Below, piece after piece: positions 1-64,000 of a stretch of DNA of 64,000 bases. Position 1 is the stretch's first letter; the number at the start of each line of letters is the position of its first letter. The DNA is from Thermotogaceae bacterium (lineage in GTDB: Bacteria; Thermotogota; Thermotogae; Thermotogales; Thermotogaceae): contig JALWTT010000015.1 of assembly GCA_027077795.1 (NCBI GenBank), positions 1 to 64,000 on the forward strand. Reading direction: 5' to 3'. A program made the translations under genes and the position numbers. The notes beneath the pieces are model-generated. The model saw only the letters and a program-made list of their open reading frames with translations. It did not search any database and was not told the DNA's origin.

Positions 1-1
1 G

Positions 2-430
2 TATACAAAGTCAAACGATGGGGATGTATCAGGAAATCATGGAGGATGGGGTGACTTTTGGGTAGTGAAGCTTGATGGTGATGGAAACATAGAATGGCAG
101 AAAGCACTTGGTGGATCTGATGATGATGAAGCGTTTTCAGTTCAGCAAACTTCAGATGGCGGATACATAGTTGCGGGGTTTACAGGGTCAAACGATGGGG
201 ATGTATCAGGAAATCATGGAGGATGGGGTGACTTTTGGGTAGTGAAGCTTGATGGTGATGGAAACATAGAATGGCAGAAAGCACTTGGTGGATCTGATGA
301 TGATGTAGCGCGCTCGGTCCAGCAGACTTCAGATGGCGGATACATAGTTGCAGGGGATACACAGTCAAAAGTTAGCGATGTTAGATATCAAAGAGACTTT
401 TGGGTGGTGAAACTAGGAATCTCCGATTGA
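2..430 (+). CDS. Repeat-containing secreted-type protein, C-terminal part (5' end outside window)
   Basis: The frame is open from the first base, so the N-terminus lies outside the window. The protein is built from 59-residue units with the motifs SDGGYIVAG, SNDGDVSGNHGG, DFWVVKLD and IEWQKALGGSDDD. These are typical of bacterial surface proteins with long beta-propeller-like repeats; no enzyme function is implied. The gene ends just after a last half-repeat (DFWVVKLGISD). A related fragment sits at 5334-5524, beyond a decayed insertion sequence, so this family has been rearranged locally. The original length is unknown, and the short, abrupt C-terminus may itself be a deletion product. Confidence 0.7.
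   Translation, partial: YTKSNDGDVSGNHGGWGDFWVVKLDGDGNIEWQKALGGSDDDEAFSVQQTSDGGYIVAGFTGSNDGDVSGNHGGWGDFWVVKLDGDGNIEWQKALGGSDDDVARSVQQTSDGGYIVAGDTQSKVSDVRYQRDFWVVKLGISD
14..367 (+). repeat. Two tandem 177-bp coding repeats
   Basis: Copies at 14-190 and 191-367 match base for base over roughly their first 115 positions, then diverge modestly. Each encodes one 59-residue unit. Identity at synonymous sites suggests recent duplication or gene conversion. Confidence 0.85.
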
Positions 431-615
431 AGGGGAATGGTATAACACGGAAAAAGGATCTTGGAAAGCTCTCTGGAGCGACTCCGGAAGAGGTCATATT
501 CGAGAACATACCAAAAGGAGACTACATTCTGGTGTTCAAGTGGGGAGACAGGGTTTACCAGAAACATATATCCGTTCCGGAAGATCTACATATTGATTTC
601 ATGATCAATTTCTGA
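416..615 (+). pseudogene. C-terminal fragment of an unrelated surface protein
   Basis: A reading frame different from the preceding gene runs to the stop at 615. Its end (ATPEEVIFENIPKGDYILVF, then a WGDRVYQKHI segment) resembles the last strand-rich domain of carboxypeptidase-regulatory-like or PEGA-type surface proteins. The only available start is a TTG at 400 inside the upstream gene, with no ribosome-binding site. I read it as the tail of a gene whose 5' part was lost, or joined to the upstream gene by a frameshift near 415-430. Function cannot be assigned. Confidence 0.45.
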
Positions 616-621
616 GATTCA

Positions 622-1911
622 GTGGGTGAGATCTTGAGAAAATTCACACTTTTCATTTGGATTACCGTCTCCTTTCTAGGCTTTAGTTTTTTAACTACGA
701 TAAAAATACCATTCAGCGTAGATGATGGGGCCATCTACGATTCACGGGGTTTCATATACGCATTCTCTGGAAAATCAATGATGATCCTGGATGTATCCAA
801 CCCCTCACGGGTAGACCTCCGAACATTCAGCCTAAAGAAATTCTACGATGCCGGTGCTGTATGCGGTGACAAACTCTACATTTCCGCTGAAAGGTCGTTA
901 TTCGTATATGATGTGAGTAATCCGTTTCATCCGAAACTTTTGAAAGAGCTCGAGATGAAGGAAAAAATAGAAGTGTTGGCATGCGCAAAAGGTGTGGTTT
1001 ACGCTATGGGTGTGGATCACATATACGTGTTAAGAGAAAGCGAGGTGATAGGAAAGGTCCGATACTATGAAAATGTTACGAACAATTGGTGGGTCAATGG
1101 TAATTACCTGTTTGTTCAAAGGTATGGATGAGGCTTTGTAGTAATAGATGTCTCTGATAGATATTCGCCAAAAGTTGTCAGGGTGTTCAAAAGTTACGGA
1201 AATGCTATTGGACGCGGTAAATGGGTGTACTCTGCTAGTATGAGCGAGCTTCTCGTGATTGATGTGTCAAATCCAGTATCTCCAAAAACAGTCAATATTA
1301 TTGATATGCAAAAAGTGTGCGATGTGACATTTAGGAGGGGGAATGTCACATCGTATCTGGTTTTGAGAGGAGTTGAAGTCGTGGGTGATTACCTTGCTGT
1401 GGTTTACACATGGGATGGGGATTTTGTTTCATTGCTTAGCCTAAAGGATCCTTTAAACCCCAGATTGGTGAAAAAAGATAGGATAACAAAAAAGTGGGAA
1501 ATCACCGACTTCGTTTTGAGTGATGGGGAGAAATACCTTTACATCTTTCGATCTGGGAAAAAGCTTACGATATACAAGGTGGAGATCGAAGAGAGTGCTA
1601 CCGAGCCAAGATTCCCGGAATCACCACAGAGCGCTTTTGTGATTTTTGAAGGAGATAGTAGTGGATGGTTCAGAGTGATAGGCGATGTGAAGGTTTATGT
1701 GGATGGTGAGTTTGTTGGAAGGCTTCGAAAGGGACAGAGTGTGGAGGTTTCGGGAAAGATTGTCGAAATTTCCGTGAACCTCTCCGATGAAACCGCCCGG
1801 TATTTCTACTTCAACCTTCCGAAAGATAAATCCTGTTTAATAAGGATCCATGATGCGTCTAGTAGACTTCACAGGATTGTAGAGTTTGAGTGCAGGTTAT
1901 CAAGTTATTAA
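622..1911 (+). pseudogene. LVIVD-repeat surface protein interrupted by an in-frame TGA
   Basis: Frames 622-1131 and 1132-1911 are one continuous frame broken only by TGA at 1129-1131. Both sides carry the same repeat with the core DVSNP (ILDVSNPSRVDL, VYDVSNPFHPKL, VIDVSDRYSPKV, VIDVSNPVSPKT), known as the LVIVD repeat of bacterial beta-propellers. The N-terminus is a hydrophobic signal (FTLFIWITVSFLGFSFL), so the product would be exported. The end (about codons 350-390) looks PEGA-like (VKVYVDGEFVGRLRKG). The start is either GTG 622 or TTG 634. No Sec-insertion hairpin is evident after the TGA, so an inactivating mutation or base error is more likely than recoding. Confidence 0.7.
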
Positions 1912-1934
1912 TGTTTTATGTGGAGGTGAAGGGT

Positions 1935-3752
1935 ATGAAAAGGACATTTTTAGGATTTTTACTCGTTTTTACTGTACTTGCGATTTCAACGCCAACACTT
2001 GGCACAGGAACGGTGAATCCTGAAAAACTCATTTACGAGAGTTTTCTTTCCAAATTCAAAAACATTAAAGTGGATGAAAAAAGCAGACTAGCGTTTCGTA
2101 GCAATGTATCTGAGGAAGAAAAAAGAGCAATACTTCAAGTTTTGAGCGATCCATTGGGAGCAAAAGTCTATCTCAAAGGTAAATATATGGGAAAGACTCC
2201 AGTAACGATAAGTAGTGAATCTAAGGTAAAGGGAAAACTATTGGTGAAGATGAAGGAATCTCCTACTGACTACGCAACATCTGTGGTGATCCACGTGGGG
2301 GAGAAAAGACAAATAAAAGTTAAATACGCAAAGATAAGGTTAGAATCTAGGCCATTTGGAGCGGATCTTTATGTGAATGGAGAGAAATATGGCAAGTTGC
2401 CTCTTGAGTTGATGGTTTTAGTTGGCAAAAAGTTGAACTTGAAGATAGAGAAAGAAGGTTATGGGGTGGTAAAGGATGAGATTAGGATTTTGAAATATCG
2501 AAATCGCCTTATCTTGAGATCTTCCCTCGCCGGGAAGCTCAAGTGGAAGTTCAAGACTAGTGATCCTGTGGACTCGAGTCCGGCTATAGGGAAGGATGGA
2601 ACGATATATGTGAGCTCTCAGGATGGCAACATCTACGCTCTCAATCCGGATGGATCCCTGAAGTGGAAGACTAATATCGATGATTTTATCGAATCGAGTC
2701 CAGCTATAGGAGAGGATGGAACCATATACATTGGCTCGAGTGATGGCTACATATACGCGATCAATCCGGATGGAACCCTCAAGTGGAAGTTCAATATTGG
2801 TTATGGCTGGTTTAGGGTGAGGTCAAGTCCAGCGATAGGAAAAGATGGAACTATATACGTTACTGGATGGCATGAAAACACGTCTTCCATTGGATGTATC
2901 TGCGCTCTTAGAGTTGATGGAGCGTTGAAATGGCGATTCGACGATATCGGTCCCGTGAGTTCGAGTCCAGCAGTAGGAAAATATGGAACTATATATGTCG
3001 GATCGGCAGAAGCATATGAAAGTGAAGGGAAATTATATCCCCCATATCCAGTATCCGAGAAGGAAGAAGAGGAAATTAGTGAAATGATCAGAAAGATAGC
3101 GGCGATGTCCAATTCTCTCCACGCGTTGAATTCGAATGGAACACTTAAGTGGAGGTTTAAAACGGGTGGGTTCGTATGCTCAAGTCCAGCTATAGGGGAG
3201 GATGGAACCATATACATTGGCTCGAGTGATGGCTACATATACGCGATCAATCCAGATGGAACCCTCAAGTGGAAGTTTAAAACTGGTGGTGATGTATACT
3301 CAAGTCCAGCTGTGGGGGAAGATGGAACTGTATATGTGGGATCTCAGGATAGCAATATCTACGCTCTCAAGCCGGATGGATCCCTAAGGTGGAAGTTCAA
3401 AACAAACGATATGGTGGGTTCAAGTCCAGCTATAGGGGAGGATGGAACTATATACATTGGCTCAAGCGATGGTTACATATATGCGATCAATCCAGATGGA
3501 ACCCTCAAGTGGAAGTTTAAAACTGGTGGTGATGTATACTCAAGTCCGACGATAGGAGAGGACGGAACTGTATACGTTGGTTCAAGTGATGGATATATCT
3601 ACGCCTTATGGGGCGACAGCATGGGACTTGCGAATTCTTCATGGCCTAAGTTCCGCCACGATGCTAGAAACACTGGAACGGTTAAAGAGGTATCAAGAAA
3701 AGAGAAAAATACCATTTTCAAGAGAATGTACACCTTCAAAGTGACTTACTGA
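1935..3752 (+). CDS. Exported PEGA and PQQ-type beta-propeller protein
   Basis: ATG 1935 is chosen because GGAGGTGA lies just upstream; the 605-residue protein then opens with a clear signal peptide (MKRTFLGFLLVFTVLAIS). Two PEGA units follow (about residues 60-190; DPLGAKVYLKGKYMGKTP and RPFGADLYVNGEKYGKLP), then eight propeller blades (about 205-590) built on LKWKFKT, SSPAIGEDGTIY and GSSDGYIYAINPDG. The tail WPKFRHDARNTG is the usual end of such propellers. PEGA domains are thought to bind the envelope, so this is probably a cell-surface or periplasmic scaffold. PQQ-enzyme activity is not implied, because the cofactor and metal residues of quinoprotein dehydrogenases are not seen. Blade 4 has an insert of about 35 residues. 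Confidence 0.8.
   Translation: MKRTFLGFLLVFTVLAISTPTLGTGTVNPEKLIYESFLSKFKNIKVDEKSRLAFRSNVSEEEKRAILQVLSDPLGAKVYLKGKYMGKTPVTISSESKVKGKLLVKMKESPTDYATSVVIHVGEKRQIKVKYAKIRLESRPFGADLYVNGEKYGKLPLELMVLVGKKLNLKIEKEGYGVVKDEIRILKYRNRLILRSSLAGKLKWKFKTSDPVDSSPAIGKDGTIYVSSQDGNIYALNPDGSLKWKTNIDDFIESSPAIGEDGTIYIGSSDGYIYAINPDGTLKWKFNIGYGWFRVRSSPAIGKDGTIYVTGWHENTSSIGCICALRVDGALKWRFDDIGPVSSSPAVGKYGTIYVGSAEAYESEGKLYPPYPVSEKEEEEISEMIRKIAAMSNSLHALNSNGTLKWRFKTGGFVCSSPAIGEDGTIYIGSSDGYIYAINPDGTLKWKFKTGGDVYSSPAVGEDGTVYVGSQDSNIYALKPDGSLRWKFKTNDMVGSSPAIGEDGTIYIGSSDGYIYAINPDGTLKWKFKTGGDVYSSPTIGEDGTVYVGSSDGYIYALWGDSMGLANSSWPKFRHDARNTGTVKEVSRKEKNTIFKRMYTFKVTY
3181..3547 (+). repeat. 240-bp period duplication of two propeller blades
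   Basis: Positions 3181-3307 and 3421-3547 are nearly identical at a spacing of exactly 240 bp (two blades). A third near-identical stretch of about 90 bp lies at 2701-2790 in blade 2. Confidence 0.8.
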
Positions 3753-3835
3753 GGTTCGGTACTAACGAATCCCCAGAGAAAGGGGTATAAAGAGTTACAT
3801 ATGAATTCGTGCGTGGGAAAAACCTATGATTGTGT

Positions 3836-4981
3836 TCATCTGTAATCAGAAAATAAACTGCGGGGAGTGGTATCATAGACAAGACAAGAACAAATGGGAG
3901 GTGAACCTCGTGATTGAAAATATTCTGGCAGATGTTCTTCACAAGTGCGGTGTTTTTAAAAAAGATAGCTAATACCCTTTCCTTAGTTGCATTAGCTCTC
4001 ATTAAAGCCTCTTCTCCTTCCATGTCTGGCTGACTACATCGCTATACTCAAAACAATCCAAGACAAACAGGATTTGGAGGCTCATAAACAGATCCAAGTT
4101 ATTCAAACCACTATCCATAATGAAAGCACTCTTTCTAATATCCTTTAAACTGTCTGATAGTTCGTTCGTTATAATAGATTTCACCTCTTTGAAAGGATAT
4201 GGTGTAAAGCTGTTCATAGCGTCAATGCCCATATCTGGTAGGAGTCTCCCGTTCTACTGCAGAGTGCTATATCTAAAGGATATACATAACCTTAGTCCGA
4301 GAATGAGTTCATAATGATGTCTATAAAAGAGATGCTGTCTCTGACCCCCACCCTTTGAGAAATCGGATAGTTCTCCTCGCTGACAGACAATTTGGAACAA
4401 AGATGTTGATGAAATTCTTTAAGGATCAAGACCTTCGATTCATAGTCAGAGTTAGGAAAGACTTGAAAGTGGATATATCTGGAAATACAGTGAAGAGCGG
4501 TGAACTGAAGAAAGGGAAATACATGGTAAAGATATCAGAACAAAGGTACTACCTATATGTTAGGGCTGATAGAAAAGAGAAACTGCTACTTGTCAGTAAT
4601 AAGGAAGGGATTCACTCAGGGAATCCCGCAAATATTTGAAAAGGAGCTACTGCGAACAAATGTACAGAGATTTAAAGAGCAGACTGAAGCTTCTATATCT
4701 TAACAGTCGCTACTACAAGAGCTTGGATGGTGAAAAGATTGTGAGATATCTGGTCATATTTATGATAGCAGAAATTGCGGGGATATGGATAGGGAAACTG
4801 GTAAAAAGGAGCGAGTATTATCACAAATTTTCCAGCAGGAGAGATGAGAGGAGTTTATTTCATTTTGGACAGATAGTTTCGAGGCGTATATGGGAATTCT
4901 TTGACTTATGTTTACGACTGAAGATTTTCGCATCAAAACTATCCCTCAATGCTGGAGCTATCTCTATGTGATTACAGATGA
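3836..4981 (+). mobile_element. Decayed IS4-family insertion sequence
   Basis: A 13-bp perfect inverted repeat (TCATCTGTAATCA at 3836-3848, TGATTACAGATGA at 4969-4981) brackets a broken IS4-type transposase. A third copy of the same end lies at 5221-5233; with one more flanking dinucleotide it matches the left end over 15 bp. The true right end could therefore be there, giving an element of about 1.4 kb, nearer the usual IS4-family size. No target-site duplication is visible at either end. The element is certainly inactive, as the transposase is frameshifted. Confidence 0.75.
3910..4971 (+). pseudogene. IS4-family DDE transposase, frameshifted
   Basis: A GGAGGTGA site precedes GTG 3910, giving IENILADVLHKCGVF. 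The frame then shifts at the A-run near 3958-3963 and again before 4120. The middle part (VIIDFTSLKGYG, ASMPISGRSLPFYCRV) carries the first Asp of the DDE triad. Frame 4355-4639 holds the second (VLLADRQFG). A further shift near 4605-4630 joins the last part, where YLKRSYCEQMYRDLK fits the Y-x2-R-x3-E-x6-K signature of IS4 transposases. At least three shifts make it non-functional. Remnants of the same frames fill most of the element. Confidence 0.8.
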
Positions 4982-5254
4982 GGTCTCCATATTCTGTTGA
5001 CTTTGACTTGTTTTGAATAAGGAAGCTGGACAAGCTAAAGTTCTTATAGAAGGAGGGGATGCCCTAAGCAAAGCTGATGCAACTAAGGCCAAAGATTCAG
5101 CTAACTTTTTTAAAAACCCCCGCTTTGTGAAGTGCACTTGACAAAACTTTCTCTATCATACCTTCACCTCCGAACTTTCTCCTTTCTGAGCTATCTTATC
5201 ACTTTTTCCATTCCGATATCTGATTACAGATGAGGGAATTACTATCTTGAAAAT
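4982..5254. other. Non-coding or relic stretch beside the insertion sequence
   Basis: No complete gene is seen. A short plus-strand frame (about 5012-5143) reads as an alanine/lysine-rich helix (ALSKADATKAKDSANFFK) and stops at a TGA, without a convincing ribosome-binding site; it may be a gene relic. A third IS-end copy lies at 5221-5233. Confidence 0.4.
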
Positions 5255-5333
5255 GTGAGGTCTTCGATGCCAATTCTGCTCGTGAACATGAATTACGGAC
5301 TGAGATATGCTATCAAAGCAGCCGGATCTTCAA

Positions 5334-5524
5334 TGTCTCCTGGTGTACATATACAATGGCAGAGAGCTCTTGGGGGATCTGGTGATGATTTAGGACGCTT
5401 TGTTCAGCAGACTTCAGATGGCGGATACATAGTTGCAGGGGATACAGAGTCAAACGATGGGGATGTATCTGGAAATCATGGAGGTGCGGACTTTTGGGTG
5501 GTAAAGTTTAATGCAAGACAGTAA
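5334..5524 (+). pseudogene. C-terminal fragment of the 59-residue-repeat protein
   Basis: The frame carries one unit of the family found at 2-430 (IQWQRALGGSGDD, SDGGYIVAGDTESNDGD, ADFWVVKFNARQ) and ends at 5524. Upstream residues (from 5255) do not match the repeat, and no ribosome-binding site supports a start. It is best read as the 3' end of a larger gene truncated by rearrangement or by insertion near 5221-5330. It differs at several positions from the copy at the window start, so it is not a simple recent duplicate. Confidence 0.6.
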
Positions 5525-5939
5525 GGTTGGGTATTTTTTCTTTATCTAAAAGGCTCTAGTTGCCTAGTTTTATCTCCTACATGTGATTTTAACATATGCT
5601 TAGGAGAGGAAAGGAGTTATGAAAGCCATGCAACATCTAATGTAATCATGGGTGGAGAGAATATTTTTCCAAGAGAGATTTAAAAAAATAAAAATGATAA
5701 AAACATTGAAAACTGCCTTGGGACATTTAGCCTTGGAAATAGCTGCGCCAGCTGTTTGCGTTGAAGTTTTAATGGGTAAAATCCCCGCTGGGAAAAGGGG
5801 AGGCCGTTTGAAAACTTCATTTCGCCTTGATAACGCTTGTTAGGTTGAGCAAAGTAATTGGGACAGGAGCAACGTAACAAATGTGTCTTTCTACATGGCT
5901 TTGGCAGTTTAATAAATATCCATCTAAGTAATATTGAAG
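5525..5939. other. Intergenic stretch without a supported gene
   Basis: A tiny frame at 5619-5645 (eight residues) follows a good AAGGAG site. A longer frame runs from about 5694 to 5843 (begins MIKTLKTALGHLALEIAAP) without a good start site. Neither resembles a known family. The base composition suggests a gene relic; I see no RNA gene or clear terminator. Confidence 0.35.
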
Positions 5940-6446
5940 CTATTTACTGGGAACTTTTAGAACCTTGTATTGATACAGTACTCCCAGAGCGAATAGGATC
6001 AGGACCAGAACCAGATTGGTCCCAAATGCCATCGAAACTAATAAAGCGCCGAGCAAGCTTGTGATAATCACTATCGAGAATTTGTGAAATGCTATAGCTA
6101 GGATACCAAATATAATACCGACCAATATATCGGTGCCGTTGAGATGAAGACTTGATAGTAGACCAGATAAGAAATTGGGTATCGCTGAGAGGAAATCATC
6201 AAGATCATCGAGTCTGAACGATCTAAAGAACTCCGAAAAGAAAGCGGAGATATTCTGTGGTTCGAAAAATCCCAAGAATCCCCTTATGTTCTCTTGAAGA
6301 AACAGAATTCGCTTTACAAGTACCCCCAATGAAAAACCACCGAGGAATACTGAAATGTACATACTTAGAATGGCGAGACGGGCACCTATGAAACCACCTA
6401 CAAATAAGCACCACAAAATACCAATAACGATGAAAAGCGTGAGCAA
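5940..6446 (-). CDS. Small integral membrane protein, unknown function
   Basis: A TTG start at 6446 follows AGGAGGTGA, 7 bases away. The 168-residue protein has about five hydrophobic segments: two near the N-terminus (LFIVIGILWCLFVGGFIGA, ILSMYISVFLGGFSLGVLV) and three after a central amphipathic stretch (FLGFFEPQNISAFFSEFF). Glycine-rich helices separated by short loops recall the DUF4203/TMEM198 type, but I cannot confirm this. It is the second gene of a pair with the membrane protein at 6462-6641, 15 bases away, so the two may form a complex. Confidence 0.65.
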   Translation of the reverse strand: MLTLFIVIGILWCLFVGGFIGARLAILSMYISVFLGGFSLGVLVKRILFLQENIRGFLGFFEPQNISAFFSEFFRSFRLDDLDDFLSAIPNFLSGLLSSLHLNGTDILVGIIFGILAIAFHKFSIVIITSLLGALLVSMAFGTNLVLVLILFALGVLYQYKVLKVPSK

Positions 6447-6461
6447 TTCAACTTCACCTCC

Positions 6462-6641
6462 TCAAGAAAAGAGATTCCCGATATAGAGAATAATCACTGC
6501 TAAGGTTAGGAACAGTATTGGTCCGAGGAAAACTGCACCAAGTATAAAACCAATCACCGCCAGTATACCCAAGTATGCTCGCCATCCCCCAAGGAGCAAA
6601 AGCAACCCTAAGATCAAGCAAACAATACTGAAAATATCCAT
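6462..6641 (-). CDS. Very small membrane protein (59 aa), unknown function
   Basis: ATG 6641 is preferred over TTG 6644 because the GGGGGA site is better spaced for it. The product is almost entirely two or three hydrophobic helices (IVCLILGLLLLLGG, YLGILAVIGFILGAVFLGP, FLTLAVIILYIGNLF). Its stop lies just upstream of the ribosome-binding site of the next membrane gene, implying co-translation. It has no catalytic motif. A transport or scaffold role with its partner is possible but unproven. Confidence 0.6.
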   Translation of the reverse strand: MDIFSIVCLILGLLLLLGGWRAYLGILAVIGFILGAVFLGPILFLTLAVIILYIGNLFS

Positions 6642-6666
6642 CAAGATCCCCCTTTGCGAAATTCAT

Positions 6667-7020
6667 TCAAGGAGATATCCTTGGCCACTTATTCTTTTTT
6701 CTTTACGATAAAGGAGATGTTTCAGTGTGTGAATGAATAAATCACTTACTCTGAACAGTATACAGTAAAAGAAGGCAAAAAGTCAAGAAATGGAGACCTG
6801 TTCGAAAAATAAGGGGGGATTTTGATTCACCAAGACATGATTACCAAGAGCAATTTGGATGTGTTTCCTAGCTGTTATCATAAAATGAGATGAGCCTCAT
6901 ACGGGGCTAAGGCCGCAACAAGTATTTTAATCTAAAAGTGCCGGAGGTGACGCTTAATTTGACAGCAGTGTGGGACTCACTGGTGAAGCTGAGGGAATTC
7001 GTCCATTTATAAAGTTGCCT
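6667..7020. other. Intergenic stretch with a 17-codon frame behind a strong ribosome-binding site
   Basis: Between two minus-strand transcription units. The plus strand contains GGAGGTGA (6943-6950) followed by TTG 6959 and a 17-codon frame (TAVWDSLVKLREFVHL) ending at 7012. This may be the stub of a lost gene. No RNA family is recognised. Confidence 0.35.
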
Positions 7021-8493
7021 TTAAAAATTTTTTCGAATTCCGACAAGGGCGGACCAACTTTGAGCGAAGCATCCTCCTCCACCCACTAGCTCTGGTGGGG
7101 TTTTGAATTTTTCAAGGTCCCTGTGAAAGAGCTCTATCAGGTTGTATGGAACTTCAAGATTGTAATTTGACGCTGATTCTATCAATAGATGGTTGGCAAT
7201 CCACCAGACTTTTTCAGACTTGACCCCATAAAACCCCTCTTTTTCTGTCCTTTTTAAAGAGTGCTTTAACCCTTTGTGTGTTATCATGCCTATATCTTTC
7301 AACTTTTGAACAACATCTAACGCTATTTCTCTTGGAACTAGCTTGAAGTAAAGGGGCATTATTTGTGTGAAGTGAATCTCTCCAGATGAGTCCCGGAAGA
7401 GTTTCCGCTTTTCATCATACCAGAATTTAACGAAGCGATTTTCAAAAAATGAAAGACTGTTGTCGAAAAAGGAATCTTGAAGTCTCTTGAATTTTTTGGA
7501 GATTTCTGAAAGTTCTTTCAGAAACGCAAAGGCCCAGCAGGATACATCCAAATGGAGATTTTCTTCGCTTTTTAGCTCAACCATACCTCTGCCGTGAGGA
7601 AATCCGCTCCTCAACAAACGTTTCGCGGTTTCGAAATAATGTTGAGAGATATCGAGCAGTGAAGTATCTCCGGTGCATCTCGTGTAAAGCAAAACAGAGT
7701 AGAGGATTGAGAAAAGTTCCACCTCGTTGAATACATTGTTGACAACCCCACTGTTTATCACCTCGTGAGGAGGTATATCTTTTCCTTTATTTAGCAAGGT
7801 TTTAAGAGTCATTTTGAGAATTTTGGAAAAGCCGATTCTTAAAAGAGTAGGTGCCATAAGCGACGTATCTATGGAAAACCACCAGGGAAATTCTTCAAGA
7901 CCTGCCATGAGCCCCTCGCCATTTTCCGTTTTCAAGTACATTTCTAATAAGAAGGTTTTTAAAGCCCCCTCGAGACTTCCTCTGCCTTCTGGCACTTTTT
8001 CAAGGATTCTCGAGCGCTTTTCGATTTTCTTCTTTTCAAATTCCCTGGGGTTGCATTTACCTTTTGAAATACACACAAGAGTCTCTTTCAACACTGGAAT
8101 TTCGATAAAGTTTCCTAAAATCCTCATTCTAGAGTTACTTTCTACAGTTGGAACAAAAGATTTGACTACTTCTTCGGATTTCCAAGATGGGGTGGAATCA
8201 AGCTTCATTTCCAACCGGCCATTTCCTCTGAGCTTCAGAAAAAGTGATTCTTCCATCCAGGGTATGAGAAGCTCAGCTTCACCTTCTTCAAACTTCACCT
8301 TTCTTCCAGAGTCCTCATAAATCACATTGAGTACTTTCCCAAATCCTTCTACTTTGAGAGATGAAATTACCCTCAGTGCACCAAACCAGACTCCCCCCAT
8401 TTTTCCTGGAATGTGAAATCCCACTTTAGGAACAAGCTCTCTGGAATCTTGGAAGACACCATACGCTTTTCCTCCAGATTCATAGAAAAGCAA
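7021..8493 (-). CDS. Six-hairpin glycosidase-like protein (debranching-enzyme type)
   Basis: The last gene of the sugar operon encodes 490 residues. The N-terminal third is beta-rich. The C-terminal two thirds read as an alpha/alpha six-hairpin barrel with glycosidase-like blocks: EEFPWWFSIDTSLMAP (where a GRD-type substrate loop is expected), LDVSCWAFAFLKEL, VWWIANHLLIE and CFAQSWSALV. It is more divergent than the operon's first glycosidase, and I cannot place the catalytic acids with certainty. The TTG start is five bases from the end of the upstream permease, so it is translationally linked. It probably acts in the cytoplasm on oligosaccharides brought in by the transporter. Confidence 0.65.
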   Translation of the reverse strand: MLFYESGGKAYGVFQDSRELVPKVGFHIPGKMGGVWFGALRVISSLKVEGFGKVLNVIYEDSGRKVKFEEGEAELLIPWMEESLFLKLRGNGRLEMKLDSTPSWKSEEVVKSFVPTVESNSRMRILGNFIEIPVLKETLVCISKGKCNPREFEKKKIEKRSRILEKVPEGRGSLEGALKTFLLEMYLKTENGEGLMAGLEEFPWWFSIDTSLMAPTLLRIGFSKILKMTLKTLLNKGKDIPPHEVINSGVVNNVFNEVELFSILYSVLLYTRCTGDTSLLDISQHYFETAKRLLRSGFPHGRGMVELKSEENLHLDVSCWAFAFLKELSEISKKFKRLQDSFFDNSLSFFENRFVKFWYDEKRKLFRDSSGEIHFTQIMPLYFKLVPREIALDVVQKLKDIGMITHKGLKHSLKRTEKEGFYGVKSEKVWWIANHLLIESASNYNLEVPYNLIELFHRDLEKFKTPPELVGGGGCFAQSWSALVGIRKNF

Positions 8494-8497
8494 GCCA

Positions 8498-9349
8498 TCA
8501 CCCCTTCAGTCCTGATGTTATCCCAGTTTCAACGAAATACCTTTGAAATACAAGGAATATTATCACCATTGGAAGTGTCATCATGATCGTCGCGGCCATC
8601 ATCAACTGCCAAAAAGTGTAATACGTCGTTCTGAAGAAATTCAGTCCCATGGTCAATGTAAACATGGATTTATCAGATGTTATTATCAGTGGCCAGAGAA
8701 AGTCGTTCCAGCTTCCTAAAAATATGTATATGGAAAGGGCTATTAGTGCTGGCTTGGACATAGGAAGAGCTATCCTGAAAAATCGAGTCAAAACGCCGGC
8801 ACCGTCTATCATAGCGGACTCCTCCATCTCTTTTGGGAGAGAGTAAAAGAACTGTCTCATAAAAAACAGCCCGAACACTCCCGTAAGCTTTGGAAGGAAG
8901 AGACCCCAATAGGTATTAACGAGGTTGTACTTAACCATTAAGTTGTAAACGGGTATTATGGTCACGTATACCGGAATCATCATGAGTGATAGCAGGAATG
9001 TGAAGATTAGGTTTTTCCCTGGAAAGTTCAGCCTGGCAAAGGCATATCCTCCAAAAGAATCGAGTACAAGATGGCCTAGCGTTGTCAAACCGGCATAGAT
9101 TAAGGTGTTCAAGAACCATCTTGCGTATGGAACCTCGTGAAATACCAAGGCATAATTTTTCAAGGTGGCCGGTGCACCAAAGACCAGAGGAGGAATCCTG
9201 AAGAGGCTTATTTGTGGTGGCCATTGCATTATGTCCACACTTTTTCCACCGTATGAAACGGGAGCTGTGGATACAAGAAATGCCCATATAAAGGGTGTCA
9301 GGGACAAGATTGCATAAATCAAGAGAATGATGTAGGCTATTGCCTTCAT
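8498..9349 (-). CDS. Sugar ABC transporter permease, MalG type
   Basis: The 283-residue inner-membrane protein has about six transmembrane helices. The EAA loop that docks the ATPase is clear (MEESAMIDGAGVLTRFFRIA). ATG 9349 is chosen because GGAGG lies seven bases upstream; it overlaps the stop of the partner permease by one base. The C-terminus (FVETGITSGLKG) is typical of CUT1 carbohydrate permeases. No ATP-binding subunit is encoded in the operon, so the pair must use a shared ATPase elsewhere, as is usual for CUT1 systems in Thermotogota. Confidence 0.9.
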   Translation of the reverse strand: MKAIAYIILLIYAILSLTPFIWAFLVSTAPVSYGGKSVDIMQWPPQISLFRIPPLVFGAPATLKNYALVFHEVPYARWFLNTLIYAGLTTLGHLVLDSFGGYAFARLNFPGKNLIFTFLLSLMMIPVYVTIIPVYNLMVKYNLVNTYWGLFLPKLTGVFGLFFMRQFFYSLPKEMEESAMIDGAGVLTRFFRIALPMSKPALIALSIYIFLGSWNDFLWPLIITSDKSMFTLTMGLNFFRTTYYTFWQLMMAATIMMTLPMVIIFLVFQRYFVETGITSGLKG

Positions 9350-10506
9350 CACATCGCCTCCAGTCCTCTTTCCATGAACTTCCTCTGTATGAGCGTGATA
9401 GAGAGGATTATCAGAAAGAAAATGAGTGCAAGAGCCGATGCATATCCCATCTTTCCGTATCTAAATGCGTTTTGATATATGTACATCGACATGGTCGTGT
9501 TTTCTTGGCTTTTTATCAGGAAATAAATCTGGTCGAAAACTTGCAGGGTTCCGATCACACCCATAGTCACAACAAAGGTTATCTGAGGTTTCAAAAGAGG
9601 GAGAGTTATCTTCCAAAAGCGAGTCCACCCGTCTGCACCATCGATGATCGCAGCTTCTATTATGCTTTGAGGAATATTCTGAAGGCCGGCTAAAAATGTG
9701 ACCATGAAATACCCAGCAGTGGTCCAGATATTCATGGCCATAACGGCTGGGAGAGCCGTCGAGGGATTGTTAAGCCAATCGACAGGTTGAATTCCAAAAA
9801 GAGATAGGGTTCTGTTTATGAAACCGGGTTTTGAATACAAAAGCATGAAAATCATCGAGATTGCAGCGGATGAAGTGATGGCTGGTATGAAAAAGGAAGT
9901 TTTAAAAAAGGAAACTCCTCTTACTCTGGAGTTCGCTGCGACGGCTAAGATCAAAGCCAGGAAAGTTTGAATTGGTGTTACAACCAGGGCGAAAATGAAC
10001 GAATTCTTGAGTGCTATCCAAAAATATTCGTCCTTGATCATCCACTTAAAGTTCTTCAGACCTATGATATCTGGTCTGTATTTCTCAAAGTACCTTCCAC
10101 CATTTTTTAAATATTCTCTGATGAAGTTTCCTATTTTACTCTCCCCAGAAAGCCTGCCTGAGGCGTAATCTTGAAGGAGCTTCTTCGAGTCAAAGTATTT
10201 TCTCAATATTCTCTTCAACTTTTTGGAAATTGAGGTTCCTATCATGGATTCGACGAACGATGCCGGATCGAAACTCTTAAGAGCTTGATCCACTTTAACT
10301 TCCTCTGGAAGAAGTCCCAGGTACATTCCAACAGCCATCACTTTATCGACGGTGGCGTTGAATATCTGCTGCTTGAGGGCATCGTAATCTGTAAAACTGT
10401 AGTAAAAAGCCTGTACTATGGGAATGACTGTGAAGACGGCTACCGATACAAGTATGGGAAGGGAGAAAGCATATCCGGCAATCGCCTCTCTGGCTCTTCT
10501 CTTCAT
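9349..10506 (-). CDS. Sugar ABC transporter permease, MalF type, with a long insert
   Basis: The 385-residue CUT1 permease has TM1 at about residues 12-35 (ISVAVFTVIPIVQAFYY in part of it) and the EAA loop near 290 (IIEAAIIDGADGWTRFWKIT). Between TM1 and TM2 is a charged insert of about 110-120 residues, much longer than in most MalF-like permeases of this size class and presumably outside the membrane. ATG 10506 is preferred over TTG 10524 because GGAGATGAT is better placed for it. It lies 39 bases downstream of the binding-protein gene. Confidence 0.88.
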   Translation of the reverse strand: MKRRAREAIAGYAFSLPILVSVAVFTVIPIVQAFYYSFTDYDALKQQIFNATVDKVMAVGMYLGLLPEEVKVDQALKSFDPASFVESMIGTSISKKLKRILRKYFDSKKLLQDYASGRLSGESKIGNFIREYLKNGGRYFEKYRPDIIGLKNFKWMIKDEYFWIALKNSFIFALVVTPIQTFLALILAVAANSRVRGVSFFKTSFFIPAITSSAAISMIFMLLYSKPGFINRTLSLFGIQPVDWLNNPSTALPAVMAMNIWTTAGYFMVTFLAGLQNIPQSIIEAAIIDGADGWTRFWKITLPLLKPQITFVVTMGVIGTLQVFDQIYFLIKSQENTTMSMYIYQNAFRYGKMGYASALALIFFLIILSITLIQRKFMERGLEAM

Positions 10507-10545
10507 CGGGTTATCATCTCCCAAGGTGAGGGGGAAGCTTCCCCC

Positions 10546-11775
10546 TCACCTAACCCAAGAGTTGTAATTCTCGATGATCTCTTTAACAGCCTGATCAAGT
10601 GTCATTTCCCCATTCCACACTTTAAGGAAGCGTGTGTTTATCTCGTCTATTGCCTTGCTCGATATTCCAGATGGAGTTGGTATCTTCCACGGATATGCGT
10701 ATTTCACTCCAGCATAGAACGCTTTCTTTATGGAATCGTTTTTATCCTTTTCAGCCAGTGATTTTCTTGAGGGAAGAACTCCCAACTTCTCGGTGAATAT
10801 CTTCATGCCCTTGCCAAGGAGAAACTTCATAGCAATGAACGCCTCTTTCTTGTGCTTGCTGGTCTTTGGTATGGCGTAGCAGACGGTGTAAACCATCGTT
10901 GCTCTTTTCTTGAGATGTGGGAGTTCCGCTACTCCAAAGTCAACTTCTGGAAAATTCTCTTTGAGAAATCCGAGCATCCAAGGGCCTGACATGACCATGG
11001 CGACTTTCTGCTTTCCAAATGCGTCGCCAAGCCATCCTGCTCCCACATCTGACGGTGCAATGGCAACATTCCATCTGTTGTGAAGATCAAAATAGAATTT
11101 CATACCCTCTATGGCTTCCTCCTCACCAAGAGCTGTGCTCAAATCTTCTTTTACTACCTCACCACCAGCTTGAAGTATAAACGGTATGACTCTGTTCAGA
11201 GCGTTTGGATAGAGTGCCAAGCCCCAAACATCCGGTTTCCCATCGCCGTTCGTGTCCCTTGTAAGCTTGGTAGCAGCGTATAGGAGATCAAACCATGTCC
11301 AGCTTGAGTTCGGATAGGGCAATCCAACTTCGTCGAACATCTTCTTGTTGTAGAAGAGAACCAGTGTGGAGAAATCCTTTGGTAATCCGTATATGTGGCC
11401 CTTGTACTTGAAAGCATTCAGAAGATTTGGGTAGAAATCGTTCAAGTCGAGCTTATACATTTTTATGTAGAAATCTAGCGGTTCTATGACACCTTTGCTG
11501 AAGAACTCTTCAGCCCAGTTAACATCCAAGTAGAAGATATCAGGAGCGTTGCCAGCTGAGAGCATAGCGGTGAGTTTGACTCTGTAGTTACCGGGTATGG
11601 GCTCGTAGACTATCTTTATCTGCCCAGCGTGTTCTTTGTTGAACTCATCAACAGCTGCTTGAAGGGCCTGTTGCTCGACGGGCGAAGACGGCCATCCTCC
11701 TAGTCTGACCACTACCTCCGAGAATGTCAAAGCTGCTACGAGTAAAATCACCGTAAGAAACACCTTAGACCTCAT
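10546..11775 (-). CDS. Sugar-binding lipoprotein/periplasmic protein of the ABC transporter
   Basis: ATG 11775 sits three bases after GGGGGTGAG and opens with a signal peptide (MRSKVFLTVILLVAALTFS). No lipobox cysteine is visible, so it is probably a soluble periplasmic protein. The 409-residue sequence is a type 1 extracellular solute-binding protein (family 1, MalE-like): ADEFNKEHAG-type start, NAPDIFYLDVNW, VGLPYPNSSWTWFDLLYAAT and VAMVMSGPWMLGFL. It captures an oligosaccharide for the two permeases. The substrate cannot be read from sequence; the flanking debranching-type glycosidases suggest an alpha-linked glucan or related glycoside. Confidence 0.9.
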   Translation of the reverse strand: MRSKVFLTVILLVAALTFSEVVVRLGGWPSSPVEQQALQAAVDEFNKEHAGQIKIVYEPIPGNYRVKLTAMLSAGNAPDIFYLDVNWAEEFFSKGVIEPLDFYIKMYKLDLNDFYPNLLNAFKYKGHIYGLPKDFSTLVLFYNKKMFDEVGLPYPNSSWTWFDLLYAATKLTRDTNGDGKPDVWGLALYPNALNRVIPFILQAGGEVVKEDLSTALGEEEAIEGMKFYFDLHNRWNVAIAPSDVGAGWLGDAFGKQKVAMVMSGPWMLGFLKENFPEVDFGVAELPHLKKRATMVYTVCYAIPKTSKHKKEAFIAMKFLLGKGMKIFTEKLGVLPSRKSLAEKDKNDSIKKAFYAGVKYAYPWKIPTPSGISSKAIDEINTRFLKVWNGEMTLDQAVKEIIENYNSWVR

Positions 11776-11779
11776 AAAC

Positions 11780-13468
11780 TCACCCCCTGTAGATTTTTTC
11801 AAGCAGCTTTTGAGCCGCGTAGGCCCATAGCTGCTCGTCACACGCCCCGGGATATGGAAGAGGCGTGTTTGTTCCGTCAATGTAAACAAAGAGCTCTGGA
11901 AGCTTTCCCCCAAAGTGTTTGGATACTCTGAGAATTCTCCTTGCAAGTTCCCTCGCCTCTTCCTTAAAACCGTATTCCAGAAGGCCAAGTACTATGGCGG
12001 CGTTATCGTGAGGCCATATCGTTCCTCTATGGTATGACACTGGATGGAAAGCTTTCACACTGGAAGATAGAGTTCTCACTCCAAAGGGTGTCAAGAGATC
12101 TTCCTTGAAAATTCGATCAACAATTGTAGTAGCATCTTCCTTGGAGTAGATCCCTGTCATAAGGGCATGAGCGGGATTTGAAGTCGGGGTTTCAACTCTC
12201 TTCTTTTTTCCGTCAAGTGCTAACGCGAAAAATCCTCTCGTTTTAAAAGAACTTTCAAAAAGATCTTTCAGATTTCTCGCATCTTTTTCCATAATCTCCA
12301 TTTCTTGCTTCATACCGAATTTTTCGTAGATCTGAGCCATCGAGATCAGTGCCCTGTATAGATATCCCTGAACCTCCACAAGCGCTATGGGACCCTTTAC
12401 ACGATCTCCATTTGGATAAACTATTGCGTCGTCTGAGTCCTTCCATCCCTTGTTTCTAAGGGTTCCCCTTGTTTTGTACTCGATAAATCCGTCTCCATCG
12501 GCGTCACCGTATTCCCGGGCCCAAGTGATTGCCATTTCTAGGTTTGGTAAGATACTCTGGATCGTTTCTATGTCCTTTGTTTTTTTCAAATACTCCCAGG
12601 CAACTGTTGGAAAGAGAAGTGTAGCATCTATACTTCCGTAGTAAATTTTTAACGGATTGTCTTCTTCCACACTCGAAACAGCCAATCGCGTTTCATGGAA
12701 AATCTTTCCAGGTTGAGCATCCGTTTTATCGTTGAAAGTTCTGGATTGAAGATGTGATACGAGCATAAGGGTGTTTCTCACTATATCTGGCTTTTCTTCC
12801 ATGTAAAGGAGAGAAGAGAAAAGAAGATCTCTTCCAAAGAAGGTCGCGTACCAAGGAATGCCAGCAACCGGAACCGCTCCAAAATCCGTCCCAACTAGGA
12901 ATTTATCAAAAGCGCTATTCCCAGCGTTCAGCGGCCTCAGAAGTTTGAAAAGTCTTTCATCTTCTACGCTGACTGAGATTTCTACTTCCAGTTTCCCGCT
13001 CCAAAGTTCTCCTTTTGACAATTTTTTACCGTTGAGATCTCTTATTTCTTTTACGAAGATTTTTATACCCTTCCCGGAATAATAAAGCGAATTTCCTTTG
13101 GATAGTCGCCTTTCTTTCAAAGGGGAGAATCCCCTTTCTTGAAGTGTGTCCCATACTTTGTAATCGATTTCAATAACAGGCAAAATCTCCACACTTTCAA
13201 ACGCCCTAACCTGCGCTTCAAGAAGAATCTTGCCATCCTCTACCCTCAGTTTTTCTTTTAGAAGAGCTTTCACTTTTCCATCACTTCTGAGGTAACTCAA
13301 TATTTCGGCGAAACTCGAGTTTACCTTGGCAGCAATCCTGGATTTTTCGAGCTCTTCAAACCTCAAGCTCAGGTTTTTAATCACACCTGTATCAGCTTGA
13401 TAAACCCCTGTTACTCTGTGACTATCGTCTAGCAAAATCATTGTCCAATTCCTTTTGAGGGCTCTCAT
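11780..13468 (-). CDS. Glycogen-debranching-type six-hairpin glycosidase (amylo-alpha-1,6-glucosidase family)
   Basis: The 562-residue protein has a beta-sandwich N-terminal domain (to about 190) and an alpha/alpha barrel. PWYATFFGRDLLFS is the family hallmark; DADGDGFIEYKTRG, NKGWKDSDDAI, HRGTIWPHDNA and GACDEQLWAYA are further conserved blocks containing the likely acidic catalytic residues. ATG 13468 is supported by GGGGTG six bases upstream and overlaps the LacI gene by 47 bases; GTG 13477 is less likely. No signal peptide is seen, so it is cytoplasmic. The exact substrate (branched glucan, trehalose-like or glycerate glycoside) is open. It contains an exact copy of the operator-like 15-mer at 13158-13172. 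Confidence 0.8.
   Translation of the reverse strand: MRALKRNWTMILLDDSHRVTGVYQADTGVIKNLSLRFEELEKSRIAAKVNSSFAEILSYLRSDGKVKALLKEKLRVEDGKILLEAQVRAFESVEILPVIEIDYKVWDTLQERGFSPLKERRLSKGNSLYYSGKGIKIFVKEIRDLNGKKLSKGELWSGKLEVEISVSVEDERLFKLLRPLNAGNSAFDKFLVGTDFGAVPVAGIPWYATFFGRDLLFSSLLYMEEKPDIVRNTLMLVSHLQSRTFNDKTDAQPGKIFHETRLAVSSVEEDNPLKIYYGSIDATLLFPTVAWEYLKKTKDIETIQSILPNLEMAITWAREYGDADGDGFIEYKTRGTLRNKGWKDSDDAIVYPNGDRVKGPIALVEVQGYLYRALISMAQIYEKFGMKQEMEIMEKDARNLKDLFESSFKTRGFFALALDGKKKRVETPTSNPAHALMTGIYSKEDATTIVDRIFKEDLLTPFGVRTLSSSVKAFHPVSYHRGTIWPHDNAAIVLGLLEYGFKEEARELARRILRVSKHFGGKLPELFVYIDGTNTPLPYPGACDEQLWAYAAQKLLEKIYRG
13158..13172. promoter_or_regulatory. Intragenic copy of the LacI-type operator
   Basis: TTGTAATCGATTTCA is identical to the operator-like site at 14469-14483 but lies inside the glycosidase gene, about 1.3 kb downstream. 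It may act as an auxiliary operator for DNA looping; binding is untested. Confidence 0.4.
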
Positions 13469-14456
13469 TCTCGCCACCCCTAACAGATTTTCTTATTATC
13501 AGCTCTGTTGGGAAAACTTTGGAGTGGACTCTTTCTCCTTCTATCATCTTTATGAGGAGTTCTGCCGCCTTTTTGCCTATATTCTCAACGGGTTGCCTAA
13601 CGCTAGAGAGCTCTAAAAGTTTTGAGGCGGGAACATCGTCAAAACCTATGATGGATATATCTCTACCCGGTTCAAGTCCAGCGTTTCTCAGCGCTTTGAT
13701 TCCTCCGAAGGCCATCACGTCTCCTGAATACAAAATAGCATCTACATTTTTTTCTAGTGCCATTTTGGTTAAGCGATAGCCATCCTCTTCGGTGAATTTC
13801 CCTTCAAAAACGAGAGAAGGCTCAATGCTTCTTCTGAAATCCTTGTGGGCTTTTTTGAAGCCCTCGAATCTGTGCCTTGAAACGCTCATTCTTTTTGGCC
13901 CGTTTATGAGAGCCAGCCTTTTGTGCCCTTTTTCGATCAAGTACCTGGTTGCCCTGTATGTTCCTCCTTCATTATCGCTGTCGGCATATATGTACTCAAC
14001 GTTTGACATAGGCCTTCCCACAATGACAAATGGAATCTCCTCCTTCTTTAAAAGCGCAATCCTTGGATCAAAATCCAGTACATCCACAACTACAAAGCCA
14101 TCGACAAGCGATTTCTTGAAGAGGCTTTTGTAAGCGGATACGTCACTTAAATGGCATGTGGAGAAAATTAAATGGTAACCGTGTTTCTCAGCTATTGTTG
14201 TGAGTCCTTTCATTAGAAGTCCAAAGTAAGGTGATTCAAATATGCTTCCGCTCTCTACGGATATGACCATCCCCAGATTTCCAGTCTTTCTAGTCCGTAG
14301 ACTTCTGGCAACGACATTGGGCTCATAACCTAACCTTTCTATTACCTCTAGAACCTTCCTTTTTGTCTCTTCTCTGACCATCTGGGGATGATTCAAAACT
14401 CTTGAGACTGTTGCAACGGATACACCTGAAAGCCGTGCAATATCACGTATTTTCAT
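13422..14456 (-). CDS. LacI-family transcriptional regulator of the sugar operon
   Basis: The 344-residue protein has the LacI helix-turn-helix at residues 1-25 (MKIRDIARLSGVSVATVSRV) and the hinge YEPNVVARSLRTRKTGN. A periplasmic-binding-protein-like effector domain follows (DGFVVVDVLDFDPRIA, NEGGTYRATRYLIEKGHKR, ISIIGFDDVPASKLL). It is the first gene of the operon, and its stop lies inside the following glycosidase gene. It most likely represses the operon until the imported sugar or a breakdown product binds. A palindromic operator lies 13 bases upstream of its start, so it should repress itself as well. Confidence 0.9.
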   Translation of the reverse strand: MKIRDIARLSGVSVATVSRVLNHPQMVREETKRKVLEVIERLGYEPNVVARSLRTRKTGNLGMVISVESGSIFESPYFGLLMKGLTTIAEKHGYHLIFSTCHLSDVSAYKSLFKKSLVDGFVVVDVLDFDPRIALLKKEEIPFVIVGRPMSNVEYIYADSDNEGGTYRATRYLIEKGHKRLALINGPKRMSVSRHRFEGFKKAHKDFRRSIEPSLVFEGKFTEEDGYRLTKMALEKNVDAILYSGDVMAFGGIKALRNAGLEPGRDISIIGFDDVPASKLLELSSVRQPVENIGKKAAELLIKMIEGERVHSKVFPTELIIRKSVRGGENESPQKELDNDFARR

Positions 14457-14468
14457 CTCTACACCGCC

Positions 14469-14483
14469 TTGTAATCGATTTCA
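14469..14483. promoter_or_regulatory. LacI-type operator at the sugar operon promoter
   Basis: The core TGTAATCGATTTCA is a near-perfect palindrome with the central CG typical of LacI-family operators. On the minus strand it lies just downstream of a TAGAAT -10-like box (14490-14495), so a bound regulator would block initiation. The assignment to the adjacent LacI protein is inferred from position. Confidence 0.6.
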
Positions 14484-14606
14484 TAAATCATTCTAGAAAA
14501 AATCTCGTTACAACAAAAGAAACTTTATGTTACTAAATGATTAAAAAGCACACTTGATTTTCTCAACAATCTGTCTTTTTCAGCTGCAACAAGAGTATCG
14601 AGGAAA

Positions 14607-16484
14607 CTATCGTACTTTTTCTCCTAGAATTTCCCTTACCGGGAAACCTTCTTTGTTTTCTACAAGCTTTCTCTTAAAAAATTCTACAATCAATTTGTGA
14701 CGTTTCGATCTATGTCTTGGAGATCCCGTTTTGCTGTGGCCGTGTGCTCCCTTCTTGAACACTGCTATATAGGCTTCCTTACCTAAATCTCTAAGAGCGT
14801 GGTACATCATAACTGATTGATCAAGTGGGCATCTGTAATCCTCAAGGCTGTGAATTATGAGAACAGGTGTTTCCACATTTTCTAGTTGGAAAAATGGGCT
14901 GAGTTTTTTATAGTTTTCGTTGTTAAATGGATCTTCACCAACTATTTCTTTGACAAACCAAAGACTTATGTCGGAAAAACCGTACATGCTGATCCAATTA
15001 CTCACACCGTTCTCGCTCACAGCCGCTTTGAACCTGTTTGTTTGAGTTATTGCCCAGTTTGTCATGAAACCTCCATAGCTTATTCCAGTTATTCCTATCC
15101 TGTCTCCGTCGGCCTGTGGCTCGATCTTTAGAAATTCTTCTATCCCGTTCATTATATCCTGGAAGTCTTCAAATCCTGTTCTCTGAAGTACTCTTAGTGC
15201 GAAACCTTCACTGTAACCACTGCTTCCACGCGGGTTGAAGTAGACAACATAGAACCCTTCATCAACGATGTGTTGCATCATGTACTCGAATCTATATCCG
15301 TACATCCCCTTTGGTCCCCCGTGAACGAACACAATAACGGGAGCTTTTTCCCCTTCCTTCAAATCTGGTTTTATATACCATCCATCTATCTCAAGATCTA
15401 TACTCTTGAACCTGAAGTGTTTTGCTCTTCTAGTTGGGAGAATCTTAAGAACTTCTGAGTTGTAGCTTGAAAGCTTTTGTAACCCCTCATTCCACAGGTA
15501 AAGCTCTGGAGGGCTCACTTCATCTTCAACTAAAAAAGCGATTTTCCCATCTTCGCTGACATCGAGATCCGTCACCCATGCGTTTTCACCGAAGATCACA
15601 CTTCTTTTACCAGATGGAGAGACCTTCCACAGTTCCATTTTTCCAGAATTATCTACCGAGAAATAAGTGTTCGAATCTTTGTCAAGCTTTACATTCCAGC
15701 TGTTAAGGCCGTATTGTCCGTTCACTAGAGTTAGCTCCTTTTCATCCCATATGTATACATAGCTATGTTCGCTCATCCTTAACGCCTTTTCCTTTCCTAA
15801 AAAGGCGATGTATCTTCCATTCGAATGAGCCGCTTTGAACGAGACGTCTTCAAATACCTTGTCTTTCTTGTCGCCATGAAGTTTATAGATGTCATATCTC
15901 CACATCTGGATTTTTCCTTTGCCTCTGTGAGGCGACGTAACAATTACATTGTTTCCGTGCCAAATAGCACTTGAGAACCTGTCAACCTCCACTTCGCTTA
16001 ATACTTCCATGGCTTCTGTGTCATACACCAATACTGTACGCTTTTCACTGTCCAGGAATCCCATGGCATCGAACCAAACAGGGATGTCTTCTTCGAAGTA
16101 GAAATCTTCATCTTCCATCTTCTTTATTCCGGTTATCAATATCCTTCTGTTGTCCTCATTCCATGAAACATCAATAACGTTCTTCATTTTTGCTATCTTT
16201 CTCTCACTCATCTTTTCAAGGTCGATTAGCCACAACTCGGTTCTTTTGTCTTGAGCCCTTTTTACAATTAGATTTTTTCCGTTTGGGCTCAAGCGGGGCA
16301 TGGAAGAGTCCTTTATGTAAGCTTTGCCACCTGTTTTCAAATTGTGGACAACAACTGTGCTTTCGTACCTGTTCTCATCGATGTTAGCTTTCGTTAGAAC
16401 GTAGGCTACTTTCTCTCCATTCTTTGATATTCTCACATCACTGAGATAAATAAACTTTGAGAATGCCTTTTCATTCCACTTCAT
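14607..16484 (-). CDS. S9-family serine peptidase (acylaminoacyl-peptidase/prolyl-oligopeptidase type)
   Basis: ATG 16484 follows GGAGGAGTGA, giving 625 residues. The first 360 or so form a WD/propeller-like domain. The C-terminal alpha/beta-hydrolase domain shows the oxyanion block VFVHGGPKGMYGYRFEY, the nucleophile in GISYGGFMTNWA, the Asp in HSLEDYRCPLDQS and the His in GAHGHSKTGSPRHR. There is no signal peptide, so it probably trims short peptides in the cytoplasm. It stands alone between the sugar operon and the divergent redox pair. Confidence 0.9.
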   Translation of the reverse strand: MKWNEKAFSKFIYLSDVRISKNGEKVAYVLTKANIDENRYESTVVVHNLKTGGKAYIKDSSMPRLSPNGKNLIVKRAQDKRTELWLIDLEKMSERKIAKMKNVIDVSWNEDNRRILITGIKKMEDEDFYFEEDIPVWFDAMGFLDSEKRTVLVYDTEAMEVLSEVEVDRFSSAIWHGNNVIVTSPHRGKGKIQMWRYDIYKLHGDKKDKVFEDVSFKAAHSNGRYIAFLGKEKALRMSEHSYVYIWDEKELTLVNGQYGLNSWNVKLDKDSNTYFSVDNSGKMELWKVSPSGKRSVIFGENAWVTDLDVSEDGKIAFLVEDEVSPPELYLWNEGLQKLSSYNSEVLKILPTRRAKHFRFKSIDLEIDGWYIKPDLKEGEKAPVIVFVHGGPKGMYGYRFEYMMQHIVDEGFYVVYFNPRGSSGYSEGFALRVLQRTGFEDFQDIMNGIEEFLKIEPQADGDRIGITGISYGGFMTNWAITQTNRFKAAVSENGVSNWISMYGFSDISLWFVKEIVGEDPFNNENYKKLSPFFQLENVETPVLIIHSLEDYRCPLDQSVMMYHALRDLGKEAYIAVFKKGAHGHSKTGSPRHRSKRHKLIVEFFKRKLVENKEGFPVREILGEKVR

Positions 16485-16642
16485 ATTCACTCCTCCTTTC
16501 CTTAAGAGTTTATCATTTGTGGCATTCGCGTTGGAAAAACAGAAAGTGTGAATGATTGAAAAATATCCAGGAGATTTCTTGGGCCTCAAAGCATTCTCAA
16601 ACACGTTGGTAAGGCTCCTCATTCTCATATTTGTATATGACT

Positions 16643-16672
16643 TTGCTCCTTTTAGGTTTTACTAATTATAAT
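16643..16672 (+). promoter_or_regulatory. Predicted promoter of the redox pair
   Basis: TTGCTC (16643-16648) and TATAAT (16667-16672) are separated by 18 bases, about 60 bases before the oxidoreductase start. Confidence 0.5.
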
Positions 16673-16734
16673 CCAGAAGATCACTTTACATCATGAGGTT
16701 GTTATGGTATATATGGGGCTCGGAGGTGATGAAA

Positions 16735-17400
16735 GTGGGGCTTTTATCAGAGCAGGATGTGCAGTACTTGAATGATCTGTTTAGCAAGGAGATGAGAGAT
16801 GATGTCAGAATACTTGTTTTCAAAAGTGATGACACGAGTAGATGTGAATATTGCGATATCACGGTGAGTGTTTTGAAGGAAGTCACTGATATTGATGAGA
16901 GGATTAAGCTTGAAGTTTACGATGCTGACGACGATGAAGCTGTAGCGAAGAGATACGACATAAAGGGAAGAGTCCCGGCGATACTCTTTCTCACGGCAGA
17001 TGGTCAGGATAAAGGTGTGAGGTATTTTGGCATACCATCGGGACATGAATTTTCGACAGTTATACAGAATATAATTTCTTTCTCCAATGGAGCGAATCCA
17101 AGTCTCTCACCAGCATCCTTGGAGAAGATAAAGCAGGTGGATATCCCAACTGAGATATTGGTCTTTGTGACGCCAACATGTCCATACTGTCCGAGAGCGG
17201 TTCTCCTCGCCCATGAAATGGCCAAGGCAAATGACAACATAACCGCTGCTATGGTGGAGGCAAATGAATTTCCAGAGTGGTCCATGGAACATGGTGTGAG
17301 TGCCGTTCCACATATCGTCGTGAATGAAGAGACAGCCTTTATAGGGGCCTATCCGGAAGACATGTTCGTTGATCATGTAGTACAGCATGTTTTGGGGTGA
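16735..17400 (+). CDS. Protein disulfide oxidoreductase, two thioredoxin folds
   Basis: GTG 16735 is preferred over ATG 16729, since GGAGGTGA ends too close to the ATG. The 221-residue protein has two thioredoxin-like halves, each with a CxxC: SRCEYCDIT near residue 40 and TCPYCPRA near 145. The second is the canonical glutaredoxin-like site; cis-Pro loops (GRVPAILF, SAVPHIVV) follow each. Such proteins of thermophilic bacteria and archaea keep or form disulfides in the cytoplasm and accept electrons from thioredoxin reductase, which is the next gene. The N-terminal CEYC resembles the less reactive site of characterised homologues. Confidence 0.92.
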   Translation: MGLLSEQDVQYLNDLFSKEMRDDVRILVFKSDDTSRCEYCDITVSVLKEVTDIDERIKLEVYDADDDEAVAKRYDIKGRVPAILFLTADGQDKGVRYFGIPSGHEFSTVIQNIISFSNGANPSLSPASLEKIKQVDIPTEILVFVTPTCPYCPRAVLLAHEMAKANDNITAAMVEANEFPEWSMEHGVSAVPHIVVNEETAFIGAYPEDMFVDHVVQHVLG

Positions 17401-17406
17401 TGGGCT

Positions 17407-18351
17407 ATGTTCTTCGTTGGAGGAGAGAGCAACGTAAGAGATTATTATGATGTTGTGGTGATAGGTGGAGGCCCTGGTGGAATGAGCGCAGCTTTGTATG
17501 CTGGAAGGGCGGGCCTCTCTTGTATAGTGATAGAGGGGAACTCCACAGGCGGGCAGATGAATGAGGCAGACGTTATAGAGAATTACCCAGGTATAGAGGA
17601 GATAAAAGGGCCTGTTCTAGGTGAAAAGATGAGAAGACACGCTGAAAAGTTCGGTGCACAGTTTCACACTGCAACTGTGGTGGATGTTGATTTCTCTGGA
17701 CAGATGAAGAGAACAATCCTTGATGACGGAAAAATCATATCCAGCGAAGTTGTAATAATCTCGACAGGTGCATCTCATAGGAAGCTCAACGTTCCAGGTG
17801 AAATGGAATTCTCAGGGAAAGGAGTTTCCTACTGTGCTACTTGTGATGGACACTTCTTCAAAGGAAAAAAGGTTGCACTCGTTGGTGGAGGCGACACCGC
17901 GATGACAGAAGCCCTTTACCTGGCCAATCTAGTTAGAGAGGTACTGGTTATTCATAGAAGGGACAAACTGAGGGCAACTAAAGTTCTTCAGGAAAGAGCT
18001 TTTTCAAAGCCAAATATAAAATTTGTTTGGGATTCCATAGTTAGGGAAATAAGAGGAAATGAGAAAGTTGAGAAGGTTGTTGTGGAGAATAAAAGAACAG
18101 GAGAAAAGACGGAACTTGAAGTTTCAGGCCTCTTCATAGCTATTGGTATTGTTCCCAACTCCGAGATATTCAGAGGGAAACTCCATTTGGATTCTCAGGG
18201 GTATGTGGTGACCGATGAGAACATGGAAACGAATGTCAGAGGAGTGTACGCGGTAGGAGATGTGAGATCTAAAGGGCTTAGACAAATCGTAACAGCGGCT
18301 GCTGAAGGAGCCGTGGCAGCCTCTCATGCTGCTGAAACATACTTCGGGTGA
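17407..18351 (+). CDS. trxB: Thioredoxin reductase
   Basis: The 314-residue flavoprotein has the FAD-binding VVIGGGPGGMSAALYAG near residue 17, the redox-active CATCD near 145, the NADPH-site VALVGGGDTAMTEA near 160, and the second FAD contact YAVGDVRSKGLRQI near 280. It passes electrons from NADPH to the neighbouring disulfide oxidoreductase, as known for the T. maritima pair. ATG 17407 lies six bases after the upstream stop, with GGGGTGATGG as the ribosome-binding site. A terminator follows directly. Confidence 0.95.
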   Translation: MFFVGGESNVRDYYDVVVIGGGPGGMSAALYAGRAGLSCIVIEGNSTGGQMNEADVIENYPGIEEIKGPVLGEKMRRHAEKFGAQFHTATVVDVDFSGQMKRTILDDGKIISSEVVIISTGASHRKLNVPGEMEFSGKGVSYCATCDGHFFKGKKVALVGGGDTAMTEALYLANLVREVLVIHRRDKLRATKVLQERAFSKPNIKFVWDSIVREIRGNEKVEKVVVENKRTGEKTELEVSGLFIAIGIVPNSEIFRGKLHLDSQGYVVTDENMETNVRGVYAVGDVRSKGLRQIVTAAAEGAVAASHAAETYFG

Positions 18352-18354
18352 GAA

Positions 18355-18382
18355 GCTCCGCTATATGCGGAGCCCTATTTTT
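18355..18382 (+). terminator. Terminator after thioredoxin reductase
   Basis: GCTCCGC and GCGGAGC pair around a TATAT loop, followed by a run of T. The stem also lies just beyond the stop of the convergent YbjQ gene. Confidence 0.85.
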
Positions 18383-18692
18383 TCAGTTTCACGGCTGTTC
18401 CATATGCTACCAATTCTGCTGCTCCGCTCATAACCGAAGAACTTCCCAGCCTTACCGCTACAACTGCATCTGCTCCGAGTTTTTCTGCCTCGTCTATCAT
18501 CCTTTTTATGGCCTCGTTTCTGGCCTCTGTGAGCATTTCTGTGTAGGATTTTATCTCACCTCCTGCGAGAGTTTTAAGAGCAGCGGCTATATCTTTCCCA
18601 AGATGCTTGGATCTAACGGTGTTTCCGAAAACCACACCTAGAACTTCTTCCACTTCGTATCCTGGAATACCTTCAGTGGTGGTTATTATCAT
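18375..18692 (-). CDS. YbjQ-family (DUF74) protein
   Basis: The 105-residue protein matches the YbjQ/UPF0145 family over its full length: TTEGIPGYEVEEVLGVVFG at the start, RNEAIKRMIDEAEKLGADAV in the middle and a GTAVKL end. Members form pentameric rings; a metal- or ligand-binding role is suggested but the function is not settled. ATG 18692 has GGAGGGAT upstream. It is 12 bases downstream of the ABC exporter permease, so it may be the last gene of that GntR-controlled unit. Confidence 0.85.
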   Translation of the reverse strand: MIITTTEGIPGYEVEEVLGVVFGNTVRSKHLGKDIAAALKTLAGGEIKSYTEMLTEARNEAIKRMIDEAEKLGADAVVAVRLGSSSVMSGAAELVAYGTAVKLKK

Positions 18693-18704
18693 GCTATCCC
18701 TCCT

Positions 18705-19430
18705 TTAGAATTCCCTCCTCTTAAAAATCACCCATGAGGAATATACGAGAAATAAGGAAGCCATAAGATACGATATCCCTAAAGCATGGGCATTTTTGAT
18801 CCCCATTATATAGGAATATGTGTTCATGAACTTGGTGTACTTCACTATCCCAATCACGGTTGTGATGGCTAGTACCGCAAAGGAAGAGAGGATTGACTTG
18901 ACTTGGTCACTGAATGCCACGGAGAAAAATAAGGTTATGGAGTACCAAAGAACTGCTCCAACCAATACATGAAGGGTTAAAATTGGAACGTACTTTGGAT
19001 TGAACCTTATGGACATCACAAATGTATAAATCATCGGTAGGATGCAGAGCAGTAGAATTGTTCCAATCAGAAGTGACGAGGAGACGATGAGCTTGCTGAG
19101 AAAAACTTTTCCCCTCGTGTTCCTCGTTAAGAGAAATTCTATCGTACCGTTTTCAACCTCCCTGGAGAACAACGGAAATGCGAATATTATTCCTATTATT
19201 GGAACAAGCTGTCCAAAATTTTTCCCAAACCATTGGCTGTATATATAAAAGCTCCAATCCTTTAGCTCCTTCACAAAGTTGCTACCAACATATCTGTTAA
19301 TCACACTTTCGTTTTTCTCAAGCAATTCTACTACCCAATTCTTAAGAGGCATGAGCGATAGGAAAATCGCAATCATGACGATCAAAGTCATCAGAAATCT
19401 GACTTTCATATCCAAAAACTCTTTTCTCAT
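18705..19430 (-). CDS. ABC-2 type permease
   Basis: The 241-residue membrane protein has about six helices; the motif FPLFSREVENGTIEFLLTRN marks the ABC-2 permease family. Its start overlaps the stop of the ATPase gene (ATGA), so they are translated together and form one exporter. Substrates of such YtrA-linked systems are lipids, antimicrobial compounds or acetoin-related products; this one is unknown. Confidence 0.85.
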   Translation of the reverse strand: MRKEFLDMKVRFLMTLIVMIAIFLSLMPLKNWVVELLEKNESVINRYVGSNFVKELKDWSFYIYSQWFGKNFGQLVPIIGIIFAFPLFSREVENGTIEFLLTRNTRGKVFLSKLIVSSSLLIGTILLLCILPMIYTFVMSIRFNPKYVPILTLHVLVGAVLWYSITLFFSVAFSDQVKSILSSFAVLAITTVIGIVKYTKFMNTYSYIMGIKNAHALGISYLMASLFLVYSSWVIFKRREF

Positions 19431-20215
19431 CCTATCTCACCCCTCATCATCGCTTCGACTATCATGGAGAAACTCGCAGGTTCATAATTCGTTCCGGAAT
19501 TACCATCTTTTTTCACTATGTAAACATCCTCTTCATCAGTCTCTTTGTACAAGAATCCTCTCATCCTTTCACCCTTTTTTACCCTAATGGCAACGTATCT
19601 CTCCTTGATTTCATCTATCACACCTTTTTCAACTAGAACTCCGCTCTTTAAGATGATCACTCGGTCAGCGGTTTTTTCCACTTCTTCAACTATGTGGCTG
19701 GTGTAGAGGACGGATTTCTCATCCAGCGGGATCTTTCTTATCTCGTCTAAAATGTAACTTCTTGAAAGTGGGTCCAGGCCCCATGTAGGTTCATCCAATA
19801 CGTATAGATCTGCATTCTGAGCCAGTGTTATTGACAAGTATAGAGATGTCAATTGCCCATGGGATAAATTTGCCACCTTTTCATGAAGGGGTATCCTCAA
19901 ATCACCTAGGATTCTTTGAGCTTTTTCGAAGTCAAAATCCTTTGTGTAATTTTCAGCAATTTTTAGCATTTGAGACACTGTAGCCCATCTGTAGAGATTT
20001 TTTTCCTCCGGAAGATACGAGTATTTTCCACTGAGAACTATCGAGCCGGAATTTGGCTTTCTCAAACCGATGATGCACTTCAACGTCGTCGTCTTTCCTG
20101 CACCATTTGGTCCAAGTATTGCGAGTATTTCTCCCTTTTCAACGCTGAAATCTATATTCCTGACGCCAGTGCCACTTTTGTACACCTTTGATAGGTTTTT
20201 AACCATTAGTATCAT
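19427..20215 (-). CDS. ABC exporter ATP-binding protein
   Basis: The 262-residue ATPase has Walker A GPNGAGKTTTLK (about residue 35), a signature variant LSHGQLTSLYLS, and Walker B LYVLDEPTWGLDP. The signature glutamine/glycine order LSHGQ departs from the standard LSGGQ. ATG 20215 overlaps the GntR gene end by 17 bases. It powers the permease encoded next. The C-terminal extension of about 60 residues (from about 200) is typical of single-permease exporters. Confidence 0.9.
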   Translation of the reverse strand: MILMVKNLSKVYKSGTGVRNIDFSVEKGEILAILGPNGAGKTTTLKCIIGLRKPNSGSIVLSGKYSYLPEEKNLYRWATVSQMLKIAENYTKDFDFEKAQRILGDLRIPLHEKVANLSHGQLTSLYLSITLAQNADLYVLDEPTWGLDPLSRSYILDEIRKIPLDEKSVLYTSHIVEEVEKTADRVIILKSGVLVEKGVIDEIKERYVAIRVKKGERMRGFLYKETDEEDVYIVKKDGNSGTNYEPASFSMIVEAMMRGEIG

Positions 20216-20567
20216 CGTGGAAAACCTCCTTCAAAATCTTTTCAATTTCGCCTTCAGATACCCCCATAGTCTTTAAATCCTGAAGATTCTTTTTAAAATC
20301 TTTCAGCTTCCTTTCTAGGAAACTCCTGCCAATGCCTTTGACGATATATCCTTCTCCTCGTATAGATTGAAGGACACCCTCATTTACAAGCTCTCTGTAA
20401 GCCCTGGCTACTGTATTCACATTCACACCAAGATCGAGCGCCAACTTCCTCACGGATGGAACATAATCTCCTTCTTTGAGTTTTCCGGAGATGATCATTG
20501 CCTTGATTCTCTCGCATATCTGCTTGTACACCGGAACGTGTGAATTCATATCTATGTGAAACCACAT
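20199..20567 (-). CDS. GntR-family regulator, YtrA type
   Basis: The 122-residue protein has a winged helix (VPVYKQICERIKAMIISGKL, VPSVRKLALDLGVNVNTVA) and a short C-terminal tail that suits the YtrA subfamily, whose members pair with ABC exporters. ATG 20567 is preferred, as GGTGATG lies upstream; earlier in-frame GTG/ATG codons exist at 20573-20579. It is followed by the ATPase and permease and is likely a repressor of the unit. A TGTAATA-N6-TATTACA repeat lies 13 bases upstream. Confidence 0.85.
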   Translation of the reverse strand: MWFHIDMNSHVPVYKQICERIKAMIISGKLKEGDYVPSVRKLALDLGVNVNTVARAYRELVNEGVLQSIRGEGYIVKGIGRSFLERKLKDFKKNLQDLKTMGVSEGEIEKILKEVFHDDTNG

Positions 20568-20579
20568 CCACATCACCAC

Positions 20580-20599
20580 TGTAATATTACGGTATTACA
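20580..20599. promoter_or_regulatory. Inverted repeat upstream of the GntR exporter unit
   Basis: TGTAATATTACGGTATTACA has 7-bp arms (TGTAATA/TATTACA). It sits between the divergent GntR unit and the nucleosidase gene. YtrA-type regulators bind GTA-TAC-like palindromes, so it is a plausible operator. The 12-mer GTAATATTACGG recurs at 24538-24549 upstream of hfq. Confidence 0.5.
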
Positions 20600-20648
20600 A
20601 CGGAGCAGTCAAGCATTTTATGTGCTAAGATTATGTGGGGGTGAAACC

Positions 20649-21293
20649 ATGATATTGGTAATGGGAGTTTTCGAAATAGAAGTAGCTCCCCTCAGAAGAG
20701 AGGTTCATCCGGAGCTCGAAAAGGGTGAAATCATAGGTAGACCTTTTGTGAGGGGTGTTATAGGCCCAAATGAAGTTGTAGTTACCTATGGATTTGTTGG
20801 GAAAGTTGAGGCTGCTATGGTGGCACAAGCATTTATAGACGAATTTGACCCAAGTGCGATAATTTTTACGGGGGCGGCTGGGTCACTTTCAAAGATCCTT
20901 GAAATAGGTGATGTTGTCATAGGAGACGAATATTTTGAGTTTGACTTGGCTAAAAGGGATGGAAAAGTGGAACTGATAGAAGCTTCTGGAAGACTTGTTG
21001 AAAGGTTAGAGGAGCACTATAAAGAGGCGTATGTTGGAAGGATAGCAACAGGGGATTCATTTATAGCGGATGAAGAAACCAGGGGTAAGGTTAGAAGGCT
21101 CGCTCAGGCTATCGCTGTTGACATGGATAGTGCCGCTGTTGCCAAAGTTGCAAAGGAAAATGGCGTGGATTTCGTATCTGTAAAAACCATAGTTGACGAT
21201 TGTACCGTCGATTCCTTCAAGAAAAACTATGAAAGGCTTGCCGGAAGGTCTGCCGCGATTCTGGCAGGTGTCATAAATCACCATACGCTTTAG
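20649..21293 (+). CDS. mtnN: 5'-methylthioadenosine/S-adenosylhomocysteine nucleosidase
   Basis: ATG 20649 follows GGGGGTGA; longer starts run into the divergent regulator. The 214-residue protein matches the Pfs/MTAN family: ILVMGVFEIEVAPL at the start, FTGAAGSLSKILEIGDVVIG, IATGDSF, and the nucleoside-binding VDMDSAAVAKVAKENGVDF (Glu is replaced by Asp in the usual VEMEGAA, which is notable), then the catalytic-Asp block VDDCTVDSF. The usual catalytic sequence ISDxAD is thus altered. The reaction splits adenine from MTA/SAH, recycling products of SAM made by MetK elsewhere in the window. Confidence 0.8.
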   Translation: MILVMGVFEIEVAPLRREVHPELEKGEIIGRPFVRGVIGPNEVVVTYGFVGKVEAAMVAQAFIDEFDPSAIIFTGAAGSLSKILEIGDVVIGDEYFEFDLAKRDGKVELIEASGRLVERLEEHYKEAYVGRIATGDSFIADEETRGKVRRLAQAIAVDMDSAAVAKVAKENGVDFVSVKTIVDDCTVDSFKKNYERLAGRSAAILAGVINHHTL

Positions 21294-23065
21294 TGATCCA
21301 TCCAGACTTCTAAACAATGTGGGTTTATCGTGCCGGGGGCGGGGAGTTGCCTTCTGACAAGTCCACTTCCATGGATTTTTACACCTACACCGAGAAGCTT
21401 TGAAATTGTCAGCACGTCTTTTAAAGATAATCCTATCAGATTTGGCATGACGTTTTCGTAGATTTTCAAAGGCTTTTTTTCGTGGATTCCAATCATGTCC
21501 TCTACTATCTTTGCAAATACCGGAGCAGCCACGTCTCCTCCAAGGAATTCTCCTTTTGGATCGTCTATATGAACGAGTAGTATGTATTTCGGATCATCTG
21601 CTGGAAAAGCTCCTATGAACAATGAATGATATCTTTTTACGTATCTTCCATTAATGGCTTTCTGTGCTGTTCCTGTTTTCCCGGCTATTTTTAATCCAGG
21701 AACTTTAGCTCTCTCCCCTGTTCCGTGTTCCACGACCTCAACCATGAAGCTTCTTATGGTGTCTGCAACTTTCTCATCCAGAACCCTCCTCGATTGAATG
21801 GGGGAATTGAGGTTGAGGGATGGCTTTACATACACCCCACCGTTCACAACGGTGTTTATCGCACTTATCAGCTGGAGAGGGGTGACACCTATCCCTTGGC
21901 CGATCGCGATTTCGGCGTAGTCTATAGCGGACCATCTTCTGGGATCCCTTAGAACCCCTGAGGATTCTCCAGGAATCTCTATCCCTGTTTTCTCACCAAA
22001 TCCGAATTTTTTCAACCATCTGTAGAACCCGGAAATCCCCAATTTCTCTTTTATAAGCCCTGCTATCTTCACAGTGGCAGTGTTACATGACACAACCAAA
22101 GCTTTTCTCATGTCAACTTCACCGTGTGGCTTTATATCCCTTATGAATATGTTCAACCCTCTCACCGGTTGAATCCTTCCTGTGCAATTGTGGTGGAAAG
22201 AAGGTGTTGCAGAGTCTGTTTGAAGTGCTATTGAGTAGATCACGGGCTTTATAGTCGAGCCAGGTTCTATGTACCCTAAAACGTTGTCGTTCCAATTGTT
22301 TGTTGTAACCATGGCAAGGATCCTTCCAGTTTTCGATTCCATGAGTATGGCGTTTCCAGAAGTCGCAGAGCTATTTTTCACAGCTTCCAGAAGATCTTCA
22401 TATATCACCCTCTGAAGATCAAGATTTATCGAGAGTGTCACATCGCTTCCATCAATAGGAGGAACGAACTTCTCCACCTCAGGTTGGAGGTTGACAAACC
22501 CGCTATACCTGAGTACGATCTTCCCTGTTCTCCTTCCTCTTAAGAGCTCATCGTAGAACTTTTCTATTCCGCTTATACCTTTTCCATCTATAACCTTGCC
22601 GAGAATCGTCGGAAGAGAAGCTACTGCAGCTCTTCTTCTCTCCATGCTCATGGAAATGTTTGTGAATTTCAGAAGAATTGGAGGGATGGCTGAAAGAAGG
22701 TCGCTTTTTTCTTTTGACTCTCCTAGGAACAGAAATCCCTTTTTCGAGAATATATCGGATGTCGAGAGATTTGTAACAAGATGAAGCGCTCTCTCCATCT
22801 CAAATTGCGTACCTTTGTCCGACCTACTATACACTCTCTTGAGGTAGGAGAGATCGAGGTAGGCTTTGTAGATAAACGTATCTGAAGCTAAAACCCTTCC
22901 CTCTCTGTCCAAGATTCTTCCCCTCTCGGGAGGGACAGAGATGTTCCAATTTTTCTTCGTTATTCCCCAAAGGGGGCTCACAACGAGCCTTATAAAAGAT
23001 AAAGCTGTGAATGCTCCAAAAATCCCAACTACTAGGATGGCCCTTGTGTAGGACTTATCTTTCAT
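21290..23065 (-). CDS. Class B penicillin-binding protein (FtsI/SpoVD-like)
   Basis: One N-terminal membrane helix (residues 9-31) is followed by the class B dimerisation domain (RGRILDREGRVLA) and a transpeptidase: SxxK in EPGSTIKPVIYS, SxN in VVSCNTATVKIAG, and KTG in KIAGKTGTAQKA. A C-terminal PASTA-like unit (VMPNLIGLSLKDVLTISK) ends the 591-residue protein. It cross-links septal peptidoglycan outside the membrane. Its start overlaps the FtsL-like gene and it follows rsmH, the normal division-cluster order. The stop overlaps the convergent nucleosidase stop. Confidence 0.92.
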   Translation of the reverse strand: MKDKSYTRAILVVGIFGAFTALSFIRLVVSPLWGITKKNWNISVPPERGRILDREGRVLASDTFIYKAYLDLSYLKRVYSRSDKGTQFEMERALHLVTNLSTSDIFSKKGFLFLGESKEKSDLLSAIPPILLKFTNISMSMERRRAAVASLPTILGKVIDGKGISGIEKFYDELLRGRRTGKIVLRYSGFVNLQPEVEKFVPPIDGSDVTLSINLDLQRVIYEDLLEAVKNSSATSGNAILMESKTGRILAMVTTNNWNDNVLGYIEPGSTIKPVIYSIALQTDSATPSFHHNCTGRIQPVRGLNIFIRDIKPHGEVDMRKALVVSCNTATVKIAGLIKEKLGISGFYRWLKKFGFGEKTGIEIPGESSGVLRDPRRWSAIDYAEIAIGQGIGVTPLQLISAINTVVNGGVYVKPSLNLNSPIQSRRVLDEKVADTIRSFMVEVVEHGTGERAKVPGLKIAGKTGTAQKAINGRYVKRYHSLFIGAFPADDPKYILLVHIDDPKGEFLGGDVAAPVFAKIVEDMIGIHEKKPLKIYENVMPNLIGLSLKDVLTISKLLGVGVKIHGSGLVRRQLPAPGTINPHCLEVWMDH

Positions 23066-23330
23066 CAATCCTCACAAGCTCAAAATTTGAGAGGAGTTCA
23101 GAGACGTCGTCTTTTAAACGTTGAACCTCTATCCTCTTTTGCTCGATTCTTTCCGAGATCCACCTGTTTTCCTCTTTTAGCTTCAAACTCCGCATTCCCA
23201 AAAATATCAATGTAGCCGCTATGAATACCGTTATCATCACAACAATCACCAGCACTGCTGTGCTTTCGAGTGGTATGGAGAAAGCCCTTTCCCTTGTCAG
23301 AGTCCTCCGCTTCGCTTTAACCTTTATCAT
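23055..23330 (-). CDS. FtsL-like division protein
   Basis: The 91-residue bitopic protein has a basic cytoplasmic start, one membrane helix (residues about 25-48, VLVIVVMITVFIAATLIFL) and a heptad-like coiled coil (LKEENRWISERIEQKRIEV). Sequence alone would only say coiled-coil membrane protein; its place between rsmH and the class B PBP makes FtsL likely. It starts 16 bases upstream of the rsmH end on the same strand. FtsL links FtsB/FtsQ to FtsI at the septum. Confidence 0.65.
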   Translation of the reverse strand: MIKVKAKRRTLTRERAFSIPLESTAVLVIVVMITVFIAATLIFLGMRSLKLKEENRWISERIEQKRIEVQRLKDDVSELLSNFELVRIDER

Positions 23331-23346
23331 GGGAATTCCCCCTTCT

Positions 23347-24219
23347 TTAAATCCGCTCCGCTACTCTGAGCTTTGCACTCCTTGACCTGGGATTCATCTT
23401 TCTTTCTTCTTCAGTTGGTACAACGGGTTTCTTCGTGATGACTCTCAACTTTTCAGATGACCTAAAGTGATTTTTCACAATTCTATCCTCTAAAGAGTGG
23501 AAGGATATTATCGCCAATCTTCCGCCAGTCTTCAGTGAATTCTCCGCCTGTATGAGAAGTTTTTTCAGATTTTCCAACTCACTGTTCACTTCAATTCTTA
23601 TAGCTTGGAAGGTTTTCGTGGCAAAGTGTCTCTTCCTCTTCCTCCTTTTTGAAAATGGTATGGCCTTGGATATGACATCGACTAATTCAAGAGTGGTGTT
23701 GATCGGACGAGATTTCACTATCTCCCGTGCTATCCTTCTTGCGAAGCGCTCTTCACCGTACTCCTTTATAACCCTTTCCAATTTTTCTTCAGGGTATTTA
23801 TTTACAACTTCCCATGCGGTTTTCTCAGAGGAGGGATCCATTCTCATGTCGAGAGGGCCTTCCTTTGTGAAAGAGAATCCTCTTAGAGAGGTATCTACAT
23901 TCATACTGGAAATCCCGAGATCAGCTATTATTCCATCAACTTCTTCGATCCCGGTTTCTTTCAGGGTCGAGGAAAGCTGAGTATACGACCTTCTAAGGAT
24001 TTTCACCTTTCCGCTCCGCTCGTACACCGAAAGTCGCTCCTTTGCTAAAATCAAAGCGTCTGGATCCACGTCCAGACCTATGACAAAACATCTCTCACAA
24101 GCATTCAGGATAGCAAAAGTGTGTCCACCTGCTCCGAGAGTGCAATCTACGTATATGCCACCTTTTCTTAGATTCAGAAGGTCGATAACCTCCGCTACGA
24201 GTACAGGTATGTGATTCAA
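23347..24219 (-). CDS. rsmH: 16S rRNA C1402 N4-methyltransferase
   Basis: The 290-residue SAM-dependent enzyme shows HIPVLVAEVIDLL at the start, the SAM-binding YVDCTLGAGGHTFAIL, ADLGISSMNVD, GPLDMRMD, AIRIEVNSEL and ISFHSLEDRIVK, all hallmarks of RsmH (MraW). It uses a TTG start at 24219. No mraZ gene is seen upstream, unlike the usual mraZ-rsmH-ftsL-ftsI order. It methylates the ribosomal P-site nucleotide C1402. Confidence 0.95.
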   Translation of the reverse strand: MNHIPVLVAEVIDLLNLRKGGIYVDCTLGAGGHTFAILNACERCFVIGLDVDPDALILAKERLSVYERSGKVKILRRSYTQLSSTLKETGIEEVDGIIADLGISSMNVDTSLRGFSFTKEGPLDMRMDPSSEKTAWEVVNKYPEEKLERVIKEYGEERFARRIAREIVKSRPINTTLELVDVISKAIPFSKRRKRKRHFATKTFQAIRIEVNSELENLKKLLIQAENSLKTGGRLAIISFHSLEDRIVKNHFRSSEKLRVITKKPVVPTEEERKMNPRSRSAKLRVAERI

Positions 24220-24578
24220 ACTGATCCGCTCCGCTTAGAAGAGATTATATAGCTCTCTTTGAAAAAAATAAAACGGATGGAAGGATTAAAAAAATCAATG
24301 CAAGTCGTTTATTAATGCTAAATTTAGAAGCTTCAAATTTTGTATACATAAGTATATTAAAATTAGAGAGATCTGAAAGCCAATTTTTAGGATCTCTGAA
24401 GTTGATCTGTCAATCAACGCTCCCTGGTGAATGGAATTTGCGCTTCTCATCTCCATGGATGGTCGTTGTTTCGAATTCTTCCGTGATGGTCACCCTCTTC
24501 ACTTTCTTCTAAAAGCAGATATATTATACATTTTATGGTAATATTACGGCTGATATGAATAGAAGTGGGGGTGAAGTT
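24220..24578. other. AT-rich intergenic region between rsmH and hfq
   Basis: The 5' sides of two divergent genes. A 65-codon frame (24315-24512) has no ribosome-binding site and no family resemblance. The region holds the 12-mer GTAATATTACGG (24538-24549). Likely promoter space; no RNA gene is recognised. Confidence 0.5.
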
Positions 24579-24836
24579 GTGCCAGAGAAATTCAACCTTC
24601 AGGATCGTTTTTTAAATCAGTTGAGGGTTAACAAGATAGAAGTAAAAGTTTACCTCGTGAACGGATATCAGATGAAAGGCGTGGTTAGGGCTTTTGACAG
24701 CTACACAGTTCTTCTAGAAGAGGGAAACAAACAGAGTTTGATTTACAAACATGCAATAAGCACTCTCATGCCAGAGCAGTACATCAGACTCATGACTAAG
24801 AAGCAGGAGGGAGAAAGCTCAGAGGGTGAAGAGTAG
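24579..24836 (+). CDS. hfq: RNA chaperone Hfq
   Basis: GTG 24579 follows GGGGGTGA and gives the family-typical start (PEKFNLQDRFLNQLR); longer starts at 24555 include the ribosome-binding site. The 85-residue protein has Sm1 (KVYLVNGYQMKG, VLLEEG) and Sm2 (SLIYKHAISTLMP) with the proximal RNA-binding YKHAIS. The tail is acidic (EGESSEGEE). It forms a ring that helps small RNAs pair with mRNAs. It overlaps hflX by 11 bases. Confidence 0.96.
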   Translation: MPEKFNLQDRFLNQLRVNKIEVKVYLVNGYQMKGVVRAFDSYTVLLEEGNKQSLIYKHAISTLMPEQYIRLMTKKQEGESSEGEE

Positions 24837-26091
24837 TGAAGAAACTCCAAAGGCTGTTTTAATAGCTGTTGATAGTGGAAAATTTGATATTAGAGAGTCA
24901 CTAGACGAATTGGAACTTTTGGTGATGACACTCGATATAGATCCGGTTGAAAGGTTGATTCAGAGAAGGGATTCCCCTGATTTATCTTGGTATTTCGGAA
25001 GAGGGAAAGTAGAGCAGCTTTCAAGAATGGTTAAAGCACTTAGAATAGATTATGTTGTGGCAGACGATGAGCTTTCTCCTGTTCAAATGAAAAACCTAGA
25101 GAGTGCCGTGAAGGCACATGTTTTTGATAGAACCCAAGTGATATTGGAAATATTCGCAAGGCATGCGACAACTGGAGAGGGAAAAATTCAAGTGGAGCTC
25201 GCAAAGTTGCAGTATGAATTACCGAGGATGATAGGGTTAGGGGGACAGCTTTCAAGGCTTGGTGGAGGTATAGGAACAAGGGGACCAGGAGAGCAGATTC
25301 TTCAGAGGAGGAGAAGTATCGTCAAGAAGAGGATATCACAGCTTAAAGAGAAGTTAGAAGACATCAGAAAGAGAAGGATCGTTCAAAGGAAGAGGAGGAA
25401 GAAAAAGGAGGTTAGCAGAGTTTCTATAGTAGGGTACACAAACTCCGGAAAATCCTCACTCTTGAATGCTCTTCTGAGGAGTGAAGCTGCTAAGGTAGAG
25501 GACAAACCCTTCGCTACACTCCAACCTATTACAAGGCGTGTGAAACTCTCAAACGGTGAAGTGGTGCTTTTCTCAGATACGGTGGGGTTTATAAGAAAGC
25601 TTCCCCATAATATAATAGCGGCGTTTCGAGCAACTCTTGAGGAAATCGAAGAATCTGATCTCTTAATACATGTGGTGGATATATCAGATCCGTATTTCAA
25701 GGTGAAAATCAAGGAGAGCTTGGAGGTTTTGAATGAGATTGATGCTGCTGATATTCCCAGGATCCTTCTGTTTAACAAGATAGATCTGGTCTCCAAAAGG
25801 AGAATAGAGATGGTTATGGAGGAGTTTCCGAGTGCGTTGTTTTCCTCTGTTAAAAGGATGATAGGGATTCAAGAGGTGCTGGAAAGAGTGGAAGATGAAT
25901 TGTCAAATTTCGAAGAAGAAATCCGTTTGAGAGTTTCTACCGAGGAGATCGGTGAGATATACTCTTACTTTGATAAGGTAATTCTGAAGGGGCAGAAATT
26001 TCACGATGGGATTTTTGAAGTAACTTTGAGGGGAAGGAGAGAGATCATAGAAGAGGTCGTCGGAAGGGTCAAAGGGGAGGTGCTTCAATGA
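24826..26091 (+). CDS. hflX: GTPase HflX
   Basis: The 421-residue GTPase has the HflX N-terminal domain (VERLIQRRDSPDLSWYFGRG, GEGKIQVELAKLQYELPRM), a coiled linker, and a G domain with G1 GYTNSGKSSLL (about residue 205), G3 DTVGFIRKLP and G4 NKID. It splits stalled ribosomes. The GTG start lies inside the hfq end. The hfq-hflX order is conserved across many bacteria. Confidence 0.95.
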   Translation: MKSSEETPKAVLIAVDSGKFDIRESLDELELLVMTLDIDPVERLIQRRDSPDLSWYFGRGKVEQLSRMVKALRIDYVVADDELSPVQMKNLESAVKAHVFDRTQVILEIFARHATTGEGKIQVELAKLQYELPRMIGLGGQLSRLGGGIGTRGPGEQILQRRRSIVKKRISQLKEKLEDIRKRRIVQRKRRKKKEVSRVSIVGYTNSGKSSLLNALLRSEAAKVEDKPFATLQPITRRVKLSNGEVVLFSDTVGFIRKLPHNIIAAFRATLEEIEESDLLIHVVDISDPYFKVKIKESLEVLNEIDAADIPRILLFNKIDLVSKRRIEMVMEEFPSALFSSVKRMIGIQEVLERVEDELSNFEEEIRLRVSTEEIGEIYSYFDKVILKGQKFHDGIFEVTLRGRREIIEEVVGRVKGEVLQ

Positions 26092-27245
26092 AAAAGGCGT
26101 TTGTCATAATAGCCTTAGCCGTAAGCATTTTGGTGTTGGCCTATGCACCACCGGTGTTGAAAACGTGGCTGACTTCTACTTTTGGTGAGCTCAGATTGGG
26201 GTTTGGACCTCACTTTCACATGGGAGTGGATTTCTCCACTTGGGAAGGAAACCCTAAAATAGGTGTAAAGATACTCGCAGTTGAGGATGGATACCTAGAT
26301 AGGATAGAGATAGATCCAGATGATCTATATGGATGCAAGGTCATTCTATACCACAAAAATGGATACAAGACTTTGTATGCGCATCTGGCGGGCTTTTCCA
26401 GGGATCTTAGGACTTCGCTCGGTGCAAGTATATCTGTGATCCTTCAGGATTTCGCGAACAAGTATGGAGTTTCAAAAGATGTTTGGAAAAGCCAGCTCGA
26501 GCAGATGAGGGAAAAAGCAAAACAAATTTATGGTGAAGCCTTTGAAGCTTTCACGAACGAGGATTCTCTATACCCCCTTTGTTTCAAAGAGGGGTGGGCA
26601 GAGAAGCCGAGAAAGATAGTCATAAAATTTCCAAAAAATGAGGTGAAGGTTAGGCAAGGGCAAGTTATAGGATACTCCGGAGCATCTGGAAATGTTCAAG
26701 GTCCTCATTGCCATTTCGAAGTTCGAAGCGCGGATGAGAGGTTTTCCTATGACCCTTTGTCTATATACCCCGATATCCTGAAGTGGATAGACCAACCGTT
26801 GAAGAATAGCATAGTTTTCAAAAAGATAGCGATCGATGGTAAAGTTTATGAGTATTCACCTGACAAGGTTTACGAGTTTTCAGGGGATTATCCAAAGATA
26901 GCGATCTTGGCGTATTCCGACTATGCTGTTAGGGGTTATTCTTATAGGCTTGGCTTGAAAGGAATTTCGATGAAGCTCGACGGAAGTTCGACACCGATTT
27001 ATGAGATATTTTTTGATAGGATTTCAAGAAGTGAGATGAACAAGGCTTTTCTCATTTACAATGAAAAACTCTCAAGTTTGAAGGGAAAATATGAAGCCTG
27101 GTATGACCTGTATCCCAAAGGTACAGTAGATGTGCTTAAGAGTAGCAAAATGACAAGGTTTCCTGACAATTCCGAGATTACCATAACAATTCTGGATTAT
27201 TTTGGACATAAGAGGGATTTCAAAGTCAAGCTCAAAAGGAAGTGA
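26088..27245 (+). CDS. M23-family peptidoglycan endopeptidase
   Basis: The 385-residue protein has a signal peptide (MKKAFVIIALAVSILVLAYA) and an M23 metalloprotease domain: zinc ligands in HFHMGVDFST (HxxxD) and GPHCHFEVR (HxH). Two long insertions separate the motifs (residues about 115-190 carry a helical block). It acts outside the membrane on peptide cross-links. The C-terminal 150 residues are beta-rich and unassigned. It overlaps hflX by four bases (ATGA). Confidence 0.85.
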   Translation: MKKAFVIIALAVSILVLAYAPPVLKTWLTSTFGELRLGFGPHFHMGVDFSTWEGNPKIGVKILAVEDGYLDRIEIDPDDLYGCKVILYHKNGYKTLYAHLAGFSRDLRTSLGASISVILQDFANKYGVSKDVWKSQLEQMREKAKQIYGEAFEAFTNEDSLYPLCFKEGWAEKPRKIVIKFPKNEVKVRQGQVIGYSGASGNVQGPHCHFEVRSADERFSYDPLSIYPDILKWIDQPLKNSIVFKKIAIDGKVYEYSPDKVYEFSGDYPKIAILAYSDYAVRGYSYRLGLKGISMKLDGSSTPIYEIFFDRISRSEMNKAFLIYNEKLSSLKGKYEAWYDLYPKGTVDVLKSSKMTRFPDNSEITITILDYFGHKRDFKVKLKRK

Positions 27246-27251
27246 AAGTGC

Positions 27252-27572
27252 ATGTTTTGGAAAAAAGAGAAGAAAGATGTGTTTAAAAATCCCTTTTATA
27301 ATGAAAAGGACGCTCTCGTAGTTTATATAAGGTGTAACAAGTGTGGTTCAGTCATGGAGAAAAGGATATTGAAGAGCAGAGATTTCGTGGTATCCTACGA
27401 TGGCAATGCAGCACTTGTCATAGATAAGCTGTATGTGTGTGACAAGTGTTATAACCAGATAAAGATAGATGCTGGATTCAAAAGGAACTATAAACCCGTT
27501 TATTTTGAGATAGACGGAGGAAGTTTTATCAGCAAAGAGGAGTACGAGAAAAGAAAGGAGGATGAGAAATGA
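27252..27572 (+). CDS. Small zinc-ribbon-like protein, unknown function
   Basis: The 106-residue protein has two CxxC pairs (RCNKCGSVM near residue 30 and [10 protein letters not shown] near 66), suggesting one zinc site that joins two strands. Its start follows six bases after the M23 gene, and its end overlaps metK (ATGA). I do not recognise the family. Conservation in this gene order would suggest a housekeeping role. Confidence 0.7.
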
Positions 27573-28759
27573 AGAAAGTCTTTACAAGTGAGAGCGTTAC
27601 GGAAGGGCATCCAGACAAAGTCGCTGATCAGATCTCTGATGCCATTCTTGACGCGATGATAGAACAAGATTATCGTGCAAGAGTCGCTGTTGAGACATTG
27701 GTCACAACGGGAATGGCTGTTGTCACGGGAGAAGTCACCACCAGGGCATATGTTGATATACCGGAGGTTGTCAGGAAAACCATATTGGAGATAGGATACA
27801 CCAGAGCAAAGTATGGATTTGACGGTGAAACGTGTGCTGTCTTAACTTCTATTCACAGCCAGTCTCCTGATATAGCAATGGGAGTTAATAAGGCCTTGGA
27901 GGCTAAGCAAAGCAAAGAGGAATTTCAAGATGAACTTTTGGCACTTGGTGCAGGGGATCAGGGAATGATGTTTGGATACGCCACCAATGAGACACCTGAG
28001 TACATGCCTCTTCCTATAACTCTTGCCCATAAGCTTTCTATGAGACTTGCCTACGTTAGAAAGGAAAAAATTGTGCCGTTTTTCAGACCTGATGGAAAGA
28101 CACAAGTTACAGTTGAGTATGAAGGGGATAAGCCGGTTAGAGTGGATACCGTCGTGGTTTCCACTCAACATGATCCCAGTGTTACGAGGGAAGAGCTTGA
28201 AGAAGCTGTTAGGAAGCATGTTATAGACCCGATTATACCGGAGGATCTCAGAGATGATAATATGAGGGTTCTTGTCAATCCAACCGGGAGATTCGTTCTG
28301 GGGGGTCCAATGGCTGATACGGGTTTAACAGGTAGGAAGATAATCGTTGACACCTACGGTGGATGGGTTCCTCATGGCGGGGGTGCTTTCAGCGGCAAGG
28401 ATCCCACAAAAGTTGATCGATCAGCCCACTATATGGCTAGATATGTAGCCAAGAATGTTGTTGCGGCTGGGCTTGCCGACAAATTCATGATACAGCTGGC
28501 CTATGCCATTGGTGTAGCTCATCCAGTTTCCATAATGATAGAAACCTTTGGTACATCTAAGGTGGATGAAGCAAAGCTTTCAAACGCGATAAGGGAGTTG
28601 TTCGATTTCAGGCCTGGTGCTATAATTAAAAAGCTAGATCTGCTGAGACCAATTTACAAGAAAACAGCTGCCTACGGGCATTTTGGAAGAAACGATCCTG
28701 AATTCACGTGGGAGAAGCTCGATATGGTTGATGAGCTCAGGGGTTATTTTAAAATTTGA
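27569..28759 (+). CDS. metK: S-adenosylmethionine synthetase
   Basis: The 396-residue enzyme carries every hallmark: [16 protein letters not shown] at the start, the methionine/ATP loop [12 protein letters not shown], and the P-loop-like [16 protein letters not shown]. It joins ATP and methionine to make SAM for methyltransferases such as RsmH. ATG 27569 overlaps the preceding gene's stop. It is followed after 13 bases by rpsT. Confidence 0.97.
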
Positions 28760-28772
28760 AGGAGGGATAGGA

Positions 28773-29054
28773 GTGCCTAATAAGAAATCTGCAGCTAAGA
28801 GGGTCAAACAATCCGAGAAGAGAAGGTTGAGGAATAAATCGAGAAAGACGATGTTTAAGAATGTCGTGAAAAAGATCCTAAGAGCCATGGAAGAAAACAG
28901 GGAAAAAGATGAAATTCTAGAGCTTTACAGGAAAGCTCAAGCATTAATAGATAAAGCTGAGCAAAAAGGGGTCATTCACAGAAACACCGCAGCTAGGAAG
29001 AAGTCAAGGTTGGCTGCTAGGGTTAACTCTTACTTGAAGAGCTCTGTGAGTTGA
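28773..29054 (+). CDS. rpsT: 30S ribosomal protein bS20
   Basis: GTG 28773 follows GGAGGGAT; the frame upstream lies inside metK and is not used. The 93-residue, lysine/arginine-rich protein begins [15 protein letters not shown] and contains [16 protein letters not shown], typical of S20. It binds 16S rRNA helices 9 and 44. A hairpin with T-rich flank lies 60 bases downstream. Confidence 0.93.
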
Positions 29055-29593
29055 TGTTGACGCTACTCTACTTGCCAAGTGGAGTGTTTTTAAAACCGAA
29101 AGAAATTTTCTTTGACCCACACATGCGTGTGGGTCATCTTTTATTGGAATATGGAATGGAAGATCTCATGAAATACAAAAAATTCCTATGTAAGTGCTAT
29201 ATGAGTGACAAAGTCTACATGGAAAGAGAAATAGTTGTCACATCTGTTGATCCAAAGCGTGGGATAGCTCTTTTTGCATACGAGGATTTCCTGCCAGACA
29301 TCGATGAATATTTCAGGCCAAAGGATGTTCACAAGTTATCTGAGATATTTGAGATAGCCGATGTTCTCGATCAAATCAACAATTTGATAGAGAAATCTGA
29401 GATGGGAATAAAGGTGGAATTTTCAAGATGGATAGAAAGATCTGTACCCCCTCGCTATAGAAATGCTCTTTCAAGATTTGCTTTCTCGTATCACAAGCTT
29501 TACAGGGAGAAATTCACCGATCTCGATGACATGAAGAGAAAACTTCCGTTCATAGCTTTTAGGCTTTACGAGATGATTCAGCCTGATTTTTAA
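29054..29593 (+). CDS. Conserved protein of unknown function
   Basis: About 179 residues from ATG 29054, which overlaps the rpsT stop. No domain is recognised; the sequence is mixed alpha/beta with a helical C-terminal half (DVLDQINNLIEKSEMG, RFAFSYHKLYREKF). The start is unsure: no good ribosome-binding site precedes 29054, and a terminator-like hairpin covers 29114-29135. A downstream ATG at 29156 would give 145 residues starting MEDLMKYKKFLCK and would leave the hairpin outside the gene. Confidence 0.6.
   Translation: MLTLLYLPSGVFLKPKEIFFDPHMRVGHLLLEYGMEDLMKYKKFLCKCYMSDKVYMEREIVVTSVDPKRGIALFAYEDFLPDIDEYFRPKDVHKLSEIFEIADVLDQINNLIEKSEMGIKVEFSRWIERSVPPRYRNALSRFAFSYHKLYREKFTDLDDMKRKLPFIAFRLYEMIQPDF
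29114..29141 (+). terminator. Strong hairpin with T-rich flank, probable rpsT terminator
   Basis: Arms GACCCACAC and GTGTGGGTC pair perfectly around ATGC, followed by ATCTTTTA. It lies within the 5' part of the next reading frame if that starts at 29054. Confidence 0.55.
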
Positions 29594-29643
29594 TTTTTGT
29601 TCGAATCTCAAGTAATGTTAGAATAGCGATAGGAGGAGATCAC

Positions 29644-30768
29644 TTGATAGGTGTTGCTGTGATCGTTATTTCTCTGATAGTTGTTGCTCTGCTGAGACCT
29701 TACATTCATTGGAACAGAGCACGTGCTGTTCTGAAGAAAATTGTGAGCGATATGGAGCCTTCTGAAGCCTCTGTAACTTTGTTGTACTTGAGGATGAAGA
29801 TATATGAGTCCTTCTACAACTCTATGATTCAAAGGGAAGGTGTAGAGGGGTTCCTGAGAGGCGTCGGGGAGAGTATAAAAGAGGCGCTCAATGCTGAAGC
29901 CTGGAGTGTTATACTCACCCCCAAAAGTGGGAACTGGCATTTCGTAGCTTGGGACGATTTTTACGATAAACATGATCTTGATGAAGTCATCCCACACATA
30001 CAAAAATCTGGAGGAGCAAGGTTGGTCTTCGAGGAAAAAAGAGTCCTGGATATTCCAGATACCTACAAGAAAAAGTTCTGGCAGGAGATAAAAGAACTCG
30101 TTGAGAAGAAAGAAAGCGGTGTCCTGGAAACTCGCTCTTGGATAGGCATACCAGTGAAGTCTGAGAACGAGGTTGTTGCCGTCATCTCAGTTGATTGGTT
30201 CAAGCCAAAAGCTTACAGGTCATGGATGGTCGAAGTGCTTAGGAAATCGTCCGAGGACATATCCAAGGTTTTTCAGGAAATCAGTAACGTCACAGAAGTG
30301 CTACTCTTTGAAGACTATGATCCATCTGCAAGGCTTCCTGGAGAAAAAGCTTTGAAGAGGGATTTGGAAAGACTCAAGAGTAGCAACATGGGTTTCTCTA
30401 TAATAGTTGTTGAACTTCTGAACCTGGATAAAATATGGAAGATTTACGGACAAGTTGTGAAGAGCAAGGCAATAAAAATGGCTGTTGGAAGACTTAGAGA
30501 TTCCTTTGAGCATAAACCTCGGATGTACTCGAAATCCGTCGGGAAAATTGTCGTGGTACTTGAAACTCTTTCTCACCAACTTTTGATTTCTTATCAGAGG
30601 AAAATACTGAGCGAATTTCTCAGGGTATTTCACATAGAGGTTGGTGATAAACTGCACTTTGTAAAGCTGTTCGTCAGGGTGGGATACGCGGTTTATCCTG
30701 AGGATACTGAGGACATCAATGAGCTTTTCAATATAGCTGAAACGCGAATGAGTTCACAAAAGGGTTAA
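29644..30768 (+). CDS. Membrane-anchored GAF protein with degenerate GGDEF-like domain
   Basis: A TTG start with AGGAGGAGATCAC upstream gives 374 residues: an N-terminal membrane helix (residues 2-18, IGVAVIVISLIVVALL), a GAF-type sensor (about 60-200; WIGIPVKSENEVVAVISVDW) and a C-terminal fold resembling a diguanylate cyclase (FSIIVVELLNLDKIWKIYG, VGYAVYPEDTEDINELFNIAE). At the active-site position the motif is KSVGKIVVVLE rather than GGDEF, so cyclase activity is unlikely. It may bind a signal or partner. Its end overlaps priA by 15 bases, tail to tail. Confidence 0.65.
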   Translation: MIGVAVIVISLIVVALLRPYIHWNRARAVLKKIVSDMEPSEASVTLLYLRMKIYESFYNSMIQREGVEGFLRGVGESIKEALNAEAWSVILTPKSGNWHFVAWDDFYDKHDLDEVIPHIQKSGGARLVFEEKRVLDIPDTYKKKFWQEIKELVEKKESGVLETRSWIGIPVKSENEVVAVISVDWFKPKAYRSWMVEVLRKSSEDISKVFQEISNVTEVLLFEDYDPSARLPGEKALKRDLERLKSSNMGFSIIVVELLNLDKIWKIYGQVVKSKAIKMAVGRLRDSFEHKPRMYSKSVGKIVVVLETLSHQLLISYQRKILSEFLRVFHIEVGDKLHFVKLFVRVGYAVYPEDTEDINELFNIAETRMSSQKG

Positions 30769-32925
30769 AGGATTTACCAGAACTTTCCAGTTTCTTCTGT
30801 CTTTCACAGAGATCTCCTTCAGAATTTCATGAAGAGTCTCCTTAGGATTCTGAGTTTTCACGAGAAAATGATAGGTGTATTTTCCTTTGATTCTCGGGAT
30901 GGGATATGCTGAAGGACCAAGAATTTCTCCTACCTTTATTCTTGAGGAAACAGATTCGATCATGCTCTCCGCTAGACTAGCATTGCTGGAACTGTATAGA
31001 ACATGAATTATGTTGGAAAAGGGAGGGTAATTCAGATCTTTTCGTCTCCTAAGTTCATCCTCGTAGAATCCTATCACATCCCCGTTTTTAACGAATTCAA
31101 TCAACCTCTCATCCATTCCCCAATGTTGTACAAATGCGCTCCCACCACCCTTTCGTCCACTCCTTCCCACAGCTTGGTGTATCATTTGAAAAGTTCTCAC
31201 ACGAGCCGTAAAATCCGGCATCGCCATCAATCCATCGGAGTCGACGACTACCATCAATTTCACCCTTGGAATATCGATCCCCTTGATGATCATTTTAGTT
31301 CCGACGAGTATATCAATCTTCTTTTTCTCCAACAAATCGAGAAGTTCTATCAGTCTATCAGGGGTAACTATCATCTCTCTGTCGGCTCTTTCTATCCTGG
31401 CCTCTGGGAAGACTTTTCTTAAAAAGCTTTCCACTTTTTCGCTACCTACTCCAAAGACTTTTAGAGGAGCACCGCACTTTGGGCATTTGTCAAAAGCCGC
31501 TATCTCCTTTCCACAGATGTGGCATTTGAAGGTTTTTGAATGCAAATGGAAAGTCATCGGAACGTCACAGTTATCACATTTGACAACATAGCCACACCTT
31601 GTGCATTTTACCCTTCCATACCCTTTTCTCCTGACGAAGATCATGATACCGTGTCCAGAGTCTAAGTGTCTCTGTATCTCGTTTAAGACCTGCTTTGAAA
31701 GTAAGCCGAATCTTCCCTCCTTCCTGAGATCCACGACATTCACGGAAGGTCTCTTGTGAGATCTTCCTATCTTCATCAAGTTGTATTCTCCTTCTTTTGC
31801 CATGTAGTAATCTTCCAACCTGGGAGTTGCAGAGCTCAATATTAGGGGGATGGAGTAGATCCTTGCAATCATCTTTAGAACCTCTATTCCGTCATAAACA
31901 ATTCCTTCTCTTTGGTAGTAGCTTTCGTCGTGCTCTTCATCAGCTACCAGAACCTCCCACTTTGAGGGGACGAATAAGGCACTCCTAGTTCCTATGAGGA
32001 TGTCGACCTTTCCAGAGAAACTATCTATCCATTCCCTAATTCTTCGAGATTTCGAAAGATAGCTGTGATATACACCTATCCTGGATTTTGGAAACCTTTT
32101 TGAGATCCTTCGATAAAGCTGAGGTATCAGCGAGACTTCTGGAACAAGTACTAAGGCCTTTTTATCTTTAATACATTCCAAGAAGACTTCTGTCTTCCCA
32201 CTTCCGGTTTCTCCGAAGAGAAGGTTCACACCCACTTTGAGAGATCTCACCGCTTTTTTCTGATCTTCCCTCAGATTAACTTTAAAGGCATCAAACTTGT
32301 TGGAGAGAATTCCTTCATCCAGGAGTCTCTTAACATGCTTCCTTCTGAAGTTTTTCAGCAATTCAGAAATGGTCACACTGCCTTCCTTCATGACAAACTC
32401 CACGATTTCCATGCTCTCGTTGTCAAGTTCTCTTCTGAGGATTTCTGAGATCTCTGTCCCGATTGATACGCTTTCTTCCCTTTTAAAAAGGATATTTGGC
32501 TGTCTCATTGACGACCTCACTTCGGCTAGACCATCCCTGACGAGTTTTAGCAGATGTTTTTCTCCTTTCTTTTGAAGGAAGTCCTCAAGTGGCATTTTGG
32601 TTACGGAAGACAAGGGAGTGGTGGGAAATAGAAAAAGTTCCTCATATTCACTCAGAATCTTTGGAAAGTGTAGCGAAATATATTCGGGGATCGAATATCC
32701 ATATGTATTTGAAAGCTCTTGAGATAATTTCAACCTTGATCTATCTAAGTTGAATTGTAGCTTCCCAAGGATAAGCCCGCTTGGGTTGGAACAGCCTTCC
32801 TCGAAAATCACCCCTTCTTCTATTTCCCTCCTGTAGAAGATTACCCTTGAACCCAGTTCAAGGTTAAACGGACTCTCAAGACAAAGGAGGTTTTTCCCTA
32901 GAAAGGGTGCCACTTCGTATCTCAT
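30754..32925 (-). CDS. priA: Primosomal helicase PriA
   Basis: The 723-residue protein shows Walker A FGETGSGKTEVFLE, the DEAH-like VADEEHDESYY, GTRSALFVP, motif VI QAVGRSGRKGGGS, and eight zinc cysteines (CTRCGYVVKCDNC, CHICG, CPKCG, from about residue 440). It restarts stalled replication forks. The N-terminal DNA-binding part is present but shorter than in E. coli. A perfect hairpin lies just upstream of its weak ribosome-binding site. Confidence 0.95.
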   Translation of the reverse strand: MRYEVAPFLGKNLLCLESPFNLELGSRVIFYRREIEEGVIFEEGCSNPSGLILGKLQFNLDRSRLKLSQELSNTYGYSIPEYISLHFPKILSEYEELFLFPTTPLSSVTKMPLEDFLQKKGEKHLLKLVRDGLAEVRSSMRQPNILFKREESVSIGTEISEILRRELDNESMEIVEFVMKEGSVTISELLKNFRRKHVKRLLDEGILSNKFDAFKVNLREDQKKAVRSLKVGVNLLFGETGSGKTEVFLECIKDKKALVLVPEVSLIPQLYRRISKRFPKSRIGVYHSYLSKSRRIREWIDSFSGKVDILIGTRSALFVPSKWEVLVADEEHDESYYQREGIVYDGIEVLKMIARIYSIPLILSSATPRLEDYYMAKEGEYNLMKIGRSHKRPSVNVVDLRKEGRFGLLSKQVLNEIQRHLDSGHGIMIFVRRKGYGRVKCTRCGYVVKCDNCDVPMTFHLHSKTFKCHICGKEIAAFDKCPKCGAPLKVFGVGSEKVESFLRKVFPEARIERADREMIVTPDRLIELLDLLEKKKIDILVGTKMIIKGIDIPRVKLMVVVDSDGLMAMPDFTARVRTFQMIHQAVGRSGRKGGGSAFVQHWGMDERLIEFVKNGDVIGFYEDELRRRKDLNYPPFSNIIHVLYSSSNASLAESMIESVSSRIKVGEILGPSAYPIPRIKGKYTYHFLVKTQNPKETLHEILKEISVKDRRNWKVLVNPLTLL

Positions 32926-32934
32926 CCAACATCC

Positions 32935-32958
32935 TGGAAAAGTTTAAAAACTTTTCCA
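32935..32958. promoter_or_regulatory. Perfect palindrome upstream of priA
   Basis: GGAAAAGTTT and AAACTTTTCC pair with a two-base centre, ending nine bases before the priA ATG. It could fold in the mRNA next to the ribosome-binding site or bind a protein dimer. Confidence 0.4.
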
Positions 32959-33050
32959 AAGATCACAGTTCTTTTTGACTTTAAAGGCATCTAGGCTTTC
33001 CCCCGCGGATCTTAAGAGTTAGAGTCTCTCTCATTTCATGGCACTTGTGA

Positions 33051-33185
33051 TTACCTCTTGCCTATATTCTTGCCTTTTATCACCGATGCGCTTTTCATTC
33101 TCACAATTGCGGTGAACAATTTCTCGTCAAAAGCCGTAATTTCTCTATATTGCATACTGTGCTTCACGGTGCCACCTGAGTTCAT
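33051..33185 (-). pseudogene. Possible fragment of a serine recombinase
   Basis: A 44-codon frame on the minus strand contains YREITAFDEKLFTAIV, resembling the C-terminal region of resolvase/invertase-type recombinases (ITEFDEELF-like). No start site or catalytic domain is present. The remaining bases between 32926 and 33201 show no gene. Confidence 0.25.
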
Positions 33186-33201
33186 AGTCAAGATGTTTTC
33201 C

Positions 33202-33669
33202 TCACACTCCAAATTCTCCTTTCACCCTCTCGAATGCCAGTGCATCACTGACGCTGAAGTTCAGCGCCATGGATCGTATCTCGTTGTTTGATAGCCCATT
33301 ATCTTTGAAGTCTTTTATCAAATCTCGCATTCTTTCATCGGCTTTTAGATGGTACCTCCTTTTGACATGCTGAATTCTCCTGGAGAGAATCCTTAGAAGG
33401 TCTACTCTTGAACTTGACCTCAAGCTTTGTAGAAATTCATCTGGATCGTACATCTCCACTTCTATCTGAATCAGAGCTTTGGCGTACATGAATGTCTTCA
33501 GGTCAAATATAGCCTCAAGCCCAAATGGTTCTTCTTTGTACACAACTGTCATGAGCCTTTCCAACCTGTCAAATATTCCAAGGTATCCCCTCCTCAGAAC
33601 ATAGACGCTATCTGGAACTTGATCGGGAGCGAGCACAATGCTCCCTGAGGGGAGCTCAAGAGATTTCAT
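33202..33669 (-). CDS. Cyclic-nucleotide-binding-domain-like protein without HTH (second)
   Basis: The 155-residue protein resembles the first part of a CRP/FNR cyclic-nucleotide-binding fold: LPSGSIVLAPDQVPDSVYVL, RRGYLGIF, EEPFGLEAIF. The phosphate-binding RxA-type cassette is not obvious, and no DNA-binding helix-turn-helix follows; the C-terminal helix is positively charged (LRILSRRIQHVKRRYHLKA). Its start overlaps the preceding CNBD gene by 14 bases. The two may act as a heterodimeric sensor. Ligand and output are unknown. Confidence 0.6.
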   Translation of the reverse strand: MKSLELPSGSIVLAPDQVPDSVYVLRRGYLGIFDRLERLMTVVYKEEPFGLEAIFDLKTFMYAKALIQIEVEMYDPDEFLQSLRSSSRVDLLRILSRRIQHVKRRYHLKADERMRDLIKDFKDNGLSNNEIRSMALNFSVSDALAFERVKGEFGV

Positions 33670-34447
33670 CCATACTCACCTCTTCTTCGGGAAATCTCAC
33701 TAAGAACCTGATCAGATATTCGAACCATTCGGGATCTTTGTTCATCCGTGATATCTTGGCACCTCTTCTCAAAGCTTCTCTCACCAGCTCATCATCGTTT
33801 GGGTACATGAGAAGAACTATTTTTATCGCGTACATGGCTCCGTATCTATCTTCCATTTCATCCATGTACGTTCTAATAACGTCTAAAATGTATTCCCTAG
33901 ACTCTTTCATACTGGGGAACTTTTTAACGAAAGCTAACCTGTGGAGAACGTACCGTATTATATCTTCTTCTTTTGAAACCATTTCAACGACGGCCTTTGC
34001 CTTCTTCGGAGTATCAGGAAGATCAGGGAGCTTTTGTATAGAAAGCATCTCCTCGAGAGCTGAGAGTATCTCCTCTTCCCCTTCAGTTTCATCAATCATT
34101 TCGGCTATTTTTGCTACATCGACACTTCTCTCGAAATCACCGATCACTTCTATCTCTACCTGCTTCATTAAAGAACCGCTGAGCAGTTCCACTAGGTATC
34201 TCAGGATACTTCTATACTCCTCATCATTACTTGTGATATCAGACTTATCGTATTTCACCACAATTCCATCAGTCTCAGCAACTACGTCCGATTCCAAGCT
34301 TTCTTCCAGAAGATATTCGATGGCGACCATAAAACTTCCGGGTTTGAACAATTCGCTTCCCAATCTGAAAGTACCTTCTTTTATCAAAAAGAAAGATCTT
34401 GGTACTTCTCCTCTCTTCAGCAGCGTTTGGCCAGAGATCACTTTCAT
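33656..34447 (-). CDS. Cyclic-nucleotide-binding-domain-like protein with helical C-terminus (first)
   Basis: About 263 residues from ATG 34447, which overlaps the PBP stop (ATGA); a GTG at 34441 is also well spaced from GGAGG. The first 110 residues read as a cupin-like CNBD (SGQTLLKRGEVPRSFFLIKEG, FKPGSFMVAIEYLL). The rest is helical, acidic in the middle (DETEGEEEILSALEEML) and TPR-like at the end (YAIKIVLLMYPNDDELVREA). There is no helix-turn-helix. Linkage to a class A PBP suggests a link to cell envelope status, but this is inference. Confidence 0.6.
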   Translation of the reverse strand: MKVISGQTLLKRGEVPRSFFLIKEGTFRLGSELFKPGSFMVAIEYLLEESLESDVVAETDGIVVKYDKSDITSNDEEYRSILRYLVELLSGSLMKQVEIEVIGDFERSVDVAKIAEMIDETEGEEEILSALEEMLSIQKLPDLPDTPKKAKAVVEMVSKEEDIIRYVLHRLAFVKKFPSMKESREYILDVIRTYMDEMEDRYGAMYAIKIVLLMYPNDDELVREALRRGAKISRMNKDPEWFEYLIRFLVRFPEEEVSMDEIS

Positions 34448-36372
34448 TTCCTCCATTCTCTCAACCCCTCTATAACTTTGCTTATCTTCTCTGATAAATT
34501 TGGAGTGTATTCTGCCAGTCTTCTGAGGAATTCACTAGCGTGGTTTTCATCAAGCTGTGATAGAAATTTTTCCAGTTTCTCTAAAGGTATACTCCCAGTT
34601 TCTAAAAGATCAGCGAGTCTCTTGTAATCTATATAGCGGAGATTCCTGTCGTTGAGAATAGACTTTCCTCCACCTTGGGGTTTCGCATAAGTGAGTTTTC
34701 CTTTGAATTTACCCCAAGTTTCTACTATTTCCTTCCAAATCGGTGCAACATCTTCTCCTCCTAGGAGATTCTTTCCATCTCTTGCCATTATCATTATAAC
34801 CGAATCATCTCCGCCTATAAACCAAGCGTTTCTTTCGGCGGTACCCGTTTTCCCAAACATTTCTTTTCCCTTTATCTTCGCTTTCCTACCTGTTCCCCTT
34901 CTCACAACCTCTCTGAGAATCCCTTTAAGTATGGATATGGCCTTCCTAGAGTCTAGCTTGTAAGAGGGAATTTCTCCAATGGCTTTTGGTACAAACGTGT
35001 AAATAGGACCACCACTCACCCTCCTGATCTCCTTTATCACAGTGGGTTTAAGAATCATTCCACCATTTGAGAGAGCTATATAGAATTTTGCCAGCTCTTC
35101 TAGAGAAGTTTCCAATGTTCCAAGAGACACTGTGAGATCATTTGGATAGTATCCCTTTATTTTCAAAACCTTTTTGATAAATGGTACCAACTTATCATAC
35201 CCAAATTCGTTGAACAGGAACACCGATGGTACATTTCTAGACCACACCAAGGCATCCATCACTGTAGATGTCCCCTTGAAAATTCTCGTGAAATTTTCGG
35301 GTTTCCATCCTGATATGTTTATTGGGATGTCTGGAAGCAAATCCAATGGCTTTACACCATTCAAAATTGCATAAAGGTAATACATGGGTTTTATAGCAGA
35401 GCCAATTTGACGCCTTCCAAACCTGATACCTTTCCCCTTGTATGCGAGAATCCTCCCAGCTGAGTCAACCGCTAGAAACGCCATCTTGCTCTTCACGTTC
35501 TCTTCTAGAACCTTTTGAAATCCTGGATCAAGTGTTGTTACTATTTCATATCCACTTCTTATTTCTTCCAAAGATAGGCCTGTTATTTCCTTGACCTCAG
35601 TTAGTATCCTCCAGAAGACTTCCTCGTCTATGAACAACTTCGGCTTCTTGAATTTCAGAGCTTCAATACTCTTGATGATTTCTCTGTACTCTCTCTTGCT
35701 TATGACCTTTGCATCTAAGGCGGCTAGAACGACACTTCTACCCTTTTTCTTGGCAAGTTGTGGCTGATTGTATGGGTTGAAGTTCTCCGGAGACTTTATT
35801 ATACCTATGAGTATAGCCATTTCTGCTTCCGTGAGCTGTGACAGAGGTTTACCGAAGTAATAAAGCGAGGCTGCTTCAAACCCATAAAGCCCATTTCCAA
35901 CATAGGCGGAGTTTAAATACATTTCGAGTATTTCCTCTTTTGACCTGACTCTTTCAAGCCAGTAGGCTATGAACATTTCTTTTATTTTTCTCTTCAAGCT
36001 CTTTTCAAAACCTAGGTAGAGAGATCTTGCAAGTTGCTGCGTAATCGTGCTTCCTCCTTGAGCAACTCTACCAGTTATCAGGTTCACGATGAAAGCCCTG
36101 ATGATTCCCTTAACATCAATTCCAGCGTGTTTGAAAAAGTCCCTGTCTTCCGATGCCAGAAGAAGTCGAATGAAACTCCTTGGTACATCTTTTAGATCTA
36201 CCCAAACGCTTCTAGATATGTACATAGGTGTTCCATCCGAATAGAGTATTCTAGCGCTTGGAGGCAATTTACTTTCTGGAGAAGGCAGTTTCGATGTCAG
36301 GTTATGGTAATACCAATTCATGGTAAGGAATGTCGCCAGAGATCCTATTACAACGAGGATTAATCTTCTCAT
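34444..36372 (-). CDS. Class A penicillin-binding protein (bifunctional)
   Basis: ATG 36372 follows GGAGCTG and overlaps the ogt stop. The 642-residue protein has a membrane helix (residues 2-20), a GT51 glycosyltransferase domain (SEDRDFFKHAGID, GGSTITQQLARSLYLG, EMYLNSAYVGNGLYGF), and a transpeptidase with SxxK (IGSAIKPMYYL), SxN (WSRNVPSVFLF) and KTG (FGKTGTAERNAWF). The C-terminal 110 residues are charged and not part of the enzyme. It builds and cross-links peptidoglycan. Confidence 0.93.
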   Translation of the reverse strand: MRRLILVVIGSLATFLTMNWYYHNLTSKLPSPESKLPPSARILYSDGTPMYISRSVWVDLKDVPRSFIRLLLASEDRDFFKHAGIDVKGIIRAFIVNLITGRVAQGGSTITQQLARSLYLGFEKSLKRKIKEMFIAYWLERVRSKEEILEMYLNSAYVGNGLYGFEAASLYYFGKPLSQLTEAEMAILIGIIKSPENFNPYNQPQLAKKKGRSVVLAALDAKVISKREYREIIKSIEALKFKKPKLFIDEEVFWRILTEVKEITGLSLEEIRSGYEIVTTLDPGFQKVLEENVKSKMAFLAVDSAGRILAYKGKGIRFGRRQIGSAIKPMYYLYAILNGVKPLDLLPDIPINISGWKPENFTRIFKGTSTVMDALVWSRNVPSVFLFNEFGYDKLVPFIKKVLKIKGYYPNDLTVSLGTLETSLEELAKFYIALSNGGMILKPTVIKEIRRVSGGPIYTFVPKAIGEIPSYKLDSRKAISILKGILREVVRRGTGRKAKIKGKEMFGKTGTAERNAWFIGGDDSVIMIMARDGKNLLGGEDVAPIWKEIVETWGKFKGKLTYAKPQGGGKSILNDRNLRYIDYKRLADLLETGSIPLEKLEKFLSQLDENHASEFLRRLAEYTPNLSEKISKVIEGLREWRK

Positions 36373-36809
36373 ATGACAGCTCCTTCTAGTTCCAGTAAAA
36401 ATTCTTTCCATTCGAATCCCGCGGAGAATCCTCCAAGTCCTTTCTTCGAGACAATTCTGTGGCATGGAATGTATAGAGGAAGTTTGTTCCTTTTCATTGC
36501 CATACCAACAGCTCTGGGGGAGGTTCCAACCATCTTAGCTATCCAGCCATAAGTTCTGAGTTCACCATAGGGAACTCTTCTGACTTCGTTCCAGACTTTT
36601 CTCTGAAACTCTGTCCCGACTATTTCAACTGGAAAATTCACTGTCCTTATATTCCCCTTGAAATACCCTTCCAAGATCTCTTTGAATGGCTGAACATCCT
36701 TTGTTTCGACATCCTCGAAGGTTTTTCCAAGGCTTATGCTCACAGCTTTTCCGTTCTCTATTAGTGCACTAACTGGCCCAAGTTTCGTTTGAACAACTAC
36801 TTGGATTAT
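36369..36809 (-). CDS. ogt: Methylated-DNA-protein cysteine methyltransferase
   Basis: The active-site block IPCHRIVSKKGLGGFSAGF and helix-turn-helix (FQRKVWNEVRRVPYGELRTY) identify an O6-alkylguanine-DNA alkyltransferase, a suicide repair protein. The first standard start is GTG 36743 (124 residues), but the in-frame sequence upstream (VVVQTKLGPVSALIENGKAV) matches the family's first two strands. An AAGGGGGTGAT site stands just before an ATA codon at 36809, next to an in-frame TGA. I infer the real start is ATA (or the following ATC), giving about 146 residues. The gene heads a unit with the class A PBP and two CNBD proteins. Confidence 0.8.
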   Translation of the reverse strand: MIQVVVQTKLGPVSALIENGKAVSISLGKTFEDVETKDVQPFKEILEGYFKGNIRTVNFPVEIVGTEFQRKVWNEVRRVPYGELRTYGWIAKMVGTSPRAVGMAMKRNKLPLYIPCHRIVSKKGLGGFSAGFEWKEFLLELEGAVI

Positions 36810-36880
36810 TCAGATCACCCCCTTCCGCAATTATATCTCTTTATGGTATCCTTCCTCCATTGTCAAAGGAGGTGGAGTGG

Positions 36881-37795
36881 TTGCTCTACATCATCCCCTC
36901 CCTTTTACTTGGATGGAGCTTAGGCGCAAATAACACATCAAGTGTTGTCGGACCTGCTGTCATGAACAGGCTTATTTCATTCTGGAAGGCTGTTATCATA
37001 ACGGCTGTGTTTGTGACACTGGGATCCATTGTAGGTGGGGCTGCAGGGCTTCGTACGATAAGCTCTCTTTCAAGTTCAAGCGTTGCGGAGAGTTCCATAG
37101 CCATATTGGGAGGAGCGGTTGCCGTCATAATTATGACGGTTTTGGCGTTGCCAGTCTCCATATCGCAAGCTGTGGTTGGAGGGATACTGGGGATAGGTCT
37201 TTTAAAGGGTAGTGTGAATTGGGGGGTTCTTGAAAAGATAGTGATATGCTGGGTAACAACCCCGGTGGGTGCATTGGTAATCGGCTTCGTGATCTACAAG
37301 TTGACCTCACCATTTTTCTCCAAGATAAGGTCCATAGCGCTTCAAGACAGAGTGCTGGTGATAATGACTTGGATAATAGGTGCGTATGGTGCCTATTCTT
37401 TGGGGGCGAATAACGTTGCGAATGTCACGGGTGCATTTGTTGGCAATCTTTTAAGTGTTCAGCAAGCGGCTTTGATAGGGGGTTTAGCGATAGCGTCTGG
37501 GACTTTGACATACAGCAAAAAGGTCATGACGACCGTGGGAAAAAAGATAATAGAGCTTGATTCTTTCTCCTCTTTGATATCCATGCTTGCAGAGGCTCTC
37601 ACTGTATGGATATATTCTCTGGTAGGTGTGCCCGTATCGGCTTCTCAAGCGATAGTGGGAGGAGTTCTGGGAGCTGGGCTTGCAAAGGGAACCAACCTTG
37701 CCGATAGGAAAATGTTGTATAGAATACTCTTTGGCTGGGTCGGAACGCCGGTGATAGCTGGTCTTATATCTTCTCTTTTGTACCTGCTGGTGTGA
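36881..37795 (+). CDS. PiT-family phosphate transporter
   Basis: TTG 36881 is chosen from the GGAGGTG six bases upstream. The 304-residue protein has two inverted halves, each with the PiT signature: LGANNTSSVVGPAV near residue 14 and LGANNVANVTGAFVGN near 177, plus repeated VPVSxSQAxVGG loops. It imports phosphate with a cation across the inner membrane. The DUF47 gene follows at once, the usual partnership. Confidence 0.93.
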   Translation: MLYIIPSLLLGWSLGANNTSSVVGPAVMNRLISFWKAVIITAVFVTLGSIVGGAAGLRTISSLSSSSVAESSIAILGGAVAVIIMTVLALPVSISQAVVGGILGIGLLKGSVNWGVLEKIVICWVTTPVGALVIGFVIYKLTSPFFSKIRSIALQDRVLVIMTWIIGAYGAYSLGANNVANVTGAFVGNLLSVQQAALIGGLAIASGTLTYSKKVMTTVGKKIIELDSFSSLISMLAEALTVWIYSLVGVPVSASQAIVGGVLGAGLAKGTNLADRKMLYRILFGWVGTPVIAGLISSLLYLLV

Positions 37796-37812
37796 AGAAA
37801 GGAGGTGCCAGG

Positions 37813-38454
37813 ATGTTCTTTTTTGGAAAAAAGGAATCGGAGATAATAAAGACCTTCATGAAGCACTTAGATGCTGTGGAAGAAACTCTGTTGGCTTTCA
37901 GAGATTTTATGAGCATGTATCTCGATGGTGAAGGAGACTTCGAAGCTCTAGCTGAGAAAGCCGTTGAAGCGGAGAGCAAAGCGGATAGACTTAGAAGGAG
38001 CACAGAAACTATGATGTACTCAGGAGCATTTCTCCCGAATTTCAGGGGGGACCTTCTAGGCCTCATAGAATCTGTCGATGTCATTGCAGATAGAGCAGAA
38101 ACAGTGGTCAGACTTGTGAACTTGCAAAAAACGGAGTTCCCAGATGATATAAAAGAAGACGTAAAAGAACAAGTGAAAATCTCAATAAAAACTTATAGAG
38201 CCCTGAAGAAGGCTATAAAGACTATGTTTGAAGATATGGATGAATCCGCCAAGTGTATTGTTGAAACGGAGAAACTGGAGCACGAAGAAGATGAACTTGA
38301 ATGGAGGCTCATAAGAAGGCTATTCTCTTTAGATGTAGACAGAGCTGTGAAGCTGGAGGTAAGAGAGCTAATAGGCTTGATAGGAGATATAGCTGATCTT
38401 TCAGAGGATGCTTCCGACAGGGTGGAGATAATTCTCTTAAAGAGGAGGGTGTAG
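37813..38454 (+). CDS. DUF47 (PhoU-like) phosphate transport accessory protein
   Basis: ATG 37813 is spaced five bases from GGAGGTG; an earlier ATG-less start at 37792 would span that site. The 213-residue all-helical protein (FFFGKKESEIIKTFMKHLD, LEHEEDELEWRLIRRLFSL) belongs to the DUF47/PhoU-like group that accompanies PiT transporters and modulates them, perhaps by metal-dependent binding. It is followed by mazG two bases downstream. Confidence 0.88.
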   Translation: MFFFGKKESEIIKTFMKHLDAVEETLLAFRDFMSMYLDGEGDFEALAEKAVEAESKADRLRRSTETMMYSGAFLPNFRGDLLGLIESVDVIADRAETVVRLVNLQKTEFPDDIKEDVKEQVKISIKTYRALKKAIKTMFEDMDESAKCIVETEKLEHEEDELEWRLIRRLFSLDVDRAVKLEVRELIGLIGDIADLSEDASDRVEIILLKRRV

Positions 38455-38455
38455 A

Positions 38456-39202
38456 TTGGGAGATATAGGAAAAAGCTTTGAAAAACTCGTCGAGATCATG
38501 AAGATTCTTCGAGAACCTGGTGGATGTGATTGGGATAGAGCCCAAACTCATCAGACTTTGAAACCATACCTGATAGAAGAAGCATACGAACTTTTAGATG
38601 CTATAGATAAAGGAGATGATGAGATGAAGGAGGAGCTGGGGGATGTACTTCTCCAAGTGGTTTTTCACTCTCAGATAGCTTCTGAGAGAGGAGCTTTTTC
38701 CATAAAAGATGTAATTGACAATCTCATTGAGAAGCTCGTAAGGAGGCATCCTCATGTCTTTAAAAACGATGGAAGATACTCCTATGAAAGATGGGAGGAG
38801 ATAAAAGCTAAAGAAAAGCAGGAGAAAAAGAGTTCCATTGGGAGGGTTAACAGGGCACTCCCGGCACTTTCCATGGCGAGAAGGATTCAGGAAAATGCCT
38901 CTGCCGTTGGATTCGATTGGGAGGAGATGGAAGACGTTAAGGACAAGGTCATGGAGGAAATCAAAGAATTTCTGGAAAATCCATCGGATGAGGAATTTGG
39001 TGACATCTTATTCTCCCTTGTGAATCTCTCTCGGTTTATGGGAATAGATCCTGAGAGGGCTCTTAGAAAGTCCACTGAGAAATTCGTTAAGCGTTTTCAG
39101 AAGATGGAAAGTCTCATTGAGAAAGATGGAAAAAAACTCTCAGATCTTTCCATCGACGAAATGGAAAGATACTGGGAAACGATAAAGGAGGATGAACGAT
39201 GA
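38456..39202 (+). CDS. mazG: Nucleoside triphosphate pyrophosphohydrolase MazG
   Basis: The TTG start at 38456 sits after GAGGGTGT. The 248-residue protein has two MazG domains; the first has the metal-binding IEEAYELLDAID and KEELGDVLLQVVFHS (EExxE...ExxD). The second half (from about residue 125) repeats it with FGDILFSLVNLSRF. It hydrolyses nucleoside triphosphates, clearing aberrant dNTPs or lowering (p)ppGpp-linked stress. Confidence 0.93.
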   Translation: MGDIGKSFEKLVEIMKILREPGGCDWDRAQTHQTLKPYLIEEAYELLDAIDKGDDEMKEELGDVLLQVVFHSQIASERGAFSIKDVIDNLIEKLVRRHPHVFKNDGRYSYERWEEIKAKEKQEKKSSIGRVNRALPALSMARRIQENASAVGFDWEEMEDVKDKVMEEIKEFLENPSDEEFGDILFSLVNLSRFMGIDPERALRKSTEKFVKRFQKMESLIEKDGKKLSDLSIDEMERYWETIKEDER

Positions 39203-40194
39203 GAAAAATGGCTTTCATGGTGATTTTATTAGGAGCAGCTCTTGCAATAGCAGAAGCTTCCTCAACTGTGGTCGCCGTTGTGAACGGTTATGAGATAACA
39301 TCTGACTTTCTGAACACGATGGCTGATATGGATAGGATTCTCATGGGCATACAAAGTCTTGACGAGAAATTTTTCACCGTTCTCACATCAACTCAAGAGG
39401 GACTAGCTTTTCTACAAAAATACCGATCAACCGTTCTAAGTGACTTGATAGATCAGCTTTTGATACAACAATTAGCTGAGAAAGAAGGAGTTTCTCCATC
39501 GGCCAGTGAGGTGGAGAAGAACGTGGAGGAGGAGATCAAGAATGCTTTGAAGAAGTTGGGGACGAGTGAGGAGAACTTTGGGAAGTATCTTTCAAGTGTT
39601 GGGATGAGTATGAGTGGATTGAGGGAAAGGCTGAAATGGGTTTATAGAACCAGCAAAAGTCTTGAGAACCTGAAGGAAAAGATCACAGCTGATGCCACTG
39701 TTTCTGAAGAGGAGATAAAAAGCTATTATGAAAAGATCAAGCAGTCTAACAAAGTGCATCTCTATGCAATTTTCTTGGGATCTGAAGAGGATGCAAAAAA
39801 GGCGATGAACCGTTTAGAAAATGGTGAGGATTTCACAGAAGTGGCCAGCGAGATGTCACTGGAAAAAACTTCCGCTTCCAAAGGAGGAGATCTCGGGTTT
39901 CTGGATATGAAAGTGGTGGAGAGCGTCTTTGGAAAGGAATACGCGAGCAGAATAGGAAAAGCTCCTGAGGGAGCCATATTAGGGCCATATAATATGGGAA
40001 GAAGTTGGGTCATATTCATGGTTAAGGAGAAAAGAACGGACATCTTGAAATACGAAGATGTCAGGAAAAAGATAGAGGAAAAGCTCCTTGAACAGAAAAA
40101 AGAGGAAATTTGGAACAGTTGGTGGAAAAAGCATTTCAATGAATTTAAGAAAAGTAGTGAAATAAAGCTATTTCTAGGAGGGAGTGAAAAATGA
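39199..40194 (+). CDS. Periplasmic peptidyl-prolyl isomerase/foldase (SurA/PpiC type)
   Basis: The 331-residue protein opens with a signal peptide (RKMAFMVILLGAALAIAEA), then a SurA-like helical N-terminal domain (VVAVVNGYEITSDFL, IDQLLIQQLAEKEGV), and a parvulin domain from about 190 (VHLYAIFLGSEEDAKKAMN, FTEVASEMSLEKTSASKGGD). No lipobox is seen. It helps exported proteins such as the surface propellers fold. It overlaps mazG (ATGA) and the MFS gene (ATGA). Confidence 0.85.
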   Translation: MRKMAFMVILLGAALAIAEASSTVVAVVNGYEITSDFLNTMADMDRILMGIQSLDEKFFTVLTSTQEGLAFLQKYRSTVLSDLIDQLLIQQLAEKEGVSPSASEVEKNVEEEIKNALKKLGTSEENFGKYLSSVGMSMSGLRERLKWVYRTSKSLENLKEKITADATVSEEEIKSYYEKIKQSNKVHLYAIFLGSEEDAKKAMNRLENGEDFTEVASEMSLEKTSASKGGDLGFLDMKVVESVFGKEYASRIGKAPEGAILGPYNMGRSWVIFMVKEKRTDILKYEDVRKKIEEKLLEQKKEEIWNSWWKKHFNEFKKSSEIKLFLGGSEK

Positions 40195-41456
40195 AGCTGA
40201 CAATAGATGGTGTAATAGATAAATATGTAACAAGAGGCAAGCAGAGGAAATATTTACTTCTCAGCTTTATGGCATGGATAATAGTCGCCTATGGGGTTTT
40301 GCTGGGGGCTTTCACCCTTGGGGAAGTTAGTAAGCAGCTTGGACATGAAGCAATGCTGTTTCAAGCTTTTTTGAAGAGTTCTGTATTCATAGGGATGTTA
40401 ATAGGTGCTTTCCTCTCTGGTGTGATAGCAGATTACCTAGGAAGAAAGCTCTCGATGAACCTCTATTTGATATTCTCCACACTTTTCACATTTCTAGGTG
40501 GGTTCACCGGTTCAATTGGATGGTTTGTGATTTTTAGGCTTCTCGCGGGTTTTGGATATGGAGGGTTAATGCCATCTGTTAACGCGTACCTCAGTGAAAC
40601 TGTCAGTATAAAGCTGAGAGGAAGGTATTTGGTTCTTCTAGAATCCATGTGGGCTGTGGGAAGTATAGTGGTTGGCTTAGTCGACATCACTATTGGGAAA
40701 AGTAACTGGCGTTGGGACTATTGGTTCATGGGATTGGGAATGCTTTTGCTGATCGAGTACTTGAGGGTTCCTGAGAGTCCCAGATTCGTGTTTCTCAAGG
40801 GTGGGAAGAAGGCCTTAGAGAAAGTTTTGGGGGTTAAAATAGAAGAGGATGTTGAAGATATAAAGCACGTCAGGGTGCCCGTTGCTGAGATATTGAAGCA
40901 CCCGTATCTCAAGAGAACCCTCATGGTCTGGACAGTTTGGTTCGTCCTCAGTGTGGTTTATTATGGAATCTTCCTGTGGCTTCCGAAAATCTTCGCGTCC
41001 AGGGGAATAGTTGAACATGCTCTGTGGTTGACCTTTTTGATGATGGTTTTCCAGCTTGCTGGATATCTTCTAGCGGCATATCTCGTGGAGAAAATCGGTA
41101 GAGTTCCTTCACTCTCAATGTTTCTCTTTGGAACAGGAGCGGCGGCGTTGGGATTCGCTTTGATAAACTCGACGGGTATGTATATAACTATGGCTTTTCT
41201 AACAAGTGTTTTCTGTCTGGGAGCATGGGGAGTTGTCTACGCCTATACGCCAGAGCTTTACCCAACTTCATTTAGAACAACCGGAAATGGAACAGCGGGG
41301 ACGATAACGAGGATAGGAGGGATACTAGCACCATATATCACCATATCATTCAAAAATGTCATTAGCTCTCTGATACTTTTCTCGATTCTAGCTTTTATAG
41401 CTGGAACCGTTGTCACGGTTCTTGGAATGGAGACCAGGGGGAGGGAAATCAGCTGA
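40191..41456 (+). CDS. MFS transporter, sugar/acid porter type
   Basis: The 421-residue protein has twelve predicted helices. The A-motif DYLGRKLSM between TM2 and TM3, LAGFGYGGLMPSVNAYL, and PESPRF after TM6 mark the sugar-porter/SV2-like MFS group. The likely substrate is an organic acid or sugar and cannot be read further. It overlaps the foldase gene by four bases and is followed after two bases by a kinase gene. Confidence 0.85.
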   Translation: MKLTIDGVIDKYVTRGKQRKYLLLSFMAWIIVAYGVLLGAFTLGEVSKQLGHEAMLFQAFLKSSVFIGMLIGAFLSGVIADYLGRKLSMNLYLIFSTLFTFLGGFTGSIGWFVIFRLLAGFGYGGLMPSVNAYLSETVSIKLRGRYLVLLESMWAVGSIVVGLVDITIGKSNWRWDYWFMGLGMLLLIEYLRVPESPRFVFLKGGKKALEKVLGVKIEEDVEDIKHVRVPVAEILKHPYLKRTLMVWTVWFVLSVVYYGIFLWLPKIFASRGIVEHALWLTFLMMVFQLAGYLLAAYLVEKIGRVPSLSMFLFGTGAAALGFALINSTGMYITMAFLTSVFCLGAWGVVYAYTPELYPTSFRTTGNGTAGTITRIGGILAPYITISFKNVISSLILFSILAFIAGTVVTVLGMETRGREIS

Positions 41457-41458
41457 GG

Positions 41459-42109
41459 GTGCATCTCGTGGTTGAAGGGACTGTCGGTTCGGGAAAGACA
41501 ACACTTATCGAAGGCATAGTAAAAAAGTTTGGATACACCCCGTTTTATGAATTATCCGATCCCATGATAGAAAATATGTTGGTTCACTTCTATCACAACA
41601 GAAAGCGCTGGGCTTTTACCATGCAAATACTCTTTCTAACGAGTAGGTTTGAGCAAATTAGAGAAGCTTCTAGTATTGGAAAAGCAATCCTTGACAGATC
41701 GATATTTGGAGATATTGTGTTTGCGAAGATGCTTCATAGATATGGTGATATGGGAGATCACGAGCTTGAAGTTTACGAGAGGCTGTACAAAGCCCTTGTA
41801 TCTTCTGTTAATCCACCATATCTCATGGTGTACATAAAAGTTTCAACAGAGCTAGCCATTGAAAGAATCAGAGAGAGAGGAAGGGACTACGAATTAGCTG
41901 TTGAAAAAGCATACTGGGAGAATTTGAACAGGGAATATGAGGAGTATTTTTCAAGATATAACGCCTCTCCTCTTTTAGTGATAAACGCCAATAGATATGA
42001 TTGGGTGAACAACGACAGGGATAGAGAATATGTGGTGAAAAAAGTTAGGAACTTTATCAGTAGATCTATCAGTGGTGAATTGCCCAGGACTTTCCAAACC
42101 GAGATATGA
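41459..42109 (+). CDS. Deoxynucleoside kinase
   Basis: The 216-residue protein carries the P-loop EGTVGSGKTTLIEG (residues 6-19), the ERS-like DRSIFGDIVFAKM and the lid arginines ERIRERGRDYE, which fit the dNK/dGK-dAK family. It phosphorylates deoxynucleosides for salvage. GTG 41459 gives the family-typical start HLVVEG, though GTG 41468 is better spaced from the GAGGGTG site. The linked RuvC and PolC downstream suit DNA metabolism. Confidence 0.85.
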   Translation: MHLVVEGTVGSGKTTLIEGIVKKFGYTPFYELSDPMIENMLVHFYHNRKRWAFTMQILFLTSRFEQIREASSIGKAILDRSIFGDIVFAKMLHRYGDMGDHELEVYERLYKALVSSVNPPYLMVYIKVSTELAIERIRERGRDYELAVEKAYWENLNREYEEYFSRYNASPLLVINANRYDWVNNDRDREYVVKKVRNFISRSISGELPRTFQTEI

Positions 42110-42173
42110 TTTTTCCCATTCCTTAAAAAATCGTTAACAGAAAGAGGGTTTATAATGCCTGGAGGGGTGGCTT

Positions 42174-42668
42174 GTGAGGATACTTGGTGTGGATCCAGGA
42201 TATGGAATTCTGGGATACGGAGCGATAGATGTCCAAGGGAACAGCATAGTTTATGTCTCACATGGTCACATATCCACCCCAAAGGAATGCAATCTTCCAA
42301 GAAGGCTTTTAATCCTTTATGAGGAGTTTGGGAAGGTTCTTGAGTCTTTCTCACCGAATCTTGTTGCGGTTGAAAAGTTGTTCTTCGCTAAGAATGTTAC
42401 AACTGCATTGGAAGTTGGATACGCCAGGGGAATAGTGCTCATGGAAATCGCAAAACATGGCATGAGAATCTTTGAGTGTTCTCCTCAGCAGGTGAAGATT
42501 TCTGTTAGCGGCTACGGTCGCGCGAGAAAAAGACAAGTTCAGGATATGATCAAGAGGCTTTTGGGTCTTCCCGAAGTTCCTAGACCTGATGATGCTGCGG
42601 ATGCCTTGGCAATAGCATGGTGTGCGGCGTTATATGGGAGGAAGAAAAATGGCAGTTGGGAACGATAG
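42174..42668 (+). CDS. ruvC: Holliday junction resolvase RuvC
   Basis: The 164-residue nuclease has the four acidic residues in ILGVDPGYG (Asp7), AVEKLFFAKN (Glu), and PDDAADALAIAW (two Asp). It starts at GTG 42174 after GGGGTGG. It cuts recombination four-way junctions with RuvAB. The stop overlaps the start of polC by 20 bases. A TATAAT box lies about 25 bases upstream of the start, but a -35 match is weak. Confidence 0.95.
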   Translation: MRILGVDPGYGILGYGAIDVQGNSIVYVSHGHISTPKECNLPRRLLILYEEFGKVLESFSPNLVAVEKLFFAKNVTTALEVGYARGIVLMEIAKHGMRIFECSPQQVKISVSGYGRARKRQVQDMIKRLLGLPEVPRPDDAADALAIAWCAALYGRKKNGSWER

Positions 42669-45600
42669 TCTGAGAGCCGTTGCGAGGAAATTTAACATGG
42701 ATTTGAATGGCGATGTGAAAATCGTCAGTGTGAACTTTTCTATAGCAGATGACACAGTCTATGTGGAGCTTGAAGGAGAACTGAATGGTGGTGGGATGGA
42801 GCTCAGAAGAAAGATGGAGGATTTTTTAAACGCTCGTGTGGTGTTCTTTGGCGAGAATTTCAAGAACTATTCACCGGTTGAGTATCTTAAGGAAAAGCTT
42901 GCCAATGGAGTAAGGATAGATATTCAATTTGATGGAATGGAAGTTTTGATACGAGTCCCTGGAGATTTCGCCAGAGACAGGATCAAGAGGAAGCTACTCT
43001 CAGTAAAAGAAGAATTGAAAAGAAGATTTAAAGGAGTAAAACTGAAGTTGAAGGTAGATGAGGAATTCTTCAAGAAGATAGAAGAAAACGTTAAAAAAAC
43101 TCAAAGAGTTTTCGTGAATGATTTCAAACCAGTTGAGCCTCCGAAGGTGGAATTGAAAAACGGCGATGTGGTTTTTGGAAAGAAGCCTAAGAGAACCGTT
43201 CATTACCCTTCCAACTTGCCTACATTCGGGAGCGAGATATCAGTTCTAGGGGAGATATTCAAGGTGGAAGAAAGATCGGGGAAACGAAGATCGATCCTTT
43301 TGTATATCACGGATAAGGTGGATTCGATCATCGTCAGGATACCGGACAAGTTTGTAGATTCCGTTGCCAAAGGGTTAAAGGTGGGGGATGCTGTTGTGGC
43401 CACTGGGATTCTCACCACAGATCCGACACTCTCTGGAGATCCTGTGGTTGTGGCAAAGGGTTTGTCCATTGCTGAGATGGAAAAGAGGGTGGACAATTCT
43501 CAGGATAAAAGAGTGGAGTTGCATGCACACACTAAATACAGCGATTTGGACTCGGTCTTGAGTATAGACAGTTACGTGAAGAGACTGAAGGAGTGGGGTC
43601 ACAGAGCAGCTGCAATAACTGATCACGGAAATGTTCAGGGAATAATAGAGTTCTATCGCGTGGCGAAGTCAGCTGGAATAAAGCCCATATTTGGTATGGA
43701 AGGCTATATGGTGAACGATGTTGAACCCATATACCGTGGTGAAATAGATGGAGATATATCCAATATGAGATATGTCGTTCTCGACCTTGAAACGAGTGGG
43801 CTTGATCCGGCTAGATCAGAGATAGTTGAAATCGGTGCGGTCAAGATAGAAAAAGGAAGAGTGGTAGATGAGTTTCAATCACTTGTGAAACCCAGAAAAG
43901 GTATGAGTAGGATAAGTGAAAGGATAACGGGAATTACAGATGAGATGTTGAAGAATCATCCCCCGATAGAGGAAGTCTTGCCGAGATTCTTGAATTTCCT
44001 AGGAGATTCCATAATAATCGCTCACAATGCATCGTTTGACTACAGATTCATGAGGTACTGGGTAAGAGAAATCACAGGCCAGGATTTCGAGAGGCCTTAT
44101 ATAGATACCTTGGCACTTTCTAGAGCTCTCCTGACTATGTCCAGCTATTCCCTGGATAAGGTCGCCGCAAAGTTGAACATGGAGAGCTTTAAGCATCATC
44201 GAGCAATGGATGACGCCAGGGTAACAGCGAAGATTTTCCTGAAGTTCATGGATATGCTCAAGGGAATAGGGATAAAGAAGCTTTCGGATATAGAAAAGCT
44301 CAGAAAAGACATAGATATAAGATCTATAAGGCCGAACCATGTAACCATCCTTGTAAAAAACAAAAAAGGTTTGAGAAATCTCTACGAGATAGTTTCAAAG
44401 TCCCATGTAGATTATTTCCATAATGTTCCCAGAATTCCTAAGAGTCTTCTCAGTGAGTTGAGGGAAGGACTTCTCATTGGGAGTGCATGTTCTAGGGGAG
44501 AAGTGGTGGAAGCAGTTTTAGATGGGGCAAACGATGCGGAGATAGAAGAAATAATGAAATTTTACGATTTTATAGAGGTCATGCCACTCAAAAACTTCGA
44601 AGAAAATATCAGAAATAGGATGAAAGATGTTTACAAAATTATATATAAAAAAGCTAAAGATCTTGGAATTCCTGTTGTCATGACTGGGGATGTACATTTT
44701 CTGGATCCTGAGGATTACAAGTTTAGGATGGCTCTTCTGTCCCCACAAAAGGGTGAAAACATGCGCCAACCGGAATTGTATCTCAGAACAACAGAAGAGA
44801 TGCTGAAAGAGGCAGAAATTATCTTTGAAAGTGAGACGGTTGCAAAGGAGATAGTCGTTGAAAACACAAACAGAATAGCCGATATGGTGGAGGAGATTCA
44901 GCCACTTGAGGGGAAGCTTCATCCACCGGTTATAGAAGGTGCTGAGGAAGAGGTCAGAAACCTTTCCATTCAAAAGGCTAAGGAGATTTATGGAGATCCT
45001 TTACCCGACCTGATCCAAAAAAGACTTGAGAAGGAGCTAGATGCGATAATAGGGCATGGGTACGCTGTTCTCTATCTGATAGCCAAGAGGATAGTTGATA
45101 GATCGAAAAAGGACGGATATATCGTCGGGTCTAGGGGGTCAGTTGGGTCTTCTCTGGTTGCACATTTTCTAGGGATAACCGAAGTGAATCCTCTTCCCCC
45201 ACATTATGTATGCCCCAACTGTAAGCATGTTGAGTTTGCAGAAGGTTACGGCTCAGGTTACGACCTTCCGGAGAAGAGATGTCCAGTTTGTGGACATGAG
45301 ATGATCAGAAATGGTCAAGATATACCGTTTGAGGTCTTCATGGGGTTTAAGGGGGACAAAGTGCCAGATATAGATTTGAACTTCTCAGGAGAGTATCAGG
45401 AAAAAGCTCACAGATACATTGAGAAGCTCTTTGGAAAAGATCATGTGTACAGAGCAGGAACTATAAGTACCGTGGCTGAAAGAAGTGCTAGGGGTTATGT
45501 GAAGAGCTTTGAAGAAAAGCTTGGGGTTCAACTTAGGAAGGCAGAATTTGAGCGAATAGTCATGGGAATAACCGGCGTTAAGAGAACAACAGGTCAACAT

Positions 45601-46782
45601 CCAGGTGGCCTCATGATAATTCCCAGAGATTATGAGGTTTACGATTTCACTCCTGTTCAATTTCCGGCAAACGATAGAAAATCTCGAGTTTTGACAACTC
45701 ACTTTGCTTATGAACACATCCATGATGACATAGTGAAGCTTGATGCACTCGGCCACGACGATCCAACATTCGTGAAGTATCTCCAGGAGATCACCGGAGT
45801 GGATCCAATGACCATTCCGATGAACGATCCAGATACCTTGAAGATTTTTTCATCAACAGCTCCTCTTGGGGTAAATCCGAAAGAGCTTGGAACGGATGTT
45901 GGAACACTAGGAATTCCAGAGTTTGGGACAAGATTTGTTAGAGGAATGTTACAGGAGACGAGACCTAAAAGCTTTGCTGAGCTTGTCAGGATTTCAGGAC
46001 TTTCACATGGCACGGATGTGTGGCTCAACAACGCCAGGGATTGGATTAACTCCGGACTGGCAACTCTGTCAGATGTCATATCCTGTCGCGACGATATAAT
46101 GAACTTTCTCATACACAAAGGGATGGATCCCTCGAAAGCCTTCAGGATAATGGAAAAAGTTAGGAAAGGCAAGGGGATATCCGAGGAAGATGAAAAGGAT
46201 ATGAGGAAGGTAAAAGTCCCAAAATGGTTCATAGAGTCTTGTAAGAAGATCAAGTACCTGTTTCCAAAGGCTCACGCTGTTGCTTACGTGAGTATGGCTT
46301 TCAGGATAGCTTACTTCAAAGTTCACTATCCCCTGGCGTTTTACTCCGCGTATTTCAGCATAAAGGGTGACGAATTCAACATAGATGCGATACTCGGAGG
46401 AAAAGAGAGTATAAGAAGGAGACTTTCTGTTCTCTATTCTATGACTGATAAGGATGTCCAAGATAAAAATGAAGAAGCGGTTCTAGAATTGGCACTTGAA
46501 ATGATCCTTCGGGGATATGATTTCCTACCACCGGATATAGAAAAGTCCGACTCTAAAAGATTCCTCACGGAGGGAGATAGGCTTCGAATACCTTTCAACA
46601 AGCTTCCCGGTCTTGGAACAAGTGTAGCCGAATCCATAGTGAAGGCCAGGAAGGAAAAGCCATTTTCATCAGTGGAAGATCTGATGAAACGAACCAAAGT
46701 TAACAAATCTCACGTTGAAATCATGAAGAGATACAACGTTCTTGGTTCCATACCAGAAACTGATCAGATCACACTGTTTTAA
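42649..46782 (+). CDS. polC: DNA polymerase III alpha subunit, PolC type
   Basis: ATG 42649 follows GGGAGGAAG; the 27 bases of frame upstream overlap ruvC and are not needed. The 1377-residue protein has an N-terminal domain, an OB fold (about 200-280), PHP (LHAHTKYSDLDSVLSIDSY, about 290), an inserted proofreading exonuclease (VVLDLETSGLDPARSEIVEI, about 375), the polymerase core, a four-cysteine zinc site (CPNCKH, CPVCGH, about 855-880), the catalytic VPDIDLNFSGEYQ and a C-terminal helix-hairpin-helix. It copies the chromosome with proofreading. The exonuclease acids D-E are intact. Confidence 0.97.
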   Translation: MAVGNDSLRAVARKFNMDLNGDVKIVSVNFSIADDTVYVELEGELNGGGMELRRKMEDFLNARVVFFGENFKNYSPVEYLKEKLANGVRIDIQFDGMEVLIRVPGDFARDRIKRKLLSVKEELKRRFKGVKLKLKVDEEFFKKIEENVKKTQRVFVNDFKPVEPPKVELKNGDVVFGKKPKRTVHYPSNLPTFGSEISVLGEIFKVEERSGKRRSILLYITDKVDSIIVRIPDKFVDSVAKGLKVGDAVVATGILTTDPTLSGDPVVVAKGLSIAEMEKRVDNSQDKRVELHAHTKYSDLDSVLSIDSYVKRLKEWGHRAAAITDHGNVQGIIEFYRVAKSAGIKPIFGMEGYMVNDVEPIYRGEIDGDISNMRYVVLDLETSGLDPARSEIVEIGAVKIEKGRVVDEFQSLVKPRKGMSRISERITGITDEMLKNHPPIEEVLPRFLNFLGDSIIIAHNASFDYRFMRYWVREITGQDFERPYIDTLALSRALLTMSSYSLDKVAAKLNMESFKHHRAMDDARVTAKIFLKFMDMLKGIGIKKLSDIEKLRKDIDIRSIRPNHVTILVKNKKGLRNLYEIVSKSHVDYFHNVPRIPKSLLSELREGLLIGSACSRGEVVEAVLDGANDAEIEEIMKFYDFIEVMPLKNFEENIRNRMKDVYKIIYKKAKDLGIPVVMTGDVHFLDPEDYKFRMALLSPQKGENMRQPELYLRTTEEMLKEAEIIFESETVAKEIVVENTNRIADMVEEIQPLEGKLHPPVIEGAEEEVRNLSIQKAKEIYGDPLPDLIQKRLEKELDAIIGHGYAVLYLIAKRIVDRSKKDGYIVGSRGSVGSSLVAHFLGITEVNPLPPHYVCPNCKHVEFAEGYGSGYDLPEKRCPVCGHEMIRNGQDIPFEVFMGFKGDKVPDIDLNFSGEYQEKAHRYIEKLFGKDHVYRAGTISTVAERSARGYVKSFEEKLGVQLRKAEFERIVMGITGVKRTTGQHPGGLMIIPRDYEVYDFTPVQFPANDRKSRVLTTHFAYEHIHDDIVKLDALGHDDPTFVKYLQEITGVDPMTIPMNDPDTLKIFSSTAPLGVNPKELGTDVGTLGIPEFGTRFVRGMLQETRPKSFAELVRISGLSHGTDVWLNNARDWINSGLATLSDVISCRDDIMNFLIHKGMDPSKAFRIMEKVRKGKGISEEDEKDMRKVKVPKWFIESCKKIKYLFPKAHAVAYVSMAFRIAYFKVHYPLAFYSAYFSIKGDEFNIDAILGGKESIRRRLSVLYSMTDKDVQDKNEEAVLELALEMILRGYDFLPPDIEKSDSKRFLTEGDRLRIPFNKLPGLGTSVAESIVKARKEKPFSSVEDLMKRTKVNKSHVEIMKRYNVLGSIPETDQITLF

Positions 46783-46829
46783 CAAACTTCTGATTCAGAT
46801 TTCCCCTTTCCACTGGTCTGATTGAAAGC

Positions 46830-46858
46830 TTGAAATTCCTCGTTTCGATGTATAAAAT
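46830..46858 (+). promoter_or_regulatory. Predicted promoter of the L21 operon
   Basis: TTGAAA (46830-46835) and TAAAAT (46853-46858) are 17 bases apart, in the gap between polC and rplU. The transcript would begin near 46865. Confidence 0.55.
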
Positions 46859-46864
46859 ACACCA

Positions 46865-46941
46865 GACGCTCGGGTGAGCGAAAGAGCTCTGTTGTGGAGA
46901 CGCGAAGCCCGGCGAATGTGATTCCGGAAGGAGGTGGATGT
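46865..46941 (+). ncRNA. Candidate structured 5' leader of the L21 operon
   Basis: Leader of about 77 bases, G+C-richer than its surroundings. A hairpin CGCTC-GGGT-GAGCG (46873-46886) is followed by more pairing potential before GGAAGGAGGTGG. This may be an autoregulatory ribosomal-protein leader of the L21 type; the match to that RNA family is not verified. Confidence 0.35.
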
Positions 46942-47262
46942 GTGTACGCTGTTATAGCAGATTCGGGAAGGCAGTACAAGGTGGAAGAAGGAAAGTACGT
47001 ATACACCGAAAAGCAGAAGGACAAGCAGCCTGGAGATGAGATACTTTTCGAGAGAGTGATGCTTGTAAAAAAAGACGACGGAGAGGTTCTCATTGGCAAA
47101 CCATACTTGCAGAACGTAGTTGTCAAGGGCAAGGTCATCGAGCACAAGAAAGCCAGAAAGATCCGTGGAATGAAGTTCAGGCCTAGGAAGAACTCAAAAA
47201 CTGTTGAAAACCACAGGCAATGGTACACAGCAGTTATGATCGAGAAAATCGAATTCAGATGA
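46942..47262 (+). CDS. rplU: 50S ribosomal protein bL21
   Basis: GTG 46942 follows AAGGAGGTGGATGT; an upstream frame beginning at 46894 would include the ribosome-binding site. The 106-residue protein starts YAVIADSGRQYKVEEGKYV and holds KKARKIRGMKFRPRKNSK, as in L21. It binds 23S rRNA early in assembly. The stop overlaps the prp start (ATGA). Confidence 0.95.
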   Translation: MYAVIADSGRQYKVEEGKYVYTEKQKDKQPGDEILFERVMLVKKDDGEVLIGKPYLQNVVVKGKVIEHKKARKIRGMKFRPRKNSKTVENHRQWYTAVMIEKIEFR

Positions 47263-47543
47263 TAGAAGTGGTCTTTGATAAAAACGGCTTTATCGCCAGC
47301 GGACACGCTGATTTTGATGAGTATGGGAAAGACATAGTCTGCTCGGCCATAAGTTCGGTTCTTCAGCATACGGCAAATGTTCTAGTCCTTATGGGAGCCA
47401 AGATTGACAGGAGAAAGGGGTATCTGAAAGTTTGGGAGATCCCGATGAACGAATGCACCGATAAAATTTTGAAAGCCACTCTGGGGTTCCTAATTGGGAT
47501 CCAGAGAAAGTACCCAAAAAACCTCTATGTGGAGGTGAGATGA
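47259..47543 (+). CDS. prp: Ribosomal-processing cysteine protease Prp
   Basis: The 94-residue YsxB-type protein keeps the family features [19 protein letters not shown]: His (SGHA) and Cys (VCSAIS) of the catalytic pair. In Firmicutes it removes an N-terminal extension of L27. It lies between L21 and L27, as in Firmicutes and Thermotogota. Here the adjacent L27 has no extension to remove. ATG 47259 overlaps the rplU stop. Confidence 0.9.
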
Positions 47544-47544
47544 G

Positions 47545-47784
47545 ATGGCGACGGATGTTAACAAGAGAGATAGTAATCCTAAATACCTTGGGGTTAAGGT
47601 TGGAGATGGGCAGTTCGTTAAAGCTGGGAATATCTTAGTTAGACAGAGGGGTACGAAGATACATCCTGGGAAAAACGTTGGAATGGGTAGAGATTTCACT
47701 CTTTTTGCATTGATCGATGGTTATGTGAGGTTTCAAATCAGGAAAAACCGGAAGTTTGTATCAGTTTTGGAGGGCAGCAAATGA
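47545..47784 (+). CDS. rpmA: 50S ribosomal protein bL27 with a shortened N-terminal tail
   Basis: The 79-residue protein keeps the L27 body ([38 protein letters not shown]), but the N-terminus is MATDVNK instead of the usual AHKKG-x-G-x-x-x-NG tail. About six residues, two lysines and the glycines are missing. That tail reaches the peptidyl-transferase centre and stabilises tRNA substrates. GGAGGTGAG precedes the ATG, so the start is firm. No extension cleavable by Prp is present. Confidence 0.93.
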
Positions 47785-48338
47785 GATCTCGTGATATAGC
47801 GCTCGTTGGTGTGTTCTCAGCGCTATCATTTGGGCTTATGTTTCTTGAGATCCCGATTTTGCCGTTTGTAAACTTTTTGAAGTACGATCCTAGTGAAATT
47901 TCGGCGCTTCTTTTGGCGCTCAACACTGGGATTCTCCAAGGAGTCTTAGTTGTACTGGTGAAAGACATTCTGTTTTACTTCGCGAGGTCTGGAGACATAA
48001 TAGGCATAGGAATGAACATGCTAGCTGGAACTCTTTTCATCTTTCTTGCTGTAAGATTTTGGAGAAGAAAGATTGTATCAGCTTCGTCGTCTGTTGGTGT
48101 TACCAGTATAGCGATGACGATCCTAAATGCCGGGGTTATCCCAGTGTATTTCGTGGTTATGAAATGGGGCTCGGCCTTGCAGGGTTTTGAGTTCTTTTTG
48201 AAAGTTTGGTGGGGAATACTGGCCTTCAATTTGATCAAATTTTCAATAGATTACGTGTTGACAGTTCTGATAAATAAAAGGGTCAAAGGTATCTTTTCAG
48301 GTAACTTGGAATCGAAAGGAGGAATGAAAAATGGCTAG
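47781..48338 (+). CDS. ECF transporter substrate-binding component, RibU-like
   Basis: The 185-residue membrane protein has about six helices and [20 protein letters not shown], the RibU hallmark between TM1 and TM2, followed by GPLxGxx-type [12 protein letters not shown]. It would capture riboflavin for a shared ECF module encoded elsewhere. No FMN riboswitch is visible upstream. It overlaps rpmA by four bases (ATGA) and rplM by eight, so it is co-translated with ribosomal proteins. Confidence 0.8.
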
Positions 48339-48774
48339 ACCTTTACCTCAGCAGAAAAGCTATGTTGCAAAAGATGTGGAGAAGAAATGGTATCTCGTTG
48401 ATGCCTCTGGAAAAGTTCTTGGACGATTGGCCAATAAGATAGCAGTTGTATTAATGGGCAAGCACAAGCCAACTTATACGCCCCATGTGGACACAGGGGA
48501 TTATGTAGTAGTGGTCAACGCAGACAAGATAGTCTTGACTGGAAAAAAGCTTGATCAGAAGAAGTATTACAGACACTCTGGGTACCCCGGAGGTTTGAAG
48601 GAACTCACGGCAAGGCAAATGTTTGGGAAGCATCCGGAGAAGGTGATATACCTGGCTGTTAGGAGGATGCTTCCAAAGAACAAGCTTGGGAGGCACATGT
48701 TGAGAAAGCTCAAGGTGTACGCTGGACCTGAGCATCCACATCAAGCTCAAAAACCGGAACCTTTGGAATTCTGA
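48331..48774 (+). CDS. rplM: 50S ribosomal protein uL13
   Basis: The 147-residue protein carries [49 protein letters not shown] and [17 protein letters not shown], as in L13. It binds 23S rRNA and starts assembly. GGAGGAATGA precedes the ATG. rpsI follows after 16 bases, the universal pair. Confidence 0.97.
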
Positions 48775-48790
48775 ATAGGAGGGATGAATT

Positions 48791-49204
48791 GTGAACAGTT
48801 TCTACGGAACTGGTAGGAGGAAGATGGCATCTGCAAGGATTTATATGAGGCCAGGGAACGGTGATGTTTTTATAAACGGAAAAAGGATGGAAGGGGACTC
48901 CCTAGAGGATAAATTTTTGAAATATCTTGGAAACATGGTATGGGTTAAGCATGCACTCGAACCGCTATATGTTACAGATACCACTGGCAAATTTGATTTT
49001 TCGATAAGGGTAAACGGTGGGGGAAAATCAGGCCAGGCTGGGGCTATGAGACTTGGTATAGCAAGGGCACTTCTTCAATACGATGCCGAACTGAGGCCCA
49101 TCCTCAAATCCAAAAAGCTTCTAACCAGAGATCCAAGGATGGTTGAGAGAAAGAAGTACGGTCTGAAGAAGGCGAGGAGAGCACCCCAGTTTTCCAAGAG
49201 ATGA
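48791..49204 (+). CDS. rpsI: 30S ribosomal protein uS9
   Basis: The 137-residue protein has [19 protein letters not shown] at the start and ends in the basic tail [20 protein letters not shown]...FSKR that touches the P-site tRNA. GTG 48791 has AGGAGGGATG upstream. dnaG starts five bases after the stop. Confidence 0.97.
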
Positions 49205-49208
49205 TTTG

Positions 49209-50939
49209 ATGGTTCCAAAAGAAATCATAGAAGAGGTCAAGAGTCGCCTTGATATAGTCGATGTGATCTCTGAATATATAAATTTAGAGAGAGTGGGTAG
49301 ATACTACAGGGCGCTATGCCCATTTCATACAGAAACGCGCCCTTCTTTTTATGTAAGTCCTGATTTGCAGAGGTACAAATGTTTTGGGTGTGGTGCAAGT
49401 GGTGATGTTATAAAGTTCGTTCAAGAAATGGAGAACATATCGTTCTACGAAGCTTTAGAAAAGTTGGCTAAGAAAGTGGGAATAGATGTTTCTAAATACA
49501 GGTCTGAAAGTAGCGATTATTCCAGGTATACGTCATATATGAAAGCCCTCATGGAAGAGTATATGAAGGAGTTCTGGTCCAGTGATGATGCCATTAGGTA
49601 CATGAAAGACCGTGGATTTGGAGAGAAGGAGATGAAAGAATTTGGGCTTGGTTACTCTCCTGTTGGATCGGATGTTCCCGAAAGAGTTGCCAGAAAATTG
49701 GGGTTAAATCCAGTAGATGTAGCGAATTTTGGCAGTGCTTTTCTATCAGGTGATAAACTAAAGGACATATTTGAAGGTCGAGTGATATTCCCGATAAAGA
49801 ACGAGTCAGGAGATGTGGTGGCATTTGGGGGAAGGTTGATAGGCGATGGAAATCCCAAGTACATCAACTCTAGGGATACGAGATACTTTTCCAAGTCTAG
49901 AATACTGTTTCTTCTCGACAAAGCTAAGAAGGTGATAAAATCTGTGGATGTTGCTATAATAGTCGAAGGTTACATGGATGCTTATGCAATGCACAGGAGT
50001 AATTTGAGGAATTCCGTTGCTGTTCTTGGAACGGCTTTGACAGCTCAGCATGCGTCACGCCTTTCTGGATTGACGAAGAACGCGGTTTTGGCATTCGACA
50101 GTGATAGTGCTGGGAGAAAAGCCGCCCTTAGATCGCTCTCCATGCTTCTTCCAAGAGGTTTTGATATTCTCGTTGTAAAGTGGCCTAAAAAGGATGCCGA
50201 CGATACTTTGAGGATTCTAGGGATAAACGGCGTAGAGAAAGCTATGGAGAGTGCTCTACCATATGAGGAGTTCATTGTCGAAAGTGTTGCGATAGACTAT
50301 GACCTCTCGAAAGCGTCTGGCCTTGAGAAGTTCGCGAGATCCATAGGTGAATGGGCATCGGAGGTTGAAAAGTATGGGAGCAGTGTTCGTGCTAAGTCGT
50401 TGATAGAAAAGGCAGCGGAATTCTCAGGACTGTCCGTTGAAGATATGGAGAGGTTTACCAGGGGAGAACCATTTGATGAGGGGAACCCAAAGAGATTCGG
50501 GCCAGAGGATGAGATCATCTTCATATTCTTCAACGACGAGAATTTGAGAGAAGCAATACTGAATCTGGATAGAGAACTCTTCAGTGAAAACTTGAGGGAA
50601 TTTCTGAAAGCTTATGAAAAGAAGAGAGATTTGAACCTCGCCCTTGAAGAAGTGTCTAACGAGATCGGGGATTGGATTTTTGGAGTGCTGAAAGATCTTC
50701 CAGCATCCGGAGATTCAAGAAAGGTGCTCGATGATGCTGTCAGAAAGCTTGAAATCCTCAAATTGAGGAAAAGGCTTGAGGAAATAGACAATATGATACC
50801 AAATGCTGAAGGTGAGGAGAAAAAGGTTCTTTTGAATGCTAGGATGGAGATCGTCAGGCAAATTAAAGCCCTCGAAAGGGGGGTGAATTTAGGTGGATGG
50901 AGAGACGGTAGAAAAGGTGATCAGCCCAAAAATAGATAG
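49209..50939 (+). CDS. dnaG: DNA primase DnaG
   Basis: The 576-residue enzyme has the CHC2 zinc ribbon ([30 protein letters not shown], about residues 36-70), the TOPRIM core with [13 protein letters not shown] (Glu, about 255) and [12 protein letters not shown] (DxD), and a helical C-terminus for helicase binding. It makes RNA primers for PolC. ATG 49209 is taken over TTG 49206. The end overlaps rpoD by 47 bases. Confidence 0.96.
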
Positions 50940-52026
50940 GAAGGTGAAGCAACTCATAAAAGTGGGTAAGAAAAAGGGTTATATCACATATGAAGATATA
51001 GATAAAGCTTTTCCTCCAGATTTCGATGGTTTTAACTCCGATTTGATAGAAAAGATCTATGAAGAGATAGAGAGGAACAGAATAAAGATTTTGGAGAGGG
51101 AGCCTTCTGAAGGTGCCGAGGAGACAGAGGATATAGAAGAGCTTCTAAAAGACGGCGGACCTGAGATGTACGATAACACGTCTCTCAAGGATCCGATAAA
51201 GATGTACCTCAGAGAGATAGGCAAGATTCCCCTTTTAACTCCTTCACAGGAGAGAGAACTTGCCAGGCGTGCTCAGATAGGAGATAGGAGATCAAGGGAA
51301 AAATTGATAACTGCTAACCTGAGACTGGTAGTTTCAATAGCCAAGAGGTATATAGGAAGGGGATTACCGTTCCTTGACCTTATTCAAGAGGGAAATATAG
51401 GACTGCTGAAAGCTGTAGAAAAGTTTGACTGGAGGAAGGGATACAAATTCTCCACATATGCAACATGGTGGATAAGGCAGGCTATAACTAGGGCGATAGC
51501 TGACCAGGCTAGAACGATTAGAGTGCCCGTTCACATGGTGGAAACCATAAATAAACTCAACAAGATAGTGAACGAATACTACAGAGAGCATGGCAAACAA
51601 CCTACAATAGAAGAACTCTCTGTGATTATGGGGAAGCCACCGGAAAAGATAGAAGAAATAATGGAGGCTGCCAAGGAAATAACATCACTTGAGGCACCTA
51701 TTGGAGATGATGATGGAAGCACAGTTGGGGAATCTGTACCTGATGAAAGCGTGAGATCTCCGATGAAAGAAGCTATGAGAACTCTTATAAAAGAAGAGGT
51801 CGAGAGAATTCTCGACACCTTGGGACCTAGGGAAGCAATGGTGTTGAAGATGAGGTATGGGCTTTTAGATGGGAAAGCGAAGACTCTAGAAGAGGTTGGG
51901 CAGTATTTTAATGTTACTAGAGAAAGAATCAGGCAGATAGAGGTTAAAGCTCTCAGGAAGCTCAGACATCCTTCAAGGAGCAGGTATCTGAGGATGCTTT
52001 TGAAACTCCTCGATGAGGAATCTTGA
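50893..52026 (+). CDS. rpoD: Primary sigma factor (sigma-70)
   Basis: The 377-residue protein has a region 1 of about 90 residues, region 1.2 ([20 protein letters not shown]), region 2 ([54 protein letters not shown]), region 3 and region 4 ([20 protein letters not shown]). It directs RNA polymerase to -35/-10 promoters such as that of the tRNA below. GTG 50893 lies six bases after GGGGGTGA, within dnaG. The dnaG-rpoD pair is the classical macromolecular synthesis operon without rpsU. Confidence 0.96.
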
Positions 52027-52087
52027 CGTTTATCCTTTTCGTTGTAAAATCCTGAATAGCTGTAGGTGAGTCTACAAAAGGGCTTGA

Positions 52088-52116
52088 TTGACATTTTTTG
52101 GAAAATATGGTATAAT
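52088..52116 (+). promoter_or_regulatory. Perfect consensus promoter of tRNA-Leu
   Basis: TTGACA (52088-52093) and TATAAT (52111-52116) are exactly 17 bases apart, 13 bases before the tRNA. Confidence 0.9.
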
Positions 52117-52129
52117 ATTTTCTTGGACT

Positions 52130-52213
52130 GCCGAGGTGGTGGAATTGGCAGACACGCATGGTTGAGGGCCATGTGGGCTTCGGTCCGTGCGGGTTCAAGT
52201 CCCGCCCTCGGCA
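52130..52213 (+). tRNA. tRNA-Leu, anticodon GAG
   Basis: GCCGAGG (52130-52136) and CCTCGGC (52206-52212) form the acceptor stem. The D-loop holds the invariant GG (TTGGCAGA), the anticodon loop is TTGAGGG on a CATGG/CCATG stem, a long variable arm (GGGCTTCGGTCC) marks class II leucine tRNA, and GCGGGTTCAAGTCCCGC forms the T arm. The 3' CCA is not encoded (ACAA follows), so it is added later. Confidence 0.95.
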
Positions 52214-52215
52214 CA

Positions 52216-52247
52216 AAAAGGGCTCCCTTCGGAGCCCTTTTGCTTTT
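52216..52247 (+). terminator. Terminator after tRNA-Leu
   Basis: AAAAGGGCTCC and GGAGCCCTTTT pair around a CTTC loop, followed by GCTTTTT. It also lies before the stop of the convergent GH4 gene. Confidence 0.9.
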
Positions 52248-52260
52248 TCACAGCTGCATT

Positions 52261-53829
<1,569 letters not shown>

Positions 53830-53862
53830 GCTGCTTTGTAGGACGTCGTAGGAGGGGTGAAG

Positions 53863-56800
53863 ATGGGCATGAGCAATTTCGAGGAAGTATTTTTCCAAGT
53901 TCTCTATGTTGTAGTAGCTCTATTCGCGCACAAAAGACTCACATATGAGTTCAGCGTCCCGAAATACGCGATATTTTCCATAGGTTTTTCCATACTCCTT
54001 TCCATAGCTATCATAAGAATGCTCAGGAAAAGCCACACCAAATTTGAACTAAATTTAGGACATCTTTTACTTTTGGGATTTGCTTTAACTTCTTTGATAT
54101 CGACTGTCAACGTTGCCCTGGATAGACCGTTTTATTTCTTCTATTCCATAGACATAGCACTTTATACACTTTTGAATGCGTTTGCTGCCGTTTATATAAG
54201 CAATTATTTCAAGGACAAAGGAAGGATGACAAGGTTTCTCTTGGTTATGATAGCAACAGCTGGTTTTATATCTATAGACGCGCTTTACAACTTCTACGCT
54301 GGGAGAGATTTCTTTCTGGGAAGTGTCGGTAGACCTTTGGACAGGGGTTCTATAAAAGCAACGGTTGGAAACGTCATATTTGTCGCGAACTACTTGGGAA
54401 TGGTCATTCCAACGACGATATATTTTCTCTTCTCATACGACTTTGGATTCAGATCTACAAAGGGTAGAAAGGTAAGTCTATTGAGAATCATAGGTTGGAA
54501 ATTGACAGCACTAGCTTCTCTAATTCTGATGGTTATCACCGTGATAGTCAGTCAAACGAGGTCCGAATACGGAGGAGTTTTCATCACGAATCTCTTGTTC
54601 TTCGTTCTCTACTTCTTATACGTGTTCAGGAAGAAAAAGGACGAATCCAAGGAAGAGCTGGAGAATTTGGATCCAAATCTCGCGAGCAAAGTCTTTGGGA
54701 TTCAAAAGGTTCTAGGAATTATCTCCGCTTTGGTAATCATAGCATTCGTGCTTCTTTACTCCATACCGTCACCTCTCACTGGCAGAGGAAGATTCTCGAT
54801 AGGTGGAAGAGTTGAGGCCATGTTATCAGCCGGCAGCTGGGATGAGAGAATTCTAGCATGGCTCTCTTCATACTATCAGTGGAAGGACCCGAAGTTCGAT
54901 TCGGATGATATAAAACGTGTTGAAAAGATATTCCCGGTTGATGATAAGGGAGCTTACGATGTCGCTCTAGCCATGAGGAGACTTTTTGGAAGGGGAATAG
55001 GAACTTATCAAATTTTGACAATAAACTACATGGGGGATATAGTTCAGGGTCACCCCAGGTTCATATGGGGATGGAACAACTTTAAGAGAACCCACAACGA
55101 TTACTTCCAAATCCTGGGAGAAACAGGGGTAGTTGGGGAGTTCTTCATCTTAGCGCTCCTTTTGTATCTTATAATTTATCTCTTTAGAACTTTAAGGAAG
55201 CTCGAAGATAAAGATGATACAGTACTTTTAATAGCACTTTCGATGGGATTTGCAGATTTCGTCATACAATCATTTTTCTCGTTTCCTGGCCATCTTCTTC
55301 CAAACACTTTGGGTGCGATATTCTTAGCCTCCAGCGCTCTTTCAAGACAGTTCAACAAAGATGGGTGGATGAGTTTTGAGATTTCCCTGAAAAGGGGGAG
55401 CTTCTCCACCTTAGCCGTAATTCTCATAGCTCTCTCGTTTACTTCAACATATCTCAGGTGGAATTACTTCATCTCTGAAGTCAACTTCAAAGCGGGGAAC
55501 ACCAAGTATCTGACTCTCATGAAGGTTAGGAATTTAAGAGGACAGATCCTCGATGAGGAAAGAAAGATAGGAAGCAGGAAAGACTTGATGAAGGTTTTGG
55601 ACGGAAAGGTAGAGAACGTCTCAAAGAGTCTAATAGGTTCCAAGAAAGCCGAACAGATATGGCGTGAATTTCCATCACTTGATCCGGCTCAGAAGTTCTC
55701 ACTGGTGGAAAGGGAGATTTACGAGGAGTCCAAAAATTATTTAGTGAGATGTTTGAGTATGAATCATGATTACGGTAAAGCGTATTTCTATCTAGCAGCT
55801 CTCTCAGCGTGGTACCATAGGTTGGGAGATTTAAGAGCCACCCTGAAAAGTGAGCAGGATTTCGAGAGATTCCTTTCACAAGATTTCGACGAATTCCAGA
55901 GGTTTATACATCCCAGTAAAAAGAGAACAGATCTTTTAAATGTTTGGAAGATGCTGAATGACAAGTACAAGGACTCCCTTAAGAACTCCTTTATGAATTA
56001 TCAGATCATACTGGATTCGATTTCGCTTTACAAGACATCACTCATGGTGTTCAACGAGAGAAATACCTACAAGGCTCTTGCCCAGAGGTTTGCCATTCTA
56101 GACAGGTATTCCAAGAGTTTGATCAGATACATATCATCTTCGAATTTGAAGGATAAGAATAAAATAGTGAGCTATCTGTTTGAAAAGGCTGGAGAGTACT
56201 ATTCAGACTTCACCAAATACGCGAGAAAGATTGTTCACAATATACCAGGTGCTTGGAACAGATTCCCGGACTGGAAGAACTACGATATAAGGGTTGCAAT
56301 GTCTGGACAGGATATATACAGGACTATGGCTAGGATAAACGCAACCTTAAAAGTTCCCATAGATCCCCAGTATCAGGATCTTTTGAAGTGGCTTGCAGAG
56401 AAAGAGGTATGGGCAACTGGGAAAATGAGGGATGTCGGTGTTTGGGGAGTACCAGATATGGTTTTTGATTACGTGAGGGCAGTTCCATATGCCTATCTAA
56501 CCATAGGTGATGCGACGAACACGGCGCTTTGGATGAGCTACGCACTTGATCTGTATTCCCCACAGCTTGATGAGATGAAGGATGACTTCAAGAAATACGC
56601 CGTGAGAGACGAAGATGTGGAATATGTGCTGAACAGATTTCATTCCCTGCTCACGAGAAATCTAGAGCCATGGCTTGAGAAGAGAGTATTGGAGTCTTTA
56701 AAAGCTTTGAAGATATCGGTTAGGAAGGACGCCGCTAAAAAACTGGAGGATGTCGTGAAGGAAGCTGCAGCGAGTGCCACGTTGCTTGGGGATTCTTATT

Positions 56801-57645
56801 TGAAGGGTGAAGCAGATCTGAGATCAGTTGAAAAACCTATTTTGAGTTTATCAAGTAGTATACCATCCATTGAAGGTGTTTTCATGGATTTCAGCGCTAT
56901 GGGGAAGCTCTCCTCTGCTATGGGGGATATCACCTCTGATTTCAAGGATATCTTGAAGAGAATGAAATCCCAGTCGGATCTCGTGGAAAATTTCATCAGA
57001 GATTATTTTTCTTTACCTGTTAAGGATGCATGGGTAAATGCTGAGGAAAACAGGATGCTCAGGACATTCTGGAATGATTTTGTCGTTCTCCGAGTGGCGG
57101 AGGCACTCAGAGGAGTCTACCCACACATGGATGGTAAAGATATATTGAATAGAGCTAGAAGTCTAGTCGACTCCATCAAATCAAAGGGGCTGAAGGAGAC
57201 GGAGAATAACTTGGGGGAAAACCTCAAAAAAGTTGCTGAATATGCCAACAACCTTTTGAAACTCGATCTCGGGTTCAAGAGAAGGTACAATTACGAAAGC
57301 CTTATGAGAGAGGCTATCCTCAGGAGACTCCAGGAGGTGATTTACAGGAAAATTCCCGATGAGAGTTACAGGTACCCAGCGGAGTCCTTGGCAGCCGATG
57401 TTTTGAAAAATCTTGGTATCAACATGAGTGTTTCAAATTTGGCTGCTTCCCTCATGGATACAAGAATGAAGGTGTACGAGAGATATGCCAGGTTTTATGG
57501 GAAGATATACGCTCTGACAGAGGAAGCTAAGGTTATAGAGAGCTCGATCAAGGGAAAGGTCTCCGACGACGTGATGAGTAAATTGGAGACTTCAATCGAG
57601 AGATCTCTTGACTCTCTGAAAAAATTCCGAAAATCAGAAGAGTGA
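53863..57645 (+). CDS. Very large O-antigen-ligase (Wzy_C) family membrane protein
   Basis: ATG 53863 is five bases from GGAGGGG. The 1260-residue protein has about ten membrane helices in its first 530 residues. A Wzy_C-type loop lies near 385-425: GRGIGTYQI, GHPRFIWGWNNFKRTHNDYF and LGETGVVGEFF, with the conserved Asn/His and Gly. It may join surface glycans or polymers. A soluble region of about 730 residues follows (from about 530), helical and charged, with no recognised domain; it is much longer than in usual ligases (400-750 residues). Its last 98 bases overlap lnt antisense. Confidence 0.8.
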   Translation: MGMSNFEEVFFQVLYVVVALFAHKRLTYEFSVPKYAIFSIGFSILLSIAIIRMLRKSHTKFELNLGHLLLLGFALTSLISTVNVALDRPFYFFYSIDIALYTLLNAFAAVYISNYFKDKGRMTRFLLVMIATAGFISIDALYNFYAGRDFFLGSVGRPLDRGSIKATVGNVIFVANYLGMVIPTTIYFLFSYDFGFRSTKGRKVSLLRIIGWKLTALASLILMVITVIVSQTRSEYGGVFITNLLFFVLYFLYVFRKKKDESKEELENLDPNLASKVFGIQKVLGIISALVIIAFVLLYSIPSPLTGRGRFSIGGRVEAMLSAGSWDERILAWLSSYYQWKDPKFDSDDIKRVEKIFPVDDKGAYDVALAMRRLFGRGIGTYQILTINYMGDIVQGHPRFIWGWNNFKRTHNDYFQILGETGVVGEFFILALLLYLIIYLFRTLRKLEDKDDTVLLIALSMGFADFVIQSFFSFPGHLLPNTLGAIFLASSALSRQFNKDGWMSFEISLKRGSFSTLAVILIALSFTSTYLRWNYFISEVNFKAGNTKYLTLMKVRNLRGQILDEERKIGSRKDLMKVLDGKVENVSKSLIGSKKAEQIWREFPSLDPAQKFSLVEREIYEESKNYLVRCLSMNHDYGKAYFYLAALSAWYHRLGDLRATLKSEQDFERFLSQDFDEFQRFIHPSKKRTDLLNVWKMLNDKYKDSLKNSFMNYQIILDSISLYKTSLMVFNERNTYKALAQRFAILDRYSKSLIRYISSSNLKDKNKIVSYLFEKAGEYYSDFTKYARKIVHNIPGAWNRFPDWKNYDIRVAMSGQDIYRTMARINATLKVPIDPQYQDLLKWLAEKEVWATGKMRDVGVWGVPDMVFDYVRAVPYAYLTIGDATNTALWMSYALDLYSPQLDEMKDDFKKYAVRDEDVEYVLNRFHSLLTRNLEPWLEKRVLESLKALKISVRKDAAKKLEDVVKEAAASATLLGDSYLKGEADLRSVEKPILSLSSSIPSIEGVFMDFSAMGKLSSAMGDITSDFKDILKRMKSQSDLVENFIRDYFSLPVKDAWVNAEENRMLRTFWNDFVVLRVAEALRGVYPHMDGKDILNRARSLVDSIKSKGLKETENNLGENLKKVAEYANNLLKLDLGFKRRYNYESLMREAILRRLQEVIYRKIPDESYRYPAESLAADVLKNLGINMSVSNLAASLMDTRMKVYERYARFYGKIYALTEEAKVIESSIKGKVSDDVMSKLETSIERSLDSLKKFRKSEE

Positions 57646-58987
57646 TGGGGACCACCACAAAGTAGTTTTTAATTTTTGGATACAGAGTTGGGTGGGGTTT
57701 CCCCACGTTGATTTTTCTTACAGCTGCCCTTCCCACTTTTAAAACGGCTCTTATTCTACCCCATGGATCTATGGCCCCAGTTATACCCTTGTTAGCCACC
57801 TGGATGACCCATCTCCCGGTTTCAGCGGCTCTGAACACATCTTTTGCGAAGTGGTTCCACAACGCCACCCTATATCTGAACCACACATCATTGGTTACAA
57901 CTACAATAAAATCAGCTTTTCTGGAGTAGATGGCTTCGCTATCATCAAAATAACTTTCAAAACATATTAAGACACCTATTTGCTTTCCGTTGTAATCCAA
58001 CACATGATAACCATTTCCAGGTGTGTAGTATGCAAATCCCCTGAGGAATCCCAGAACTCCGAATATCTTTGGATATGGTAGAAATTCCACAAAGGGAAAC
58101 AGCTTAACTTTATCGTACCTTTGAGAACTCCCGTCGTTTATCAGGAAAGCGGAATTGTACCTGTTTGTTCCGCTGGAATAAAGTGCACCTAGAAGCACGG
58201 GATAATCGATAGAAGGTGGTTTCTTCAAAAAGGATACGATGTAAGCTTCTGGAGTTATAAGAAGCCCGTTGACTTTCGGGAGACCTGCCAACCGGGTTTT
58301 CAAAGACTGGCCGTATTTCGCCTCTGGTTCTTCGTTGGTTTGATACAGGTAAACAGTTACTGAATTGGGTTCATAAGGGGTTCTGATTCCATCTGGAAGA
58401 AGATGCCACGGGATGTATATCAGCAAAATTAAGATCAAAATACAGCAGTAATTTCTTCTTCTGATGAATTTCCATAGGATAACATTCACCGCTATAATTA
58501 TCATAGAGATTCCCAGCTCGCCAACGAGGGAGCTCAAAGCAACGATGTGAGGCTCGTTGAACACAGCGTCCGATAATCTGGCCCCTGTGAAGCCCATTTG
58601 TCCCGATTGCCTTGCAATTTCCGTGAGAGCGTAGAGTGCTGGGTACACAAGATAGGGATTCTTCTTCGAAAGCAGGGCACCGAAGAATCCGAACGGAAAG
58701 TAAAAGGCGCCTTGATATGCTATGAGTAGGAGGAAAACCAGAAACCCTTGGAACGGTGTAAACCCGGCAAACTTTGGAAAGTTTCTGGTTATGGTGTCCA
58801 GTATCCAGAAATGCGATATTGCGAACGCCGTCGAAAAGAATAAGAAGCCCTTTAAACCACCAGAGATTGGTTTGGAGGATGCTAGGGTTTCAAATAGAGG
58901 TATCATCGAGAACCAGACTAAGATGTGAATGGGCATCCCTGGCATGGAAAGGGCTAGCAATACTCCAGCGAGAACTGCGAGAATCAC
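57548..58987 (-). CDS. lnt: Apolipoprotein N-acyltransferase
   Basis: The 479-residue protein has about six N-terminal helices (ILAVLAGVLLALSMPGMP at the start) and a C-terminal nitrilase domain: Glu in GLLITPEAY, Lys in YDKVKLFPFVEFLP, and Cys in GVLICFESYF. It adds the third acyl chain to lipoproteins in the membrane. GTG 58987 overlaps the preceding gene's stop by four bases. The tail (SSRRRRPFP) is encoded opposite the ligase-like gene end. Confidence 0.92.
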   Translation of the reverse strand: MILAVLAGVLLALSMPGMPIHILVWFSMIPLFETLASSKPISGGLKGFLFFSTAFAISHFWILDTITRNFPKFAGFTPFQGFLVFLLLIAYQGAFYFPFGFFGALLSKKNPYLVYPALYALTEIARQSGQMGFTGARLSDAVFNEPHIVALSSLVGELGISMIIIAVNVILWKFIRRRNYCCILILILLIYIPWHLLPDGIRTPYEPNSVTVYLYQTNEEPEAKYGQSLKTRLAGLPKVNGLLITPEAYIVSFLKKPPSIDYPVLLGALYSSGTNRYNSAFLINDGSSQRYDKVKLFPFVEFLPYPKIFGVLGFLRGFAYYTPGNGYHVLDYNGKQIGVLICFESYFDDSEAIYSRKADFIVVVTNDVWFRYRVALWNHFAKDVFRAAETGRWVIQVANKGITGAIDPWGRIRAVLKVGRAAVRKINVGKPHPTLYPKIKNYFVVVPITLLIFGIFSESQEISRLKSPIYSSRRRRPFP

Positions 58988-59490
58988 TTCCGAACCATCT
59001 CCCTGATCATCAGGAGGATGAACACTCCAATGAGGAAGTTCATAAACATCGCCAAGTGCTCCTTCAAAATGGAATTCTTTCGAATATCGTAAATCTTCTT
59101 GGCGTTTATCGACGCTTTCAGCCTTCCTCTATCGAAATCAAAAATAAATGTCAATTTTTTTGGACTCGTGATAGAGCTCAAGGATACCAGAGATAACGGG
59201 GGGATTTTTAAAGGATACGCCAGATTTGAAGAGGGCACCGTAACCAGTGATGCATTTGATTCAATGTCTTCCAAGATCAAAAACCTTTTGCTTATGTTTT
59301 CGATGGATACATTTAGAATTCCCTGTCTTTCCCTACCTATTTCCATGTACTTGTAATTTATCTTTATCACAACCCAATCTGTAGAGATACTCGTTGACGA
59401 GCTGATCTCTACATCGAAGAACCAGCCAAGACTCGTGATTGAGAACAAAACGATGACAACTGAGAATCTACCTACTATGATCACCTCCAT
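58984..59490 (-). CDS. Small exported or membrane-bound protein, unknown function
   Basis: About 168 residues with an N-terminal hydrophobic segment (VVIVLFSITSLGWF), a beta-rich middle and a C-terminal helix (MFMNFLIGVFILLMI). The only standard start, ATG 59490, has no ribosome-binding site; a perfect GGAGGTGATC lies inside its first codons and stands five bases before an ATA codon at 59478. The real start may thus be ATA. It is translationally coupled to lnt. Confidence 0.6.
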   Translation of the reverse strand: MEVIIVGRFSVVIVLFSITSLGWFFDVEISSSTSISTDWVVIKINYKYMEIGRERQGILNVSIENISKRFLILEDIESNASLVTVPSSNLAYPLKIPPLSLVSLSSITSPKKLTFIFDFDRGRLKASINAKKIYDIRKNSILKEHLAMFMNFLIGVFILLMIREMVRK

Positions 59491-59552
59491 GGAAAGTATA
59501 CATCACTTCCGTGGTATCATTTACCTTGGGGAAAAGGTGAAGGGGGGATTAG

Positions 59553-60650
59553 ATGAAGGTAGTGGTCAACCAAGGGGAGCTGGAGGATAAGCTTGTAGTT
59601 GCCTCAAAAGCTGTCTCAAAGAGAAGTGTAAAACCAGTGTTATCTGGATTCAAATTTGAGGTATCTGATGAGATTTTCGTTTACGCAACTGATATGGAAA
59701 CGAGTGTTAAGGCCAGAATCATCGCTAACGAGGTAGAAGGAGAGGGAGAGTTCGTCGTCGATGCGTTAACCATGCTGGACGTGGTGAAAAGCTTATCATC
59801 GGATTTGATAGTTCTGGAAATTGAAGGAGACAGTTTGACAATCTCAGCAGGTAAATCGAGATTTTCGCTGGCAACGATGGACGCATCGGAGTTTCCAGAA
59901 TTTACAAGTGCCGAGACAGATTCATCTGTTGAAATGGATACATCAATTTTGGACGATATGGTGGATAAAGTGATGTTTTCTGCTGCCACAGATGAGTTCA
60001 TGCGCAATCTCTACGGAATATTCTGGGAGTTGTCTTCGGACAGTCTGAGATTAGTGGCATCGGATGGCTTCAGATTGGCCCTCATGGATCAACCAATAAA
60101 ATCCGGACTGAGTTTGAGCTTCTTGATATCTCTTCCAAGCATGAAGGAACTTAAGAACGTTCTTTCGAACACCACGGAACCAACTTTAAACCTGAGTTTC
60201 GATGGGAAAAGGTTGTCGGTTAGAGCAGGGGATGTGGAGCTTACCATGCGCGTCGTGGATGCGGATTTTCCGGATTACAGAAGAGTTCTTCCAGATCAGT
60301 ATTCCACAAAAGTTACAGTATCAAGGGAGGAAATTTTAGATGCGTTGAAAAGAGTCATGATAATAGCTAAGAAAGGAAGCGAAGCTGTTAGGTTTGCGAT
60401 AGAGGATGGGGTGCTGACTCTCAGTAGCAAAAGCCCGGATTATGGGGAAATTGTTGAAGAGTTAGATGTGGAAGTTGAAGGAGAAAGTTTGGTAATAGCG
60501 TTCAATCCGAGGTTTCTACAAGAGGCGTTGAGAAGGATCGATACTCCAGAAGCTGAACTTCTGCTGGATGGCCAATCAAAGCCTCTGAAAATGAAGCCCT
60601 TGGCTAGGGAAGAGTACTTTTATATAATAATGCCTATAAGGATGGTGTGA
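59553..60650 (+). CDS. dnaN: DNA polymerase III sliding clamp
   Basis: The 365-residue beta clamp has three similar domains: start KVVVNQGELEDKLVVASKAV, middle VDKVMFSAATDEFMRNLYGI, RLVASDGFRLAL, and the end PRFLQEALRR and YFYIIMPIRMV. It tethers PolC to DNA. GGGGGGATTAG precedes ATG 59553. It is not next to dnaA here, so this is probably not the replication origin. Confidence 0.96.
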   Translation: MKVVVNQGELEDKLVVASKAVSKRSVKPVLSGFKFEVSDEIFVYATDMETSVKARIIANEVEGEGEFVVDALTMLDVVKSLSSDLIVLEIEGDSLTISAGKSRFSLATMDASEFPEFTSAETDSSVEMDTSILDDMVDKVMFSAATDEFMRNLYGIFWELSSDSLRLVASDGFRLALMDQPIKSGLSLSFLISLPSMKELKNVLSNTTEPTLNLSFDGKRLSVRAGDVELTMRVVDADFPDYRRVLPDQYSTKVTVSREEILDALKRVMIIAKKGSEAVRFAIEDGVLTLSSKSPDYGEIVEELDVEVEGESLVIAFNPRFLQEALRRIDTPEAELLLDGQSKPLKMKPLAREEYFYIIMPIRMV

Positions 60651-60659
60651 GGTGATAAC

Positions 60660-61736
60660 TTGAGATTGGAAGGCGTTCTCGTAGTTGATCCGATCGACGG
60701 CGAATATGTTGCGGATGTGAGCATTGAAGGTGGAAAGATAGCTTACATTGAGACGGTAGACAGGAATCCTTCTGCTCTGCTTCTGCCCGGCTTCATTGAT
60801 ATTCACACTCATGGTGCAGTTGGAGTGGATTTCCTAGAATCGAGTGATTGGAAAGAAGTAGAGAGGTTCTTTTCGAGCAATGGTGTCACAACGTTTTTCC
60901 CCACCTCAGTTTCCACCTCCTTTGAGAGGATGGTGGAATTTCTCAGAAAGGCCGAGAGAAGTGGAAGATTCGCACACCTTGAAGGACCTTACATAGCTGT
61001 TGAAAAGAAAGGAGCACAGAACGCTGAGTATATACGGCCTGCAACGATTGACGAGGTGAAGGAGCTATTAAACTACGAAGCTTTTAGGACCATAACTATG
61101 GCCCCTGAAGTCAATTCACCGGATATCATAGAGCTCCTTGAGAGAAGAGGTGTTAGAGTAAGCTTGGGACATTCCAACGCGACATACGAGGAAACTTTGA
61201 AGGCCTACAGTGCTGGTGCGAGAAGGATAACCCATTTTCCCAACGCCCTGAGATCACTACATCATAGAGAAGTTGCCATAACAGGGGCGGGATTTCTGCA
61301 TGACTTTTATCTGGAGCTCATCACCGATGGGATTCATGTCTCCAAGGAGATGGTTCAGCTGATCTACACTATAAAGGGGTGTGATCGGATAATTCTCATA
61401 ACCGATTCGATATCCGCCACAGGACTTGATGATGGAGAATATGAGCTGGGAGGATTGCGAGTTTTTGTGAAAAATGGAATTGCAAAGCTTGAAGATGGCA
61501 CTCTAGCAGGGTCTACCTTAAAATTCATAGATGGTGTGAAGAACTTCAGAAAGTTCACTAAATGTGATCTGAAGTGTCTTGCTAAGGTTTCATCTTATAA
61601 CGCTGCAGTTCACATGGGACTGGAAAATAAGGGTAGAATTTCGAAGGGTTATGACGCCGATCTTTTACTCCTGGACTTCGATCTCAATGTGATAGAAGTT
61701 TACAGAAATGGCCTCAGGATATTTCAAAGCAGTTGA
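60660..61736 (+). CDS. nagA: N-acetylglucosamine-6-phosphate deacetylase
   Basis: The 358-residue amidohydrolase shows the metal HxH in IDIHTHGAVG, the Glu in LEGPYIAVEKKGAQN, His in LGHSNATYEE and ITHFPNALRSLHHRE, and Asp in ILITDSISATGLDDGEYELG. It removes acetate from GlcNAc-6-P in wall recycling. A TTG start follows GAGGTGATAAC. The gene starts nine bases after dnaN. Confidence 0.93.
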   Translation: MRLEGVLVVDPIDGEYVADVSIEGGKIAYIETVDRNPSALLLPGFIDIHTHGAVGVDFLESSDWKEVERFFSSNGVTTFFPTSVSTSFERMVEFLRKAERSGRFAHLEGPYIAVEKKGAQNAEYIRPATIDEVKELLNYEAFRTITMAPEVNSPDIIELLERRGVRVSLGHSNATYEETLKAYSAGARRITHFPNALRSLHHREVAITGAGFLHDFYLELITDGIHVSKEMVQLIYTIKGCDRIILITDSISATGLDDGEYELGGLRVFVKNGIAKLEDGTLAGSTLKFIDGVKNFRKFTKCDLKCLAKVSSYNAAVHMGLENKGRISKGYDADLLLLDFDLNVIEVYRNGLRIFQSS

Positions 61737-61775
61737 GATTTTGTGATACCATAGAGCAGAACAGGGGGAGTCAAT

Positions 61776-64000
61776 GTGAAGAAAACCGTTGTAGTGGTTC
61801 TAGTTGCACTGACCACGCTCTTGTTTTCATCGGCTCTGAGCTATCAGAAGATAGAGTCTCTCTACAGAGCCTTCGTTCAGGATTTCCTAAGCGGCAAGAA
61901 AGATCCATTTGTATCATTTGTCAATTCCCAGCTTCCGTACATGTCCCTTTACAGGTTTTACAAGATAAAGATCGTTGGTAGCATAGATAGAAGAGAGGCC
62001 GCTCTGAATTCCTCTGATTTTTTGGCCGAACTTATGAAGCCTTATTTGCCCTCTGGAAAGTCAGCCGTTGATGTATGGGAGGAAGGATCCATAAGGCAAA
62101 CTTGGGCGATAGAAAATCTTTGTGGAGAAGAAGAAGCTCCATCCGGGTTCAGTAGTTTCCTGGGCGGATTTGGGGCTACTGGTTCCGAGGAAAATGGCAA
62201 GGAGAAGCTGACGAAATGCTTGAAAAATGTCATAAAGAAGTATGGGAAGCTTCCAAAGGTTGAGAGGGAAGTAGATTTCAACGACCTTTTTGCGAAATCC
62301 CTCTTTCTCGCATATCTGGAGTTCTACCTCAAGCACTCCAAGTTAAGTCCAAGCTCTGTCATGGCCAGTAGCTCTCTGTCTCTAGTTTACTCTAGCTATG
62401 CTAGATATGTAACATCTGAGATGAAGGACGCCGTAAAGCATATACTTCTTTACTACAGTGGAATGATAGATGAGCCAGTTCCGTTCAAACTCAAGGGAAT
62501 AAAGTATGAGAAATGTGAAAAATGTGGTCCTTTAAGATATGAAGGACAAGACAAACTCCCTTACGTGGAAAGAGAGTATTACTATAAGGGTCTTTCTCTC
62601 AAAGAAGTTCTGGGAAGTGCTGTCGGTATCTTGAAAGGCATGGATTTTAAAAACGACGATGATTTCAACTGGAAGGTCAGAATGGTGGCGTTTTTCGTAT
62701 ACGATGATATGGTGAGGAAGAACCTTCTGGGGAAGCCCTTGTACAGAACGCTCAAGAACAACATGCTTGATATTTTGTCACACACCATATCCTATTATCT
62801 TGGAGCTACCGATGTCAAACCACCCATAAAGCTAGACATGGACAGATACAAGACTATCTGTGGTGACCATGAATGCGTTTATGAGATGTTCAGGTACTCA
62901 GCGATCGAGAATTTGGAGAAGCTTTTTGAGAATGGAAAGGTCATTTCGATCATAAACGACGCTCTGAGTAAAATGAGAAAAGCAGGTGTAAAGAATTTTG
63001 AAAGGTTCGCAAACGATGTCACCGATAGTGTTATAGATGCTCTGAGCCTGGAAGACACAAAGCAAGATCTCGCTAACATAGCCGCAAGAGCTGTTCCCAA
63101 AAGGATCAATTTGTGGTGGCTCAGATATGTGCTTTATGGATTGCTGATCTTCCTGGGTTGGAAAATGAGGAAGGTTAGGGTGATGTTTCTAATCTCGGTG
63201 ATTTTGGAATTTCTGTACGTTGCATTTTTCTTGGATCCAATTTCGCTAGGGGAAGGGATCTTATACTCGATCATAGGCTTTTTCACTCTTTCTTTTGCTT
63301 TCATGATAAGTCTGAGCAGGGTGAAAAAGAGATGGTTTGAGGTTCTCCTAGCGTCCCTTTTCGCAGTGTTCATATTTGTACCGGAGTTTCCACACCCTTC
63401 CAACTTATCCATGGACAAGAATTCGGGACTCCTCAGCTCCAGTTTTGCAAATCTCTTGAAAAACGATCTCTACGATGGAGAAAAATACAGAGAATTTTTG
63501 AAAGATCCACTGGTTGGATTCATGCCGGTATCGGAACTGGGAAGAACCATCGGTGTTCTCCTTTCAAGCGAGAATCCTCTCAAAGGAGGGAAATTCAGAA
63601 AGGCGGAGAGGTTAACAAGAAGAATAGCTATGTACTCAAACGATGAACTCAGAAGAGATTTCAGAGATTTTTTGGAGAAGAGGATAAGGTCGAAACCGGA
63701 ATTGAAAAAAGTGCTCGTCGATATAGTAAACTCCTATATAGGAAAGCCAGCGAAATCGCCGAGTGTGCTGAATTCGCAGACAATCAGAGGGTTGAGGGCT
63801 TTTGTGATTTTATCCATACTACTTTTCTTGTGGGTGATAGGCTTTAAGTCGAAGCTACTAGGCTTGACTTCTCTCGGCATTGGAATATGGCTCATGTTCG
63901 CACCTGCTACTTTTTTTGTTGAATATGGTGTTCCTGTTTTTCATGCTTCAGGTAACTTTTTCCCGGCTTCACAGATTTTGCTTATTGCTTTTTCCCTTTT
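61776..64000 (+). CDS. Large membrane protein of unknown function (3' end outside window)
   Basis: GTG 61776 follows AGGGGGAG; the frame stays open to the window end, so at least 741 codons are present. A signal peptide (KKTVVVVLVALTTLLFSSAL) leads into an extracytoplasmic part of about 420 residues with CEKCG and CGDHEC cysteine motifs, then four helices (about 450-530), another soluble segment of about 140 residues and more helices at the end. I do not recognise the family. It may follow nagA in one unit (39 bases apart). Confidence 0.7.
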   Translation, partial: MKKTVVVVLVALTTLLFSSALSYQKIESLYRAFVQDFLSGKKDPFVSFVNSQLPYMSLYRFYKIKIVGSIDRREAALNSSDFLAELMKPYLPSGKSAVDVWEEGSIRQTWAIENLCGEEEAPSGFSSFLGGFGATGSEENGKEKLTKCLKNVIKKYGKLPKVEREVDFNDLFAKSLFLAYLEFYLKHSKLSPSSVMASSSLSLVYSSYARYVTSEMKDAVKHILLYYSGMIDEPVPFKLKGIKYEKCEKCGPLRYEGQDKLPYVEREYYYKGLSLKEVLGSAVGILKGMDFKNDDDFNWKVRMVAFFVYDDMVRKNLLGKPLYRTLKNNMLDILSHTISYYLGATDVKPPIKLDMDRYKTICGDHECVYEMFRYSAIENLEKLFENGKVISIINDALSKMRKAGVKNFERFANDVTDSVIDALSLEDTKQDLANIAARAVPKRINLWWLRYVLYGLLIFLGWKMRKVRVMFLISVILEFLYVAFFLDPISLGEGILYSIIGFFTLSFAFMISLSRVKKRWFEVLLASLFAVFIFVPEFPHPSNLSMDKNSGLLSSSFANLLKNDLYDGEKYREFLKDPLVGFMPVSELGRTIGVLLSSENPLKGGKFRKAERLTRRIAMYSNDELRRDFRDFLEKRIRSKPELKKVLVDIVNSYIGKPAKSPSVLNSQTIRGLRAFVILSILLFLWVIGFKSKLLGLTSLGIGIWLMFAPATFFVEYGVPVFHASGNFFPASQILLIAFSL

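Follow-up and report, generated by a model that had tools for sequence, protein, structure and literature searches.

WaaL-type ligases normally decorate lipid A. A related layout is described in PMC2943079 for PglL and the predicted O-oligosaccharyltransferase WsfB, in which a Wzy_C domain is joined by a TPR motif at the C-terminus, a motif that mediates contacts between proteins. The window examined here, a stretch of 64,000 nucleotides of Thermotogota DNA, contains a gene whose product combines a WaaL-like membrane half with a long helical extension. Our preferred reading is that this product belongs to the Wzy_C (WaaL/PglL) superfamily and is a glycan transferase set in the inner membrane, facing the periplasm, with a protein acceptor. 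Taken whole, the statement is tentative and falls a little short of an even chance; one part of it, the en bloc transfer of glycan from a polyprenyl carrier, is probable. Among the papers listed by literature searches we found none on this protein and none on Thermotogota glycoproteins, and a word search of PMC3387000, on toga proteins, for glycosylation, O-antigen and ligase found none of these terms.

The gene and its membrane half

The reading frame has no internal stop up to the stop codon at 57645, and an alternative GTG start at 53857 would give 1262 residues. Its last 98 nt overlap the convergent lnt gene. Homologues are present in 57 of 61 relatives, and that of a genome of the same genus (G002) is 74% identical across residues 1–1258. 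The gene, its neighbour and the features of the membrane half are as follows, the topology having been assigned by hand from the helices of the predicted model and from charges.

53863–57645, forward strand: whole gene, one intact open reading frame, ATG at 53863, 1260 aa
57548–58987, reverse strand: lnt neighbour (apolipoprotein N-acyltransferase; PF20154 and PF00795)
53863–55464, forward strand: residues 1–534, membrane half; WaaL-like fold over residues 1–500, then an extra transmembrane helix
54559–54561, forward strand: Arg233, catalytic-type, after TM7; Arg in 39/39 rows of family alignment A1
54757–55107, forward strand: residues 299–415, predicted large periplasmic catalytic loop (model helices, charges)
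54847–54849, forward strand: Arg329, HMM-aligned to residue 298 of PDB 9rmk; Arg in 39/39 rows
54988–54996, forward strand: Gly376-x-Gly378, aligned to 9rmk residues 316 and 318; 39/39 rows
55093–55095, forward strand: His411, within the RTHNDY motif; falls on 9rmk residue 349; His in 39/39 rows

The first-pass annotation had called this half O-antigen-ligase-like, and the description holds. The Pfam Wzy_C family (PF04932) matches all 39 aligned family members at E ≤ 0.1 (best 1.5e-20), although the window's own copy (E 1.4e-5, 25.4 bits) lies under the Pfam cut-off of 31.7; a match over the cut-off is found in 96 of 103 Thermotogota genomes, most of the 103 having one to three Wzy_C matches. 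In the predicted model (pLDDT 86.6), residues 1–500 superpose on WaaL (7tpg_B) with a Z of 18.2 and an rmsd of 5.5 over 367 aligned residues, the next row reaching Z 11.3. A further, thirteenth transmembrane helix is predicted at about 511–534, and the extension should therefore be periplasmic.

R233, R316, R329, H411 and N412 are invariant in the 39 rows of A1, so that every row has the two Arg and one His that Wzy_C superfamily members conserve in their periplasmic loops (233, 329 and 411); R316 is replaced by Lys in two of the 38 rows of a second alignment, A4. Arg233 is equated with WaaL R215 and PglL R224 by order only. Against the PDB, the A1 profile matched 9rmk best (an oligosaccharyltransferase; E 3e-5), followed by WaaL (0.0029); with A4, which has genomes in common with A1, 9rmk reached only E 0.0066, after a designed helical bundle, and WaaL 0.07. 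The NCBIfam model PEP_O_lig_1 (putative O-glycosylation ligase) matched seven of the 39 members (best 3.3e-16) and, at E ≤ 0.01, did not match the window's own copy.

The HxxxExP stretch of PglL (H400/E404/P406) is present in 13 of the 38 A4 rows and in six of the 39 A1 rows, and the window's own copy has Q469, S473 and P475 at those positions; as a signature it is weak, because a paralogue (L129) carries one as well. PglL_A (PF15864) was not among the matches listed for the window's own copy at E ≤ 10. PglL was absent among the structural matches listed for the models, which excludes nothing.

The C-terminal extension

Past the membrane half the following features were delimited.

55465–56586, forward strand: residues 535–908, extension core, predicted periplasmic TPR-like alpha-solenoid (models, fold comparison, core profile)
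56050–56070, forward strand: FNERNTY motif, residues 730–736; F730 and E732 each in 35/39 rows
56245–56274, forward strand: PGAWNRFPDW motif, residues 795–804; W798 in 39/39 rows of A1 and 36/38 rows of A4
56443–56457, forward strand: WGVPD motif, residues 861–865; P864 in 38/39 and W861 in 30/39 rows
56587–57642, forward strand: residues 909–1260, variable helical tail (alignment gaps, model)

A helical C-terminal region of about 730 residues had been noted in the first-pass annotation, and residues 530–1260 (731 aa) are indeed almost wholly helical in the predicted models. The region was rightly termed uncharacterized as far as curated families go, with nothing in residues 530–1260 over a Pfam or NCBIfam cut-off. 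Its supposed richness in lysine and glutamate applies to the final 60 residues (28.3% K+E) and does not extend to the whole (16.4%). The statement that it has no known fold is not supported: the best structural matches of residues 533–908 are TPR and TPR-like solenoids, with Z 9.8 to MamA and Z 8.9 to a consensus TPR (rmsd 2.2 over 101 residues), values below about 13 being such that, for helical repeats, they may reflect a common arrangement only. Foldseek returned nothing at E ≤ 0.001 for either model. By profile, the consensus TPR was matched weakly (E 0.006). TPR_12 was found in two of the 39 members (best E 0.015; 15.9 bits in a relative against a cut-off of 30.1), Wzy_C_2 (PF11846) in two (best E 4.6e-5) and a SicA model in three (best 0.0022), and no member of the Pfam TPR repeat family matched the window's protein over its curated cut-off. 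We predict that residues 535–908 form a divergent TPR-like solenoid, for which the modelled fold class fits and the sequence support is weak. The first-pass annotation had named a match of the extra region to a known TPR-type extension as what would refute its proposal; such a match is largely seen at the level of predicted fold, and weakly by sequence.

Other proteins of the family have the extension too, the 39 members carrying 390–729 residues past position 535 (median 535). Residues of about 1050–1200, with 79–95% gaps in the 39-row alignment, look like the only genus-specific part, an insertion of the window's genus; model confidence is low at about 1135–1166. Phylogenetic spread, which the first-pass annotation had proposed to check, proved wide: the extension-core profile A2 (residues 601–905) was found in 99 of 103 Thermotogota genomes, some of these matches being short or weak (G059, 4.8e-4; G007, G049 and G082, partial). 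At E ≤ 0.001 the core was absent from G023, G044, G053 and G080, of which G023 (99% complete) is the sole good-quality genome; it has no family match, and its best hit to the WecA-type model is distant (9.6e-24). Cluster 28, a neighbouring gene in Fervidobacteriaceae relatives, was absent from the same four genomes in a search run without a positive control. These absences are not independent evidence, because block loss and an assembly gap are both possible. A scan with two peptide patterns, the sole gauge of spread outside the phylum and one that distant relatives elsewhere could escape, gave 127 stretches in 40 relatives and 38 loci, all in Thermotogota taxa. The ligase family is vertically inherited and ancestral to Thermotogota.

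Glycan gene context and the acceptor

A WecA-type gene (PF00953) lies directly upstream on the same strand in 23 of 61 loci, at a gap of −53 to +41 nt, the domain having been checked in one such gene and in the copy of the window's own genome, where it is on another contig. This linkage makes a part in surface-glycan assembly likely, as the first-pass annotation had suggested. The WecA-type model A6 had no match at E ≤ 1e-20 in 11 of the 103 genomes. A PF02397 starter was considered as a replacement and is present in all 11, but this shows nothing, because most other genomes carry it too (83/103 overall).

LpxC was found in none of the 103 Thermotogota genomes by a search that was positive in four of 14 controls, and the available text of PMC5007114 places Thermotogae among the phyla apparently without LPS coding capacity. 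Lipid A is therefore not the acceptor; STT3 is present in one of the 103 genomes. We hypothesize that a WecA/TagO-type enzyme, in many relatives encoded by the next gene upstream, would start the glycan on undecaprenyl phosphate, and that the WaaL-like membrane domain would bind this glycan once it is completed and flipped, His411 acting together with Arg233 and Arg329 in its transfer. The periplasmic TPR-like solenoid would dock the acceptor, most likely a protein. Topology, activity and the role of the solenoid are inferred, as is a protein acceptor like that of PglL and the WsfB-type O-oligosaccharyltransferases. This explanation is supported by the predicted fold, the catalytic-type residues, phylum-wide conservation, gene linkage and the lack of LpxC.

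The Lpt permease (LptF_LptG, PF03739) is kept in 100 of 103 genomes, which suits a lipid acceptor at least equally well and is counted against a protein one. This count disagrees with PMC8871954, whose accessible text has Thermotogae without nearly all of the outer-membrane genes studied, Lpt included and bamA excepted.

A close though less likely alternative is that the enzyme joins undecaprenyl-linked glycan, in the manner of WaaL, to a lipid other than lipid A, and that an LptF/LptG-type permease exports the product; the head group of that lipid, or a partner protein of the Lpt system, would then be what the solenoid binds. The fold of residues 1–500 is that of WaaL, yet the match stops at the start of the extension. 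Retention of LptF_LptG despite the absence of LpxC fits such a route, as do the Lpt orthologues and own glycolipids of T. maritima, glycolipids being suggested as Lpt-system cargo in LPS-lacking diderms (PMC10353723, in the part available); the Lpt loss reported in PMC8871954 speaks against it. In one genome (G038, locus L054) a WecA-type gene is followed in the same direction by the ligase and, after a further 4.3 kb, by an LptF/LptG-type gene (1114-aa frame), but an Lpt gene is close by in only this one of the 20 loci compared on a shared contig, and no lipid-anchor gene was identified. It is rather unlikely that in Thermotogota, which are classed as LPS-free diderms, the whole amounts to an LPS-like surface glycoconjugate on a non-lipid-A lipid, started by the WecA-type enzyme, joined by the solenoid ligase, exported by an LptF/LptG-type permease with a long further part, and kept across nearly the whole phylum, with its genes in one run in G038.

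Less probable again is a Wzy-like polymerase or chain-elongation enzyme of an exopolysaccharide or envelope polymer. Wzy_C covers polymerases too, and the oligosaccharide repeat unit polymerase model TIGR04370 matches one of the 39 members (E 7.5e-4). However, the sugar cluster of the window's own genome already has a polymerase-type gene of the EpsG family, and Wzy is variable, unlike a copy conserved throughout a phylum.

It is improbable that the protein joins a wall glycopolymer to peptidoglycan. A CDP-glycerol glycerophosphotransferase-like gene is present in the sugar cluster of the window's own genome, and the ten genomes of family f5 have the ligase and no LytR-CpsA-Psr match; against this, 89 of 103 genomes, the window's own among them, have LytR-CpsA-Psr, described in the available part of PMC7831098 as the known enzyme type for that task. 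Missing LytR-CpsA-Psr as an argument for a wall ligase was dropped on account of that count.

The proposal of the first-pass annotation that the extension holds the toga or a sheath polymer is very improbable: the ligase is phylum-wide, as is the toga, but an inner-membrane anchor is predicted for the protein, no evidence for such a role was found, and G023, with neither a family match nor the extension core, keeps four SLH-domain matches (frames of 480–1026 aa), identified by domain and not as OmpA1, the toga anchor, which carries an SLH domain.

That a ligase has outlived its textbook substrate across a phylum suggests that Thermotogota have an envelope glycoconjugate of which we found no description. 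The acceptor is a testable question, because nearly all genomes have the ligase but no key lipid A gene; and since Wzy_C matches number one to three in most genomes and 102 of 103 are without STT3, a single deletion followed by glycan analysis could tell protein, lipid and wall attachment apart.

Comparison with known systems

With WaaL (PDB 7tpg) the protein shares the fold of its first 500 residues and the conserved Arg/Arg/His. It differs in belonging to genomes without LpxC, and hence without a lipid A-core acceptor, and in carrying one more transmembrane helix (TM13) with about 725 residues beyond it. The likeness to PglL lies in Arg329, Gly376/Gly378 and His411, which align to 9rmk residues 298, 316/318 and 349, as counted along the printed HMM-alignment rows; 9rmk is titled only as an oligosaccharyltransferase and is equated with PglL by these residue numbers, which are those of conserved PglL residues in the text available from PMC3643930. 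Unlike PglL, the window's protein has no equivalents of H400 and E404 and lacks the PglL_A signature. The likeness to 9rmk comes from the sequence profile, not from structure comparison, and the whole of 9rmk (610 aa) is shorter than the extension. The TPR and TPR-like solenoids (MamA, consensus TPR, SKI complex, LGN) share with the extension a helical-repeat superhelix, whereas the extension has no curated TPR match. The closest layout found is that of WsfB, the predicted S-layer O-oligosaccharyltransferase of Paenibacillus alvei, compared here by its published description: WsfB combines Wzy_C with a C-terminal TPR motif, and the Thermotogota protein combines it with a predicted TPR-like region that lies under the TPR cut-offs and bears motifs of its own.

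The ligase gene and its retention in the phylum

The first-pass annotation had described a giant O-antigen-ligase-like protein with a long helical region lacking a known fold and a possible role in the toga or surface glycans. The gene lies at

53857 (GTG) or 53863 (ATG) to stop 57645, + strand: ligase open reading frame, 1260–1262 aa, no internal stop

and the frame as annotated, from the ATG, is real and not due to chance, since relatives are present in 57 of the 61 genomes searched with the protein, the nearest complete one (same genus) being 74 % identical across residues 1–1258. All 38 named loci with relatives bear the title of a Thermotogota taxon; the window's own genome measures 1.7 Mb. 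A profile of the extension core (residues 601–905) matches 99 of 103 Thermotogota genomes and 81 of the 82 of good quality, a few of them only in part. The sole good-quality genome without a match, G023, is an order-level relative, and its WecA-type match is distant only. A tree of 39 members, made by a quick method, tracks genome families (ten groups, nine changes, the minimum); two copies in family f11 split without forming a single group, and second copies occur in several lineages. Elsewhere in the window, 1890–3752 encodes a protein in which DGTIYVGS-type stretches recur; by eye it looks like a beta-propeller.

The membrane half and its conserved residues

Pfam Wzy_C is matched by all 39 aligned members; the score of the window's own copy falls short of the curated threshold. 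An AlphaFold2 model of residues 1–1048 (38 sequences; mean pLDDT 86.6, pTM 0.79) aligns over residues 1–500 with the WaaL ligase chain 7tpg_B (Z 18.2, rmsd 5.5, 367 residues; next row Z 11.3). R233, R316, R329, H411 and N412 are invariant across the 39 rows of the family alignment (A1), and R316 is replaced by Lys in two of the 38 rows of a second alignment (A4; genomes partly common to both). The HMMER alignment to 9rmk, a PDB entry named oligosaccharyltransferase, pairs Arg329 with 298, Gly376 with 316, Gly378 with 318 and His411 with 349, as counted by hand along the rows. An excerpt of PMC3643930 equates WaaL R288, H338 and R215 with R298, H349 and R224, respectively, in Neisseria PglL, and lists G316, G318, H400, E404 and P406 among residues conserved in PglL but not WaaL. 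The window's ligase has both glycines and the proline, with Q469 and S473 instead of H400 and E404; HxxxExP is complete in 13/38 rows of A4 and 6/39 of A1. The NCBIfam model PEP_O_lig_1 (putative O-glycosylation ligase) matches seven of the 39 members (best 3.3e-16), and at E ≤ 0.01 did not match the window's own ligase. PDB profile matches vary with the alignment used: A1 gave 9rmk at E 3e-5 and WaaL at 0.0029, A4 gave 0.0066 and 0.07, with a designed helical bundle ranked top.

A second type of Wzy_C protein is encoded at L129:898–3387 (829 aa; genome G057, family f4) and L134:1–2232 (at least 744 aa; G065, f5); its long C-terminal part is unlike that of the ligase, and frames of comparable length occur in other genomes.

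The C-terminal extension

Thirteen transmembrane segments were assigned by hand from model helices; on this assignment the short inside loops carry 15 Lys/Arg per 62 residues and the outside ones 8 per 46, a modest contrast. TM13, at about 511–534, follows the region that matches WaaL; it would make the C-terminal part periplasmic, like the catalytic loop. In a second model (residues 505–1260; mean pLDDT 84.9, pTM 0.78) this part is nearly all helical, with weak stretches near 581–595 and 1135–1166. TPR proteins and TPR-like solenoids predominate among structural rows for residues ~533–908 (SKI-complex chain, Z 11.1; mTOR, 10.5; MamA, 9.8), and a consensus TPR aligns with the extension at Z 8.9 (rmsd 2.2, 101 residues), values under the Z of about 13 below which, the tool warns, helical repeats may share only a common arrangement; the other rows include many 14-3-3 proteins, Hir3 and designed helical repeats. 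Foldseek with both models gave no match at E ≤ 0.001. The core profile matches consensus TPR weakly (E 0.006). Among the 25 families listed of 42 there are weak matches to TPR_12 (2/39 members), TPR_8 (one), TPR_1 (one) and Wzy_C_2 (2/39), a family that covers the C-terminal region of Wzy_C-type polymerases; the chaperone model SicA, itself a TPR protein, is weakly matched by 3/39. Because all sequence matches are weak, the extension is best termed TPR-like, not TPR. Its core contains

residues 730–736: FNERNTY motif
residues 795–804: PGxWNRFPDW motif
residues 861–865: WGVPD motif

and Trp798 and Gly638 are invariant in all 39 rows of A1. The tail beyond 909 is between 24 and 355 residues long; the window's genus has the longest forms, which carry an insertion near 1050–1200. 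The extension is indeed unusual in length and conservation; its kind is already known, the ligase being, as modelled, a Wzy_C enzyme with a periplasmic helical-repeat arm.

Gene neighbourhood and acceptor

In 23 of 61 loci (the 61 counting second copies and loci truncated at contig ends), the ligase gene is immediately preceded on its own strand by a WecA/MraY-type transferase gene of one family, at spacings from a 53 nt overlap to a 41 nt gap. All 23 belong to families f1–f3; PF00953 was confirmed for one of the 23 and for the window genome's own copy. Loci of interest are

L142:9137–10051, own genome: WecA-type gene, on a different contig from the ligase
L143:3169–11096 (own contig C6:472001–492000): surface-sugar cluster with PF02397 starter, flippase (PF01943), EpsG-family gene and CDP-glycerol glycerophosphotransferase-like gene (PF04464)
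L054:6939–18633, genome G038: WecA-type gene, ligase and, 4.3 kb further on, a 1114-aa LptF/LptG-type gene, all in the same direction

The L143 domain scan covered four genes of the stretch, and PF04464 denotes an enzyme of the teichoic-acid type, here in a phylum that has an outer sheath. Of the 20 loci compared for the Lpt gene, the 19 besides L054 have it elsewhere on the contig. The last 98 nt of the ligase gene (57548–57645) are shared with the convergent lnt gene; in the f4 loci L071, L073 and L079, lnt adjoins the ligase on the same strand.

LpxC was found in none of 103 genomes by a search that matched 4 of 14 controls, in agreement with PMC5007114. STT3 occurs in one of the 103, LytR-CpsA-Psr in 89 and LptF/LptG (PF03739) in 100, mostly as one match each, a count that contrasts with a passage of PMC8871954 in which nearly all outer-membrane genes except bamA are missing from Thermotogae. 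Lipid A is therefore an improbable acceptor and should not be served by the ligase; protein, a lipid other than lipid A, or the wall remain. What is new is the retention of such a ligase by nearly a whole phylum without lipid A.

At L153:3168–6707 (own contig C6) and L154:3043–6267 the LptF/LptG permease gene extends for ~700–830 further residues, with weak LptD_N matches just past the permease (E 0.33 and 0.02, respectively). The remainder resembles an OstA/LptD beta-barrel by eye, and an LptFG–LptD fusion in a phylum without LpxC is possible; PF03739 frames exceed 1000 aa in most of the matches listed.

A lipid other than lipid A comes close behind protein as candidate acceptor, because T. 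maritima has Lpt orthologs and glycolipids, according to a portion of PMC10353723. A protein acceptor ranks first, because an extract of PMC2943079 describes in both PglL and WsfB, a predicted S-layer O-OTase, a Wzy_C domain together with a TPR motif at the C-terminus, there said to mediate protein contacts; this layout, as described, is the closest to that of the ligase that we found.
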